A DNA stretch of 51,214 bases from a bacterium. Its GTDB lineage: Bacteria; Zhuqueibacterota; Zhuqueibacteria; Zhuqueibacterales; Geothermadaptataceae. The stretch is taken from NCBI GenBank assembly GCA_024275575.1, contig JAJRYV010000097.1:1-51214 (forward strand), written 5' to 3'. Numbering within the stretch: position 1 is the first letter of the stretch; the number at the start of each line of letters is the position of its first letter. Below the pieces are notes generated by a model. That model did no database searches. It had not been told where the DNA came from and saw only the letters and a list, made by a program, of their open reading frames with translations. The translations under genes and the position numbers were made by a program. This document shows, piece after piece, positions 1-51,214 of this stretch.

Positions 1-307
1 GATGTTCTCCCTGCATATGCGAAGTTTCCTGCCCGTGGTTTTCATGCATTCCCTGGCCTTGCATCATACTGCCCATCTGCTGGTTCATCTGTTGCATGTG
101 CTGTACCATCTGATCCATGTTCATCATCATATTTTGCTGATTCATGTGTTCCATGCCGTTGTGCTGTGTGTTCTGCATTGCCTGGTTCATATGTTCACCA
201 CCCTGATGATCACCGCCCATGTGCTGTGCCTGTATTTTGCCGGTCATTAGAAGAGTGAAAACGGCAACCAAAGTTGCTGCTGTGGAAATAACTTTTGATA
301 ATCTCAT
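1..307 (-). CDS. Met/His/Gln-rich exported protein (partial, C-terminus outside window)
   Basis: The first 102 residues of an open frame run off the left edge of the window. It starts at an ATG at 307 preceded by a good ribosome site (AAGGAG, 7 bases upstream). The N-terminus (MRLSKVISTAATLVAVFTLLM) reads as a signal peptide or membrane anchor. The rest is low complexity, dominated by Met, His, Gln, Asn and Gly, with many HM, QM and MM pairs. Met/His-rich exported segments are known copper/silver ligands (PcoE, SilE and CusF-like proteins are examples), and the copper-type genes on the same strand fit that. No named family is recognised, so the metal role is an inference from composition and context. 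An inverted repeat lies just upstream at 352-370. Confidence 0.7.
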   Translation of the reverse strand, partial: MRLSKVISTAATLVAVFTLLMTGKIQAQHMGGDHQGGEHMNQAMQNTQHNGMEHMNQQNMMMNMDQMVQHMQQMNQQMGSMMQGQGMHENHGQETSHMQGEH

Positions 308-351
308 GATTAAACTCCTTTTTAAATTGCTTATTACGATCATATTTTTTT

Positions 352-370
352 CGTTCAATCGTTATGAACG
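352..370. promoter_or_regulatory. Inverted repeat upstream of the Met/His-rich gene
   Basis: CGTTCA at 352-357 and TGAACG at 365-370 form a perfect 6-base dyad with a 7-base spacer, 45 bases upstream of the ATG of the Met/His-rich gene. It could be an operator for a metal-responsive repressor. The position and symmetry are the only support. Confidence 0.25.
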
Positions 371-448
371 AGGTATTTTCTTTTAATAAATCAAGACTTT
401 AAAACAGCACTGAAGCCAAACAGGGAAAATGAGTGCCTGAAATTGTTT

Positions 449-862
449 TCAAATCAGGAATACGTTATTGGTGATGTAGAGGTCGGAAAGTGGCGGTGGG
501 AGAAAATAAATTTTATAAATTTCCGTTTGAAATCGTTTCGGCGACCGGGCCGAATAATCGATGCCGGCGGCTATCGGCAATGGATTAATACGGGTGACAA
601 TCTTCGGAGTGCGGTCAAAAAAAGCGAGAGTGCTTTCCAGAGCGCTAAAGCAACATTCTTCATTTTGCAATGCTACAGAACTGTGTGATTCTGAAGTGCA
701 TTGTCTGTTTTCTACTGATATGTCACAACCGGGAAAACGGGACGTCATCATTAATTCCGCTTTGACGACCCGCCCGTCGCAATAATGCTTTGCCAAGATT
801 AATCCCGTGTTGCAAGTCAGTAAGAGTGTGGATAAAAAATATGCAAAAACGCGTTTCATCAT
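449..862 (-). CDS. HYC_CC_PP family exported protein, copy 1
   Basis: This small exported protein has 137 residues. The N-terminus (MMKRVFAYFLSTLLLTC) is a signal peptide. The three signatures that give the family its name are visible: KHYCDG near residue 26, EECC near residue 69, and PPP near residue 123, followed by a hydrophobic end in FLI. The family is known from Bacteroidetes-like genomes and its molecular function is not established. It is often found beside heavy-metal efflux genes, and that is the case here. A second, divergent copy with the same three signatures sits at 23136-23555, at the other end of the metal island. The start is one of two adjacent ATGs, and no strong ribosome site is visible. 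Conserved Cys/His suggests metal binding in the periplasm, which is an inference. Confidence 0.75.
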   Translation of the reverse strand: MMKRVFAYFLSTLLLTCNTGLILAKHYCDGRVVKAELMMTSRFPGCDISVENRQCTSESHSSVALQNEECCFSALESTLAFFDRTPKIVTRINPLPIAAGIDYSARSPKRFQTEIYKIYFLPPPLSDLYITNNVFLI

Positions 863-1065
863 GATCTGAATATCATCAATTAATTAGCCAAAGTCAATTG
901 TATCTGTTCATCCTTGCAAAGATTCTCCGCTAACTTCACAAGGGTGGTTGGTGTATTTGAATGAAGGTTTAACGGCTAATAATTATTCCAACTATTCTAT
1001 CCATTTTTGTATTAAAAGATTAAACGAATGTATAGTTGTATTTTCAGTTTGATGCCGCAAAAGTC

Positions 1066-1353
1066 TTAATTGGCCACTTTTAAAAATCCGACGATTTTTT
1101 CCGCTTCGTTTGCCGTCAGATTTGCCCGTGTTCGCATGTGGGAAACCACAACATCCCACTGGGCATCTTCAAATTCCGAGGGTGTACGGACATTGTGGCA
1201 GCGGTTGCAGTTTTCGCCCCATAACATGGCGCCGGTTTTTTGTTTCTGCGGCATCGTCGTTGCACAGCCAATGATAAACAATATAAAAATCAGAAATATG
1301 CCGCCCGCAATCAAGCTTGAAGATTTCAGGCGTCGCTCTGTTTTACCGTTCAT
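1066..1353 (-). CDS. Monoheme cytochrome c lipoprotein
   Basis: This 95-residue lipoprotein cytochrome has a Lys/Arg-rich N-terminus, a hydrophobic segment (residues 13-29) and a lipobox ending in Cys30 (FIIGC), which indicates a lipid-anchored exported protein. The heme site is CNRCH at 49-53. A likely distal ligand is Met73 in the SHMRTRANLT segment. The pattern of heme site, then QWDVVVxHM, then a final amphipathic helix with ExxxIxxFL is typical of small class I cytochromes. The gene follows the porin gene by 18 bases and has its own GGAGAG ribosome site, so it is the last gene of a cytochrome-porin-cytochrome operon. It would carry electrons at a membrane surface, possibly the outer membrane beside the porin. 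Its partner is unknown. Confidence 0.85.
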   Translation of the reverse strand: MNGKTERRLKSSSLIAGGIFLIFILFIIGCATTMPQKQKTGAMLWGENCNRCHNVRTPSEFEDAQWDVVVSHMRTRANLTANEAEKIVGFLKVAN

Positions 1354-1371
1354 TTTATCTCTCCAAAAAGG

Positions 1372-2535
1372 TTAAAATCCAAGAGCAAACTGTGTGATAA
1401 ACATGGATTCCGTTTCTTCCTCGTGTCCTTTAATCGTTTTGTTCTCGAAGGCAAATTTAATCGCACTGTTGGGCGCCAGCCAATAGTTCAGGCCAAAAGT
1501 CGTCCGTTGCAGATCGCTATTGAGATACGCAAATTCCGGTAAGTCGAGGTAGTCGTAACGAAAGACAAATTCGCAATTTTTCAGTAGACGATTTGCAATT
1601 TTGTTGGGGCGATAGGCGATTTGGCCATAACCTGAACTGCTCTCATTTTTGTAGTTGAGCTGCTCTTCGTCACTTTTGTCGATGGTCAGCGAGATAAACT
1701 GACTGCGGATATCGAACTGCCCTTTCAAGAGCGAGGACGCGCGTGTGTAGGAAAGATCGAAAACATTGGTGATCGCCTGCAAATCGACCAGAGGGCTTGC
1801 TTCGCCGCCGACATTGGCGATCTCAAAACCCAGGCCGATTTCAAGTTGTGGCAAAGGGAAAAGACCGATGCGACCGCCGAAGGCTTTGTTATTATTATTA
1901 TCGTTATAATTGCTGAAATCCAACGTGCCCGGGGCCGCAGCGCTTTCCCCATGGCCGTCGGCAACTGCACCACTATCCCTCGCGGCTTCGGAGATGTTGA
2001 TCGCCGGGCCGTTCGAGATGTAGAGTGCGTAGGTGAATTTCGATGATTTGAGCGGAACTGCGCCTTTAATTTGCATCCCGAGTTGTGCTGTTGCCAGCAG
2101 GGCTACGCCACCATGGCCGGAAACACCGAGAGGATTATTGGGTAGCCTGTTGATCCAGGTCGGATGCAAGCGCTCCATAAAAAGGTTGTTTGGGTTGAGA
2201 AATTTACCAACCCCCACCTGCATGTTGTTGTTGAGAGAATAAAACATTTGCGCATATTCCAGGCCGGCGTTGGTGGCACCATCTTCCAGCTCGAATTCGG
2301 CTTCGCCCTCAAAAAACAGGCGCTCGCCGGATTTCCACAGGAAGATCGGACTGAATCCCGAGTTGAAACTCGAGATTCCATCCTGAGCTTTTTCAAAATT
2401 GGTATAACCGAATCCAGAAAGTAGAAAATTCGTTCTTTGTTTTGAATTCTGAGCTTGCGCAATGGAAACGGAAAAGATTATTAAAAGCGCACTGACGAGT
2501 ACAAACCGTAGTTTTGACACGTTCATTCTCCTCAT
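1372..2535 (-). CDS. Outer-membrane porin-like beta-barrel protein
   Basis: The 387-residue product has a clear signal peptide (hydrophobic core near residues 9-25, AQAQ cleavage region). After it come alternating amphipathic strands with many aromatic and acidic residues, and a C-terminal FALGF whose final Phe is the classic sorting signal of outer-membrane barrels. Overall it resembles phosphate-selective-porin-like or copper/heavy-metal-locus porins of about 380 residues, but I cannot name a subfamily. The ATG at 2535 overlaps the stop of the upstream cytochrome gene (ATGA), which implies translational coupling. A second ATG at 2526 has a GAGGAG too close to it to be a good ribosome site. 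Sitting between two c-type cytochrome genes, it may support transport or electron exchange across the outer membrane. That role is inference. Confidence 0.8.
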   Translation of the reverse strand: MRRMNVSKLRFVLVSALLIIFSVSIAQAQNSKQRTNFLLSGFGYTNFEKAQDGISSFNSGFSPIFLWKSGERLFFEGEAEFELEDGATNAGLEYAQMFYSLNNNMQVGVGKFLNPNNLFMERLHPTWINRLPNNPLGVSGHGGVALLATAQLGMQIKGAVPLKSSKFTYALYISNGPAINISEAARDSGAVADGHGESAAAPGTLDFSNYNDNNNNKAFGGRIGLFPLPQLEIGLGFEIANVGGEASPLVDLQAITNVFDLSYTRASSLLKGQFDIRSQFISLTIDKSDEEQLNYKNESSSGYGQIAYRPNKIANRLLKNCEFVFRYDYLDLPEFAYLNSDLQRTTFGLNYWLAPNSAIKFAFENKTIKGHEEETESMFITQFALGF

Positions 2536-2960
2536 TTTTTAGATTTATCTAAAGATCGGATATAGGTGATGATTTGCCATCTTTGTTCATCTGAAAGTAT
2601 CGTGTTAAACGCCGGCATGGGGGTTTTGCCGTTAGACATTTTCCAGAAGATTTCACCGTCGGCCTGTTTCTGGAAATCTGCTTTGGTTAAGTTCGGTACT
2701 GTTTTGCCGAGAAATTGACTTGCCGGGCCGTCGCCTTTGCCCAGGGCGCCGTGGCAGGGTGTACATTGCTGGGCGAATAAATGCTTTCCGGCAGCGAGAG
2801 CGTCAGCCTTGCCTTTTGTGGGGTTCGCTAATTTTTTTGTTTCGACCGGCGCCCGCCAGACATCTTTTTTTGTGGCGGTTTCGTCCGAATTGCCATTTGT
2901 AAATGCAAAAAGAAATGCGCCGGATACAATCAAAAACATGAAAGATGTTCGGGTTCTCAT
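2532..2960 (-). CDS. Class I cytochrome c, periplasmic
   Basis: This is a 142-residue exported monoheme cytochrome. It has a signal peptide (hydrophobic residues 7-21), a heme-binding CTPCH at residues 66-70 followed by GALGKGDGPAS, and an axial Met115 in KTPMPAF. It ends with the usual helix (EQRWQIITYIRSL). The GxGDGPA and MPAF features match the cytochrome c domains seen in oxidases, dehydrogenases and metal-locus cytochromes. The ribosome site AAGGAG precedes the ATG. It is the first gene of a three-gene unit with the porin and the lipoprotein cytochrome. A sigma-54 type promoter lies about 200 bases upstream, and a sigma-54 activator with its kinase is encoded immediately further upstream. 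Expression controlled by that two-component pair is therefore likely but unproven. Confidence 0.88.
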   Translation of the reverse strand: MRTRTSFMFLIVSGAFLFAFTNGNSDETATKKDVWRAPVETKKLANPTKGKADALAAGKHLFAQQCTPCHGALGKGDGPASQFLGKTVPNLTKADFQKQADGEIFWKMSNGKTPMPAFNTILSDEQRWQIITYIRSLDKSKK

Positions 2961-3173
2961 GACGATTCTCCTTATTTTTATTTAAAGTGGCTGAAAATTT
3001 GTGATTAGTTTTATTTGTTGACCTTACCAGGGTTTAATCAAGAACGATGCCAGGGGGAAGTGACTATGATATACATAACTGTTTTTATTTAGAATAGGTG
3101 GGATTCAAAGCTGGGGGTGATATCTGTTTTTTTGCAGAACTGCAAGACTCTGGCAGAAGGAAATTCTCGCTTT

Positions 3174-3189
3174 TGCAAGACCCTGTCCA
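3174..3189 (-). promoter_or_regulatory. Sigma-54 (-24/-12) promoter, candidate
   Basis: Read on the minus strand the 16 bases are TGGACAGGGTCTTGCA. GG at -24 and GC at -12 have exactly the canonical 10-base separation, with TTGCA intact. It points toward the cytochrome/porin operon, with a predicted start near 3162. A weaker look-alike (CTGCCAGAGTCTTGCA, -24 reading TG) lies at 3141-3156. A palindrome TTGCAGAACTGCAA follows at 3132-3145. The neighbouring regulator has the GAFTGA loop that contacts sigma-54, which raises confidence. Confidence 0.55.
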
Positions 3190-3253
3190 GAGCTGTATCG
3201 AAACCTGGAGGATAGAATCAGGTTTTTTTATCTTGAAGCGCCATCACCCCTGA

Positions 3254-4609
3254 TCAATCCTTTTTATCGATGCCGAGATCGGCCATTTTGCGGTAGAGTG
3301 TGGAAGCGTTGATCTCGAGTTTGCGGGCGGCATTTTCCTTGTTCCAGCCGCAGTCAGCGAGTATTTGCAAGATGAATGTGCGTTCGAATTGACGCATAAC
3401 ATCGCGCAAGTTGCCCGATTCGATCCGCGGGCCTGTCTGTTGTGAAATTTGTGGTGGCAGTCCCTCGATGCTAATCCGGATGCCATCGCATAAAATCATC
3501 GCCCTTTCCAGCACATTGCGCAGCTCCCTGATGTTGCCTGGCCAGACATAATTGATCAGCGCCTGCATAGCTTCGGGAGAGGCGTTGCGGTAATTTTTCT
3601 TCATTTCTTCATTAAACTTCCGGATAAAATAATCCACCAGCAGCGGGATATCCGAACGCCGTTCGCGCAGAGGCGGCAGTTGCAGTTCAAAAACCGCAAT
3701 GCGATAATATAAATCTTTGCGAAAGCTGCCGTCTTGCACGGCTTGCGAAAGGTTTTTATTAGTCGCGGCGATCAGGCGGGCGTTCAAAGGCATGGTCCTG
3801 GTGCTGCCGACTTTTTGGAACTCCCGCTGTTCCAGGACGCGCAATAGTTTGCTTTGCAGCGATAGAGGAATTTCGGAAATCTCATCGAGCAGAATCGTGC
3901 CTTCGCGGGCAATTTCGAAATAACCGTCTTTGTCCCGTATCGCACCGGTGAAAGCGCCTTTCACATGCCCGAATAGTTCGCTCTCAAGCAGATTTTCCTG
4001 CAATGCGGAGCAGTTGATGGCGACGAAGGGTCTTTTGTTATTGGGGCTGAATTCGTGAATCGCTTTGGCAACGACCTCTTTGCCGGTCCCGGATTCGCCG
4101 CTGACGAGAACCATGCTGTTGGTCGGCGCCACTTTTTTGATGAGATAACTGATGTGCTGCATTGCTTCGCTTTTCCCCACAAGCGACAAGGAATCGACAT
4201 CTTTCAGCGTATTCAGCCGCAGATATTTTATCTCGTGCAAAAGCTGCTTTTGTGCCAGAATACGCTCTAACTTGATCAGTAAATCATCGACGATCAGGGG
4301 TTTGAAAATATAATCGATCGCACCTTTGCGAAAGGCCTCCACCGCGGTTTCAATGGTGCCGAATGCGGTCATCATGATCAAAAAGCAGTCCGGATGGATC
4401 TTGTAGATCTCATCCATCGCATCGACGCCACTTTGATCCGGCAGCATGATATCGAGCAGGATAATATCCGGCAAAAACTCTTTGATGCGTCCTATCCCCT
4501 CGCCGGCCGTAGCGGCTGTTTGGCATTCATAATGTTGCTGGCGCAATAAAATCGCAATATCTTCACGGAACAGATTTTCATCATCGATGACTAATATTTT
4601 GGCTGCCAT
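3254..4609 (-). CDS. NtrC-family sigma-54-dependent response regulator
   Basis: The 451-residue regulator has the full NtrC order. The receiver domain spans residues 1-120, with acidic DDE at 9-11, phospho-acceptor Asp53 and Lys103. The AAA+ domain follows at about 140-370, with Walker A GESGTGKE at 171-178, the sigma-54 contact loop GAFTGA at 218-223, Walker B ILLDEIS and an arginine-finger region. A Fis-type helix-turn-helix ends the protein (NKENAARKLEINASTLYRKM). The frame stays open upstream to 4831, but the receiver domain begins exactly at the ATG at 4609, so the 74-residue extension is not used. It overlaps the kinase gene by 29 bases. The closest known model is the ZraSR/HydHG type of metal-responsive pair. 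A good sigma-54 site lies just beyond its stop, in front of the cytochrome operon. Confidence 0.95.
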   Translation of the reverse strand: MAAKILVIDDENLFREDIAILLRQQHYECQTAATAGEGIGRIKEFLPDIILLDIMLPDQSGVDAMDEIYKIHPDCFLIMMTAFGTIETAVEAFRKGAIDYIFKPLIVDDLLIKLERILAQKQLLHEIKYLRLNTLKDVDSLSLVGKSEAMQHISYLIKKVAPTNSMVLVSGESGTGKEVVAKAIHEFSPNNKRPFVAINCSALQENLLESELFGHVKGAFTGAIRDKDGYFEIAREGTILLDEISEIPLSLQSKLLRVLEQREFQKVGSTRTMPLNARLIAATNKNLSQAVQDGSFRKDLYYRIAVFELQLPPLRERRSDIPLLVDYFIRKFNEEMKKNYRNASPEAMQALINYVWPGNIRELRNVLERAMILCDGIRISIEGLPPQISQQTGPRIESGNLRDVMRQFERTFILQILADCGWNKENAARKLEINASTLYRKMADLGIDKKD

Positions 4610-6359
4610 TTTTATTTTTCTCTTTATTCGAAATTCTGCCGGCGCCGTGCAGCGGCAATTGTATGTTAAATTTTGTGCCTGATTGCGCATTGCCGGTGAC
4701 TCTGATATGCCCGCTATGCGCCTGGATAATGTGATTGACGATAAAAAGCCCCAGCCCGCCGCCTTCTTTTTTCGTGGAATAAAAAGGTTGAAAAATCTTT
4801 TCCCGGTCGACAGGAGGAATGCCACAACCATTATCTGTAAAATCTATCTGCAAATAACCCTGTTTTAAAGCGGTAATAATTTCAAGCTCGCCCCTGTTCT
4901 CCATCGCTTCTACTGCATTTAAACTGAGATTTAAAAAAACCTGTTTTATTTGATCACTCACCCCCAGGGCCATGGGCAAACCGGCTTGCAGCTCAGTGAT
5001 AATTTTGCAATATTTAGCCGCTTTGTGGTATTTGAGAATCTCGATAGTTTCTCTGATAATTTCATTGATATCACAAATACCCCAGTTTGATTTTGAGGGC
5101 CTTCCGAGTTGTGATACACCGCGAACGATGCGCTCCATCCGACTGATCTCGTTTTGCAGCAAGCCGATGCTATCCTTTAAAAATTCGAGATTTTTATTGT
5201 TATCGAGCAAATGCAGGCGGGCTGATAGCGACGCCAAAGGATTGCCGATTTCATGGGCGATGCCGGCGGCCATCGTACCGAGGGTAACCATTTTGGCGGC
5301 GTGAATCATTTCCGCTTCAATTTTCTTTTTCCCAGTAATGTCCTGAATCAGCTCGACAACCTGGTATGTCGTGCCGTCCGGTTCCGTTAAAGGGGCGATC
5401 GTGACCTGAAAAAACTGTTTTTCACCACTGTCGGCTATTCTCTCGAATTCATCAGAGTGAGTGATGCCGGCGGCAAATGTTTGCTGCGCCATTTTGCCGG
5501 TGATTTCGATCCATTCGGCCAGGGCATTGGGATGGGATGATTTTTTTTCATCCTTTTTAGTCGAAAACCACTGTGTGATCAATTCATTATACTGAAAAGG
5601 TAAAAGATCTTTATCGAGAATGAGAAAACCTGCAGCCGTGGCTGTTAAAACATGTGCCAGCCTTTGTTGCCCCTCATTGGCAATTTTTTCTTCATAGCGC
5701 AGCCACTCCATGATATTCGTAATGAAATATGCCGCCAGGGACATGATGATAAGGGCGAGAAGGATAATACTCCAAACATAAACCGGATGATGTGAAGCAT
5801 GGTTGAGATTATGTTCAGTCTCATGGGATTCTTCTCCCGCTGCCGCGTCATTTGCATGGGTTTCATCAGGCGCTGATTCGATATGATGGACTTGCGAGTG
5901 CGGAAAAATTTTCAGCGTATAATGTGGAATAATGCCGTATAACTCACTCAGTGCGAGACTGGTTAAAAGGACGAATGAAATCGCAACGATGGCATAACAT
6001 TTCTTTTTGCTCAGCAAAATGCCACTGAGAATGACATGAAAAAGATAGAGAAAAAAGAGAGAGTTTTCAATGCCGCCGGAATAATGCAGCATAAAAGTCA
6101 GGATGACCAGATCGATGATGATCTGGCTTTCTTTGAGATACCGTCGAAAAATATTCTTCCTGATAAAAACAAAACAGATAATGTTGGAAACCCCTAAAAT
6201 GGCGACGAGGACGAGCAAAGGTTGCAATGTTTCCTGATCGAGCCATTTTAACGTATTGATCACCAGTAGGATCAAAACTAAGGAGATTATCCAGGCGATC
6301 CAGCGCTGGCGCAGGAACCAGGAATCTAACTCATGATTTGCGAGGATGCTGATTTTCAC
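4581..6359 (-). CDS. Membrane sensor histidine kinase with His-rich extracytoplasmic loop
   Basis: The protein has 592 residues. Membrane segments lie at about 21-40, 47-67, 78-93, 100-116, 121-141 and 195-215. Between the last two is a hydrophilic loop (about 151-192) holding nine His and many Asp/Glu residues, a likely metal-binding site. A PAS-like region follows (about 232-345). The HisKA domain has phospho-acceptor His369 in HEIGNPL, and the ATPase domain shows the N box (NLSLNAVEAM), G1 (DNGCGIP) and G2 (GGGLGLF). The start is a GTG at 6359, supported by GGAAGAG upstream. It overlaps the regulator gene, so the pair is one unit. Architecture and partner resemble ZraS, which senses zinc at the periplasmic side. 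Here copper or silver is the likelier signal from context, which is inference. Confidence 0.93.
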   Translation of the reverse strand: MKISILANHELDSWFLRQRWIAWIISLVLILLVINTLKWLDQETLQPLLVLVAILGVSNIICFVFIRKNIFRRYLKESQIIIDLVILTFMLHYSGGIENSLFFLYLFHVILSGILLSKKKCYAIVAISFVLLTSLALSELYGIIPHYTLKIFPHSQVHHIESAPDETHANDAAAGEESHETEHNLNHASHHPVYVWSIILLALIIMSLAAYFITNIMEWLRYEEKIANEGQQRLAHVLTATAAGFLILDKDLLPFQYNELITQWFSTKKDEKKSSHPNALAEWIEITGKMAQQTFAAGITHSDEFERIADSGEKQFFQVTIAPLTEPDGTTYQVVELIQDITGKKKIEAEMIHAAKMVTLGTMAAGIAHEIGNPLASLSARLHLLDNNKNLEFLKDSIGLLQNEISRMERIVRGVSQLGRPSKSNWGICDINEIIRETIEILKYHKAAKYCKIITELQAGLPMALGVSDQIKQVFLNLSLNAVEAMENRGELEIITALKQGYLQIDFTDNGCGIPPVDREKIFQPFYSTKKEGGGLGLFIVNHIIQAHSGHIRVTGNAQSGTKFNIQLPLHGAGRISNKEKNKNGSQNISHR

Positions 6360-6603
6360 AGCGCTCTTCCGTTATGGTTTGAACAATGAAATCGTTTATT
6401 TCCGGCACAATAATGTGGTGAGTAACGATTTGGTTTTACTGTTTTTTTCCTGCAGAATCTCAAATACAACTTATCCAAAATTAAACCAACAGGACAATTT
6501 TCAAACTTTTATCGCTATATATCGAATAATGCCATGTTCTGTATGGTTTACCGGATCTGGACAATTTGAATCTGTTCATCATTATCCCGGCGCTCGCACC
6601 CCT

Positions 6604-6638
6604 CGATATGTCCCGCCGAAAAAGCAGGCGGGATATCG
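6604..6638. repeat. REP-like imperfect palindrome
   Basis: CGATAT-GT-CCCGCC pairs with GGCGGGATATCG (12 bp with a 2-base bulge) around a 9-base loop. GC-rich palindromes of this kind between genes are often dispersed repeats. No second copy is present in this window. Confidence 0.4.
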
Positions 6639-6666
6639 GGATGCTACGTTGTAAAATTTTATGTTA

Positions 6667-6699
6667 AAAGCTTTCAGGTTTCAAAAACCTGAAAGCTTT
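6667..6699 (-). terminator. Perfect 15-bp hairpin, likely terminator of the ccm-associated operon
   Basis: The arms AAAGCTTTCAGGTTT (6667-6681) and AAACCTGAAAGCTTT (6685-6699) are exact reverse complements around a 3-base loop. The hairpin lies 65 bases past the stop of the BamE-like gene on the minus strand. The T run on that strand is short (TTTTAACAT), so termination is likely but not certain. Confidence 0.55.
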
Positions 6700-6763
6700 A
6701 GCCCTGTGTTACTTTTAGATAGAACCCCGCCCGAAGTCGGCGGAATGAGGTGCTGATGATTAT

Positions 6764-7165
6764 TTATTTAATATCCACTACTGTATTATTCCGGCCGAAA
6801 TGGATCTGTCTTTTGCTGCGGCTGTGCTCATACCACCAGATGGTCGTGAACGCCCCGGGGCTGCTGTCGACATAAGTGCGCAACGGCTCGCCAAGAGCAA
6901 TTTTAACCTGGGGCATGCTCATGCCTTTCGCGATCCTGCCCTGCCCGGCCAGGACATCGAGATCAGCCTGACGCTGTGTTTCCGCCTGCTGCATGACAGC
7001 TTTTTGCGGGATTGATTTTCGATCGGCGGCATGATCACCAGTTGTATCGAGATAGGCCATAAAACGCCAGCCGATGAACAATAGCAGCGCACAGGTAAAA
7101 ATAAGAGTGGTCAGCGTTTGTTTATGAATGTGCACGATTATTTTCCTTGTTTTATATACTGACAT
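6764..7165 (-). CDS. Membrane-anchored BamE/SmpA-like protein
   Basis: The 133-residue product has one N-terminal membrane anchor (about residues 18-37), a charged Gln-rich linker, and a C-terminal domain beginning GMSMPQVKIALGEPLR. That is the start signature of the BamE/SmpA/OmlA fold (G.s..qV...lG.P). It ends with a beta-rich part containing WWYEH and HFGRNNTVVDI. The ATG at 7165 shares one base with the TGA of the preceding gene, so the two are translationally coupled; an in-frame TTG one codon earlier is less likely. It is the last gene of a unit that begins with ccmF and ccmH. BamE is normally an outer-membrane lipoprotein, and this protein lacks a lipobox, so it is probably a fold relative with a different job. 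Its function is unknown. Confidence 0.7.
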   Translation of the reverse strand: MSVYKTRKIIVHIHKQTLTTLIFTCALLLFIGWRFMAYLDTTGDHAADRKSIPQKAVMQQAETQRQADLDVLAGQGRIAKGMSMPQVKIALGEPLRTYVDSSPGAFTTIWWYEHSRSKRQIHFGRNNTVVDIK

Positions 7166-8349
7166 CAATCTTCGATGATTGTGTCCAGTTCCATGACCTG
7201 TTCGATCAATTTTTCCCGTTCTGCGAGATAAATCTCTTTTTCAAGCGCACCAGTTTCAAATTCATGATTCAGCACGATGATTTTTTCCATCAACGTCTGC
7301 CGTTTCGCAACCGGGTCATCTGATTTTTCAACTTGCTCTGCCGGCACAGTTTCGCTTTTCAATTTCATCCGATAAAAAACATAACCTGCGAGGATTATTG
7401 AAAGGAGAGCGGCAGGTGCGAACCAGCGCAAATCCATTGGCGGCGTTGGCAATCGTCTTAAGCCGAGCGTGAGCATACCGGCTTTTTTCACATTCGCAAG
7501 AACGTACCGGTTGTAATTTTTTCCGCGCAACTGAAAGGGTTTTCCAACGGGTTTTTCGACGGGCGAACTTCCGTTTGCAATACTCAGACGGGCAAGCTCG
7601 AACTGCGCCGGCAGGTAAACATCGAGCAAATCGGTTGGGCTTTTAATGGTTTTGCGCATGTCGGTTGTGCTGCCGGAATAGGGCAAGTTATAGTTGAGCA
7701 CCACCTGTTTATTGCCGGGTTTGAATTCCATCGTGTCGTATATTTTGTTTTCTTCGACAATGGCGCAACAGCTCATCAAATTGCCGCCGACTTGCAGGTC
7801 TTTTGCTTGTTGCGGAATTTCGAATTGTAGACCTATTTTGGTTTTTTTGTCGGCAGGGGAATGATCCACATAGGTGTATTTACCGCGGTTCAGGTATTGG
7901 TAGACTTCGCGCACAGCGAGCATACCCGCCGCCGGTTCAATGATGATGTGATGCATGCGTGCAACAATGGCGGAATCCGAATTTGTCGTTTCGAACACCG
8001 TGATATCGCTTTGCTGTTGCAACGAATCCTGACCCAGCTGCACAACAGGGCCGCTATACTGGAAACCTCGAAACAGGGTTTTGGGATAGTAAGCCCGTTT
8101 TGCACCGGGCACCAGATTCTTAAAGATAAAACGTCCGCGGCTATCCGTCATCGTATGGGGACGCGGTTTGTCGATTTCCCTGCCGTTTTCGAGGGCATAG
8201 AGAACAACTTCAACACCTGCGGCCGGAGCAGTCAAACTACCGTTGATAACAGAGCCGGAAACGGTAGCGTTTTTTTGAATTGTCTGCCCCGCAACGAATG
8301 ACGGCAGCAGTATGAGGCAGAGCAGGTTATACTTCAGTATTTTTCCCAT
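7165..8349 (-). CDS. Exported protein with carboxypeptidase-regulatory-like domain and C-terminal membrane anchor
   Basis: With the ATG at 8349, backed by GGAGG six bases upstream, the product has 394 residues. It starts with a signal peptide (MGKILKYNLLCLILLPSF) and then a carboxypeptidase-regulatory-like beta-sandwich (about 28-95; pattern VSGSVINGS...DSRGRFIFKNLVPG). A long extracytoplasmic beta-rich region follows, then a single membrane helix (about 311-328) and a charged, coiled cytoplasmic tail (VAKRQTLMEKIIVLNHEFETGALEKEIY). An upstream ATG in the frame would overlap the zinc-ribbon gene and has no ribosome site. One base separates it from that gene. Its position behind ccmF and ccmH suggests a helper in cytochrome maturation or assembly. 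I recognise no named family for the whole protein. Confidence 0.75.
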   Translation of the reverse strand: MGKILKYNLLCLILLPSFVAGQTIQKNATVSGSVINGSLTAPAAGVEVVLYALENGREIDKPRPHTMTDSRGRFIFKNLVPGAKRAYYPKTLFRGFQYSGPVVQLGQDSLQQQSDITVFETTNSDSAIVARMHHIIIEPAAGMLAVREVYQYLNRGKYTYVDHSPADKKTKIGLQFEIPQQAKDLQVGGNLMSCCAIVEENKIYDTMEFKPGNKQVVLNYNLPYSGSTTDMRKTIKSPTDLLDVYLPAQFELARLSIANGSSPVEKPVGKPFQLRGKNYNRYVLANVKKAGMLTLGLRRLPTPPMDLRWFAPAALLSIILAGYVFYRMKLKSETVPAEQVEKSDDPVAKRQTLMEKIIVLNHEFETGALEKEIYLAEREKLIEQVMELDTIIED

Positions 8350-8350
8350 T

Positions 8351-8794
8351 TCAAACCTCCGTGCCGCAGTGATTGCAGAAAAGATCGTCGATCGCAACCG
8401 TGTTTCCACACTGGTGGCAGGTTAGTTTTGCCTGTGATTTTTTCGAGTCTTGAAGAGATTTCAGTTCGGTTTCCACAGCTTTGCGCTTAGCGGCTTTGCC
8501 TGATGAAGAACCGTTCATGGCGTCGATTTGCTGCAGAACCCCTACAGCATCATGTCTGAACAACGCGTTCATCTGTGAATAATCATCATCCGAAACCTTG
8601 CCCATTTCGCGGTCCAGTTCCAAATCTTTGATCGAAGCGAGAATCGTGTCTCGCTGTGTTTCCAAATCGGCAAGCAGAATTTGTCCCCGGCTCATTTTTT
8701 TGCCAAACGAACGCCCCTCCTGCGATTTGAAATAGGGCTGTGCAATATAGAAAAGACATGCGCCTATGATGAATGAAAATAAGATCGTTTCCAT
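8351..8794 (-). CDS. CcmI-like membrane protein with C-terminal zinc ribbon
   Basis: The product has 147 residues. It has one membrane helix at the very start (about 4-20), a helical cytoplasmic part with the CcmI-type pattern ILASIKDLELDREMGKVSDDDY (about 50-71), and a four-Cys zinc ribbon at the end (CHQC at 126-129, CNHC at 140-143). Short CcmI-like proteins with a zinc ribbon are found in ccm clusters outside Proteobacteria, and in the known system CcmI presents apocytochrome to CcmF/CcmH. The ribosome site AGAGGAAAAAG precedes the ATG. It lies 103 bases after ccmH, separated by a 9-bp hairpin, and one base before the next gene. The apocytochrome role is inferred from neighbours and the helical motif. 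Confidence 0.75.
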   Translation of the reverse strand: METILFSFIIGACLFYIAQPYFKSQEGRSFGKKMSRGQILLADLETQRDTILASIKDLELDREMGKVSDDDYSQMNALFRHDAVGVLQQIDAMNGSSSGKAAKRKAVETELKSLQDSKKSQAKLTCHQCGNTVAIDDLFCNHCGTEV

Positions 8795-8839
8795 CTTTTT
8801 CCTCTCAAAAATTGCTGTGACTCAATCGTTGTTATTTTA

Positions 8840-8867
8840 TTGCGGCTTCGGCATGGCAAAGCCGCAA
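8840..8867 (-). other. Hairpin between ccmH and the CcmI-like gene
   Basis: TTGCGGCTT (8840-8848) and AAGCCGCAA (8859-8867) form a perfect 9-bp stem around a 10-base loop, inside the operon. There is no T run after it, so it may be an mRNA-processing or stability element rather than a full terminator. Confidence 0.4.
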
Positions 8868-8897
8868 GTGATTTGTGCTGCAGGGCGATTCGCCCGC

Positions 8898-9443
8898 TTA
8901 ATCCAGCGTTTTCAGAACATCGTCCAGCATTTGCTCATAGCGTCTGTCATTTCCTGTACCGGAAGATTTTTTACGCTGTTGTTGTTTTTCCTGTTGACGC
9001 GACCATTTGCGAACGAACTGTATGATCAGAAAACCTGCTCCCAGGATGAGCAAAAACGGTGTAACCCAGGCTGTCAGGTTGAAACCTTTCTTCGTTGGTG
9101 CCGATAAAATCTGCTCACCATATCGGCTGATGAAGCTGGCGAGTACGGCATTTTTATCCAGCCCCTGATCGATGAGTTGCTGCGCTTCTGCTGTGAGTTT
9201 ATCTGCCGATTCGCAGGCCATCGCACCCTGGCAGGCCTCGACCGTCATGTTGCAATCGCACACACAGGTCAGGCTGTTTTTGATAACCTGAATCGGCGGC
9301 GGCGATTGCGCCGCTGTTGGTGCCGTCATTAAAAAGACCGTTGATAATATCAATGCCAACCTTGTTTTAAATTGCCAACATGTTCGTTTTCCTGTCCCGC
9401 AAAGGTGGCGGTGCTTTTTCATTTCATCGATTATTTTACACAT
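8898..9443 (-). CDS. ccmH: Cytochrome c-type biogenesis protein CcmH
   Basis: The 181-residue product has an N-terminal signal segment (about 28-45) and a Cys cluster with Cys60, 62, 64, 71 and 77 (LTCVCDCNMTVEACQGAMAC). This is followed by the CcmH helical bundle (KLTAEAQQLIDQGLDKNAVLASFISRYGEQIL) and a membrane helix (about 128-147). Classical CcmH has CxxC; this CxCxC-type variant with extra Cys occurs in other lineages. The role is reduction of the CxxCH thiols of apocytochrome together with CcmF. The ATG at 9443 lies inside the end of ccmF, with GGAGG six bases upstream within the ccmF coding end, so translation is coupled. It would serve the cytochromes encoded at 1066-2960 and others elsewhere. 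Confidence 0.9.
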   Translation of the reverse strand: MCKIIDEMKKHRHLCGTGKRTCWQFKTRLALILSTVFLMTAPTAAQSPPPIQVIKNSLTCVCDCNMTVEACQGAMACESADKLTAEAQQLIDQGLDKNAVLASFISRYGEQILSAPTKKGFNLTAWVTPFLLILGAGFLIIQFVRKWSRQQEKQQQRKKSSGTGNDRRYEQMLDDVLKTLD

Positions 9444-11433
9444 ATTCAGCCTCCGGTTTTCTCTGCTGCGGCACTTTTGTTTGCATCAGCTGCGCCTGTT
9501 TTTTGAAGCGATCCGGGCCGAGGGCGATGAGCGTTCCAATGATCATCACGATACCACCGATCCAGATCCAGGCAACAAGCGGGATAACCAGGGCTTTAAT
9601 CGAGGCGCGCCCCTCATCATCCCAGCCGACGAGAATCAGATACAGGTCTTCCTTTAATGTTTGGCGAATAGCGACTTCAGAAACAGAGTTATGTTTTTTG
9701 TGCTTCATTTTTGAAGGAAACATGGCGCCCAGATCACGCCCTGCTTTTTCCACATCGATTCTGGCAGCAACTTGCTGAGCGTGTTCGGTCGTTTGATTGA
9801 CGAGCTTGTCATAATGCAGGGTGTAACCGGCAAGCTCCAGTGTTGAACCAGGTTTCATCACCGCGAGTTTTTCCTGTTGGAAGGCGCTCGACCCGGTGAC
9901 ACCGACAAAAATCATGATGACACCGAGGTGTACGGTATAACCGCCATAACGCCTTTTATTGCGTGTGATTAGATCATACAGCGCGATGAAAAAATTACGT
10001 TCTGAAATTCGTGCCCGTGCTGTTGCGCCGCGATAGAATTCGAGAATAATCGTCACCAGGACAAAAGCCGACAGTGCAAAGGACATGAGTGGGTAAATCG
10101 ACTTGATGCCGAAGAAGTAAAGCGCCAGCCCGGTGATGATGCCGGCTGCGACGGGAATGGTAAAACTGCGGCGCAAGTTTCGTTGCGAAGCTTTACGCCA
10201 GGCGATGAGTGGGCATACGCCGGTTAGCGCCAAAAGCGCCAGCCCGATGGGCACGTTGACCTGATTAAAAAAAGGCGGGCCGACGGTGATTTTGACCCCG
10301 CGCACCGCTTCCGAGATAATGGGAAAAATCGTACCCCAGAATACGGCAAAGGCCATGCCCACAAGAATCAGATTGTTGAATAAAAAACTCGACTCGCGAG
10401 AAAGCACGGCATCAAGTCTGTTTTCGCTCTGCAGTTGCGGGCTGCGCAGCCAGAGCAAGTAGATGGAAGCAACCAGAATCAAGCCGAGAAAAACCAGAAA
10501 TACAGGCCCGATATTGGAGATACCGAAAGAATGTACCGAGCTGATGATGCCGCTGCGGGTGATAAATGTACCGAAAATCGTCAGGGCAAAGGTGATGATG
10601 ATAAGCACGAGATTCCAGATTTTCAACATGCCGCGTTTTTCCTGAATCATCACTGAATGCATGAAAGCAGTACCGGTGAGCCAGGGCATGAATGAGGCAT
10701 TTTCAACCGGGTCCCACGCCCAGTAACCGCCCCAACCGAGCTCGACATAAGCCCATTTGGCGCCAAATAAATTGCCGAGAGTCAGAAAGAGCCAGGCGAT
10801 GACGGTCCAGCGTCGTGTCGTATGAATCCACTGCGGGTCGAGCCGGTTTGCCAGCAGAGCTGCAATGGCAAATGCGAAAGGCACGGCAAAACCGACATAA
10901 CCGAGATAGAGCGTAGGCGGGTGCATCACCATGCCGACGTTTTGCAGCATGGGGTTGAGGCCGTTGCCGTCTGCTGGCGGATTGGGCAGAAGTTCAAACG
11001 GGCTCGTCGCATAAATCATCAAACCGAAAAACAAAAACATCGAGATAGCCATGGTGCCGATGACATAGGGCAGCAATTCACGATTTTTGTCGCGGTTCTG
11101 CCAGATGACGATAGCGGTGAACAGACATAAGAGCCAGGCCCAGAAGAGCAAAGACCCCGCCTGTCCCGCCCAAAGCGCCGAAATCTTATAAAAAATCGGT
11201 AATGTTCGGCTGGAATAGGATGCTACATATTCAACCGAAAAATCATTGGTCGTAAAAGCGTAAAGCAGTAGCGTCATGAGCAGGCTGGATAAAAAGAACA
11301 AGGCAAGAGCGCAGCGCTCTGCGCTCATTGTCATTTCTTCCCGCTGCCAACGCCCACCCATGAATGCAGCCCAGGCCGTATAACCTGAGAAAACAAAACA
11401 AAGAATCAGCACTGCATCTGCAAGATTGTACAT
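9436..11433 (-). CDS. ccmF: Cytochrome c heme lyase CcmF
   Basis: The 665-residue polytopic membrane protein carries the heme-handling WWD motif (GWGGYWAWDPVENASF, about 233-248), conserved HPP at 171-173 and further conserved His residues, and the usual large C-terminal extracytoplasmic domain. Length matches CcmF/NrfE (about 650). It attaches heme, delivered by CcmE, to the CxxCH of apocytochromes in the periplasm. The start is an ATG with a strong AAGGAG. It is the first gene of a unit with ccmH and the CcmI-like gene. The ccmABCDE genes for heme export are not in the window, so this is the ligation half only. Many membrane segments and no frame break are seen. Confidence 0.96.
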   Translation of the reverse strand: MYNLADAVLILCFVFSGYTAWAAFMGGRWQREEMTMSAERCALALFFLSSLLMTLLLYAFTTNDFSVEYVASYSSRTLPIFYKISALWAGQAGSLLFWAWLLCLFTAIVIWQNRDKNRELLPYVIGTMAISMFLFFGLMIYATSPFELLPNPPADGNGLNPMLQNVGMVMHPPTLYLGYVGFAVPFAFAIAALLANRLDPQWIHTTRRWTVIAWLFLTLGNLFGAKWAYVELGWGGYWAWDPVENASFMPWLTGTAFMHSVMIQEKRGMLKIWNLVLIIITFALTIFGTFITRSGIISSVHSFGISNIGPVFLVFLGLILVASIYLLWLRSPQLQSENRLDAVLSRESSFLFNNLILVGMAFAVFWGTIFPIISEAVRGVKITVGPPFFNQVNVPIGLALLALTGVCPLIAWRKASQRNLRRSFTIPVAAGIITGLALYFFGIKSIYPLMSFALSAFVLVTIILEFYRGATARARISERNFFIALYDLITRNKRRYGGYTVHLGVIMIFVGVTGSSAFQQEKLAVMKPGSTLELAGYTLHYDKLVNQTTEHAQQVAARIDVEKAGRDLGAMFPSKMKHKKHNSVSEVAIRQTLKEDLYLILVGWDDEGRASIKALVIPLVAWIWIGGIVMIIGTLIALGPDRFKKQAQLMQTKVPQQRKPEAEYV

Positions 11434-11572
11434 GATAAACTCCTTCTCCGATGATTATTCCGTAAACTGGTTGTCATTTCAAGTTGCACCGGGCTGGGCA
11501 AACGGGTTTACTACTGCAATTATATTTATCCTGGCTGTGTTGATCGTTTAGTGCGATCGCCGGGCAAAAAAA

Positions 11573-12133
11573 TCAATGCTGATGATCATCACCATGCGAA
11601 TGCTCTTTTGGTTCTGCCTTCTGCTCCTGGTGATGGGATTTATCTCCGGGCGACATTTCATGAGATTCTTCCTGCTGCATGGTGGTCGCGTTAACACCCA
11701 TTCCATGTTCGAAAACCAGCAAGCCACCTTTGTCTGCGCCATAAACCAGCAAGCCCGAAATCAGCAGCAGCGGCAGGAGAAGAACTTTTCGTAAATCTCC
11801 AATGCGCAGGTTTTTTATGAACAACACAGCCGCCGCGGTGATGTTTAATAAACCGGACATCCAGTACATCACATCGCGGTGCTGGTGCACGAACTCATGC
11901 CCGGGGCTGTCATGTCCCAGGCTGTTGGAGGCAACGAGACCGCTGGCAACGGCAGCGATTGAAGCCAGCGCACTCAAATAGAGCAAGTAGGTCGCAAATT
12001 CCCGAAATTCCTCTTTTTTGAAAACCCACCAGAGGAGCTCAAAAAGAAGGGTGACAAGAATCAAAGCGATTGGAAAATGCACAAAAAGCGGGTGCAGATT
12101 TTGTAGTGCTGATAATCCTGGGAATGATGACAT
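11573..12133 (-). CDS. DUF2231-type membrane protein with His-rich tail
   Basis: The protein has 186 residues. The beginning (NLHPLFVHFPIALILVTLLFELLWW) is the DUF2231 signature, and four membrane segments follow. After residue 145 comes a hydrophilic tail packed with His, Glu and Gln that ends in HSHGDDHQH, a plausible metal-binding extension. The ATG has AAAGGA seven bases upstream. It follows the P1B ATPase gene by 46 bases, so the two may be co-transcribed. DUF2231 proteins are found with redox and metal genes, and some have heme-like His pairs, but no biochemical role is established. Here a metal-linked role is inferred from the tail and the neighbour. Confidence 0.82.
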   Translation of the reverse strand: MSSFPGLSALQNLHPLFVHFPIALILVTLLFELLWWVFKKEEFREFATYLLYLSALASIAAVASGLVASNSLGHDSPGHEFVHQHRDVMYWMSGLLNITAAAVLFIKNLRIGDLRKVLLLPLLLISGLLVYGADKGGLLVFEHGMGVNATTMQQEESHEMSPGDKSHHQEQKAEPKEHSHGDDHQH

Positions 12134-12179
12134 AGAATATTCCTTTGTTCAGGTTAATATTGATGCTCCGGTCAGGGAG

Positions 12180-14516
12180 CTATTTTTCAAAAATATCCAG
12201 TTTTAAATTTCTTAGACGCAGCGAATTTGCGATGACTGAAACCGAGCTCAGGCTCATGGCAGCAGCGGCGAGAATCGGGCTCAAGAGAACACCAAAAAAC
12301 GGAAACAGTACGCCTGCTGCGACAGGCACGCCGAGTGTGTTGTAAATAAATGCAAAGAATAAATTTTGTTTGATATTGGCCATCGTCGCCTTGCTGAGTT
12401 GACGTGCGCGAACGATGCCGAGAAGATCGCCTTTTACCAGTGTCACCCCGGCGCTTTCCATGGCGACATCGGTGCCGGTGCCCATAGCGATACCGACCTG
12501 AGCCTGGGCAAGCGCCGGCGCATCATTGATGCCGTCGCCGGCCATGGCAACGATTTCACCGGCCTGTTGTAATTTTTTCACTGCATCGGCTTTTTCATCG
12601 GGCAGAACTTCGGCAATGACATTGTCGATTTGCAGTTGTGCAGCCACAGCATCAGCTGTTGTTTTGTTGTCACCTGTGAGCATGACGACTTTCAAACCCT
12701 GGGCGTGCAATTCCTCGACCGCCCGTGGTGTGCTGCTTTTTATTTTATCAGCCACCCCGACAAGCCCGGCCGGCTGACCATCAGCAAGCACGTACATGAC
12801 CGTTTGCCCTTCAGCGCGCAGCGATTGCGCCCGTTTGAAAAATGCCTGATCATCGATTCCCAATTCCCGCATCAGAGCCAGGTTGCCCAACGCCACCCCG
12901 GTGCCGTCGATACGCCCGGAAATGCCCTTGCCGGTATAGGATTTAAAATCATCGGCCTTGCCCAGACTCAGGTTCGATTTGGTAGCGCCATTGACTATGG
13001 CGGCGGCAAGCGGGTGTTCGCTGCCCTGTTCCAGACTGGCGGCCAAATAAAGCAAGCGCTCTTCTGCGATTTCCGGATTTACCGTCACCAGCGCCACCAG
13101 CGCCGGTTTGCCTTCGGTGATGGTGCCTGTTTTATCGACAACCAGGGTTGTGACTTTGCGCATGACTTCGATGGCTTCGGCGTTTTTAAAAAGTACGCCT
13201 GAGCCGGCGCCTTTGCCGGTGGCCACCATGATGGACATGGGCGTTGCCAAACCGAGTGCACAGGGGCAGGCGATGATCAAAACAGCTACGGCATTGATGA
13301 TCGCGTAAGCCATCGAGGGCTCCGGCCCGAAGATGGCCCAGATAACGAATGTCAGCGCCGCGACGAAAATAACGATGGGCACAAAATAACCGGAAACCAC
13401 ATCAGCCAGTTTTTGAATCGGCGCGCGGCTGCGCTGCGCTTCGGCAACCATATTGACGATGCGTGACAACAGCATTTCAGAGCCGACTTTCTCCGCCTGC
13501 ATGATGAGTGAACCGGTGCCGTTGATGGTGGCGCCAATGACCGCATCACCACTTTGCTTCTCAACCGGAATGGGCTCGCCGCTGATCATCGATTCATCGA
13601 TGGAGCTCACACCTTCGATAACGATGCCGTCGACCGGGATTTTTTCCCCGGGGCGGACGCGTAATTTATCGCCTTGCTGCACTTTTTCCAGCGGAATATC
13701 CTTTTCCGTACCGTCAGGTTCGATCAGGCGGGCGGTTTTGGCAGCCAGACCCAGCAGTTTTTTGATCGCTGTTCCGGTTTGACTACGGGCGCGCAATTCC
13801 AGCACCTGACCAAAGAGAATCAACGTTACGATGGTGCCGGCAGCCTCAAAATAAACAGCAACCTGCCCGGATTCAGAGCGAAATGAGTCAGGAAAAATGC
13901 CGGGAAAAAGCGTTGCGATCAGGCTGAAAATGAAAGCAACTGAAACACCAAGGCCGATGAGTGAAAACATATTTAAATGTCTGTTGCGCACAGATTGAAT
14001 GGCACGTTCATAAAAAGGCAGAGCCGACCACAGACAGATGGGGGTTGCGAGAAGGAGTTCGAGAATGATGCGCCATTGCTCGGAGATAATGCTGGAAATC
14101 GGTTGCCCGGGCAGCATATCGCCCATGGCCAGCAGCAGCAGCGGGATCGTGAGTACGACCGAAAATTTAAATCGCCGGCTCATATCTGTCAGCTCGGCGT
14201 TTTCTTCATCCGCCTGCGGTGAAATATTCCGCGGTTCCAGCGCCATGCCACAAATCGGGCACGATCCGAGACTATCCTTGATAATTTCCGGATGCATCGG
14301 GCAAGTATACTCTGCCGCTTTTACAGCTTCCCGGTCATGATTATGCTGTTGGGTCTCAACCGGTTTATCACCGGCATGCAGATATTTCTCCGGCTGTTCC
14401 CGAAATTTGTTCAGGCATCCTTCGCTACAGAAATAATGAGTTGCTGCCGCATGCACAGTTTGATGTTTTGTGTTCATGTCGACTTGCATGCCACAAACGG
14501 GGTCTTTGTGTTTCAT
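12180..14516 (-). CDS. copA: Copper/silver P1B-type ATPase with YHS and heavy-metal-binding domains
   Basis: The 778-residue transporter starts with a YHS domain (1-48; PVCGM at 6-10, FC..GC at 29-34). A heavy-metal-binding domain follows (70-95; CPMHPEI and CPICGMAL), then the P1B core. The core shows the membrane CPC motif at 417-419, actuator SGEP at 312-315, phosphorylated Asp461 in DKTGT, the HP motif (SEHPLA) and GDGINDAP. It ends with the copper-type helices containing YN and MSxSS. CPC plus these last residues point to Cu(I)/Ag(I) export from cytoplasm to periplasm. No classical GMxCxxC domain is present; the YHS/HMBD N-terminus replaces it, as in SilP-like members. AGGA precedes the ATG. 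CusCBA encoded nearby could take the metal on to the outside. Confidence 0.95.
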
Positions 14517-14843
14517 GAGATTATCCTAATTTTTAAGTGCCATGGCGTTCTGTTGAACATCAAACTATTCATGGGAAACCGATAAACAACCATGATTGGG
14601 TGAGGTGCAATTGCTCGTAACCAGGCGGTTTGCGAACAGCAATGGGTTTGTTTCAATATATTTGGCATTGGGAATGTGTGGTCTGGCCTGTTCTATTCAT
14701 AAGATCTAATTTTCAAGTTTGGAGCGCATCGCCTGCAGGTACTATTTTTATCACCTGGGAAAGGGAGTACTCTCCAAGGTTAATATATTATTTTTATACA
14801 CGTTATAATTCCTGATCCAATTCAATGAATGACACTGCCCCAG
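14517..14843. other. Intergenic stretch upstream of the P1B ATPase gene
   Basis: No gene is seen in these 327 bases. The stretch must carry the promoter of the ATPase gene if that gene is not read through from upstream. It contains the dyad at 14753-14780, listed separately. No clear terminator follows the CcmH-like gene. Confidence 0.5.
14753..14780. promoter_or_regulatory. 28-base imperfect dyad, candidate operator of the copper genes
   Basis: The arms ACCTGGGAAAG and CTCTCCAAGGT match at 9 of 11 pairs around a 6-base centre. The ACCT...AGGT ends resemble MerR/CueR operators, but no -35/-10 pair with the 19-20 base spacing needed for a MerR-type promoter can be placed on it. It lies about 240 bases upstream of the ATPase start. 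Confidence 0.25.
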
Positions 14844-15305
14844 CTATCCTTTGATGGATTTGATCGAGTCCGGAATGGCTAATTTAGGTTTTTTACCGTA
14901 TGTTTCCCGTACCAGATCCGTTATATGCTCGGCGCGATGGCCCTCGTTCAGCTTTCGTATGATAAAGTTTTTGACTTCGACCGCGCCGCCTGCGTGGGTG
15001 CAGTCGCAAACATCGAGACGATCATCGCAATTACCGCAGAAACAGTGGAAATTTTTTGCGATTTCAAGAACTGCTGCAGATTGTAATGGTGCGTTTGCTT
15101 TTGCCGGCTGTTTATCTTTGCTGACGACTATGAAGAGCAGAATGCTGATAATTGCCAGCGAAACGATGGCCACAATTTTTGTTTGTGAAGACTGGTTTAT
15201 CTCTTTGTGTTTTGATTTCGTTTGTGGCGCTCTAAGATTCGATCCGCAACCCGTGCAGAATCTGTTTTTTCGTGTGTTTTTATGACCGCATTGTGGACAG
15301 TACAT
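14844..15305 (-). CDS. Zinc-ribbon membrane protein with CcmH-like Cys domain
   Basis: The product has 153 residues. An N-terminal zinc ribbon (Cys3, 6, 17, 20; MYCPQCG and FCTGCG) is followed by one membrane helix (about 44-62). An extracytoplasmic domain then carries Cys88, 90, 93, 100 and 102 (CFCGNCDDRLDVCDC) before a helical pair ending RETYGKKPKL. That last part matches the CcmH pattern (Cys cluster, long helix, xxRYG). I chose the ATG at 15305 because GGAG lies nine bases before it and the zinc ribbon starts there. An ATG five codons upstream (15320) has no ribosome site. It follows the DUF3347 gene by 73 bases. It may be a dedicated thiol reductase for a nearby cytochrome or copper protein; no named family is known to me. 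Confidence 0.75.
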   Translation of the reverse strand: MYCPQCGHKNTRKNRFCTGCGSNLRAPQTKSKHKEINQSSQTKIVAIVSLAIISILLFIVVSKDKQPAKANAPLQSAAVLEIAKNFHCFCGNCDDRLDVCDCTHAGGAVEVKNFIIRKLNEGHRAEHITDLVRETYGKKPKLAIPDSIKSIKG

Positions 15306-15378
15306 TTTATCAAGCTCCATGTTTTAAAAAAAGGTTGCGCCAGTTGCCCGGCGCAACCCACGAGGAGGGAGGAAAGTA

Positions 15379-15918
15379 TTATTTAATCACATTCTTTACA
15401 CTACCGCATTTCAACATTTTAGCGCCGAGGTAAGGGTTATTGATTTCTTCCTCTGCTGCAAGCCAGTAACCGCCCTGGTTATTATTCGCCATCGGACAGA
15501 AAGCGACATAAACCTCGCCGGAAGCAATTTGTCCCTTGAACAATTGCGCCACCGTCATACTCAACACTGCAAAAGCTTTGCGTTTGCCATAGAGATTGGA
15601 AGCCGCCGCAACTTTTTCAGCATCTTTAACAGCTTTTGTCGATTTACCATATTTATGCAAAACAGCAGCGAGCATTTTGGCGCCATTGATGGCTTCCTTG
15701 CTGTCTGAAGCAACTAATGCAGTTTTCAAATGCAGGTAATGTTTATAGGCTTTGCTGAGGTCTGCATTCTTAAATTCTGCCACATTTTTCATATGGCCTT
15801 CATTATTGGTATGCATCTCGCGCCCATTTTGGTCTTTATGATGATCATGCTGTGCATATGCCGTTGAAAGCAATGTTGCACAGGCGATCAGCATAGTGAT
15901 AATGGATGTTTTAAACAT
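15379..15918 (-). CDS. Exported DUF3347 protein
   Basis: This is a 179-residue periplasmic protein. A signal peptide (residues 1-22) is followed by a His-rich stretch (HDHHKDQNGREMHT) and then the DUF3347 four-helix-like domain. The domain ends with the family signature around YVAFCPMANNNQGGYWLA and NPYLG..M..CG. The same domain is fused to the C-terminus of CusB encoded next, and both copies end CGxVKxxIK, so one arose by duplication. Conserved Met, His and Cys in DUF3347 fit Cu/Ag binding, and such free-standing proteins may act like the chaperone CusF. That function is inference. AAAGGAG precedes the ATG. It lies 33 bases after cusB in the same direction. Confidence 0.85.
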   Translation of the reverse strand: MFKTSIITMLIACATLLSTAYAQHDHHKDQNGREMHTNNEGHMKNVAEFKNADLSKAYKHYLHLKTALVASDSKEAINGAKMLAAVLHKYGKSTKAVKDAEKVAAASNLYGKRKAFAVLSMTVAQLFKGQIASGEVYVAFCPMANNNQGGYWLAAEEEINNPYLGAKMLKCGSVKNVIK

Positions 15919-15951
15919 GATGATGCTCCTTTATTTTTAAGTGAAAAAGTT

Positions 15952-17745
15952 TTATTTAATCGTCTTTTTAACTTCACCACACGTCGGCATGGATTGTCCC
16001 AAATAAGGATTGCTGATTTTCTTTTCGCGGCTCAGCCAGTCGGCGCCTTTATTGTCATTGGCCATGGGGCAAAATTGCACAAAAACCGGTTTTTTGAATG
16101 GGCCGAAGGTTTTTGCCACCATGATGCTCTGACTGGATAACATAATGAAATGCTTGCGGGCTGCTTTGATGTCGTCAGCTTTGGATATATTATTGGCTGC
16201 TCTTTTCAAGGGGATGCTGTGTTTCATCCACACATTATGCGCTTCGCCTTTGAAAACCGACATATTGATTTTGCCGAGATAATCGAGATAATCTTTTGCT
16301 GATTTTTTTGTTTTATCAAGGGCGTCGATCGCCAGGGCACCTTTAATTTTGAAATATTTATCGAGCAGAACGACGACGACCTGTTTCGCCTGTGGATTTA
16401 ATTGGATGTTTGCTGTGTGCGCTTTTTTCTGTCCGCTGCTCATACCCGGCATCTTCATGCCGCCGTGTTGATGTCCCACGGAAGATGGACCACCCTGGGG
16501 GTTCATCATACTCGGTTTGCCTGCCAGTTGCGCCGCCGCATCGATAGAGAATGTTCCGTTGGTGGCGATTTCTTCGCCTTCTTCGAGCCCGTCTCTGATG
16601 ACATAGCTATCGCCAAGTGCCGGGCCGAGCGTGACTTCGCGCAGCATGAAACCGATACCGGTGGCGGAAGCCGTTTTCACGTAAACAACGGAGCGTTCGC
16701 CGGTCCACATCACAGCGGTTTTGAGTACAACGATAGTTTTATTGCCACTACTAAGCGGGCTTTTTATCGTACCGACGACAAACATTTCCGGTTTCAGACG
16801 TTGGCCGGGGTTTTTAAACTCGACACGCGCTTTAGCGACACGGGTTCTCGGGTTGATCACCGGATCGATAAAACTGATGGTACCGTGGAATTTTTCTCCG
16901 GGCAAAGATTGAATGATAAATGTAACGTCATCACCAATTTTTACCCAGGGAATGTCACTTTCATAAACATCGAACATCACCCAGATTTTGGTTAAATCGG
17001 CCACTTCAAAGAGAACCGAGCCTTCTCTGACATGGTCTCCGAGATTGATGCGTTTTTGCAGAACAACACCGGTCATATCGGACATGATGGGAAAATCTTC
17101 CTGTGGCTGTCCAACTTTGATGATACTATCAATTTGCTTGTCGGTGAGTTTCCAGTTTTTCAGTTTTTCACGCGCAGCGCGGTAGAGCGCCGGTTGGATC
17201 TCACGGGTTTTGTAGGCCTCGAACAATTCTTCCTGGGCCGTAACCAGCTCCGGTGAGTAAATATAAGCCAAAACCTGGCCTTTGCTGATGGATTCGCCAG
17301 TATAGTTAACCAGCAACTTTTCAATCCGCCCGGCAATGTGTGAAGTTTGTGAATTGACATTGCGTTCATCGGCCTGTACTTTACCGTTCATGCGAACCAG
17401 TTTCACCGGTCTCCCACGGGAAACGATGGAAGTTTGCACATTGGCCAGTTGCATCGCTGTTGGCGACATTTTGATTTCCATCGGGTTATCTTCACTGGTA
17501 TCAGTGTTCAGCGGAATTAAAGTCATGCCACAGAGCGGGCATTTGCCCGGTTCTTTTTTGCGGATTTGCGGGTGCATGGAGCAAGTCCAGACCGTCTCTT
17601 TTGCCGAACTGGCAATCTGTTCGTGTGTCGAATCCGCCGGTGGATTGCCGCCGAAAAACAGCCAGCCGAAGAACAAACCACCCAACAGCGCAGCCACAGC
17701 CACGCGCACGGTTTTATCATTGATCATTTCTTTTATCGGTTTCAT
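15952..17745 (-). CDS. cusB: CusB-type periplasmic adaptor of a Cu/Ag RND efflux pump, with C-terminal DUF3347
   Basis: The 597-residue protein has an N-terminal membrane anchor (about 13-31) and a heavy-metal-binding domain (51-79; Cys55, Met57-His58, Cys69, Cys72, Met74). Barrel-sandwich and beta-barrel adaptor domains follow to about residue 410, then a His/Met-rich linker (HQHGGMKMPGMSSG), then DUF3347 to the end. The frame stays open to 17832, but the ATG at 17745 is used because the upstream part lies inside the outer-membrane gene. The preceding stop is ten bases away and supplies a TGAGG ribosome site. CusB joins the inner-membrane pump to the outer-membrane channel and accepts Cu(I)/Ag(I). 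The fused DUF3347 probably replaces a separate metal chaperone domain. Confidence 0.94.
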   Translation of the reverse strand: MKPIKEMINDKTVRVAVAALLGGLFFGWLFFGGNPPADSTHEQIASSAKETVWTCSMHPQIRKKEPGKCPLCGMTLIPLNTDTSEDNPMEIKMSPTAMQLANVQTSIVSRGRPVKLVRMNGKVQADERNVNSQTSHIAGRIEKLLVNYTGESISKGQVLAYIYSPELVTAQEELFEAYKTREIQPALYRAAREKLKNWKLTDKQIDSIIKVGQPQEDFPIMSDMTGVVLQKRINLGDHVREGSVLFEVADLTKIWVMFDVYESDIPWVKIGDDVTFIIQSLPGEKFHGTISFIDPVINPRTRVAKARVEFKNPGQRLKPEMFVVGTIKSPLSSGNKTIVVLKTAVMWTGERSVVYVKTASATGIGFMLREVTLGPALGDSYVIRDGLEEGEEIATNGTFSIDAAAQLAGKPSMMNPQGGPSSVGHQHGGMKMPGMSSGQKKAHTANIQLNPQAKQVVVVLLDKYFKIKGALAIDALDKTKKSAKDYLDYLGKINMSVFKGEAHNVWMKHSIPLKRAANNISKADDIKAARKHFIMLSSQSIMVAKTFGPFKKPVFVQFCPMANDNKGADWLSREKKISNPYLGQSMPTCGEVKKTIK

Positions 17746-17755
17746 TATTTTTGCC

Positions 17756-19000
17756 TCACTTTCCGGTGATATAGTTATGTTCGGCCAAAGCGGTGTTATA
17801 TTCCTGCACTGCCGTCGCCTGGGCCATCTCATATTTTAGCAATTGCTGTTGCATGCGCAGCACTTCTTCAAAATCCTTGCCCGAAGTACTGTATGCTGTA
17901 TGCAAAAGATTAATAGCTTGTTGTGTTTTAATAATTTGCTCGCTATAGAGAACAAATTCCTGGCGGGCGCGATCTATCTTGAAAAGCGATAAATCATATG
18001 CCGAAAAAAGCAGGTTTTCCGTGTTTTGTTTTTGCAGCGTAAACCTGGATTGAATGAGTTTTGCCTCTTTCACTGCTGCTGAATATTTTTTCCGGTAAAG
18101 CGGAATGGTCATGGAAAACATGGGCATCAGTGCATCCCGGCCGTTATCGGGCACATTCACATCAGTGCGTTCATCGATGAACGCATAGGTTAACCCGATG
18201 CCGAATTTTGGCAAGCCGTTGCGGAAAGCTGCTTTTTCCTGTGCTTTTGCAGATCGTATTTTCAGATCAAAAGACTTCAGTTGCGGATTTTTCACCAATA
18301 AACTGTCTTTGCTGAGCACAGTTGCCGCTCGACTGACATCATATCGATCGACGATGGTGATCGGGCTGGTTTCAGGACGATTGAGCAATTTGTTAAAGAT
18401 CGTCTCTAACGGTTTTATTTTGTCTTTTAGAATCGCAATCTGGGTTTGCGAATCATCGATCATAATATCCACACGAATGACGTCGACCATGCTGCCTTTG
18501 TTATTGGAAAAAGCTGTCGTCGCCAGTTGCTTGTAGCTTTCGAGGATCCCCAGGTTTTCTTTCTGCAAACGCAGCATTTCTTTGGTTTCATACAATGGGA
18601 AATAGGCTGCCGTCACGCGAAAGGCCAGCTCATTTTTCGCATCGAGAAAGAGCTGATATTTGGCTTCCGCCATCAATGTTGCGGCGTCTTTTCGCGCGCC
18701 CAGGGTGCCGAACCACGGAAACATCTGCGTTAGTGCAATGCGCGCTTTCTGCGGTCCGATGCGTGTTTCAACCGGAGAGGTATAATAGCCAAAAGCCAAA
18801 GCGGGATCCGGCAAAGAGCTCACCTGCGGAATGCGCTGCAAGGCGGCTTCAAAATCCTTGTATTTTGCCTGCAAAGCCGGATTGTTATCAAATGCCTGTT
18901 GGATGTAGCTGTCCAGAGTCTGAGCAGCAAGCAACGCAGGCAGCAGTAGCAGGCTCAACCCGATCAAGTATCGCAAGCGGGTTTTTTTTCTGAATATCAT
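17756..19000 (-). CDS. cusC: TolC-family outer-membrane channel of the Cus pump
   Basis: The 414-residue product has a signal peptide (about 5-26) followed by long alpha-helical segments in two repeats. TolC-type features include the opening LDSYIQQAFDNNPALQAKYKDFEAAL and PDPALAFGYYTSPV. The track of open frame begins at a TTG at 19015, but the ATG at 19000 has GAGGAA seven bases upstream and starts the signal peptide, so it is chosen. It lies between cusA and cusB. It forms the outer-membrane exit duct of the tripartite pump. The length is somewhat shorter than E. coli CusC (about 460), which is common for this family outside Proteobacteria. Confidence 0.92.
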   Translation of the reverse strand: MIFRKKTRLRYLIGLSLLLLPALLAAQTLDSYIQQAFDNNPALQAKYKDFEAALQRIPQVSSLPDPALAFGYYTSPVETRIGPQKARIALTQMFPWFGTLGARKDAATLMAEAKYQLFLDAKNELAFRVTAAYFPLYETKEMLRLQKENLGILESYKQLATTAFSNNKGSMVDVIRVDIMIDDSQTQIAILKDKIKPLETIFNKLLNRPETSPITIVDRYDVSRAATVLSKDSLLVKNPQLKSFDLKIRSAKAQEKAAFRNGLPKFGIGLTYAFIDERTDVNVPDNGRDALMPMFSMTIPLYRKKYSAAVKEAKLIQSRFTLQKQNTENLLFSAYDLSLFKIDRARQEFVLYSEQIIKTQQAINLLHTAYSTSGKDFEEVLRMQQQLLKYEMAQATAVQEYNTALAEHNYITGK

Positions 19001-19050
19001 TATTGGGTTCCTCAATTATTTAAATTCGAATTAATTTGGTCCGGGTTTTG

Positions 19051-19119
19051 ACCACCCATTTCCCCTCCTGGCCAAGAGGGGAAAGCCTGTTTTCGTTCAG
19101 AAAACAGGGCTGGGGTGGT
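19051..19119. repeat. Nested inverted-repeat element (cloverleaf-like) between cusA and cusC
   Basis: The outer arms ACCACCC (19051-19057) and GGGTGGT (19113-19119) enclose two perfect 9-bp hairpins. The first is TTTCCCCTC/GAGGGGAAA (19059-19067/19076-19084). The second is CCTGTTTTC/GAAAACAGG (19086-19094/19100-19108). Dispersed elements with ACCACCC ends and an inner CCCCTCC hairpin are common in many bacterial genomes as small mobile or MITE-like repeats. Inside the pump operon it may lower or retune expression of the downstream genes. Confidence 0.6.
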
Positions 19120-19122
19120 TTA

Positions 19123-22100
19123 TTACTTTAATTTTCGTTCTTCCCGCAAGCCATAGAGTACTGGCACGAGAAAATAGCTCACAGATGCGATCACCATGCC
19201 GCCAAACGAAGGAATGGCCATCGGGATCATAATATCGGCACCGCGGCCGGTTGAAGTCAGCACTGGAAGCAATGCAATAATCGTCGTCGCTGTTGTCATC
19301 AGCGCCGGTTTGATACGCCGGCTGCCGGCTTCAACAACGGCTTCGCGGATGCCTTCGATAGTCTTTGGTTTAAGGCGTGAAAAGCTTTGATCGAGATAGG
19401 TACCAATGAGTACCCCGTTATCCGAAGCGATACCGAACAGGGCGATGAAACCGACCCAGACAGCGACGCTCAAATTGATGGGGCGCATTTGAAAGAGTTC
19501 ACGCATGTTCATTCCGAAAAAATCAAAATTGGCAAACCATGACTGGCCATAGAGCCAGAGCATGAGAAATCCACCGCAAAAGGCTAAGATGATACCGGAA
19601 TAAATCATCAGTGAAGTCGATACCGACTTGAACTGGAAATATAAAATGAGAAAGATGATGAACAAAACTAGCGGCACGACGATGGCAAGCCGTTTTTCAG
19701 CACGGATCTGGTTTTCGTAACTGCCGGAAAATTTGTAGCTGATGCCGGCCGGCACCACCAAATCACCGGAGTCGATTCTATTTTGTATGAAACGCTGGGC
19801 TTCTTCGACGACGTCGACTTCGGCATAACCCTGCTTTTTATCGAGCAGAACATAGCCATCGAGAAAGGTGTCCTCACTTTTGATAATTTGCGGTCCGCGC
19901 ACATATTCGATATCGACAAGCTCGCCAAAAGGCACCTGGGCGCCTGTGGGCGTCGGCATGTAGATTTTTTTCAGCTCATCCGGGTCGGTGCGCAGCTCAC
20001 GCGGGTAGCGGACGCGAACGGGAAATCGTTCGCGGCCTTCAACCGTCGTGGTGATGTTCAAACCGCCAATCGCAGTTTCGATAACTTGTTGCATATCTTC
20101 AACATTCAGGCCGTAGCGGGAAATCGCATCGCGATTGATATTAAAGTGCAGGTAGGGTTTGCCGACGATACGGTCGGCAAATACTGCTTCCGCTTTCACT
20201 GAGGGCACCTGTTTCAGGATCGCTTCCAGTTCCAGGCCAAAGGCTTCAATGGTTTTTAAATCAGGCCCGAAAACTTTGATGCCCATAGGTGCGCGCATAC
20301 CGGTTTGCAGCATGATGAGCCGCGTTTCGATGGGCTGCAGCCTCGGTGCCGAGGTGACGCCCGGTAATTTGGTGACACGCACGATCTCTTCCCAGATATC
20401 ATTCGGCGTTTTTATTTTTTGCCGCCAGTTGCGAAAATATTTTCCCGAGCCATCAGGGGTCAGGTCTGAAACCTCGATGCCCCTTTTGATGGCCTCCTCG
20501 TTGGAAACAGTATCGCCGGAAGCGAGAATAAACCGGTCGTCGTCATCCACTTTAAATCTTGCACGGTAACCTTTGGTGTTTACCATGAATTCAGGTTTAT
20601 AGTTTATTAATATTTCATACATCGAGATAGGCGCCGGGTCGAGCGCGGATTCCACCCGTCCCATTTTACCGACAGCGAGTTCCACCTCAGGAATATTGGC
20701 CAGCAGCATATCCAGCTGCTGCACCACACGTTTATTTTGTTCGATACCGGCATGCGGCATCGATGTGGGCATGAGCAGAAAGCTGCCCTCATCCAGCGAC
20801 GGCATAAATTCTTTTCCGATACCGGGGAAGATACTGGAAAGTCCGCTCCAGACACCGGTAGTGCGGACATTTAAACCGACGACATCAAAGCCTTTGGCAA
20901 TGAAACCAAACATGCTGTTAAAACTGAGCCAGGCCATGGCACCCCACAAGATAAGCACGATCGGAACGGCGAGAAACTTTAATTTGTTGGCCAGAAATAT
21001 GCGGAGAAGTCTCGCGTAATTAGTTTCGAGCAGGTAAAAAATGCCGAGAATAAATGTTAATAATATCGTGACAAAGATGAAATTGGTCGTCAATAGTTCA
21101 CTGGCGCCCAGGGGCATCCAGTATTTGGCCAGCAAACCGACAACGTATACCACCGAGATGATTATCGTAATATTTTCGGTAATAAAGTTTTTCTTCGGGC
21201 TGTAGTTTCGCACAAACCAGGCTGCACCAAAAGCCATCAAGGTGATACCGCCCCAAAGTGTGTAGGCAAAGGCGGCAAACAATCCCAATACGATGAGACC
21301 GCCGTTCATGAATTGACCTCGTCGCTTGCTATCGGTTTTCATACCGAAAAACCAGTGGGCGACGGCCGGCAAGACAAACAGGGCAACCAGCAGCGCAGAG
21401 AACAGGGCAAATGTTTTGGTGAAAGCCAGGGGCCTGAATAATTTCCCTTCGGCTGCCTGCATGGTGAAGACCGGAATAAAACTGATGATCGTTGTCGAGA
21501 CCGCGGTGAGAATGGCTGAGCTGACTTCTGCCGCGGCATTATAAATTGTCTCGAGCAGTTTCTGTGTTTTGGGTGCATCTTCCATGTGTTTGAGCACATT
21601 TTCCGAAAGCACAATACCGAGGTCAACCATAGTGCCAATTGCAATGGCGATACCAGAAAGCGCAACGATATTAGCATCGACGCCGAAATAGCGCATGCAG
21701 ATAAAAACCATGAGCACAGCCAGCGGCAGCAAGCTGGAAATGAGAATCGAAGCCCGCAGGTTTAAAACCATGACGATGACCACCAGCACAGTGATGAGGA
21801 TTTCCAGCAGCAGGGCTTCTTCGAGGGTGCCGAGGGTTTCATAAATGAGCACGGTGCGGTCATAAAATGGTACGATCGTCAATTGGCTTTCGACGCCGTT
21901 GGTCAGTATTTTTTTCGGCAGCCCGGCGGCAATACCTTTTATTTTATCCTTAACATTGTTGATCACTTGTAATGGGTTTGAGCCGAAACGGGCGACGACC
22001 ACGCCGCCGACAACTTCAGCGCCATCTTTATCCAGCATGCCGCGTCGTGTCGCCGGGCCGAGGGAGACTATGCCGATATCTTTGATGCGGATGGGCACGT

Positions 22101-22911
22101 TATCGTGTACGGCAACCACCGCTTTTTCGATATCTTCGACCGATCGGACATAACCCAGGCCGCGCACCAGATACTCAGCCTGATTGATCTCGATCGTTTT
22201 GGCGCCGACATCGCGGTTGGAATTTCGCACAGCCGCCAAAACTTTTTGCAGCGGAATGTCATAAACCTTGAGGATATCCGGATTGACATCAACCTGATAT
22301 TCCTGCACGTAACCGCCGATGGAGGCGACTTCGGAAACACCGTCGACGGCGTTGAGCGCGTATTTGACATAGAAGTCCTGCACGGTTCGCATTTCGTGTA
22401 AATCCCAACCGCCGGTGGGATTGCCGTCTTTATCGCGGCCTTCGAGGGTGTACCAGTAAACCTGACCGAGGGCGGTGGCATCGGGGCCAAGTGCCGGCTG
22501 AACACCCGGTGGCAGAATTCCGGCCGGCAGCGAATTCAGTTTTTCAAGAATACGCGAGCGCGACCAGTAAAAATCGATCTCCTCTTTGAAAATGATATAA
22601 ATACTTGAAAATCCAAAAACAGAAGAACTGCGAATGGATTTGACGCCAGGAATACCCAACAACGAGGTTGTCAGTGGATAGGTTATCTGGTCTTCAATAT
22701 CTTGCGGAGACCGGCCCATCCAATTAGTGAAAACGATTTGCTGGTTTTCACCAATATCCGGAATGGCATCAACAGGAACAGGGTCGGATGGAAGAAAACT
22801 CGTTTCCCAGCCGAAAGGAGCGGTTATCACCCCCCAGGCGACAAACAGAATCACAAGCAAGGCTGTGACCAGTTTGTTTTCAAGAAAATAACGAATAGTT
22901 TTGTTTAGCAT
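19123..22911 (-). CDS. cusA: CusA-type Cu/Ag RND efflux transporter
   Basis: The 1262-residue inner-membrane pump has the heavy-metal RND pattern. The early region reads PVDAIPDIGENQQIVFTNWMGRSPQDIEDQI. The first periplasmic domain and TM block contain SGIAIAIGTMVDLGIV (proton relay Asp). The Met-rich substrate path includes EFMPSLDEGSFLLMPTSMPHAG, and the second block includes FIALFGIASDNGVLIGTYLDQ. It is about 200 residues longer than E. coli CusA (1047). The extra length is mostly a hydrophobic insertion at about 520-700, as in Bacteroidetes relatives. The 107-base gap to cusC holds a repeat element. No clear ribosome site precedes the ATG. It moves Cu(I)/Ag(I) from periplasm and inner membrane to the outside with CusB and CusC. 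Confidence 0.95.
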   Translation of the reverse strand: MLNKTIRYFLENKLVTALLVILFVAWGVITAPFGWETSFLPSDPVPVDAIPDIGENQQIVFTNWMGRSPQDIEDQITYPLTTSLLGIPGVKSIRSSSVFGFSSIYIIFKEEIDFYWSRSRILEKLNSLPAGILPPGVQPALGPDATALGQVYWYTLEGRDKDGNPTGGWDLHEMRTVQDFYVKYALNAVDGVSEVASIGGYVQEYQVDVNPDILKVYDIPLQKVLAAVRNSNRDVGAKTIEINQAEYLVRGLGYVRSVEDIEKAVVAVHDNVPIRIKDIGIVSLGPATRRGMLDKDGAEVVGGVVVARFGSNPLQVINNVKDKIKGIAAGLPKKILTNGVESQLTIVPFYDRTVLIYETLGTLEEALLLEILITVLVVIVMVLNLRASILISSLLPLAVLMVFICMRYFGVDANIVALSGIAIAIGTMVDLGIVLSENVLKHMEDAPKTQKLLETIYNAAAEVSSAILTAVSTTIISFIPVFTMQAAEGKLFRPLAFTKTFALFSALLVALFVLPAVAHWFFGMKTDSKRRGQFMNGGLIVLGLFAAFAYTLWGGITLMAFGAAWFVRNYSPKKNFITENITIIISVVYVVGLLAKYWMPLGASELLTTNFIFVTILLTFILGIFYLLETNYARLLRIFLANKLKFLAVPIVLILWGAMAWLSFNSMFGFIAKGFDVVGLNVRTTGVWSGLSSIFPGIGKEFMPSLDEGSFLLMPTSMPHAGIEQNKRVVQQLDMLLANIPEVELAVGKMGRVESALDPAPISMYEILINYKPEFMVNTKGYRARFKVDDDDRFILASGDTVSNEEAIKRGIEVSDLTPDGSGKYFRNWRQKIKTPNDIWEEIVRVTKLPGVTSAPRLQPIETRLIMLQTGMRAPMGIKVFGPDLKTIEAFGLELEAILKQVPSVKAEAVFADRIVGKPYLHFNINRDAISRYGLNVEDMQQVIETAIGGLNITTTVEGRERFPVRVRYPRELRTDPDELKKIYMPTPTGAQVPFGELVDIEYVRGPQIIKSEDTFLDGYVLLDKKQGYAEVDVVEEAQRFIQNRIDSGDLVVPAGISYKFSGSYENQIRAEKRLAIVVPLVLFIIFLILYFQFKSVSTSLMIYSGIILAFCGGFLMLWLYGQSWFANFDFFGMNMRELFQMRPINLSVAVWVGFIALFGIASDNGVLIGTYLDQSFSRLKPKTIEGIREAVVEAGSRRIKPALMTTATTIIALLPVLTSTGRGADIMIPMAIPSFGGMVIASVSYFLVPVLYGLREERKLK

Positions 22912-23135
22912 AGTAACTCGTTCATTTTGTTAGTTGTGGAATTGAATTAAAAATATTAGTACAAGTAACATCCTGCACAGATAATAACGATGCTGGAAAT
23001 GACTGCAAGGAATTGCCATACACCTGCTGGTAAATCATACCGATTTCATTAAAACTTAACTGAAATTTCTAAAAAGAAAACAGACAAAACAGAGTTAGCC
23101 TGTACAACTAGCTTACAGGGTAGAAAAAGGGGATT

Positions 23136-23555
23136 TCAAATGAGAAATGACTGAACGAGGATGGCAATATCCTGTTTCTGTGCCGGGGGATGGAAAATAG
23201 AATGAGGAGTTACGCTATTGGACTCATCTTCTTGCAGATCAGCTGTGGGATACTGCACAAAAGATAAGGTGTTGTTTGTATCATTATTGATGGTTGTTTT
23301 GGCAACCCCCTCGTCAAATGCTTGTAGAAATTCATAAGCATCGATGCAACATTCTACCTGCGTAAAGGCCTGCGCTTGTTTCGCCTCATCATCACAAGTG
23401 GCCTTTGATTCAGTCATATTGCAGCTATCTCTTTCTGCTGAGATGCGAATGTTGGATTCCACAGTCATGCCGTCGCAGAAATGAATGCTGAGTGTTAAGC
23501 CCAAATTGCCGATCAGCATGATGAGCAATAAAATTGTCGTAAGAAAACGTTTCAT
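23136..23555 (-). CDS. HYC_CC_PP family exported protein, copy 2
   Basis: The 139-residue product has a signal peptide (MKRFLTTILLLIMLIGNLGL), IHFCDGM near residue 24 (the HYC position reads HFC), VECC near residue 68 and HPPAQKQDI near residue 122. It ends QSFLI, much like copy 1 at 449-862. Two further Cys (DSCNM, ATCDD) lie between, as in copy 1. It stands 224 bases upstream of cusA on the same strand and is probably the first gene of the efflux unit. The family has no proven function. Repeated association with metal efflux and the conserved Cys/His suggest periplasmic metal binding, an inference. Confidence 0.78.
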   Translation of the reverse strand: MKRFLTTILLLIMLIGNLGLTLSIHFCDGMTVESNIRISAERDSCNMTESKATCDDEAKQAQAFTQVECCIDAYEFLQAFDEGVAKTTINNDTNNTLSFVQYPTADLQEDESNSVTPHSIFHPPAQKQDIAILVQSFLI

Positions 23556-23755
23556 GGTATCGCAAATAACTTAAGATTTTTTCAGAAAGTCAAGAATTTT
23601 TTTTTATTCATACTAAAAATAGTTTTTACAAAGACGGCATGTTACGCAAAAAAGTTGCAAACTAATAGTTTTCGACCGAATGCGCAGCGCTTAATTTTAC
23701 AGCTGTAAAATTTATAAATCTACAATTTTGACAGTTATTTTGAAGATGCTTTAAC

Positions 23756-23786
23756 AAAAAAAGCCCAGAATCTTCTGGGCTTTTTA
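23756..23786 (-). terminator. Rho-independent terminator after tRNA-Met
   Basis: GCCCAGAA (23763-23770) and TTCTGGGC (23773-23780) form a perfect 8-bp stem with flanking A and T runs on both sides (seven A on the left, five T on the right). It is a strong terminator for the tRNA on the minus strand and could work in both directions. Confidence 0.85.
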
Positions 23787-23789
23787 TCG

Positions 23790-23863
23790 TAGCGACGCAG
23801 GGATTCGAACCCCGGACCTTAGGATTATGATTCCTCTGCTCTGACCAGCTGAGCTACGTCGCC
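23790..23863 (-). tRNA. tRNA-Met (CAT)
   Basis: The 74-base minus-strand sequence folds as a cloverleaf. The 5' acceptor strand is GGCGACG. The D arm is GCTC/GAGC. The anticodon arm GAGGA-ATCATAA-TCCTA has anticodon CAT with T33 and A37 (G27:A43 is a mismatch). The T arm is CGGGG-TTCGAAT-CCCTG, the 3' acceptor strand CGTCGCT, and the discriminator A. CCA is not encoded. The shape resembles elongator tRNA-Met rather than initiator, because no three-GC anticodon stem is present. A tRNA-Ile with modified CAT cannot be excluded. A likely promoter (TTGCAT-16-TATATT) lies at 23885-23912. Confidence 0.93.
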
Positions 23864-23884
23864 ATATCGATTCAAGGACTGACG

Positions 23885-23912
23885 AATATAAAATAAAAGC
23901 CACAAAATGCAA
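23885..23912 (-). promoter_or_regulatory. Candidate promoter of tRNA-Met
   Basis: On the minus strand TTGCAT (23907-23912) and TATATT (23885-23890) are separated by 16 bases, and the predicted start lies about 14 bases before the mature tRNA end. The -35 match is weak. Confidence 0.35.
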
Positions 23913-23920
23913 GCAAAACT

Positions 23921-24814
23921 TTAAATCATTCGGCGCTCCCAGGGATAGGGACGCGGCGTCACATCACCACCGGTACAGTATTTCACCAATGTCACATGGT
24001 TACCCGGCTTATGATAGATGACATCATCCATGAATTGACGCATCATAAAAACGCCGCGGCCGCGCGCACGGAACAGGTTTTCTTTCTGTGTTGGATCGGG
24101 TAATGCTTCAAAATTGAAGCCTTCGCCTTCATCGAAAATGTGAATTTTTGCGCTTTTATTATCGAATTCCGCCCGCACGATCACCTGCTTTTCCATGTCC
24201 AAATGATTGCCGTGCTCCACAGCGTTGGTGAGCGCTTCGACAAATGCAACTTTGACATTGATCTCGCGCAGGGTGATGATGCCGTGTTTGAACAATTCCT
24301 CGGTTAAATAATAAACCAGACCGCCGAGCAAATCGAGGCGGCTGGGGATAATCGCTTCGAGATTGGTTTTCAGGAAAGGTAACGCGTGTAGATAGCGTAA
24401 AAATTCCATACGAAAATTGACGAGCCGATCGACGGTGTTGGAGAGAATTTTCGGATCGACGGAATCAGGGATAAAATGGTTGGCGCCACAGGAGATGGCA
24501 TCACGGATATAGTTTGTTTCGCATTCCCTGGCCACGGCTAAAATCGGCATTGAGGGATAACGGTCGCGAATATTAGCGATGGTGGCGAGCAGACCGTCGG
24601 TTTCATCGAGTTCAACGAGCAGAGTTTCAACGATGTTGGCATTTGCCTGCAACCACGATAACAGCAGTCCACGGGAATGAAATTCATACACTTCGTAACC
24701 GCTTTGGTTGAGCTTGGCATGCAAGGCCGGATCGACAGCTTCGTTTTTGTGCAGAAAAGCCAGTTTGATCGATTTCGAACTTATCAATTCGGGTATACTC
24801 GCCAAATCTTTCAA
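23921..24814 (-). CDS. Receiver-like domain fused to RsbW-type HATPase (anti-sigma/switch kinase-like)
   Basis: The 297-residue product has two parts. Residues 15-135 resemble a response-regulator receiver fold (SIKLAFLHKNE..., ETLLVELDETDG, PILAVARECE, ISCGANHFIPDSV), with the acidic segment VELDE near the usual phosphorylation strand. Residues 140-280 are an HATPase of the RsbW/SpoIIAB type: N box FVEALTNAVEHGN, G1 DEGEGFN, and RGRGVFMMRQFMDDV near the ATP lid. Proteins of this kind set partner-switching or general stress responses. The start appears to be TTG at 24814 with a weak AAGAG; no ATG is in frame. It reads toward the tRNA gene. No anti-sigma antagonist or sigma factor is adjacent. 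Confidence 0.82.
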   Translation of the reverse strand: MKDLASIPELISSKSIKLAFLHKNEAVDPALHAKLNQSGYEVYEFHSRGLLLSWLQANANIVETLLVELDETDGLLATIANIRDRYPSMPILAVARECETNYIRDAISCGANHFIPDSVDPKILSNTVDRLVNFRMEFLRYLHALPFLKTNLEAIIPSRLDLLGGLVYYLTEELFKHGIITLREINVKVAFVEALTNAVEHGNHLDMEKQVIVRAEFDNKSAKIHIFDEGEGFNFEALPDPTQKENLFRARGRGVFMMRQFMDDVIYHKPGNHVTLVKYCTGGDVTPRPYPWERRMI

Positions 24815-25614
24815 TTTTTTACTCTTAAATTCATTTAAGGGACAATTATAATTCGGTATTGGGGCCCGGGCTCAGTTGCCAATTCTGTTCGGCTATGGAT
24901 TTGGACAGCATGAAAATTATTAAACCGGCGACTGCTTTTGCAAACATAGCGGCGTATCGTATGGTGTGTCGGCCTTCAGGCCAAGCCACTTTACATACCC
25001 GCAACGATCGGAAATAGCGCATAAACAAATATAATTCGAACGCTCTAATTCAAAAACTTTTTATGTTACAAGAATTTAGCCCAGAGTCCAATGAATTAAC
25101 TGATACAAAACCAGGTATGAATATACCTGGGTGGCCTTTTTTTCCGGCGATGGTTGCAATCCTGGCATTGGGAAAGATCGATAAAATATTATCATCGCGC
25201 TTTATCTTAGCAATATGTTTGCCAAACCGCAGTTAATGCTTGCTGTGTTTGAATAATCATGACGACTGAAAATTATTTGCACAGGTTTTAAAACAGCCTA
25301 AGGCAAATATACTATCTAAATACTGGCGGTGCAAGCTGTTCCTGATATCTCCTTCATTTTGCCAAAATTTTAAATAAAATGCGACATAAATGTTTTTTAA
25401 AATGGTTTCAAGCCATTCTTTAAATTGAGGATGATTTTGGGAGAATTTGTGACACACTGTTGCATCGTGAGACAGTTCGCGTTTTTTGTAAAAGCACCAT
25501 TAAATTCGCTTTAAAAGGCAATATGACAGTGTCACTTTTGAATATTTAGTGGAATTTTAGTGAAATTTTGATTTACTTATTCTTGAAAAGAGACTCAACC
25601 ATCCGGAGCAGTTT
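24815..25614. other. 800-base stretch without a convincing gene
   Basis: The stretch is AT-rich. It holds a hairpin CCAGGTAT/ATACCTGG at 25102-25121 followed by a T run (a possible plus-strand terminator) and a GGCCTTCAGGCC palindrome near 24973. Near-matching GTGACAC/GTGTCAC ends are found around 25450 and 25530. Small open frames of 57-66 codons on both strands (24846-25028 minus, 25063-25236 plus, 25257-25457 minus) lack ribosome sites and recognisable families. Remnants of a mobile element are possible but not shown. Confidence 0.45.
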
Positions 25615-26382
25615 ATGAAAAAGCATTTAATAATAATTTCTATATTCACCGCACTAATTTTTGCCTGCACAGCAAAAGTCGATAGCAACAAAACCTTGCT
25701 GCAGGTGCATGCCATACTCGGAGACCCATTTGCGGGTTCGGTCGTGGTTTATCTCACTAATGAATCACGCGATCAGTACTTGTCCATGGCTATTGCCGGG
25801 GATCAGGCCTTATCGATTTATTATGCTCAAAATGCTATTCAACCGCCACGCCCGATGACCCATGATCTCTTCTCAAAACTTATCGACACGCTTAATTATC
25901 GCATCGAATATATCGACATCACCAGTATTAAGGAAGAAACATACTATTCAGAAATTCATTTCAAAGGCGGGGAAAATACATTCGTTCTCGACGCCCGGCC
26001 AAGTGATGCAATCGCGCTGGCGTTGCGGCAGGGCGCCCCGATTTACAGTCATCCACAAATTCTGCAGCCCATACGGACAAAAGCCCGGGATTTTGCCGGA
26101 ACACAGCAACTCGATGCGATCAAATTCGGGTTAACAGTACAGAATCTAACACCCTCGATGCAGAAATTTTTTAAAGATGTGCAAGGATTGATCATCACGG
26201 AAGTTCGGCCAGACAGCCGCGCCGAAAAAGCCGGGTTGCAGGAAGGTGATATCATCACCAGCTGGGATAGCATTTCCGTCACCGATTCGGGTGATTTTGC
26301 TGAAATACTCAGGGGAACAGGTTCAAATTCCATCGAGATTGAAGTACTGCGGGGAGGCGAAAAACAGATTATCACTTTATAG
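25615..26382 (+). CDS. Lipoprotein with bifunctional-nuclease (BFN/DUF151) and PDZ domains
   Basis: The 255-residue protein has a lipoprotein signal with lipobox LIFAC (Cys18). Residues about 27-150 match the BFN/DUF151 family closely: YLSMAIAGDQALSIYYA, PPRPMTHDLFSKLIDTL and the hallmark DARPSDAIALALRQGAPIY. Residues about 165-255 are a PDZ domain (LIITEVRPDSRAEKAGLQEGDIITSWD). GGAG precedes the ATG by six bases. BFN proteins are usually cytoplasmic and were described with DNase/RNase activity in plants and bacteria. An exported, lipid-anchored form joined to PDZ suggests a different substrate or a purely structural role in the cell envelope. It is a single gene with no obvious partners, followed by a 305-base gap. 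The domain calls are firm; the function is open. Confidence 0.88.
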   Translation: MKKHLIIISIFTALIFACTAKVDSNKTLLQVHAILGDPFAGSVVVYLTNESRDQYLSMAIAGDQALSIYYAQNAIQPPRPMTHDLFSKLIDTLNYRIEYIDITSIKEETYYSEIHFKGGENTFVLDARPSDAIALALRQGAPIYSHPQILQPIRTKARDFAGTQQLDAIKFGLTVQNLTPSMQKFFKDVQGLIITEVRPDSRAEKAGLQEGDIITSWDSISVTDSGDFAEILRGTGSNSIEIEVLRGGEKQIITL

Positions 26383-26687
26383 AATTTCGAGTTGTATTTT
26401 TTTACATTAAACCGGGAAAATCTTAAAAGTATATTGTCTTTTTAAAAGTTGTACAACTTCTCTATTTCCACAGCTACAGGGGCACTAAACTCAGGGAAGA
26501 AATTTCAGGGAATTTCAAGTCGGTAAATCATGAAGAATATTCTGTTTTTTTTAAATGCTGTATTTGTTCAGCATCGTTTATCCTTCAGTTACAATACAGT
26601 TGGCAGTTTTTATTCGCATTGTAAATAAACACAAACCCGGCTTCATGCACTGCATGCACAGTATGAACTCCAAAAACAGGAGGAGCT
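26383..26687. other. Intergenic leader of the lamin-tail-domain gene
   Basis: No gene is seen. A perfect 14-base palindrome (AAGTTGTACAACTT, 26446-26459) lies just past the BFN-PDZ gene. AGGAGGAGCT directly precedes the next start. No clear terminator or promoter pair was found. Confidence 0.45.
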
Positions 26688-29630
26688 ATGCAGTACCTTT
26701 ATTCCACCAAACTGTCTTGTAAATTTATAAGGCTGTTGATTCTCTTTTTCTTTTGTTTTTCCACCGAGGTTTTAAGTAGCGCACCCCAGGTCGTCATCAA
26801 TGAAATTCACGCTGATCCCGCAGCAGGCCTTGCCGGTGATGCCAATGGTGACGGCATGCGCCATTCAACACAGGATGAATTCATCGAGCTGGTCAACAGC
26901 GGTGGCGCTGCCCTTGATCTGAGCGGATGGACATTGTCTGATGCCGGCAATACGCGTCACACATTTCCAGCCGCAACAAACCTCGCCGCCGGGCAGTCCA
27001 TGGTGGTTTTTGGCGGGGGCACGCCGACAGGCGGTTTTGCCGGCGCCATCGTTCAAACCGCCAGCTCCGGACTGCTCAGTTTAAACAACAGCGGCGATAC
27101 CGTGACACTTAAAGATGGTTCTTCAAACGTCGTCGCCGAATACACCTACGGCAGCGAAGCAAATGACGATCAATCGATTTCCCGCGATCCCGATTTGACA
27201 GGCAGTTTCACCAAACATTCGGAAATTGCCGCAGCCGCGGGCGCTTTGTTTTCGCCCGGTACAAAAGTTGATGGCAGCGCCTTTTCCAACTCGCCGCCCG
27301 GCAATCAGCCCCCGGTGCTCGACCCTGTCGATGATCAAACGGTTGAGCTCGGAGAAACACTGGTATTTACAGTCACAGCAAACGACGCCGATGGCGACAG
27401 CCTGACCTTTTTCGCCGAAAATCTGCCGGCCGGTGCAACATTTTCCGATCAAAACTTTGCATGGACGCCATCGACAGTCGGCCTTTTCGAAGACATTATT
27501 TTCCGGGTTGAGGATGGCAACGGCGGCAGTGATTCCGACACCATATCCATCTCTGTAACTGAGCCGATCGATATCATACTCAATGAATTTCTCGCCGATC
27601 CGGCCAGCGGTTCTGCCGGAGATGCCAACGGTGACGGCACACGTCATTCGACACAGGATGAATTCATCGAATTGGTCAATACCGGAACCGCTGCACTGGA
27701 TTTAAGCGGCTGGACGGTTGCGGATGCCAGCAGTATACGCCACACTTTTCCCGGCGGGACAATTCTCGATCCCGAAAAAGCCATCCTTATTTTTGGCGGC
27801 GGCAGCCCGACAGGCAGCTTTGGCGGCGCGATGGTGCAAACCGCCGGCTCCGGTCAACTCAGTTTAAATAACGGCAGTGACAGCATCATTTTAAAAAACA
27901 GTAGCGAATCGATAATACTCGAACATTCCTACGGTAGCGAGGCAGGTGATGATCAGTCTCTTTCCCGCGATCCTGACCTAACAGGAAGCTTCACCAAACA
28001 CGGGGAGATTGCCGCTGCTGCCGGCGCCCTTTTTTCACCGGGCACGAAAGTGGACGGCAGCAGTTTCGGCACCCTGCCAGCACCGCCGAACAAACCGCCG
28101 GAGCTCGATCCCATCGATGATAAAACGATCGATCGCGGCGATACGTTATCTTTTATGGTCAATGCGACCGACCCGGACGGTGACGATTTGACTTATTCAG
28201 CAGAAAATATGCCGGAGGGTGCTGATTTTTCCGGTCAGGAATTTTTCTGGATTCCACAGACTGCCGGCACTTTTTCGAATATCATTTTCAGGGTGGAAGA
28301 CGGCAACGGCGGCAGCGATGCTGACACTATTTCCATCAAAGTTGAAGAACCGCTGGTACCCGGCGAATTGATTTTGAATGAATATCTGCGCAACCCCGGC
28401 AGCAGTGACGCCAATAACGATGGCGACACTAATTTCGGCGACCAGTTTCTGGAATTCATCAACAAATCCGGCGCAACACTGGATATTTCCGGTTATAAAG
28501 TTTTTTCCGACGGTAATTTGGTGCATGAATTCGCGGGCGGCACGATGGTTCCCGCGGGTGAGAGCACAGTTGTTTTTAGCGGCGGAAATCCTGCTGGATA
28601 TTTCGGCCTGGCGGGTTACAATAATCTGGTTTTTACCGCCGGTAGCGGCACACTCAATTTGCAGACAAATATTACTGTATTCGAGGCCCAGGGCTGGAAA
28701 ATCATCGATCAGGACCTATCCACAGGTATCGGCGGTGTTTCAGCCTGTCGTAATCCTGAAATTTACGGCGACTTTCAGGAGCATAATACGCTCGGTTTTA
28801 CCTTTGGTAGCGGTTTTTCACCGGGTTACCATTCGGATGGTGCCCCGTTCAAATCGCATAACGCCTTCCTCGGTGGGCAGGTAAACAGCGGCGGCAGCCG
28901 GGTAACAATTAACATTTTAAGTCAACAGTGGGATGCAGCAAGCAAGGAATGGCAGATAAAAGTGAGCCTGACCAATCGGCATGAGCAGAAAATATATATC
29001 CCCCTCTACCTGCGCTTGCGCCTGCACTCAGCGGCAAATTCCGCTGTTTCGGTGAAAAATCCCGATTTGAGCCACCGGGCAGGCGATGAACGCGACGGTG
29101 ATTATTTTGTTTATAACCGCTTTGTCGGGCCGGATTTTTTTCTCGTGCAGCACGAAGAATCCGGCAGCCGGTCAGTGCGTATCGGCAATCCGCAAAACCA
29201 GTATTTTGAAGTGGTGATGGAGGTTTTTTCCCTCGACCGGCATGCTCTGGCGAAAGCGAACAGTGTTGCGAAAGCCGGTCTGCTGCTCATCGGTACAAAA
29301 AAGCTGATTATTGATCAGGGCAAAGATCTTCTGAATCTTGAAGGCGCCCCGGCGGAATTTCATTTGTTTCCCAACTACCCCAATCCGTTCCGGCAGCGTA
29401 CCGCTATCGTGTTTTCAATTCCAAAATCTCTGCAAACGCAGATCTCGATATTTGATATTCTGGGCCGTAAAATCAACCGATTACGCAATGAGCAAACAGG
29501 GCCGGGAATACATCGGATTTATTGGAATGGCCGCGACGAAAGCGATCGTGCGCTGCCCAGTGGTGTCTATTTTGTGCACCTGCAAGCCGGGCATTTTAAA
29601 GCTATTCGCAAGGTTGTTTTAAAACGTTAA
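26688..29630 (+). CDS. Large secreted protein with three lamin-tail domains and FlgD-like C-terminal module
   Basis: The 980-residue protein has a signal peptide (about 15-31). Domains in order: lamin-tail domain (about 33-195), cadherin/Ig-like domain (about 205-292), a second lamin-tail (about 294-455), a second Ig-like (about 465-550), a third, divergent lamin-tail (about 558-705), a linker domain, and a C-terminal sorting module from about 890 with FPNYPNPFRQRTAIVFSIP, DILGRKI and LPSGVYFVHLQAG. The first two lamin-tail/Ig units are near-duplicates; both contain GDANGDGxRHSTQDEFIELVN and PDLTGSFTKHxEIAAAAGAL. Secreted lamin-tail domains are found in surface proteins and nucleases. No catalytic domain is seen here, so an adhesive or structural role is likely. 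A strong ribosome site (AGGAGGAG) precedes the ATG. Confidence 0.9.
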   Translation: MQYLYSTKLSCKFIRLLILFFFCFSTEVLSSAPQVVINEIHADPAAGLAGDANGDGMRHSTQDEFIELVNSGGAALDLSGWTLSDAGNTRHTFPAATNLAAGQSMVVFGGGTPTGGFAGAIVQTASSGLLSLNNSGDTVTLKDGSSNVVAEYTYGSEANDDQSISRDPDLTGSFTKHSEIAAAAGALFSPGTKVDGSAFSNSPPGNQPPVLDPVDDQTVELGETLVFTVTANDADGDSLTFFAENLPAGATFSDQNFAWTPSTVGLFEDIIFRVEDGNGGSDSDTISISVTEPIDIILNEFLADPASGSAGDANGDGTRHSTQDEFIELVNTGTAALDLSGWTVADASSIRHTFPGGTILDPEKAILIFGGGSPTGSFGGAMVQTAGSGQLSLNNGSDSIILKNSSESIILEHSYGSEAGDDQSLSRDPDLTGSFTKHGEIAAAAGALFSPGTKVDGSSFGTLPAPPNKPPELDPIDDKTIDRGDTLSFMVNATDPDGDDLTYSAENMPEGADFSGQEFFWIPQTAGTFSNIIFRVEDGNGGSDADTISIKVEEPLVPGELILNEYLRNPGSSDANNDGDTNFGDQFLEFINKSGATLDISGYKVFSDGNLVHEFAGGTMVPAGESTVVFSGGNPAGYFGLAGYNNLVFTAGSGTLNLQTNITVFEAQGWKIIDQDLSTGIGGVSACRNPEIYGDFQEHNTLGFTFGSGFSPGYHSDGAPFKSHNAFLGGQVNSGGSRVTINILSQQWDAASKEWQIKVSLTNRHEQKIYIPLYLRLRLHSAANSAVSVKNPDLSHRAGDERDGDYFVYNRFVGPDFFLVQHEESGSRSVRIGNPQNQYFEVVMEVFSLDRHALAKANSVAKAGLLLIGTKKLIIDQGKDLLNLEGAPAEFHLFPNYPNPFRQRTAIVFSIPKSLQTQISIFDILGRKINRLRNEQTGPGIHRIYWNGRDESDRALPSGVYFVHLQAGHFKAIRKVVLKR
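26800..28350 (+). repeat. Two-copy internal duplication of a lamin-tail plus Ig-like unit (about 780 bases each)
   Basis: The two units (about 26800-27565 and 27580-28350) encode matching segments in the same order: the Ca-like GDANGDG loop, the STQDEFIELVN core, SxDPDLTGSFTKH, GALFSPGTKVDGS, PPxLDPxDDxT and FRVEDGNGGSDxDTISI. The boundaries are approximate. Confidence 0.75.
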
Positions 29631-30257
29631 CAAGCCTGTTGATTCCATCACTCCAGGTGATGGAATCAATCTTACGGAAAGCGCCTGGAAGGACCGGAGC
29701 ACGCTCCGGCCTATGAACCGTTTTAGCCCCTTCCCGTTTACGGAACGGGCAACTGAGTATTCTGCTTTATTAAAACAGATTTCTTTGTTTGAATTCTTTG
29801 CACGTGAGAAAAATCAATGATTTAAAATCGATGACAAAAATAACGGGGGACACTCAGACAGCTCAAATTTTTATTGACATTGAAAATATTAATTATAATC
29901 TTAACGGACCGGTTTTTTGTATCGCCTTTCGGCAACTTTGAGATTCAACGATGGGGGTTGTTTCCCGACTCGCCCATCACAATTTTCAGAACATTTACGC
30001 ATTGACGGTACCCGTTAATGCTATCGTTGCAGCACCTCTCCCTCGCAGAAACACCAGCCTGATGTGTTCTGTCTTTCCCGGGAACGGGAATTCTTGCCGT
30101 AATTCAATTATTAAACTTTTTATAAAAACCAAAACTTCAAACTCACGTGCTCGGTAGTTGAGAATAATCTGGGGCAACATCGCACAATCAAAGACAAACT
30201 TCCTCCGTTCCCGGAGCCTGCAAAACCGCTGCGCATGTGGTTTTAAAGGGAGGAGAG
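29631..30257. other. 627-base intergenic region with hairpins and possible promoter
   Basis: No gene is seen. The region contains a hairpin after the upstream gene (29641-29667), CCGGAGCA/CGCTCCGG near 29694, and CCCGTT/AACGGG near 29740. Later come CAGAAACAC/GTGTTCTG around 30045-30070 and TTCCCG-GGAA-CGGGAA near 30087. TTGACA (29874-29879) and TATAAT (29894-29899) are both present but only 14 bases apart, so they may not be one promoter. If transcription starts near 29905, the leader is about 350 bases and well structured. Confidence 0.4.
29641..29667 (+). terminator. Hairpin after the lamin-tail protein gene
   Basis: GATTCCATCA (29641-29650) and TGATGGAATC (29658-29667) form a perfect 10-bp stem with a 7-base loop, 10 bases past the stop. 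No T run follows, so termination strength is uncertain. Confidence 0.5.
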
Positions 30258-33113
30258 ATGAGGAGAAAAATACTCGTTTGCAGCATTATCAGCTTCCTAT
30301 TTTTTTCTGCCGTGCTGTTTGCAGGCTCGGAAAAATCACGCAAAACACTCGATGTTTTCGGTTTGAGCATTCGCACCGATAGCTCGAAAGTCAGCGCCCG
30401 CAATCCACTGATTGTGGTCACCATCAACTTTGAGAACAAGACCGACAAATTTTTAAACGATGTGCTATTCAAAGTCCGCTTTCCCAACAGCGTCGATCAG
30501 TATTGTACTTATGACACGACCCTGCACGAACCCGCCAATGCTGAATTCAATACCGATGCACTAAACAGAAAATGGGCAAGCTGGGCTTTGACCGAACTGG
30601 CCGAAGGGCAAAAAGACTCCATTCAATACCGCCTGCGTGTCGACCGCTTCCCTGCTGATACGCTGTTCTTTCATCATATGGTCGCTGTGCTTTCCAGGGG
30701 GCACAGTGTTTCGGAACTCGGCACCGAGCAGACCTGGATTCCCAGCCAAGGAGGTTGGGGCAACGGTCCAAACTTGTGGATCGATTACAAGATCATCGAC
30801 AGCACGGGGGCAATATTGGATAGCATTACAACAAAATCGGGTGATATATTTACGCTGCGCATGACTTTCGGCAACAGCCGGGAATATGAGGCCACAAACA
30901 TCCGTGTGCGGGACTGGATCCCCGCCGGGCTCGAGCCTGATTTTGCCAATGGAACTGTCTTGCCAACAGATTCGACCGGTTATAGCGACGGCTCAGCACG
31001 ATTCGACTGGCCTTATGATGCGCTGATTCTCTCATCCGGTCAATTTACGATCGAATTTCCGGTGCAGGTCAGCGCCAGCCCATTAGTGCCGGAAGAGCTT
31101 ATTTCAATTTGCAGCATCCTTTCGCAAATTACAGATATTTACTTCCTGAATAACAGTGACAGCGTTTTTATCACCGTCGAGCCTCAGTACGACCTGACGC
31201 TGGCGCTACTGCAAACAACAGAAGGCACGCTGGCGCCGGACGCACAGGAAACTTATGACCTGATCATTTACAATAACTCCAGCGCACCGGTGAGCAATTT
31301 TGCCCTGACTGTTGCTATCGATGATAGCGTTGCAGGTGCAAATATCTACGGCATCGCTGCTTCGACGAGTCCAAATTTTCAATCGAACAGTGGTGATACT
31401 TTGCTCACTTTCTTTTTTGCCAATTTAGCTGTTGGAGATTCCATTGCAACGGCGATTACCGTAGATTATGCCATTGGTGTGAACAGCAGCGGCCGGACAC
31501 TCAATTTTACGGCAAACGTCGATTCTCTTTTTTCCGCCCTGACATTGACCATGCCGGACATCAACCCGGAAGATAACAGCGTTGTCTGGTGGCGGAATTT
31601 TGATGATGCCTTCGATCTCGTGCTCGAACCGACACCGGAGAATAATAAATCCGCCATTGCAATAAACTCGCCGCAAACCTATCAATTTACCGTTACTAAC
31701 AATTCACTTTTGGATTTCCCAACACGGACACTGACCGTCGAAATCGTACCAACCGGCAATGCGGCTGTCGGCAATCTGAGTATAAGCAACATCAACGACG
31801 GCGTTTCAGCGGTAACCGGTGCAGACAAAATTATGATTATCTGGACTGTTCCGGCGCTATCCGCAGGAAGTTCAGCACAGTTTTCCTTCGACGCCGGTAT
31901 CATCAGCGTTGCTACCGGTGGTAACTTTGGCTTCACAATTAATGCAAGCGTCGATCTTCTTGCCGGGGAAACCGACACAGGCAACAATGCCCGCAGTTGG
32001 CAAACGACCGGTGATGTCGCTGCTGATCTCGCTGTTCTCAGCGTCACGCCGGATAATACCAGTCCCGGCCCCGGTGATGTCGTCAATTTCACTATCGCTT
32101 ACGCCAACCTAGGAACGCTGCCCAAAGACAGCGCCAATTTGCGCGTAGTGATTTCCGCCAGCCCGGATATGCCGGTTTACCACCTGACGAACAGCGATAA
32201 TGCCAATGTTAGTGGTGATACGCTCGCCTGGCTCATAACACCCCTGCCCGCGCGCGGTGATGCGGGCTCGCAGGGTACGCGCACGATCGCACTGACCTTT
32301 GATAATGTGACGCAGGAAGGCCGTTATCAAATCGAGGTTTATGCCGAGATCGACACGCACGGTGTTTTCGATGACACCGGCAATAACAGCATGAAAAATT
32401 CCATCGAACTGACGGCGCTGCCTTCCCTGAACATGAGCACGATCGAATTCGCGGGGAATTTGCAGGAAAATGAAAATATCACTTATGCTTTTACCATCAC
32501 CAACACCGGTAATTACCCGGCCCGGGATATGAGCCTGGAGATATCCATACCTCAAGGGACAAATTTCCGTAACTGGTCTGCAGATGGGCTTGCTGTCTCG
32601 CCTCAGCAGAGCGAAAATTCCTACACGATCACTATTGCTGGACTGGCGCCCGAGGCAACGCTGTCGTACATCGTCGGTGTGCAGGTTTTTGCGCGTGTCG
32701 AACTGCTGCGACAATTTCCGCACGGGTCCAATTTATCACTAAATTTCAGCGCCACCCTCACCGATGCTGATGTGGTCATCGTACGCAGCTACAGCGCCGG
32801 TCTGGGCATTCCGCGCGTCGAGGAATCTTTTTATTTGACACGAAATATTTTTCGTCCCACGGTTCATGGAGATGTCGACCTCACCTACGATCTTGTTGCT
32901 GATACCGAAGTGGGGTTCAAAATTTATAATATGGCAGGTGAACTGGTGCGGGAATTTGCACCGGTCGCAGGTATCATCGGTGAGCGGGTGCACATGGTCT
33001 GGAATGGTCGTAACAACAAAAACGAGCTGGTCGGTAGTGGCTTATATTTTATTTTTGCAGAAGTTAAAGGCAACAGCAACCGGCCGATGCAAAAATTGCT
33101 CGTCGTACGTTGA
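30258..33113 (+). CDS. Secreted DUF11/CARDB-type repeat protein with FlgD-like C-terminal module
   Basis: The protein has 951 residues. The frame opens at 30237, but the ATG at 30258 is preceded by GGGAGGAG and begins a proper signal peptide (MRRKILVCSIISFLFFSAVL), so it is the start. The body is a series of Ig-like conserved-repeat domains of the DUF11/CARDB type. Recurrent marks are DIFTLRMTFGNSREYEATNIRVRD, YDLIIYNNSSAPVSNF, YQFTVTNNSLLDFP, VNFTIAYANLGTLPKDSANLR and ITYAFTITNTGNYPARDM. The last ~85 residues are a FlgD-like module (VGFKIYNMAGELVREF, VWNGRNNKNELVGSGLYFIFAEV). It lies 64 bases before the PorV-OmpA chimera in the same direction, so the two are probably one operon. It is likely a surface or matrix protein exported by the type IX pathway, an inference from the C-terminus. 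Confidence 0.88.
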   Translation: MRRKILVCSIISFLFFSAVLFAGSEKSRKTLDVFGLSIRTDSSKVSARNPLIVVTINFENKTDKFLNDVLFKVRFPNSVDQYCTYDTTLHEPANAEFNTDALNRKWASWALTELAEGQKDSIQYRLRVDRFPADTLFFHHMVAVLSRGHSVSELGTEQTWIPSQGGWGNGPNLWIDYKIIDSTGAILDSITTKSGDIFTLRMTFGNSREYEATNIRVRDWIPAGLEPDFANGTVLPTDSTGYSDGSARFDWPYDALILSSGQFTIEFPVQVSASPLVPEELISICSILSQITDIYFLNNSDSVFITVEPQYDLTLALLQTTEGTLAPDAQETYDLIIYNNSSAPVSNFALTVAIDDSVAGANIYGIAASTSPNFQSNSGDTLLTFFFANLAVGDSIATAITVDYAIGVNSSGRTLNFTANVDSLFSALTLTMPDINPEDNSVVWWRNFDDAFDLVLEPTPENNKSAIAINSPQTYQFTVTNNSLLDFPTRTLTVEIVPTGNAAVGNLSISNINDGVSAVTGADKIMIIWTVPALSAGSSAQFSFDAGIISVATGGNFGFTINASVDLLAGETDTGNNARSWQTTGDVAADLAVLSVTPDNTSPGPGDVVNFTIAYANLGTLPKDSANLRVVISASPDMPVYHLTNSDNANVSGDTLAWLITPLPARGDAGSQGTRTIALTFDNVTQEGRYQIEVYAEIDTHGVFDDTGNNSMKNSIELTALPSLNMSTIEFAGNLQENENITYAFTITNTGNYPARDMSLEISIPQGTNFRNWSADGLAVSPQQSENSYTITIAGLAPEATLSYIVGVQVFARVELLRQFPHGSNLSLNFSATLTDADVVIVRSYSAGLGIPRVEESFYLTRNIFRPTVHGDVDLTYDLVADTEVGFKIYNMAGELVREFAPVAGIIGERVHMVWNGRNNKNELVGSGLYFIFAEVKGNSNRPMQKLLVVR

Positions 33114-33177
33114 CCAATTCGCCTCAATTCAACGAAAGTATTTGCAAATTCTGAACTCAATAGCAAAAGAGGGATAA

Positions 33178-36100
33178 ATGAAACGGAATAGCATAAATAC
33201 CAGCCTGACGCTGCTGATTTTTGTGTTCAGCATGCTCACAGGCCTGCGGGCGCAAAATGGCGGTACGACGACGGCACAATTTCTCAAACTCGCACCCAAT
33301 GCGCGTGCAGCCGGCATGGCCAATGCATTTACCGGACTGGCTGATGATATCAACACGATGTACTGGAATCCCGGGGGGCTGGGATTTCTCAACAGTTTTG
33401 AGCTTGGACTTTCGGGGCAAAACTTGTTCGGTGAGATGACCCATTTCGCCGGTTTTAGTTCCTTTTCACGGCCGATGCTCGGCAGCGACCGTGCCAGTTT
33501 CGGGCTGGGTCTGATCTATCTCGGTCAGTCGGAGGATATTCAAAGCACCGAAAACGGTCGCGAAGCTGCAGTGAGCAGCAGCGATGTCAGCAATTATGCC
33601 TTCATGCTGCCCTTCGGCTATCGCCTTGATCCCATTTCAAAAAATATTTCCATCGGACTGAATTATAAATACGTGCACAGCAAACTCGCCGAATATTCTG
33701 CCACCGGACACGCTCTCGATTTCGGTATTCTGGCGAAAATTCCGCTGGATTTTGCCGACTTGTCATTCGGCGCAGCCGTGCAAAACTTCACTCTGTTGCC
33801 GATGAAATTTGTCAATGTTGAGGAAGATTTGCCCATGACGCTGCGTGCCGGCGCCGCCGTAACCTGGCCATTTGCCGAGCATCATTCGCTCACCACCGCT
33901 TTTGATATCGCCAAACCCGGCGATGATGATTATAAATATTACTTCGGAGCAGAATACTGGTGGCGTTTCAGCTCGGCCAATAAACTCGGTGTGCGCAGCG
34001 GTTACCGGTTGGATGGCGATGACCTCGGCGATTTCACCTTCTCCCTCGGTTTCGGTATGAATTTAAGTCAGGTCGATTATGCGTTCAATAATTACAGTCA
34101 GGACCACCTCGGCGGCGCCAATATCGCCAGTCTGACTTTTCGCAGCAGCACGCTGGACCCGTTCAAACGGCTCTTCCCGGCTTCCGGCGAGAAACTCACC
34201 GGCGAAGATGTGATCACGCTGACCTGGGAGAAAACCGGCGATCCAACCTCCATGTCTATTCGCTATCTCGTCGTTTTGGACCGCGATGCACAGAAGGTAA
34301 AAAAAGTGCTGCGCGGTGGAAAAGTACGAAGTATTTTAACCCAGGCTGAAACGGATGCCTCTTACCGTGACCCGGTACAATTAGCCAAGAAACTGGATGT
34401 CCAGTTTGCCGCGATCAGCAAAAATGCTGTTTATTCGGTTTTTCGCGATCCCCGCACCCTGACGACAAAATATTACTGGGGGGTGGCGGCAGCAAATGAT
34501 AATTATCTCGTTCGCCGTGCCGGGCCGCATGATATCGGCAGCTTCATCAACCGTCGCTATCCAGATTATTTTCCGGTTACGCTGGAATTTGCGCCCGACT
34601 CCAGCCTCGACAACTCGACATTCCAGGGCAGTCTGACCGGCATCGTCAACAGCAGTGGACATAATGCCACGCCGTTTTCCGTGCTCATCTATGATGAAAG
34701 CGACGGAGCGGAAGTTGCCCGTGTAAAAATCGAACCGGATAACACCGCTACCGCCCAGAGCGACACATTTTCAGTCGATTGGTATGCCAATTCCAGCGGC
34801 GTGCACAATTTGAGAATGACGGTCAATCCGGATAACGAAAACGAAGAAATCGATACGGCCAACAATTCGCTGACACAAGCGATCGCGACGATTCCCAAAG
34901 GTCGGATTTTCGTGCCGGATACGCTTTATACCGAATTGCGCCGCTATCGCAGCGTCGAATTGCCGACTTTGAATTACATTTTTTTTGAGCCTAATTCTGC
35001 TGAATTTTCGAAAAACTCTACGCGCATCGCTGATCCGATATCGCCCGATTCCCTGCTCATGCTTCTCGGCTCACGCCTGAAAACTATCTTTCCACGGCTC
35101 GATATCACAGTGCAGGGCTATTACCACCCACAGTCGGAAAAGGAATTTGTCGAGGGTAAAAATCTGGCGCAAATGCGCGAGGATTTTGTCATTGCAAAAT
35201 TGCTGGAATATGGCGCCAGCGAAAGCCAGATCAGGCGGGTAACGAATTACGATCGCTCCGCCCGTTTTGCGGGAACGCAGAATTCGGGCGCCGATTCGCT
35301 GGAACTGGCGATGGTCAGCGAGGAAAACCGTCGTGTCGTCATTCGGGTAGCGCCACACTATAACTACGAAATCCGGCTAATCAACGAGAAAAAACTTTTC
35401 AAACCGCGCGAATTTATGCTGGAAGCAAGCGAGCAGATTTCGCATCATGTGCCATTCACTTCGCAAATCCGAAGCGGCAGAATTTTACAGAATTTCAAGC
35501 TGGAAATTCGCCAAAACCCGGCTGATGCTTTTCCCCTTGTTTCAGTCGATATCGGCGACAAACTGCAGCCCGGTGAGAAGGTTTATGTTTGGGATTGCCA
35601 GCGCAAAGACGACGGCAGCAATGCCATCGTCGCATTCAACCGGGATTATGTCTACAGTTTTGTTTTCACCGATACCAGCGGCGTGCAGTTCATATCGGAT
35701 TTTTACAAATTCAATCTGGCGAAAAAAACAGATATTATTCAAAAACGCATTTTTGCCCTTGCTGAATTCGGTGAAGCGCGGCCGTTGCATAAATTCTACC
35801 TGAAATATCTCGATGAGATCGAAACAGCGATGAAAACCAATCCCAATTTCACAGTACGCATGATCGGCCATACCGATGAAATCGGGCTCGAAGAATTCAA
35901 TAGCTGGCTTTCCGCCCGCCGGGCAGCCGCCCTCGCCAACAGCCTCGATTCACTCATCCTCAACGATATCGAAATCCACCAGAATCAACTCGAAGCGATT
36001 CGTTCTCATATCGAGACGCCGTTGAAGTTTGCCAAAGAAGATACTCTGTTGTGGAAAAAATACGGCGCCGGAGAGAAGGAGCCACTACAATTCAGCGGTT

Positions 36101-37146
36101 ACGCTTTCGGCGATAACTCGCGGCCGCAGGGGCGTTTGCTCAACCGCCGGGTAGCAATCGAGCTTAAATCTCTGAAACAATCCGATATGTTAAAACCGCT
36201 ACAAATCAACGAACAACTGATTTTCCCGCAGGATTCACTCGCCAATGGTTTTTCTCATAATTTTACCAGTATCGCTGATCAGGATTCGATCATCTGGCTG
36301 GGAACGGCAAACGGCCTGATTTGCTGGCAACCGGATTCGGCGAGATTCACCCGCTGGTTGCCGCAGGAAAATCAATCCATTTACGTCACCTCGCTGCAAA
36401 AAGACGAGGCGCGAAACCTGCTCTGGGTCGGCACGCAAACCGGGCTGTACAGCTTGCAGGATTCGCTCTGGCAACGCTACGAAGCCGGGCGCAACGGCCT
36501 CACCGGTAGCCGCATCAACGATCTGAAGCTTAATGATAACAATGATCTGCTCATCGCTTCAAACGAGGGTTTGCTCAAATTCAACGGTGAGAAGTTCGTC
36601 CAGCTCGCTTCGATTTACAACGGCCTGGCGAGCAATTTTGTGCACCGGGTCTATCTCGATGTCACCGGTATTCCCTGGGCCTGTACCAGCGCCGGCGCTT
36701 ATGCGGTGACCGGAGACACATTACAGGCATTTTCACCGAAAATCGATGGCGTCAACGGCCTCGCCCACGATGATATTCGCGGCATGCTGATCGATACAAA
36801 AGGCGATTACTGGTTTGCCACAGCTCTCGGCGTGTGGCGCTACAGCGGCGATAAATGGGAGCAATACGCTGTTGTCGATGGCCTGCCCAATAATGTGGTA
36901 AACGCGATTTTACAGGATGCCAACGGCGGCATCTGGTGCGCCGGAGAAGGTGGTCTCGCCTATTTTCTTGGAGAAAAATGGCAAGCCTTTACCTCGGAAG
37001 AAGGGTTGCCGCAGAATTTTGTCAATAATCTGATGCCCCGGCCGGATGATGTGCTGACCGTACTGACCCGTGGCGGTATGTTGCATATCAAAGCATTTGC
37101 GCCGGAAATTAAAGAATTGGAAGAACTGCCGACAGAAAAACACTAA
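33178..37146 (+). CDS. Chimeric outer-membrane protein: PorV/PorQ-like barrel, CARDB, OmpA-like domains and beta-propeller
   Basis: The 1322-residue product has a signal peptide (1-25). Residues about 28-310 are a PorV/PorQ-type barrel with the family opening (TAQFLKLAPNARAAGMAN, DDINTMYWNPGGL). A fibronectin-like part (about 325-455) and a CARDB-like domain (about 465-575) follow. Next is a divergent OmpA-like domain (from about 598, YIFFEPNSAEF), then a second one with the peptidoglycan-binding pattern RMIGHTDEIGLEEFNSWLSARRA near 893. The last ~280 residues are propeller repeats (GLICWQPDSARF, LLWVGTQTGLYSL, GGIWCAGEGGLAYF) like those of two-component regulators. AGAGGGATAA precedes the ATG. 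In known T9SS biology, PorV shuttles cargo, and PorE combines a propeller with an OmpA domain. Here these parts are in one chain, so a combined secretion/anchoring role is a reasonable inference. Confidence 0.88.
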   Translation: MKRNSINTSLTLLIFVFSMLTGLRAQNGGTTTAQFLKLAPNARAAGMANAFTGLADDINTMYWNPGGLGFLNSFELGLSGQNLFGEMTHFAGFSSFSRPMLGSDRASFGLGLIYLGQSEDIQSTENGREAAVSSSDVSNYAFMLPFGYRLDPISKNISIGLNYKYVHSKLAEYSATGHALDFGILAKIPLDFADLSFGAAVQNFTLLPMKFVNVEEDLPMTLRAGAAVTWPFAEHHSLTTAFDIAKPGDDDYKYYFGAEYWWRFSSANKLGVRSGYRLDGDDLGDFTFSLGFGMNLSQVDYAFNNYSQDHLGGANIASLTFRSSTLDPFKRLFPASGEKLTGEDVITLTWEKTGDPTSMSIRYLVVLDRDAQKVKKVLRGGKVRSILTQAETDASYRDPVQLAKKLDVQFAAISKNAVYSVFRDPRTLTTKYYWGVAAANDNYLVRRAGPHDIGSFINRRYPDYFPVTLEFAPDSSLDNSTFQGSLTGIVNSSGHNATPFSVLIYDESDGAEVARVKIEPDNTATAQSDTFSVDWYANSSGVHNLRMTVNPDNENEEIDTANNSLTQAIATIPKGRIFVPDTLYTELRRYRSVELPTLNYIFFEPNSAEFSKNSTRIADPISPDSLLMLLGSRLKTIFPRLDITVQGYYHPQSEKEFVEGKNLAQMREDFVIAKLLEYGASESQIRRVTNYDRSARFAGTQNSGADSLELAMVSEENRRVVIRVAPHYNYEIRLINEKKLFKPREFMLEASEQISHHVPFTSQIRSGRILQNFKLEIRQNPADAFPLVSVDIGDKLQPGEKVYVWDCQRKDDGSNAIVAFNRDYVYSFVFTDTSGVQFISDFYKFNLAKKTDIIQKRIFALAEFGEARPLHKFYLKYLDEIETAMKTNPNFTVRMIGHTDEIGLEEFNSWLSARRAAALANSLDSLILNDIEIHQNQLEAIRSHIETPLKFAKEDTLLWKKYGAGEKEPLQFSGYAFGDNSRPQGRLLNRRVAIELKSLKQSDMLKPLQINEQLIFPQDSLANGFSHNFTSIADQDSIIWLGTANGLICWQPDSARFTRWLPQENQSIYVTSLQKDEARNLLWVGTQTGLYSLQDSLWQRYEAGRNGLTGSRINDLKLNDNNDLLIASNEGLLKFNGEKFVQLASIYNGLASNFVHRVYLDVTGIPWACTSAGAYAVTGDTLQAFSPKIDGVNGLAHDDIRGMLIDTKGDYWFATALGVWRYSGDKWEQYAVVDGLPNNVVNAILQDANGGIWCAGEGGLAYFLGEKWQAFTSEEGLPQNFVNNLMPRPDDVLTVLTRGGMLHIKAFAPEIKELEELPTEKH

Positions 37147-37180
37147 ACAGAGTCCGAATCCTCTGTGCAAAAAAACAGTT

Positions 37181-37224
37181 ATTCCTGCAGAGCCAGTGAA
37201 ACGCCTGTTCTGCAGGAATTTTTT
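37181..37224 (+). terminator. Terminator after the PorV-OmpA-propeller gene
   Basis: ATTCCTGCAGA (37181-37191) and TCTGCAGGAAT (37209-37219) form a perfect 11-bp stem followed directly by a T run, 35 bases past the stop. Confidence 0.75.
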
Positions 37225-37279
37225 CATTTGCATTTTACATGTAATTGTTTTTATTTCTATGAGCTTGTGACAGTTTTTC

Positions 37280-37340
37280 CGTATCTGTTTAGCGCGTCGG
37301 GTGGACGCTTCTCTGGCGCACGTGGAACAGATACGTTTTT
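37280..37340 (+). terminator. Second, branched terminator-like hairpin
   Basis: CGTATCTGTT (37280-37289) and AACAGATACG (37326-37335) pair perfectly over 10 bp and are followed by five T. Inside lies GCGTC-GGGTG-GACGC, a nested 5-bp hairpin. It could end a small RNA or a readthrough transcript between the two large genes. Confidence 0.5.
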
Positions 37341-37992
37341 CTTACGACAAACTAAAGAACAGGCTGTTCATCACCAGGGAAGAAACCGACAATTTGCCAG
37401 GATTTTTTGGAAAAACGTACTAATGCCGGGTATGAACATTTATCAGATGCCCTCAATATTTTTCCTGCACGGCACGTCGAATGCATGGATGCCTCCAGAC
37501 ATGATTTCGATACTTATGCCAAGTCTTGCTCACCGGGTACACCGCCGTTTTAGCTGAGGAATGAGAATTATTCTAAAGTCTCTTGTCTAAGTTGGAAACG
37601 AGCATCGTCCCGGGGATTATCACAATTTTTAAATACTCTTTTACAACATGCACTTCCATTTGCCAGGTTGCCTGATTCACCAGTAAAACTCGCCAGCCAC
37701 GCACCTTATCCTGCGATTCAAATCAGGAACCGGCTCTGACGGTATTTGCGGTTTGCTGCCTTCAACCGGATTGACCTTGCAGGGAGATGCGTGTCAGCAC
37801 AGTTTTTTTTCATCACCGTATGCAATCCTGAATTGCCGATGGTCTCTATTTTCAGGTGCATGACTATAGGATTTAAGTTGAGCGAATCGGACAAGCTCCC
37901 CCTGCACATTGCCTGAGCCTGAAGATAAAAGTGCTCAATTTAACTTCTGTTAAAAACAATGTTTTCTCGATATTGAAATTATGGAGAGAAAA

Positions 37993-40900
37993 ATGAAAAG
38001 CTGCAGCCAACAATATGTAATCCGGCATTTTCTTTTTACACCGGCCAGGCCATGGCTTGCCGGTAAAATTCTCCGTCGCTTCTATTTGGTTTTTTTTATA
38101 TTTAACCTGGCCCCGCTTTTTGCCGGAGAAAACGGTACTTTTCGCGATCGCGAATTTGTTTTTGCTTTTTTGCCCAATTCCAATGCCACATTTATACTTG
38201 AAATTCATACTGTTGGAACACCGGGCACCGAGGTGACTTTGGTTTATGGCAACGATGAGCCACAAGTCAATTCCATTCCCGCCTCCGGGCGGCTGATTTT
38301 TACGGTTTCCGAAGAAGCCGGAAAAATTGAAAACTGGGCAAACAGCGGCAGTGGCGCAGCGGATAAAATGGCAATACGCATCACCGCCGGCGACGATATT
38401 TTATGCTACGCCATCAATGGCGCCCGCGCCTCGGGTGACGGCGCAATCGTGTTGCCGCTCTCCGAATTGAAAACATTTTACGAAGTCATCACCTATGACC
38501 GTAACGGAGAGACACTCGAGCGCGATCAGGCGGTTTTTGCCATCGTCGCAGCCTACGACAGCACGGAAATCATCCTCAACCCGAGTCAGGAAATCACCAA
38601 TCAGTTGGCGGAGAATGAGCATGGCACCTATACGGTCAGTTTAATGAAAGACGAAGCCCTCCTCGTGCGCAGTAAAGGTGATAGCACGGAAGGAAATTTG
38701 AGCGGTTCCATCGTCATCGCCAACCACCCGGTGGCCATCATCAACGGTAACCGCTGCACCCGCATACCGGCCGGTGTATCTGATTGTGACCACATTTTCG
38801 AAATGGCTCAGCCGATCCAATCATGGGGCGACAGCCTTTTGGTCGCCGGCTTGCCCACCCGGCCTTCGGGCATGAGCTATGAGATCGTCGCTTTCCATCC
38901 CAACACCGAAGTTTTTATCGATGGCGAGCTGGTGGGCATCATCGACAACAATAACCGCAGCATCAAAATCGATACTCTTACCGGTGACCACCTGATTACG
39001 GCAAATAATCCGATTTTCGTCAGCCAATTTATGCCAGGTTCGGTAACTGATCAGGATGTCAGCGGCGATCCGTTTATGACCAACATCATTCCCATCAAAC
39101 AATTCGTTGCGGTGCATGATTTTGTCACCCCGGATTATTCCACTGCCAACCCGATTTATGATACTAATCAAATAACTTTATTCATCGATGAACAGGACCT
39201 GTCGTCGATTCAAATCGATGATATAACCATTGCCCCGGAAAAATTTGCCCGCATTCCGGCGACCTCGTTTTATACCGCGACGCTGACGCTCGCCCCGGGG
39301 AAACACCGCTCAACTACTGAAAATGCCGATCACGGGCTCATCGTTTCCGGTTATGGCAATGCCACAGCTTATGCCTACCCTGCAGGAGATTCTCTCGCGA
39401 TTATCAATAAAGGGCACGATAACCGGTCACCGGCGATTAAAACCGAGCTGGAAAACCATGTCGCCCACGGTGTTGCCAGTGATGACAGCCTCAGCGAGGA
39501 TAGCAATAACAACGGCCTGCTCGATAACGATGAAGACCTGAACAGCAACGGTAAACTCGACATTGATTACGGCCTTGAAGAAATATACCTGCTGCCCAAC
39601 AGCAATAATGTCAAATTGGTGATGACCAAACCTTTTACGCCGGGTGATAAAAAAGTCGAGTTTGACCTGCGTTTGATCGATACTGATTTCCCGGGAAGCT
39701 GCACCATCGTTGCGCGCGATTTATCCGGCAATTTAATGGAGAAAACCGTCGTCATCCCGGAATGTGACGTCATCCTTTTAAACACTGAAATCCTGGTGCC
39801 GACACTTGCAGACAGCGTCACCCTGTCGATATTTCCCAAGTTTAAAGGGGATGATCCCATCGGTTACACTAAAACGATGCACATCAGCAATGGAGAGTTT
39901 GAAGATTCATTTGCTTTTGTGCCCAATGAAACCCTTGATGTGCACATCGCTTTGTTCCCGGGCGCCAACAATATCTCTATTTTCACCGAATATCTCAGCG
40001 GGCAGCTGCAGGCCACAAGCTGCCGGACGGATTTGGAAATTTTGCGGGTTGATACGCTGAAATGCGAGGGAATTTCTTTTTCGGAGCCGCAAGATATAAA
40101 TATTCTCGCAGAAAGCGCTCATTTCGTTTTTTCCGGGCAAATCACCGGAGGATATATTTTACAATCGCAAGGCATTTTGATCAATACCACGACCGGCGAT
40201 ACGATTACCGCGGTCCAAAACGGCGCAACCTTCAGTGCAGAAATGCCGCTTGTCATGGGGATCAACAATCTTCGAGCAGAAATTTCCACCAGCGATAGTT
40301 TGCAACAATTCGTCCAATGCGCTCAGGATTTACAAGTCTTCCGGCCTTTCCCTTTCGATTGTGGGATTACAGAAGTGACGCCGGACAGCGGTTTGATCAC
40401 CATCGCCGATTCCATCCTGATCACCGCAAAAATAACCGTCGACGGCGGGATTACCCCTTATCAGGATTCCTGCACTGTCAACGGAATATTAACCCCCTGG
40501 GTCGATGGCGCAATCGCTCAGAAAGTGCCTTTGTATTTTGGTGTGAATTCGATCGAAATTCGATCGAAATTCGTCGATGATTATGGTCAAATAACTGAAT
40601 GTTTCGAACAAACAACCGTCATCCGGCCGCGGCCGCTGATTTGCAGGATCACTGACATTTCCCATCCCGACGGTCTGGCGCTGGTCGATTCGACGATTTT
40701 GTTTCAGGCCAAAGTCTACGTGACCGGCGGTCTGAATCCGATCATCGCTTCGGCTGAAATTAACGGTGAAAAAGTCACCATCACCGACAGCATCATTTCA
40801 AAGCAGATCAATCTGGGGCTTGGCCTCAACGAAATCAATATCAAAACGATGTACATCGACAGTCTGGGGCAGAGCTCCTACTGTGATTCAACGATCGTGC

Positions 40901-43900
40901 TCAACCGCCCAAAACCCGTGACCTGTAATATCGAGTGGCTGAACCAGGAGCCAAACAATGTGACAATCGACAGTCTGGTTATTTTAAAAGCGAAGATTAC
41001 CTCGAGCGGTGGGCTGGCGCCGATTACCACCTGGGTGTTGATCAACGATTCCACCGTCGCCATCATCAATGATTCGCTGGCGTATACTTTAAAACTCGAT
41101 TATGGTGAAAATGATTTTGTAATCCGAACATTCTTTACCGACAGCCTCGGCCAATCCAGTCGATGCGATACGACGATATCATTTAACCGGATTACGCCGC
41201 CGCGTTGTGAAATCACTTCGATGTCACCTGCGGATAGCGCTATCACGCTTGCCCGGACACTTCCTTTCAAGGCAAAGCTCGAAGTTAAAGGCGGCCTGAA
41301 GCCCGTCATCAAAACTGCGGCTATCAACGGTGACCCGGTGTTTGTTTTCGATGGCGTTATCTCCACCAATCTCAGCCTTGATCCGGGAGTAAATATTATT
41401 AAACTAACTACGCTTTCAACGGATATGCTGGGGCAGGAAACAACCTGTGATTCTACGATTATCATTACCCGTGTCGATTCATTGCAATGCAAAATCGTCA
41501 GCATCACCCCGGCTGATGGCTTGGTCACAACTCAACCTGAGATAACATTTACCGCACGGGTTAATATCAGCGGCGGCCTCGACCCGGTTTCCGGTGAGGC
41601 TTTTATTAACGGTGAACCGGTTGATATCATCGGCGGTATCATTTCGAAAAAGTTGCTGCTTGAGTTCGGTAAAAATGAAATCATCCTGCGCACGACGTAC
41701 ATCGACAGCATTCAGCAAATCACCCGTTGCGATACGACGTTGGTCTTTTATCGCGCCGAACCGTTGCATTGCGAGTTCACACAAGTTTCACCTGCCGATC
41801 AAGCGGAAACTTCCCTCGACAGCGCCCTGATCGCTGCTGAAATCAAGACCAGCGGTGGTTGGCCGCCCATAAGCGGCAGCGGCATCATCGACGGACAACT
41901 GGTGGAAATCATCGATGGGAAAATATCACTGAAAGTGCCACTCAATATCGGCGAAAACGAGATCGAACTGCACGCAGCATTCAACGACAGCCTTGGGCAA
42001 TCGACTGCATGTGATACGACGATCACGATCAAACGCAAAGACCCGATTATATGCAAAATCAATGAAATTCGTCCGAACAGCGGCACCAGCACAGCAGCAG
42101 ATTCCATCAATTTTTACGCAAATGTAAGCACAACCGGCGGGTTGGCGCCTATCATTGCGGCCGCCACGATCAATGGGGATACGGTGAAATTTGAGAATAA
42201 CATCATTGCTGTAAAAATCGCGCTGAACCGGCCTGGACAAAATGAGATTGTTCTGCACACATTTTTCAGCGATTCGCTCGAGCAAACCACATCTTGCGAT
42301 ACAGCGATTTTAATCAACCGGGTTGGGATTCTCACTTGTGATATTTCCGCTGTTACACCCGGTGACGACCTGCAAACTCTGGCCAATTCGATTCAGTTTT
42401 CAGCGAGAGTGAACGCAGCCGGTGGCCTGGCCCCGGTTTTCAGCACAGCAACGATTAACAGCGAACCGGTGGAAATCATCGATGGCGTGGTGGCCAAAGA
42501 AATGATTCTGAATTTCGGCCCCAATGACATCACACTACAGACATCCTTCACAGACTCCCTGGGCCAGCTTGCCAATTGTGATACGACTATTACCGTAAAT
42601 CGTGTTCGACCGCTGGGTTGTGAAATAGCAGCTATTTCTCCCGCCGACGGGTTTAAAACGGCAAACAATTCAGTTATATTTTCTGCGCGCGTCCTCCCCC
42701 TCGACGGCCTGGCGCCATTTATCGGCAGCGCCACAATTAACGGTGAACCCGTCGCCATTACCGATAGTGTTGTCACCCGCGAAATTCCACTGAAAATCGG
42801 CGAGAATACAATTAGTTTGCAGGTGGCATTCAGTGATTCTCTCGGCCAGGAGTCCTCCTGTGAAACGAACATTAACGTACAGCGACCAGCCGCGCCAGGC
42901 TGTGTTTATTCCTATATTTCGATCCCTGACAGCTATTCGACAAGGGCGGGTTCCGTGCTGCTGGAAGCCGGTATTCGGGGTGAAAGTACGGTAAAAATCA
43001 TCGCCAGCCGCATCTGGCTTAACAGCAGACTCCTCGGGCGTAATATTTTCGATATTTCTGAAATCGTCAATCTCCGGTACGGCAATAATGAAATCATCTT
43101 AACGAGCGAATTTACCGATGAATTGGGGCAGAGCACCCGTTGTGACAAAACGATCAATGTATTCCGCATCCCTCCGGATTTAAGCTGTAAAATTGCAAAT
43201 ATTTCCGTCAGCAAATCTGTAACGATTGCAAATTCGATTACATTGACGGCTGAGATGAGCACCTCTGGCGGTATCGCCCCAATTTTTGCAACAGCGACGA
43301 TCAACGGCGATACGGCAAAAATTATAAACGGTAAAATTCAGTCTGATATCGCACTGGAATTGGGTAGAAACACTTTTAATATTGCAGTCGATTTTTATGA
43401 TTCTTCACCAGATTCGTTACAGCAAAGAACAAAATGTGAGGCGACAGTTACAGCATTTCGAGCCGACTCCCTCGGCTGTGAAATCAGCAATATTTCACCA
43501 AAAGACGGCGCCGTAACCACCGCAGAAAAGCTCACTTTTTCCGCCGACGTCAATCCCCTCGGCGGCTGGCTGCCCATCTCCGCTTCGGCGACGATCAACG
43601 GCGAGAATATCGATATCAACGACGGCCGGGTTGAGCGAGTCATCACACTGCAGATCGGGTCGAACGAAATCACCCTGCAAACATCATTCAGCGATTCCCT
43701 CGGTCAGATCGCCAATTGCGATACGACGATCACCCTCATCCGCAGCGACTCCCTCGGCTGTGAAATCAGCAATATTTCGCATGTTGACGGTTGGATGACG
43801 GCTGCGAGTTTTTTCACTTTTTCAGCGAACGCCTTTCCAACGGGAGGTGTACCGCCATTCACTGAAGCCGCCACACTCAACGGTAAAACAGTGGAAATCG

Positions 43901-46900
43901 TCGACTGTGTGGTGAGCGAAAAAATCGCATTGAATGTTGGCGTCAACGAAATCCATTTGCAAACATCATTCAGCGATTCCCTTGGTCAAACATCGATCTG
44001 CGATACGACGATAACCGTTATTCGCGGCGATTCACTAAGCTGTGAAATCAGTAGTGTTTCTCCGGTTGACGGCTGGCAAACGACGGCGACTACGGTGATT
44101 TTCTCAGCCGTCGTCAAACCCATCGGCGGGTATGCACCGATCACCGGTACGGCCTCGTTAAACGGTTTTGTGATACAAATCAGCGACAGCGCGGTCAGTC
44201 GCGAACTTGATTTACAGATCGGCAAAAATACGATCACCCTCGAAACCCTGTTCAGCGACAGTCTGCAACAACTGGCAAAATGCGACACGATGATCACAGT
44301 TTACAGAATTCAGTCTGATCCGATGTGCGCTGTCAGGGTTTTATCGCCAGCTGATGGCGACACCATCCGGGCCGACAGTGTGGTTGTCACTGTTGAATCT
44401 ACGGTGACCGGCGGCACACCACCACTTTCACGGGAGTGCAACGTCAACGGTTTTCCGGTGATTTTTCCTGTCGGTTCGATCGTCGGGACAGTCAAAATTC
44501 CGCTTGTTACTGGTGTGAATAGCCTGATTGCCAGTTCCACTTATACAGACTCGTCAGGTCGACTTACGGCCTGCAGTGATTCCATTTCAATTCCGCACAT
44601 CAGCCCGCCGGCGCCGGTCGATCCTTCATGCAATACACGCATTTTAGTACCGCAAAACGGGTCATTCTTCGATGTCGACAGCCTTGAGATAACCGTGCTT
44701 GCCAGATTTACCCCGGGAGTACCAGCCGCGCCATTGGACAGCGGCAATATCACCGTCAACGGCATCCCGGTATATCTTGCAGAAAAAACAGATACTATTG
44801 GCACGGTGAAAATTGCCCTGGTTGCCGGGCTGAATACCATCACGTTGAGCAGCACATTCAATGACTCCCTGGGGCGGACAAGCACTTGTACCGATATCAT
44901 TACCGTTACACGAGCGGCCCCGCCGCCGCAGTGCAGCGTTGAAGTTACCGCGCCGGATGAGGGATTCGTCACAGCAAATGACAGTGTCAACGTCACAATT
45001 TCTGCGAGTTTGACCGGCGGGCAGCTACCGGTTACCGCCGAATGGACCGTCAACGGCAGGGTAGTCGAACTCGATTTGGCAAGCTTCACCGGTCAGGTGA
45101 CTGTGCCGTTGCTCACCGGCAGCAATGGTATTCTCGCGGTGTGCAGTTTTAGCGATTCTCTCGGCAGATCAACCACCTGCCGCGATTCCATCACGGTTGA
45201 AAAGACTGCGCCCGAACTTACTTGCGCGCTGGACTTTTTCAAGCCGGAAGATGGAGAAATCATTTACAGCGACAGTGTTCTCGTCATGGGTTCGCTGGCC
45301 ATTTCCGGCGGCATTGCGCCGTTTGACAGCAGCGTTTCGGTCAACGGCCTGCCGGTCTCGTACAATACAGACGGCAGTTTTTATCTCTCCGTACCGCTGC
45401 AAAAAGGGGAAAATTCAATCGTTGCCGAAGCCGATATTTCGGATGTCTCCGGTCAAAACCATACCTGTTCCATCGAAATCCAGGTCTTCCGGCCTGAAAA
45501 CCTGGCGTGCACGGTTTCGATAGTGGAACCGGCAGACAGCATTACGGTGAGCAGTGACAGCAGCGCCACCGGTAGCGACAGCTTGCTGGTTATCGCACAG
45601 GCGGAGGTTAGCGGCGGGGTTTTACCCTACGCTGATTCCACCTGTGCGATAAATGGCGTACCGGCCAGTTTGAATGCCGATGGTTATTTTCAGGCAAAAG
45701 TGGCGATAGCGAACGGCTTAAACAAAATTTCTGTAACCTGCGCATTTACCGACGCTGATTCGATGATCACGGCCTGCAGCGATACGCTGGTGGTTTTTGG
45801 TGATGAATTTCGTTGCGATATGACCATCATTTCACCCGATGACGGCCACAAACAGTGCAGCGCGCATTTCAACACTTATATCGATCTCAAATTAAGCGGC
45901 GCTGTCGGACCGACCGAAACCTGGTGCATTGTCAATGGCGATACGGCTGAAGTAACCGACGACGGTTTGTTGTACGGACACACTGTTCTCGCGCCGGGAT
46001 ATAATGCGGTCATCATCAACAGCACCTCCATCGACAGCCTCGGACGCCGTGCTGTCTGTATCGATACGTTGACGGTGTTTGTCGATCGTACGCCGGCGCA
46101 GGGTGAGCTCGACCGTACTGATCCACCGACGGTGCGCGGGCGGGTTTTTGACTGGGAAAGCGGGATTGCAAGCATCGAAATCGTCAGTCAGTCCGACGCC
46201 GATATTCAAATCGATGGTTTCGAACCCGGCCAGAAGCAGGTCAATTTTGTCGCCTACCGCACCGGCCAGAATAGCGGCCCGAGCTTTGTGCTGCGGATTA
46301 CCAACGGTACCGGCTGTGTGATGGAATATGACCCGATTTCCATTCGTATCGAACCGTCGGAGACCTGTGATTTCAGTTTTATTATTCCACAGGTTGACCG
46401 CTATCTGAACATCGATAATTTCGGTATTCACAAGATACATTTCCGCCTCAATGGACGTCAAATCGACTTCGTCGCGGATGAGCAGGGAACGGAAATTCCC
46501 GGTGAGATCTATTATATTCCTCTCACCGGCGCCCGTACCATCGATTTGCATGATTATCTCGATGCCGGAGATAACGACCTCGATATCTGGTGCGAAGGCC
46601 CGGCGGGAAGTTACGCCGAAATTTTCATCGCCGATGTCCGACTGTCGCGACAAACGACTTCTGTGGAAATTGAAAACCGTCGCAGAAACATGCTGCCGGA
46701 TAAATTCGCCCTGAACCAGAACTATCCCAACCCGTTCAATATGCGCACGATCATCAGTTTCAGCATTCCCAACGGCTGGACAAAACCGGTGAAACTGGTG
46801 CTGTACAACGCCAAAGGACAATTAGTGAAAACACTGTTTGATGAAAAAGTACTGCCGGGTAACTACCGTGTCTGGTGGGACGGCACCGATGAAACCGGTA

Positions 46901-46983
46901 TGCAAGTCGCATCCGGAATGTACCTCTACCGTATTGTTTCCGGGCGTAATTCCCAGGTTAAAAAGTTGCTTTTGACGAAATAA
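37993..46983 (+). CDS. Giant secreted protein: IgGFc-binding-like N-terminus, ~21 tandem Cys-paired repeats, FlgD-like C-terminal module
   Basis: The product has 2996 residues from the ATG at 37993. GGAGAG lies at the right distance before it and overlaps an earlier ATG at 37981, which is therefore rejected. A signal anchor ends near residue 45. Residues about 50-460 resemble the IgGFc-binding N-terminal domain. A short Asp/Asn-rich segment at about 500-520 (DSNNNGLLDNDEDLNSNGK) looks like type 3 calcium repeats. From about 690 to 2700 come about 21 repeats of about 94 residues, each opening CxIxxISPADG, with GGLxPIxxxATINGE in the middle and SFSDSLGQxxxCDTTI at the end. The two Cys per repeat suggest one disulfide each. 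The C-terminus has NQNYPNPFNMRTIISF and ASGMYLYRIV, the type IX/FlgD-like module. It is likely a long surface fibre or adhesin. Confidence 0.93.
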   Translation: MKSCSQQYVIRHFLFTPARPWLAGKILRRFYLVFFIFNLAPLFAGENGTFRDREFVFAFLPNSNATFILEIHTVGTPGTEVTLVYGNDEPQVNSIPASGRLIFTVSEEAGKIENWANSGSGAADKMAIRITAGDDILCYAINGARASGDGAIVLPLSELKTFYEVITYDRNGETLERDQAVFAIVAAYDSTEIILNPSQEITNQLAENEHGTYTVSLMKDEALLVRSKGDSTEGNLSGSIVIANHPVAIINGNRCTRIPAGVSDCDHIFEMAQPIQSWGDSLLVAGLPTRPSGMSYEIVAFHPNTEVFIDGELVGIIDNNNRSIKIDTLTGDHLITANNPIFVSQFMPGSVTDQDVSGDPFMTNIIPIKQFVAVHDFVTPDYSTANPIYDTNQITLFIDEQDLSSIQIDDITIAPEKFARIPATSFYTATLTLAPGKHRSTTENADHGLIVSGYGNATAYAYPAGDSLAIINKGHDNRSPAIKTELENHVAHGVASDDSLSEDSNNNGLLDNDEDLNSNGKLDIDYGLEEIYLLPNSNNVKLVMTKPFTPGDKKVEFDLRLIDTDFPGSCTIVARDLSGNLMEKTVVIPECDVILLNTEILVPTLADSVTLSIFPKFKGDDPIGYTKTMHISNGEFEDSFAFVPNETLDVHIALFPGANNISIFTEYLSGQLQATSCRTDLEILRVDTLKCEGISFSEPQDINILAESAHFVFSGQITGGYILQSQGILINTTTGDTITAVQNGATFSAEMPLVMGINNLRAEISTSDSLQQFVQCAQDLQVFRPFPFDCGITEVTPDSGLITIADSILITAKITVDGGITPYQDSCTVNGILTPWVDGAIAQKVPLYFGVNSIEIRSKFVDDYGQITECFEQTTVIRPRPLICRITDISHPDGLALVDSTILFQAKVYVTGGLNPIIASAEINGEKVTITDSIISKQINLGLGLNEINIKTMYIDSLGQSSYCDSTIVLNRPKPVTCNIEWLNQEPNNVTIDSLVILKAKITSSGGLAPITTWVLINDSTVAIINDSLAYTLKLDYGENDFVIRTFFTDSLGQSSRCDTTISFNRITPPRCEITSMSPADSAITLARTLPFKAKLEVKGGLKPVIKTAAINGDPVFVFDGVISTNLSLDPGVNIIKLTTLSTDMLGQETTCDSTIIITRVDSLQCKIVSITPADGLVTTQPEITFTARVNISGGLDPVSGEAFINGEPVDIIGGIISKKLLLEFGKNEIILRTTYIDSIQQITRCDTTLVFYRAEPLHCEFTQVSPADQAETSLDSALIAAEIKTSGGWPPISGSGIIDGQLVEIIDGKISLKVPLNIGENEIELHAAFNDSLGQSTACDTTITIKRKDPIICKINEIRPNSGTSTAADSINFYANVSTTGGLAPIIAAATINGDTVKFENNIIAVKIALNRPGQNEIVLHTFFSDSLEQTTSCDTAILINRVGILTCDISAVTPGDDLQTLANSIQFSARVNAAGGLAPVFSTATINSEPVEIIDGVVAKEMILNFGPNDITLQTSFTDSLGQLANCDTTITVNRVRPLGCEIAAISPADGFKTANNSVIFSARVLPLDGLAPFIGSATINGEPVAITDSVVTREIPLKIGENTISLQVAFSDSLGQESSCETNINVQRPAAPGCVYSYISIPDSYSTRAGSVLLEAGIRGESTVKIIASRIWLNSRLLGRNIFDISEIVNLRYGNNEIILTSEFTDELGQSTRCDKTINVFRIPPDLSCKIANISVSKSVTIANSITLTAEMSTSGGIAPIFATATINGDTAKIINGKIQSDIALELGRNTFNIAVDFYDSSPDSLQQRTKCEATVTAFRADSLGCEISNISPKDGAVTTAEKLTFSADVNPLGGWLPISASATINGENIDINDGRVERVITLQIGSNEITLQTSFSDSLGQIANCDTTITLIRSDSLGCEISNISHVDGWMTAASFFTFSANAFPTGGVPPFTEAATLNGKTVEIVDCVVSEKIALNVGVNEIHLQTSFSDSLGQTSICDTTITVIRGDSLSCEISSVSPVDGWQTTATTVIFSAVVKPIGGYAPITGTASLNGFVIQISDSAVSRELDLQIGKNTITLETLFSDSLQQLAKCDTMITVYRIQSDPMCAVRVLSPADGDTIRADSVVVTVESTVTGGTPPLSRECNVNGFPVIFPVGSIVGTVKIPLVTGVNSLIASSTYTDSSGRLTACSDSISIPHISPPAPVDPSCNTRILVPQNGSFFDVDSLEITVLARFTPGVPAAPLDSGNITVNGIPVYLAEKTDTIGTVKIALVAGLNTITLSSTFNDSLGRTSTCTDIITVTRAAPPPQCSVEVTAPDEGFVTANDSVNVTISASLTGGQLPVTAEWTVNGRVVELDLASFTGQVTVPLLTGSNGILAVCSFSDSLGRSTTCRDSITVEKTAPELTCALDFFKPEDGEIIYSDSVLVMGSLAISGGIAPFDSSVSVNGLPVSYNTDGSFYLSVPLQKGENSIVAEADISDVSGQNHTCSIEIQVFRPENLACTVSIVEPADSITVSSDSSATGSDSLLVIAQAEVSGGVLPYADSTCAINGVPASLNADGYFQAKVAIANGLNKISVTCAFTDADSMITACSDTLVVFGDEFRCDMTIISPDDGHKQCSAHFNTYIDLKLSGAVGPTETWCIVNGDTAEVTDDGLLYGHTVLAPGYNAVIINSTSIDSLGRRAVCIDTLTVFVDRTPAQGELDRTDPPTVRGRVFDWESGIASIEIVSQSDADIQIDGFEPGQKQVNFVAYRTGQNSGPSFVLRITNGTGCVMEYDPISIRIEPSETCDFSFIIPQVDRYLNIDNFGIHKIHFRLNGRQIDFVADEQGTEIPGEIYYIPLTGARTIDLHDYLDAGDNDLDIWCEGPAGSYAEIFIADVRLSRQTTSVEIENRRRNMLPDKFALNQNYPNPFNMRTIISFSIPNGWTKPVKLVLYNAKGQLVKTLFDEKVLPGNYRVWWDGTDETGMQVASGMYLYRIVSGRNSQVKKLLLTK
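40063..46075 (+). repeat. Tandem array of ~21 repeats, about 282 bases (94 codons) each
   Basis: The units start at a Cys codon (first at 40063, second near 40359). Members 2-15 keep near-constant length, while members 16-21 are longer and more divergent. The most similar neighbours are the units near 43465 and 43747: the 32-base stretch coding SLGCEISNIS recurs exactly 282 bases apart. The stretch coding LQTSFSDSLGQ recurs at 43676 and 43958, the same distance. This shows a recent in-frame duplication. Confidence 0.88.
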
Positions 46984-46993
46984 TCCGGACGAT

Positions 46994-47029
46994 AAAAAAA
47001 CCGGAGGCTGGCGGCTTCCGGTTTTTTTT
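46994..47029 (+). terminator. Rho-independent terminator after the giant gene
   Basis: AAAAAAACCGGA and TCCGGTTTTTTTT pair around a short GC-rich loop, ten bases past the stop, with eight T following the stem. Confidence 0.9.
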
Positions 47030-47143
47030 GTAATATTAATCTGGTGAACATCCGTTTTAGGAGAATTTGTCACCAGGGTGTGACCATATTGTGGGCAGAA
47101 TAAACAGAATGTAGGTGTTTTTTCAGGCATTATCTCTCAATTA

Positions 47144-47171
47144 TTGCTATTTGCCGGAAATTGCATATATT
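47144..47171 (+). promoter_or_regulatory. Candidate promoter of the NYN-amylase pair
   Basis: TTGCTA (47144-47149) and TATATT (47166-47171) are 16 bases apart. The predicted start lies about 38 bases before the TTG start of the NYN gene. Confidence 0.35.
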
Positions 47172-47216
47172 CTTTATCGTCAAATATCATATCCTGTTTA
47201 ACCGAGGAAGATCACA

Positions 47217-48035
47217 TTGAAACAAATCCCCAGCACAACCACGATGCAAAAAATCGCCCTGCTCATCGATGGCGACAATGCCCAACCGCGTCTGCTGAGT
47301 AAAATCATTGCCGAGGCCGGCATTTATGGCCCCATCACCATCAAACGTATTTACGGCGACTGGACGACATCGAACATGCGTGGCTGGAAGGATGCGCTTA
47401 ACAATTATGCTGTCCAGCCCATTCAGCAATTCCGCTACACCGTCGGGAAAAACGCTACCGACAGCGCCCTGATCATCGATGCGATGGATATTTTACACAG
47501 CGGTTTTGTCGATGGTTTCTGCATCGTCTCCAGCGATAGCGATTACACCCGGCTGGCTACACGCATTCGCGAGGCTGGTTTTTTTGTCATGGGTATCGGC
47601 GAGAAAAAGACACCCAAGCCGTTCGTCAACGCCTGCAATATTTTTATTTTCACGGAGAATATCGTCGATGATTTCGAGAGAAACAGGGCCGATGAAACAA
47701 CTTTAGATGTCCTGTCGGAAAATGACAGCATCGACCCGGTGCAGCTCATCACCGAAGCGCATTCCATGGCAGAAAACGAAGGCGGCTGGGCGCCGCTTGC
47801 GGCCATCGGTTTGCACTTGCACCAGCTCGATCCCAGTTTCGATCCGCGATCATTTGGCTTCAAAAAATTGTCGCAGCTCATGCAGGCCAACGATAAATAT
47901 TTCACCATGCGATATGATGACGATAACAACCTCTCCACCGTTTTTGTCAAAGTCAATGAGGCACCAAAAGCGAAAAAGAAAACGCCGAAAAGAAAGAAAA
48001 AAAAACCCATCAAATCAAAACCAGGGTCAAAATGA
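47217..48035 (+). CDS. NYN-domain (LabA/MARF1-like) protein with OST-HTH-type C-terminal domain
   Basis: This is a 272-residue cytoplasmic protein. Residues about 11-150 form a NYN (PIN-like) nuclease fold: KIALLIDGDNAQP with Asp18 and Asp20, ATDSALIIDAMDIL, FCIVSSDSDYTRLATRIREAG and GIGEKKTPKPFVNACNIFIF. These acidic residues are the expected metal-binding set. Residues about 170-240 match the OST-HTH/LOTUS RNA-binding pattern (GWAPLAAIGLHLHQLDPSFDPRSFGFKKLSQLM). A Lys/Arg-rich tail follows. The start is TTG at 47217 with GAGGAAG nine bases upstream; an ATG ten codons later lacks a ribosome site. The family is thought to act on RNA. It overlaps the amylase gene by four bases, so both are translated from one message. 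Confidence 0.88.
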   Translation: MKQIPSTTTMQKIALLIDGDNAQPRLLSKIIAEAGIYGPITIKRIYGDWTTSNMRGWKDALNNYAVQPIQQFRYTVGKNATDSALIIDAMDILHSGFVDGFCIVSSDSDYTRLATRIREAGFFVMGIGEKKTPKPFVNACNIFIFTENIVDDFERNRADETTLDVLSENDSIDPVQLITEAHSMAENEGGWAPLAAIGLHLHQLDPSFDPRSFGFKKLSQLMQANDKYFTMRYDDDNNLSTVFVKVNEAPKAKKKTPKRKKKKPIKSKPGSK

Positions 48036-49537
48036 AAAATATAATACACCGGACTCTGTTTTTTATCGCCCTCATTTCAACCAATACATACCTTGCGGGC
48101 AGCACGGGCAAACGTACGCAATTTAATACTTTACGCATTTACCAGATCATGGTTGAAGCTTTTCAAAACGGAGATTCCAGCCGCAATTATGAAAAAGGCT
48201 ATGGCCCCAGCGATCATCAGGGCGATATCAAAGGCATCACCGAGGCGCTGCCCTACATTAAAAAACTGGGGATGAATGCCCTCTGGCTGACTCCGATTTT
48301 CGATTCCGCCAAAGGCAGCGGCCCGGATTTACGGCTGGAATCAACGGGATATTTTTGCCGTGATTATTTCAGCATCGACCCGGCTTTCGGTACCCTCGCC
48401 GATGCCCGGCAGTTAGTAAATCGCGCTCATGATATGGGCATTTATGTGTTTTTTGACGGCGTCTTCGGCCACCATAAGGGCGAGGTTAAACCATCACCGA
48501 CAGGCAAACTGCCCACAGGCCCGAACAATCCGGTCAAATATCCCGGGAGTCTGGAGTTCTACAAAGAAGTGGCGACTTACTGGATCGACGAATTGGGTAT
48601 CGACGGCTGGCGCCTGGATCAGGCCTATCAGGTTCCGGTGCAGTACTGGCGGCAAATCCGCCAGGCAGTTGAGGCCAAATGTGAGCAACGTCGTCAGGCA
48701 GGCGAAAAATGGGGCACCCTGGGTTACATGGTTGCGGAAATCTGGAGCAGTGCTGATAACATTTCGCAACAGGGTTACGGACCTAAAGATGCGCCAGGTC
48801 TTTTGTCGGCCTTCGATTTCCCATTGCGCTATAATCTTGTGCAGGCGCTGGCGATCGAGGAAAACGGATTTGGCCGGCAACCGGCTTATGTTTTAAATGC
48901 CGGATTCAATAATTTTAAAAAATATCCCCCGCAGGCCATCGCCAATTTGATGATCGGTAATCACGATCTTGTACGCTTCGGCGATCTGCTGCAGCGCGGC
49001 GGTTTTGGCGGGCCGGACAATCCGCAATACTGGCAAAGGCATCGCCTGGCATTCAGTTTTCTAACCGCCTTCACCGGACCGATCACGATTTATTACAACG
49101 AAGAGATTGGTGCCGAAGTGCCGGGTTTTGCGGCTCGCGTCACTGAAAACTGCGTCGATTTCGATCTGTGTGATGATCACGTCGCACGCACTGCAGGCAG
49201 GATTTCAAATCTCAATGAAAATGAGCAGGCGCTCTACGATTATTTGAGTAGACTAATGACCATGCGAGCTCAACATCAGGCGCTGTGGAATGGCGAACGC
49301 ACTAATCTCGCAGCAGGTGAATTTATTTATGCCGATTTGAAATCGACAGCGACAGAAAATATTCTGTTTATTTTAAATACCGGAAAGAATGAAGCGACTT
49401 TCAAAATTAATACCGTCAACTTGCCCAGTTCCAAAGCGCATGATTTGATTTCACAGGAGGTAATTTCGAAAAAGGGGCCGAATCTGGAGTTTAAAATAGC
49501 GGGCCTGTCCTCGCGATTTTTTCTGATTAAAAATTAG
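48032..49537 (+). CDS. Exported GH13 (alpha-amylase family) glycoside hydrolase
   Basis: The 501-residue protein has a signal peptide (about 1-24). The GH13 barrel shows the conserved regions: FFDGVFGHH (143-148, region I), GWRLDQA with nucleophile Asp196, VAEIW with acid/base Glu236, and GNHD with Asp312. A short C-terminal beta domain follows from about residue 420. The start overlaps the preceding stop (ATGA), and AGGG lies five bases before it. It would cleave or rearrange alpha-glucans or short alpha-glucosides in the periplasm or outside. The subfamily, and so the exact substrate, cannot be fixed by eye. Pairing with an RNA-type NYN protein in one operon is odd. Confidence 0.92.
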   Translation: MKNIIHRTLFFIALISTNTYLAGSTGKRTQFNTLRIYQIMVEAFQNGDSSRNYEKGYGPSDHQGDIKGITEALPYIKKLGMNALWLTPIFDSAKGSGPDLRLESTGYFCRDYFSIDPAFGTLADARQLVNRAHDMGIYVFFDGVFGHHKGEVKPSPTGKLPTGPNNPVKYPGSLEFYKEVATYWIDELGIDGWRLDQAYQVPVQYWRQIRQAVEAKCEQRRQAGEKWGTLGYMVAEIWSSADNISQQGYGPKDAPGLLSAFDFPLRYNLVQALAIEENGFGRQPAYVLNAGFNNFKKYPPQAIANLMIGNHDLVRFGDLLQRGGFGGPDNPQYWQRHRLAFSFLTAFTGPITIYYNEEIGAEVPGFAARVTENCVDFDLCDDHVARTAGRISNLNENEQALYDYLSRLMTMRAQHQALWNGERTNLAAGEFIYADLKSTATENILFILNTGKNEATFKINTVNLPSSKAHDLISQEVISKKGPNLEFKIAGLSSRFFLIKN

Positions 49538-49675
49538 AAAAAAAGCATGTTATGAGTAAACAGCGAGATGCTTTCACTGCTATTTTAAAGTGGGGTTGGA
49601 TTTCCAATTGATGGATTGTTTTTGCTGCAGGACTGTCATTGGAATTAGAATTGGCAAGCTCAGGCGCCGGAAATT

Positions 49676-50725
49676 TTAAAACACCTGCAGCGCGATCTCA
49701 TTTTTCGCCTCAATCACCTCACCTATAATTCGTGCATATTCAATCCCGGCGTCATGCAGTTGCTGCAGGGCATCTTTTGATTGAGAAGCAGGCAACGAAA
49801 TGAGCAAGCCGCCATTAGTCATCGGGTCGGCGAGAATCTGTTGCTGGAAAAACGGCCGGTCGATGCACCATTGCAAGCGTTCACTAACAAGTAAAAAGTT
49901 ATTGGCGTTTGAGCCGGTATTGATGCCTTTTTCATACATTTGCAGTGCCGCAGGCAGTAGCGGCAGTGTTTCAAATTGAATATCGAAAGTGACATTTGAT
50001 CCCGAAGCCATCTCGAAAGCATGCCCCATCAGACCGAATCCGGTGATATCAGTTGCTGCGTGAATTTCAAAATTACCGAGAGTTTCACAGGCTATACGGT
50101 TGAGGGTTGTCAATATTTTAAAGCAAGACTCGAGGGCATCCTGCGGCACCCAATTTTTCAGATTGGCGTTAAAAATCGCACCGCTGCCGAGCGGTTTTGT
50201 GAGAATCAGGGCATCACCCGGTAACGCGCCGACATTGCGCCAGATTTTTTGCGGATGCACGATGCCCGTTACTGCGAGGCCGAATTTGGGCTCGGCGTCA
50301 TCCACTGTGTGGCCGCCCGCCAACACTGCCCCGGCCTCGGCTATCTTACTCAAAGCCCCTTCGATGATACCTTGCGTCACTTCTGGTCCCAGTTTGCCGG
50401 AGGGCAGCGCCAGCAGGTTGATGCAGGTCAGCGGCCGGCCACCCATGGCGTAAACATCGCTCATGGAATTGGCTGCGCTGATTTGCCCGAACAGATAAGG
50501 ATCGTCGGAAGTCGGTGTGATAAAATCTGCCGTAGTGATCAGCGCGGTTGTGGGATCAATTTGATAGACGCCGGCGTCATCGCTGGTGTGGAAACCGACG
50601 AGCAGGTTGGGATCATTATTTTGCGGCAGTTTCCGCAGCAGTTCACCAAGCCCGACCGGGCTCGCTTTCGCCGCTCAACCGCAGGTGCTGGCCAAGCTGG
50701 TCAGGCTGTATTTTTTTTTCAACAT
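49676..50725 (-). CDS. selD: Selenide, water dikinase SelD with in-frame TGA (Sec17)
   Basis: The full product has 349 residues, close to E. coli SelD (347). Reading from the ATG at 50725, codon 17 is TGA (50675-50677) in STCG-U-AAKASP. That is the catalytic Cys/Sec plus Lys motif of SelD, at the very position of E. coli Cys17, so the TGA is read as selenocysteine. A simple translation would begin only at MSDVYAMGG (50464) and lose the active site. Further motifs are NNDPNLLVGFHTSDDAGVY, TTADFITPTSDDPYLFG, AGGHTVDDAEPKFGL and ATDITGFGLMGH. SelD makes selenophosphate from selenide and ATP for Sec-tRNA. A SECIS-like hairpin follows the TGA and a TATAAT lies just upstream. selA, selB and tRNA-Sec are not in the window. 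Confidence 0.93.
50649..50677 (-). promoter_or_regulatory. Bacterial SECIS-like element after the Sec codon of selD
   Basis: On the minus strand the TGA (50677-50675) is followed, 12 bases on, by AGCCC-GGTC-GGGCT (50662-50649), extendable by a G-T and a C-G pair at the base to 7 bp. The apical loop GGTC carries the GU that SelB recognises in the fdhF element, and the distance from TGA to loop (17 bases) fits the known bacterial range. Confidence 0.72.
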
Positions 50726-50742
50726 TCTCGTTTTGGCTAAAT

Positions 50743-50748
50743 ATTATA
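50743..50748 (-). promoter_or_regulatory. Candidate -10 element of selD
   Basis: TATAAT on the minus strand lies 18 bases before the ATG. A matching -35 at 17 bases is not clear (the nearest TTGCCA is 12 bases away). The short leader it implies has only a weak ribosome site (GAGA). Confidence 0.3.
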
Positions 50749-51082
50749 GACGGATTAAATTGGCAAATTTTGGTCTGCTAATAATGGAAATTATTATAAA
50801 ATATGCAACTTTTATCGTGGGATGTCTATTCCCCAAACAACCCTGCCGAGTATAACTGTCGGATTAAGTATCTTGTTTAGCAAGCCACCGCCGCTGCGGG
50901 TTTAATCTTAAAGTAATTGGAAATGTGCAGCGCAGTTTCAAGTTACTTAAAAGCCAATTCCGCCACAAGCTAAAATCTGCGGCTCCGTTTTGAAAAGTCG
51001 TCTGAAGCGGGCTCAATTTTTAACCTGTTTTGGCAGGGTTGCTTTTTATCCCTTAACCTGCATTATTTATTCACTGACAAAT

Positions 51083-51111
51083 TCTTTTCTGCCAAAAAAT
51101 GGCAGAAAAGA
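51083..51111 (-). terminator. Hairpin just past the right-end partial gene
   Basis: TCTTTTCTGCC (51083-51093) and GGCAGAAAAGA (51101-51111) pair perfectly over 11 bp (12 with an A-T), eight bases past the stop at 51119. The T tract after the hairpin on the minus strand is short (AATTTG), so termination may be partial. Confidence 0.5.
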
Positions 51112-51118
51112 GAAATAT

Positions 51119-51214
51119 TTAAATAGAGTTGAGTTGTGGAATGATCACCAACTCTTTAATTTTTAATGCTGTAGCAATCACTTGTTTTCCAAAATTAGTC
51201 AGGTAGTATTTGTA
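51119..51214 (-). CDS. C-terminal end of an unknown protein (partial, 5' part outside window)
   Basis: Only the last 31 codons and a TAA stop are present. They read YKYYLTNFGKQVIATALKIK and then a short hydrophobic end (ELVIIPQLNSI). The YYLTxFGKQVIxxALK pattern is like the wing and last helix of a winged helix-turn-helix, as seen at the ends of some regulators and transposases. A hairpin directly follows the stop, as expected for a real gene end. Nothing more can be said without the upstream sequence. Confidence 0.4.
   Translation of the reverse strand, partial: YKYYLTNFGKQVIATALKIKELVIIPQLNSI

Follow-up and report, generated by a model that had tools for sequence, protein, structure and literature searches.

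Does the gene at one end of this contig encode a selenophosphate synthetase (SelD) that is itself a selenoprotein, or is the TGA that interrupts its frame a lesion, a codon for some other residue, or a stop upstream of a shorter protein? The window, that is, the whole stretch of 51,214 nucleotides analyzed, is the whole of contig C75. The assembly to which it belongs comprises 144 contigs and 4.96 Mb, is 97.7% complete, and appears to be a metagenome-assembled genome. The original prediction was of a Sec-containing SelD, and we find that selD almost certainly does encode one, with the UGA at codon 17 read as selenocysteine by means of SelB and a downstream hairpin.

The selD frame and its in-frame TGA

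The selD frame consists of 349 codons followed by a TAA stop, and its sole interruption is the TGA at codon 17 (Table 1). The encoded protein scored 348 bits (E 3.5e-104) against the NCBIfam selD model TIGR00476 (cut-off 125), 312 bits against NF002098 (cut-off 299), and matched the E. coli SelD 3u0o in a phmmer search with an E value of 2.2e-65. Pfam AIRS and AIRS_C domains are present, and the DDAGVY, TADFITP, and TDITGFG motifs align with those of 3u0o. With the curated-model score, Cys/Sec17, Lys20, and the Asp-rich metal/ATP motifs all in place, the product is SelD, and selenophosphate synthetase activity is predicted for it. We take Cys17 and Lys20 to be catalytic in the E. coli protein; the TGA falls on the codon for this cysteine, as had been claimed from the window, three residues before the Lys20 equivalent, and the CG-x-AAK flanks that were part of the claim are found as TCG-U-AAK. 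By analogy, Sec17 and Lys20 may have the corresponding catalytic roles here.

Table 1. Features of selD in the window and selenium-related genes elsewhere in the genome. Positions given without a contig are those of the window.
Feature	Location	Strand	Description
selD (selenide, water dikinase/selenophosphate synthetase)	49676-50725 (read 50725 to 49676)	minus	349 residues, predicted Sec at 17; TIGR00476
In-frame TGA, codon 17, predicted selenocysteine	50675-50677 (read 50677 to 50675)	minus	aligns with E. coli Cys17
Lys20 codon (AAA)	50666-50668	minus	equivalent of E. coli SelD Lys20 by alignment
Predicted bacterial SECIS hairpin	50647-50664	minus	7-bp stem 50664-50658/50653-50647; loop GGUC 50657-50654; 17 nt after UGA
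tRNA-Sec (selC)	C138		65.9 bits; ARAGORN tRNA-SeC, anticodon TCA
selB	C138, ~2.1 kb from tRNA-Sec		345 bits
selA	C79		536 bits
selU/ybbB (tRNA 2-selenouridine synthase)	L168, G000:C125:5108-6004		346 bits
SelW-like Rdx protein	L171, G000:C57:53273-53482	minus	73 residues, MNVSIEYCVVU...; in-frame TGA, CVVU motif

Of the 122 scored homologues, 98 have TGA at codon 17 and 24 have TGC or TGT, with no other codon found; the presence of TGA or Cys in every one of them is far beyond chance. A further 19 homologues outside the scoring pattern are N-terminal fusions with Cys in the motif GLGCACK. This is the pattern expected of a bacterial selenoprotein: a TGA in frame at a position where homologues have Cys or Sec. 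Among 60 related genomes, nearly all full-length SelD matches either contain exactly one TGA or are uninterrupted frames of ~740 aa. The SelD of the nearest relative, QQUE01 (Calditrichaeota bacterium CLD2 14), is 79% identical to that of the window, keeps the TGA, and is itself identical to the SelD of the same-genus genome G001. A frame-breaking lesion in relatives would have spoken against the original prediction; none was found, with TGA or Cys at codon 17 instead.

The fragmented assembly and the position of selD less than 0.5 kb from the contig end might raise the suspicion that the TGA is a sequencing error or that selD is a pseudogene with a nonsense mutation. This reading is refuted by the conservation of the TGA, which occurs at the same codon in homologues from many phyla as well as in the same genus, and the frame is otherwise unbroken. 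Differences from a sister Calditrichota SelD are concentrated at third codon positions (32/50 in codons 18 to 87 and 136/209 from codon 88 to the end), which indicates protein-level constraint on both sides of the TGA. We regard an error or pseudogene as having a vanishingly small probability.

The same constraint bears on the length of the protein. Under translation table 11, the longest open reading frame is 49676-50464, encoding 262 aa, exactly the truncated product that had been foreseen for automated annotation, and standard gene calling of selD would drop the first 87 codons together with the active site. A 262-residue SelD made from a downstream start, with the upstream part untranslated, would coincide with this longest standard frame, but it would miss codons 18 to 87, which are conserved as protein and include the DDAGVY and TADFITP motifs. 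We rejected the short form because of this conservation and consider it highly improbable.

The alpha-amylase-family gene and selD face each other (window 48032-50725). On the far side of the former, at 47217-48035, is a gene for an NYN and OST-HTH (LOTUS) protein, a putative RNase, followed by a 3000-residue open reading frame (37981-46983) with IgGFc_binding and Glucodextran_B domains and a C-terminal FlgD-like Ig domain, which probably encodes a giant surface or secreted protein. In a sister genome (L049, 3001-7031), a glucosidase-like gene faces selD with two genes between them, judged by eye to be metallo-beta-lactamase-like and MarC-like.

A candidate SECIS element after codon 17

A 7-bp stem with a GGTC loop had been described for the region following the TGA, and this hairpin is present within 50640-50680. 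The published bSECIS model specifies a loop of 3-9 nt with a G in the first two positions, a stem of 4-16 bp, a spacing of 16-37 nt, and a minimum free energy of -7.5 or below (PMC13188914). At -10.7 kcal/mol, the selD hairpin falls within every one of these constraints, and its fold has a z score of -2.8 relative to dinucleotide shuffles. Among 20,000 synonymous recodings of the region, 17.9% pass -7.5 kcal/mol and 4.9% are as stable as the native hairpin, which in a single sequence is therefore only modest evidence, weaker when taken alone than the original prediction implied. The same filter is passed by 33 of the 1984 TGAs in the window. An Rfam scan of the window gave no match over selD, which is what one would expect were the element not represented by any model.

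Comparison across homologues adds two further lines of evidence. In 6 of 19 sequences from the SelD group that includes the window's, pair 18-27 of the hairpin is changed from C:G to U:A by coordinated synonymous substitutions, one at the third position of a Ser codon and one at that of a Gly codon. Only 1 of 500 shuffles reached the covariation score; all 19 sequences belong to one clade, and the covarying cells are not independent events. In three of them (L055, L059, and L061), one stem pair is broken and the strict hairpin filter is failed. In a wider set of homologues, a hairpin fitting the model lies downstream of 56/95 TGA codons versus 1/24 Cys codons; these sequences, too, are related, and the counts do not represent independent events. 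The compensatory third-codon changes and the near-absence of the hairpin after Cys codons make the predicted bSECIS convincing.

Selenium utilization elsewhere in the genome

If UGA is decoded as Sec, a bacterial genome is expected to contain selA, selB, and selC, and their absence from one of this completeness would have counted against the original prediction. All three were found (Table 1), and tRNA-Sec is over the cut-off in 7/9 related genomes. The search for further TGA-containing homologues of Cys proteins recovered the SelW-like CVVU gene, a second TGA gene that, together with the decoding genes, bears out the prediction of Sec use by this organism. Its TGA is kept in 8/9 related genomes tested and is followed ~21 nt downstream by a hairpin with an AGUUU loop; an AGU-containing loop was seen at a similar place in the seven sequences read. 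Formate dehydrogenase was considered as a further selenoprotein and rejected, since no match in the genome exceeds the family cut-off and the frames of two related molybdoenzymes are without TGA. There is also no in-frame TGA in the seven AhpC-TSA (peroxiredoxin) or two CMD/AhpD matches of the genome.

That the UGA is read as another amino acid (Trp or Gly, under a reassigned code) or by non-specific readthrough has in its favor that the residue at codon 17 is here predicted from sequence. Against it stand the complete set of selA, selB, and tRNA-Sec, Cys as the sole alternative in the scored homologues, and the bSECIS, and the other genes recovered by the family searches run (AhpC-TSA, CMD, selA, selB, and selU) have no internal TGA, from which we conclude that the code is not reassigned wholesale. 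On these grounds the reading was rejected, and its probability is very low.

With codon 17 read as selenocysteine, a ribosome on the selD mRNA would meet the UGA, and SelB with Sec-tRNA-Sec, anchored to the GGUC-loop hairpin, would outcompete the release factor, resulting in Sec insertion. The full-length SelD would then use Sec17 and Lys20 to form selenophosphate from selenide and ATP. Selenophosphate would pass to SelA for the synthesis of Sec-tRNA, and hence of SelD itself and of the SelW-like protein, and to SelU/YbbB for 2-selenouridine in tRNA; with selU/ybbB present, selenophosphate probably serves two traits. The genome has a single SelD match, the Sec form, and no Cys-type SelD was found in it, so there is no Cys backup and, because the only SelD is itself a predicted selenoprotein, the pathway would depend on its own product.

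SelD lineages and known selenophosphate synthetases

Selenoproteins of the Sec-containing SelD family have been known for decades and are textbook material, and the self-dependence of SelD is therefore no paradox peculiar to this organism. The selD described here is a further case of this family and of low surprise. In reference prokaryotes, 19% of SelD genes carry Sec, always at the same position (PMC4561486), and SelD has been verified by experiment as a selenoprotein and ranks second in extent among the prokaryotic families (PMC13188914). All Sec-decoding organisms without FdhA were found in 2006 to have Sec-SelD, and most have selenouridine (PMC1794560). The window's genome matches this FdhA-free pattern with Sec-SelD and selU, and adds an example while leaving the understanding of Sec decoding unchanged. 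Our open-access literature search found no paper on selenoproteins of Calditrichota; on computational evidence, the present analysis establishes selenocysteine use, at least two predicted selenoproteins, and selenouridine synthesis for a lineage of this phylum.

In a quick tree, the window's SelD belongs to a group of 20 rows with an SH-aLRT support of 100 and the signature TCG-U-AAK..SPVGL, comprising Calditrichota, Poribacteria, deltaproteobacteria, and one Gemmatimonadota MAG. Two genomes of the same family (L146 in G005 and L151 in G003) have a different SelD lineage, which is ~42% identical to that of the window; two lineages within one family suggest transfer or differential loss of paralogues. 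We tentatively propose, as a possibility that we hold to be somewhat doubtful, that the group forms a Sec-SelD subtype of its own, which has spread from one phylum to another and, in some members of this Calditrichota family, has replaced the SelD that was there before. The genome would thereby have been left with a self-dependent sole SelD and with a Sec system that SelD and SelW maintain in the absence of formate dehydrogenase. Many relatives (L025-L028, L030-L035, and others) have a ~740 aa Cys-type SelD, often beside Sec-SelD.

These Cys-type proteins of relatives in the same class, which may be compared with the NADH dehydrogenase-like-SelD fusions (PMC4561486), share a homologous kinase domain with the window's SelD and differ from it in their long N-terminal extension and in having the Cys of GLGCACK in place of Sec. 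The likeness to the Sec-SelD/SPS2 proteins of Pasteurellales, deltaproteobacteria, and clostridia (TIGR00476) is closer: the enzyme is the same, the Sec position (UxxK) is the same, and an in-frame bSECIS directly downstream and the companion selA, selB, and selC genes are shared. Membership of the TCG-U-AAK..SPVGL group sets the window's SelD apart among them, with no functional difference indicated.
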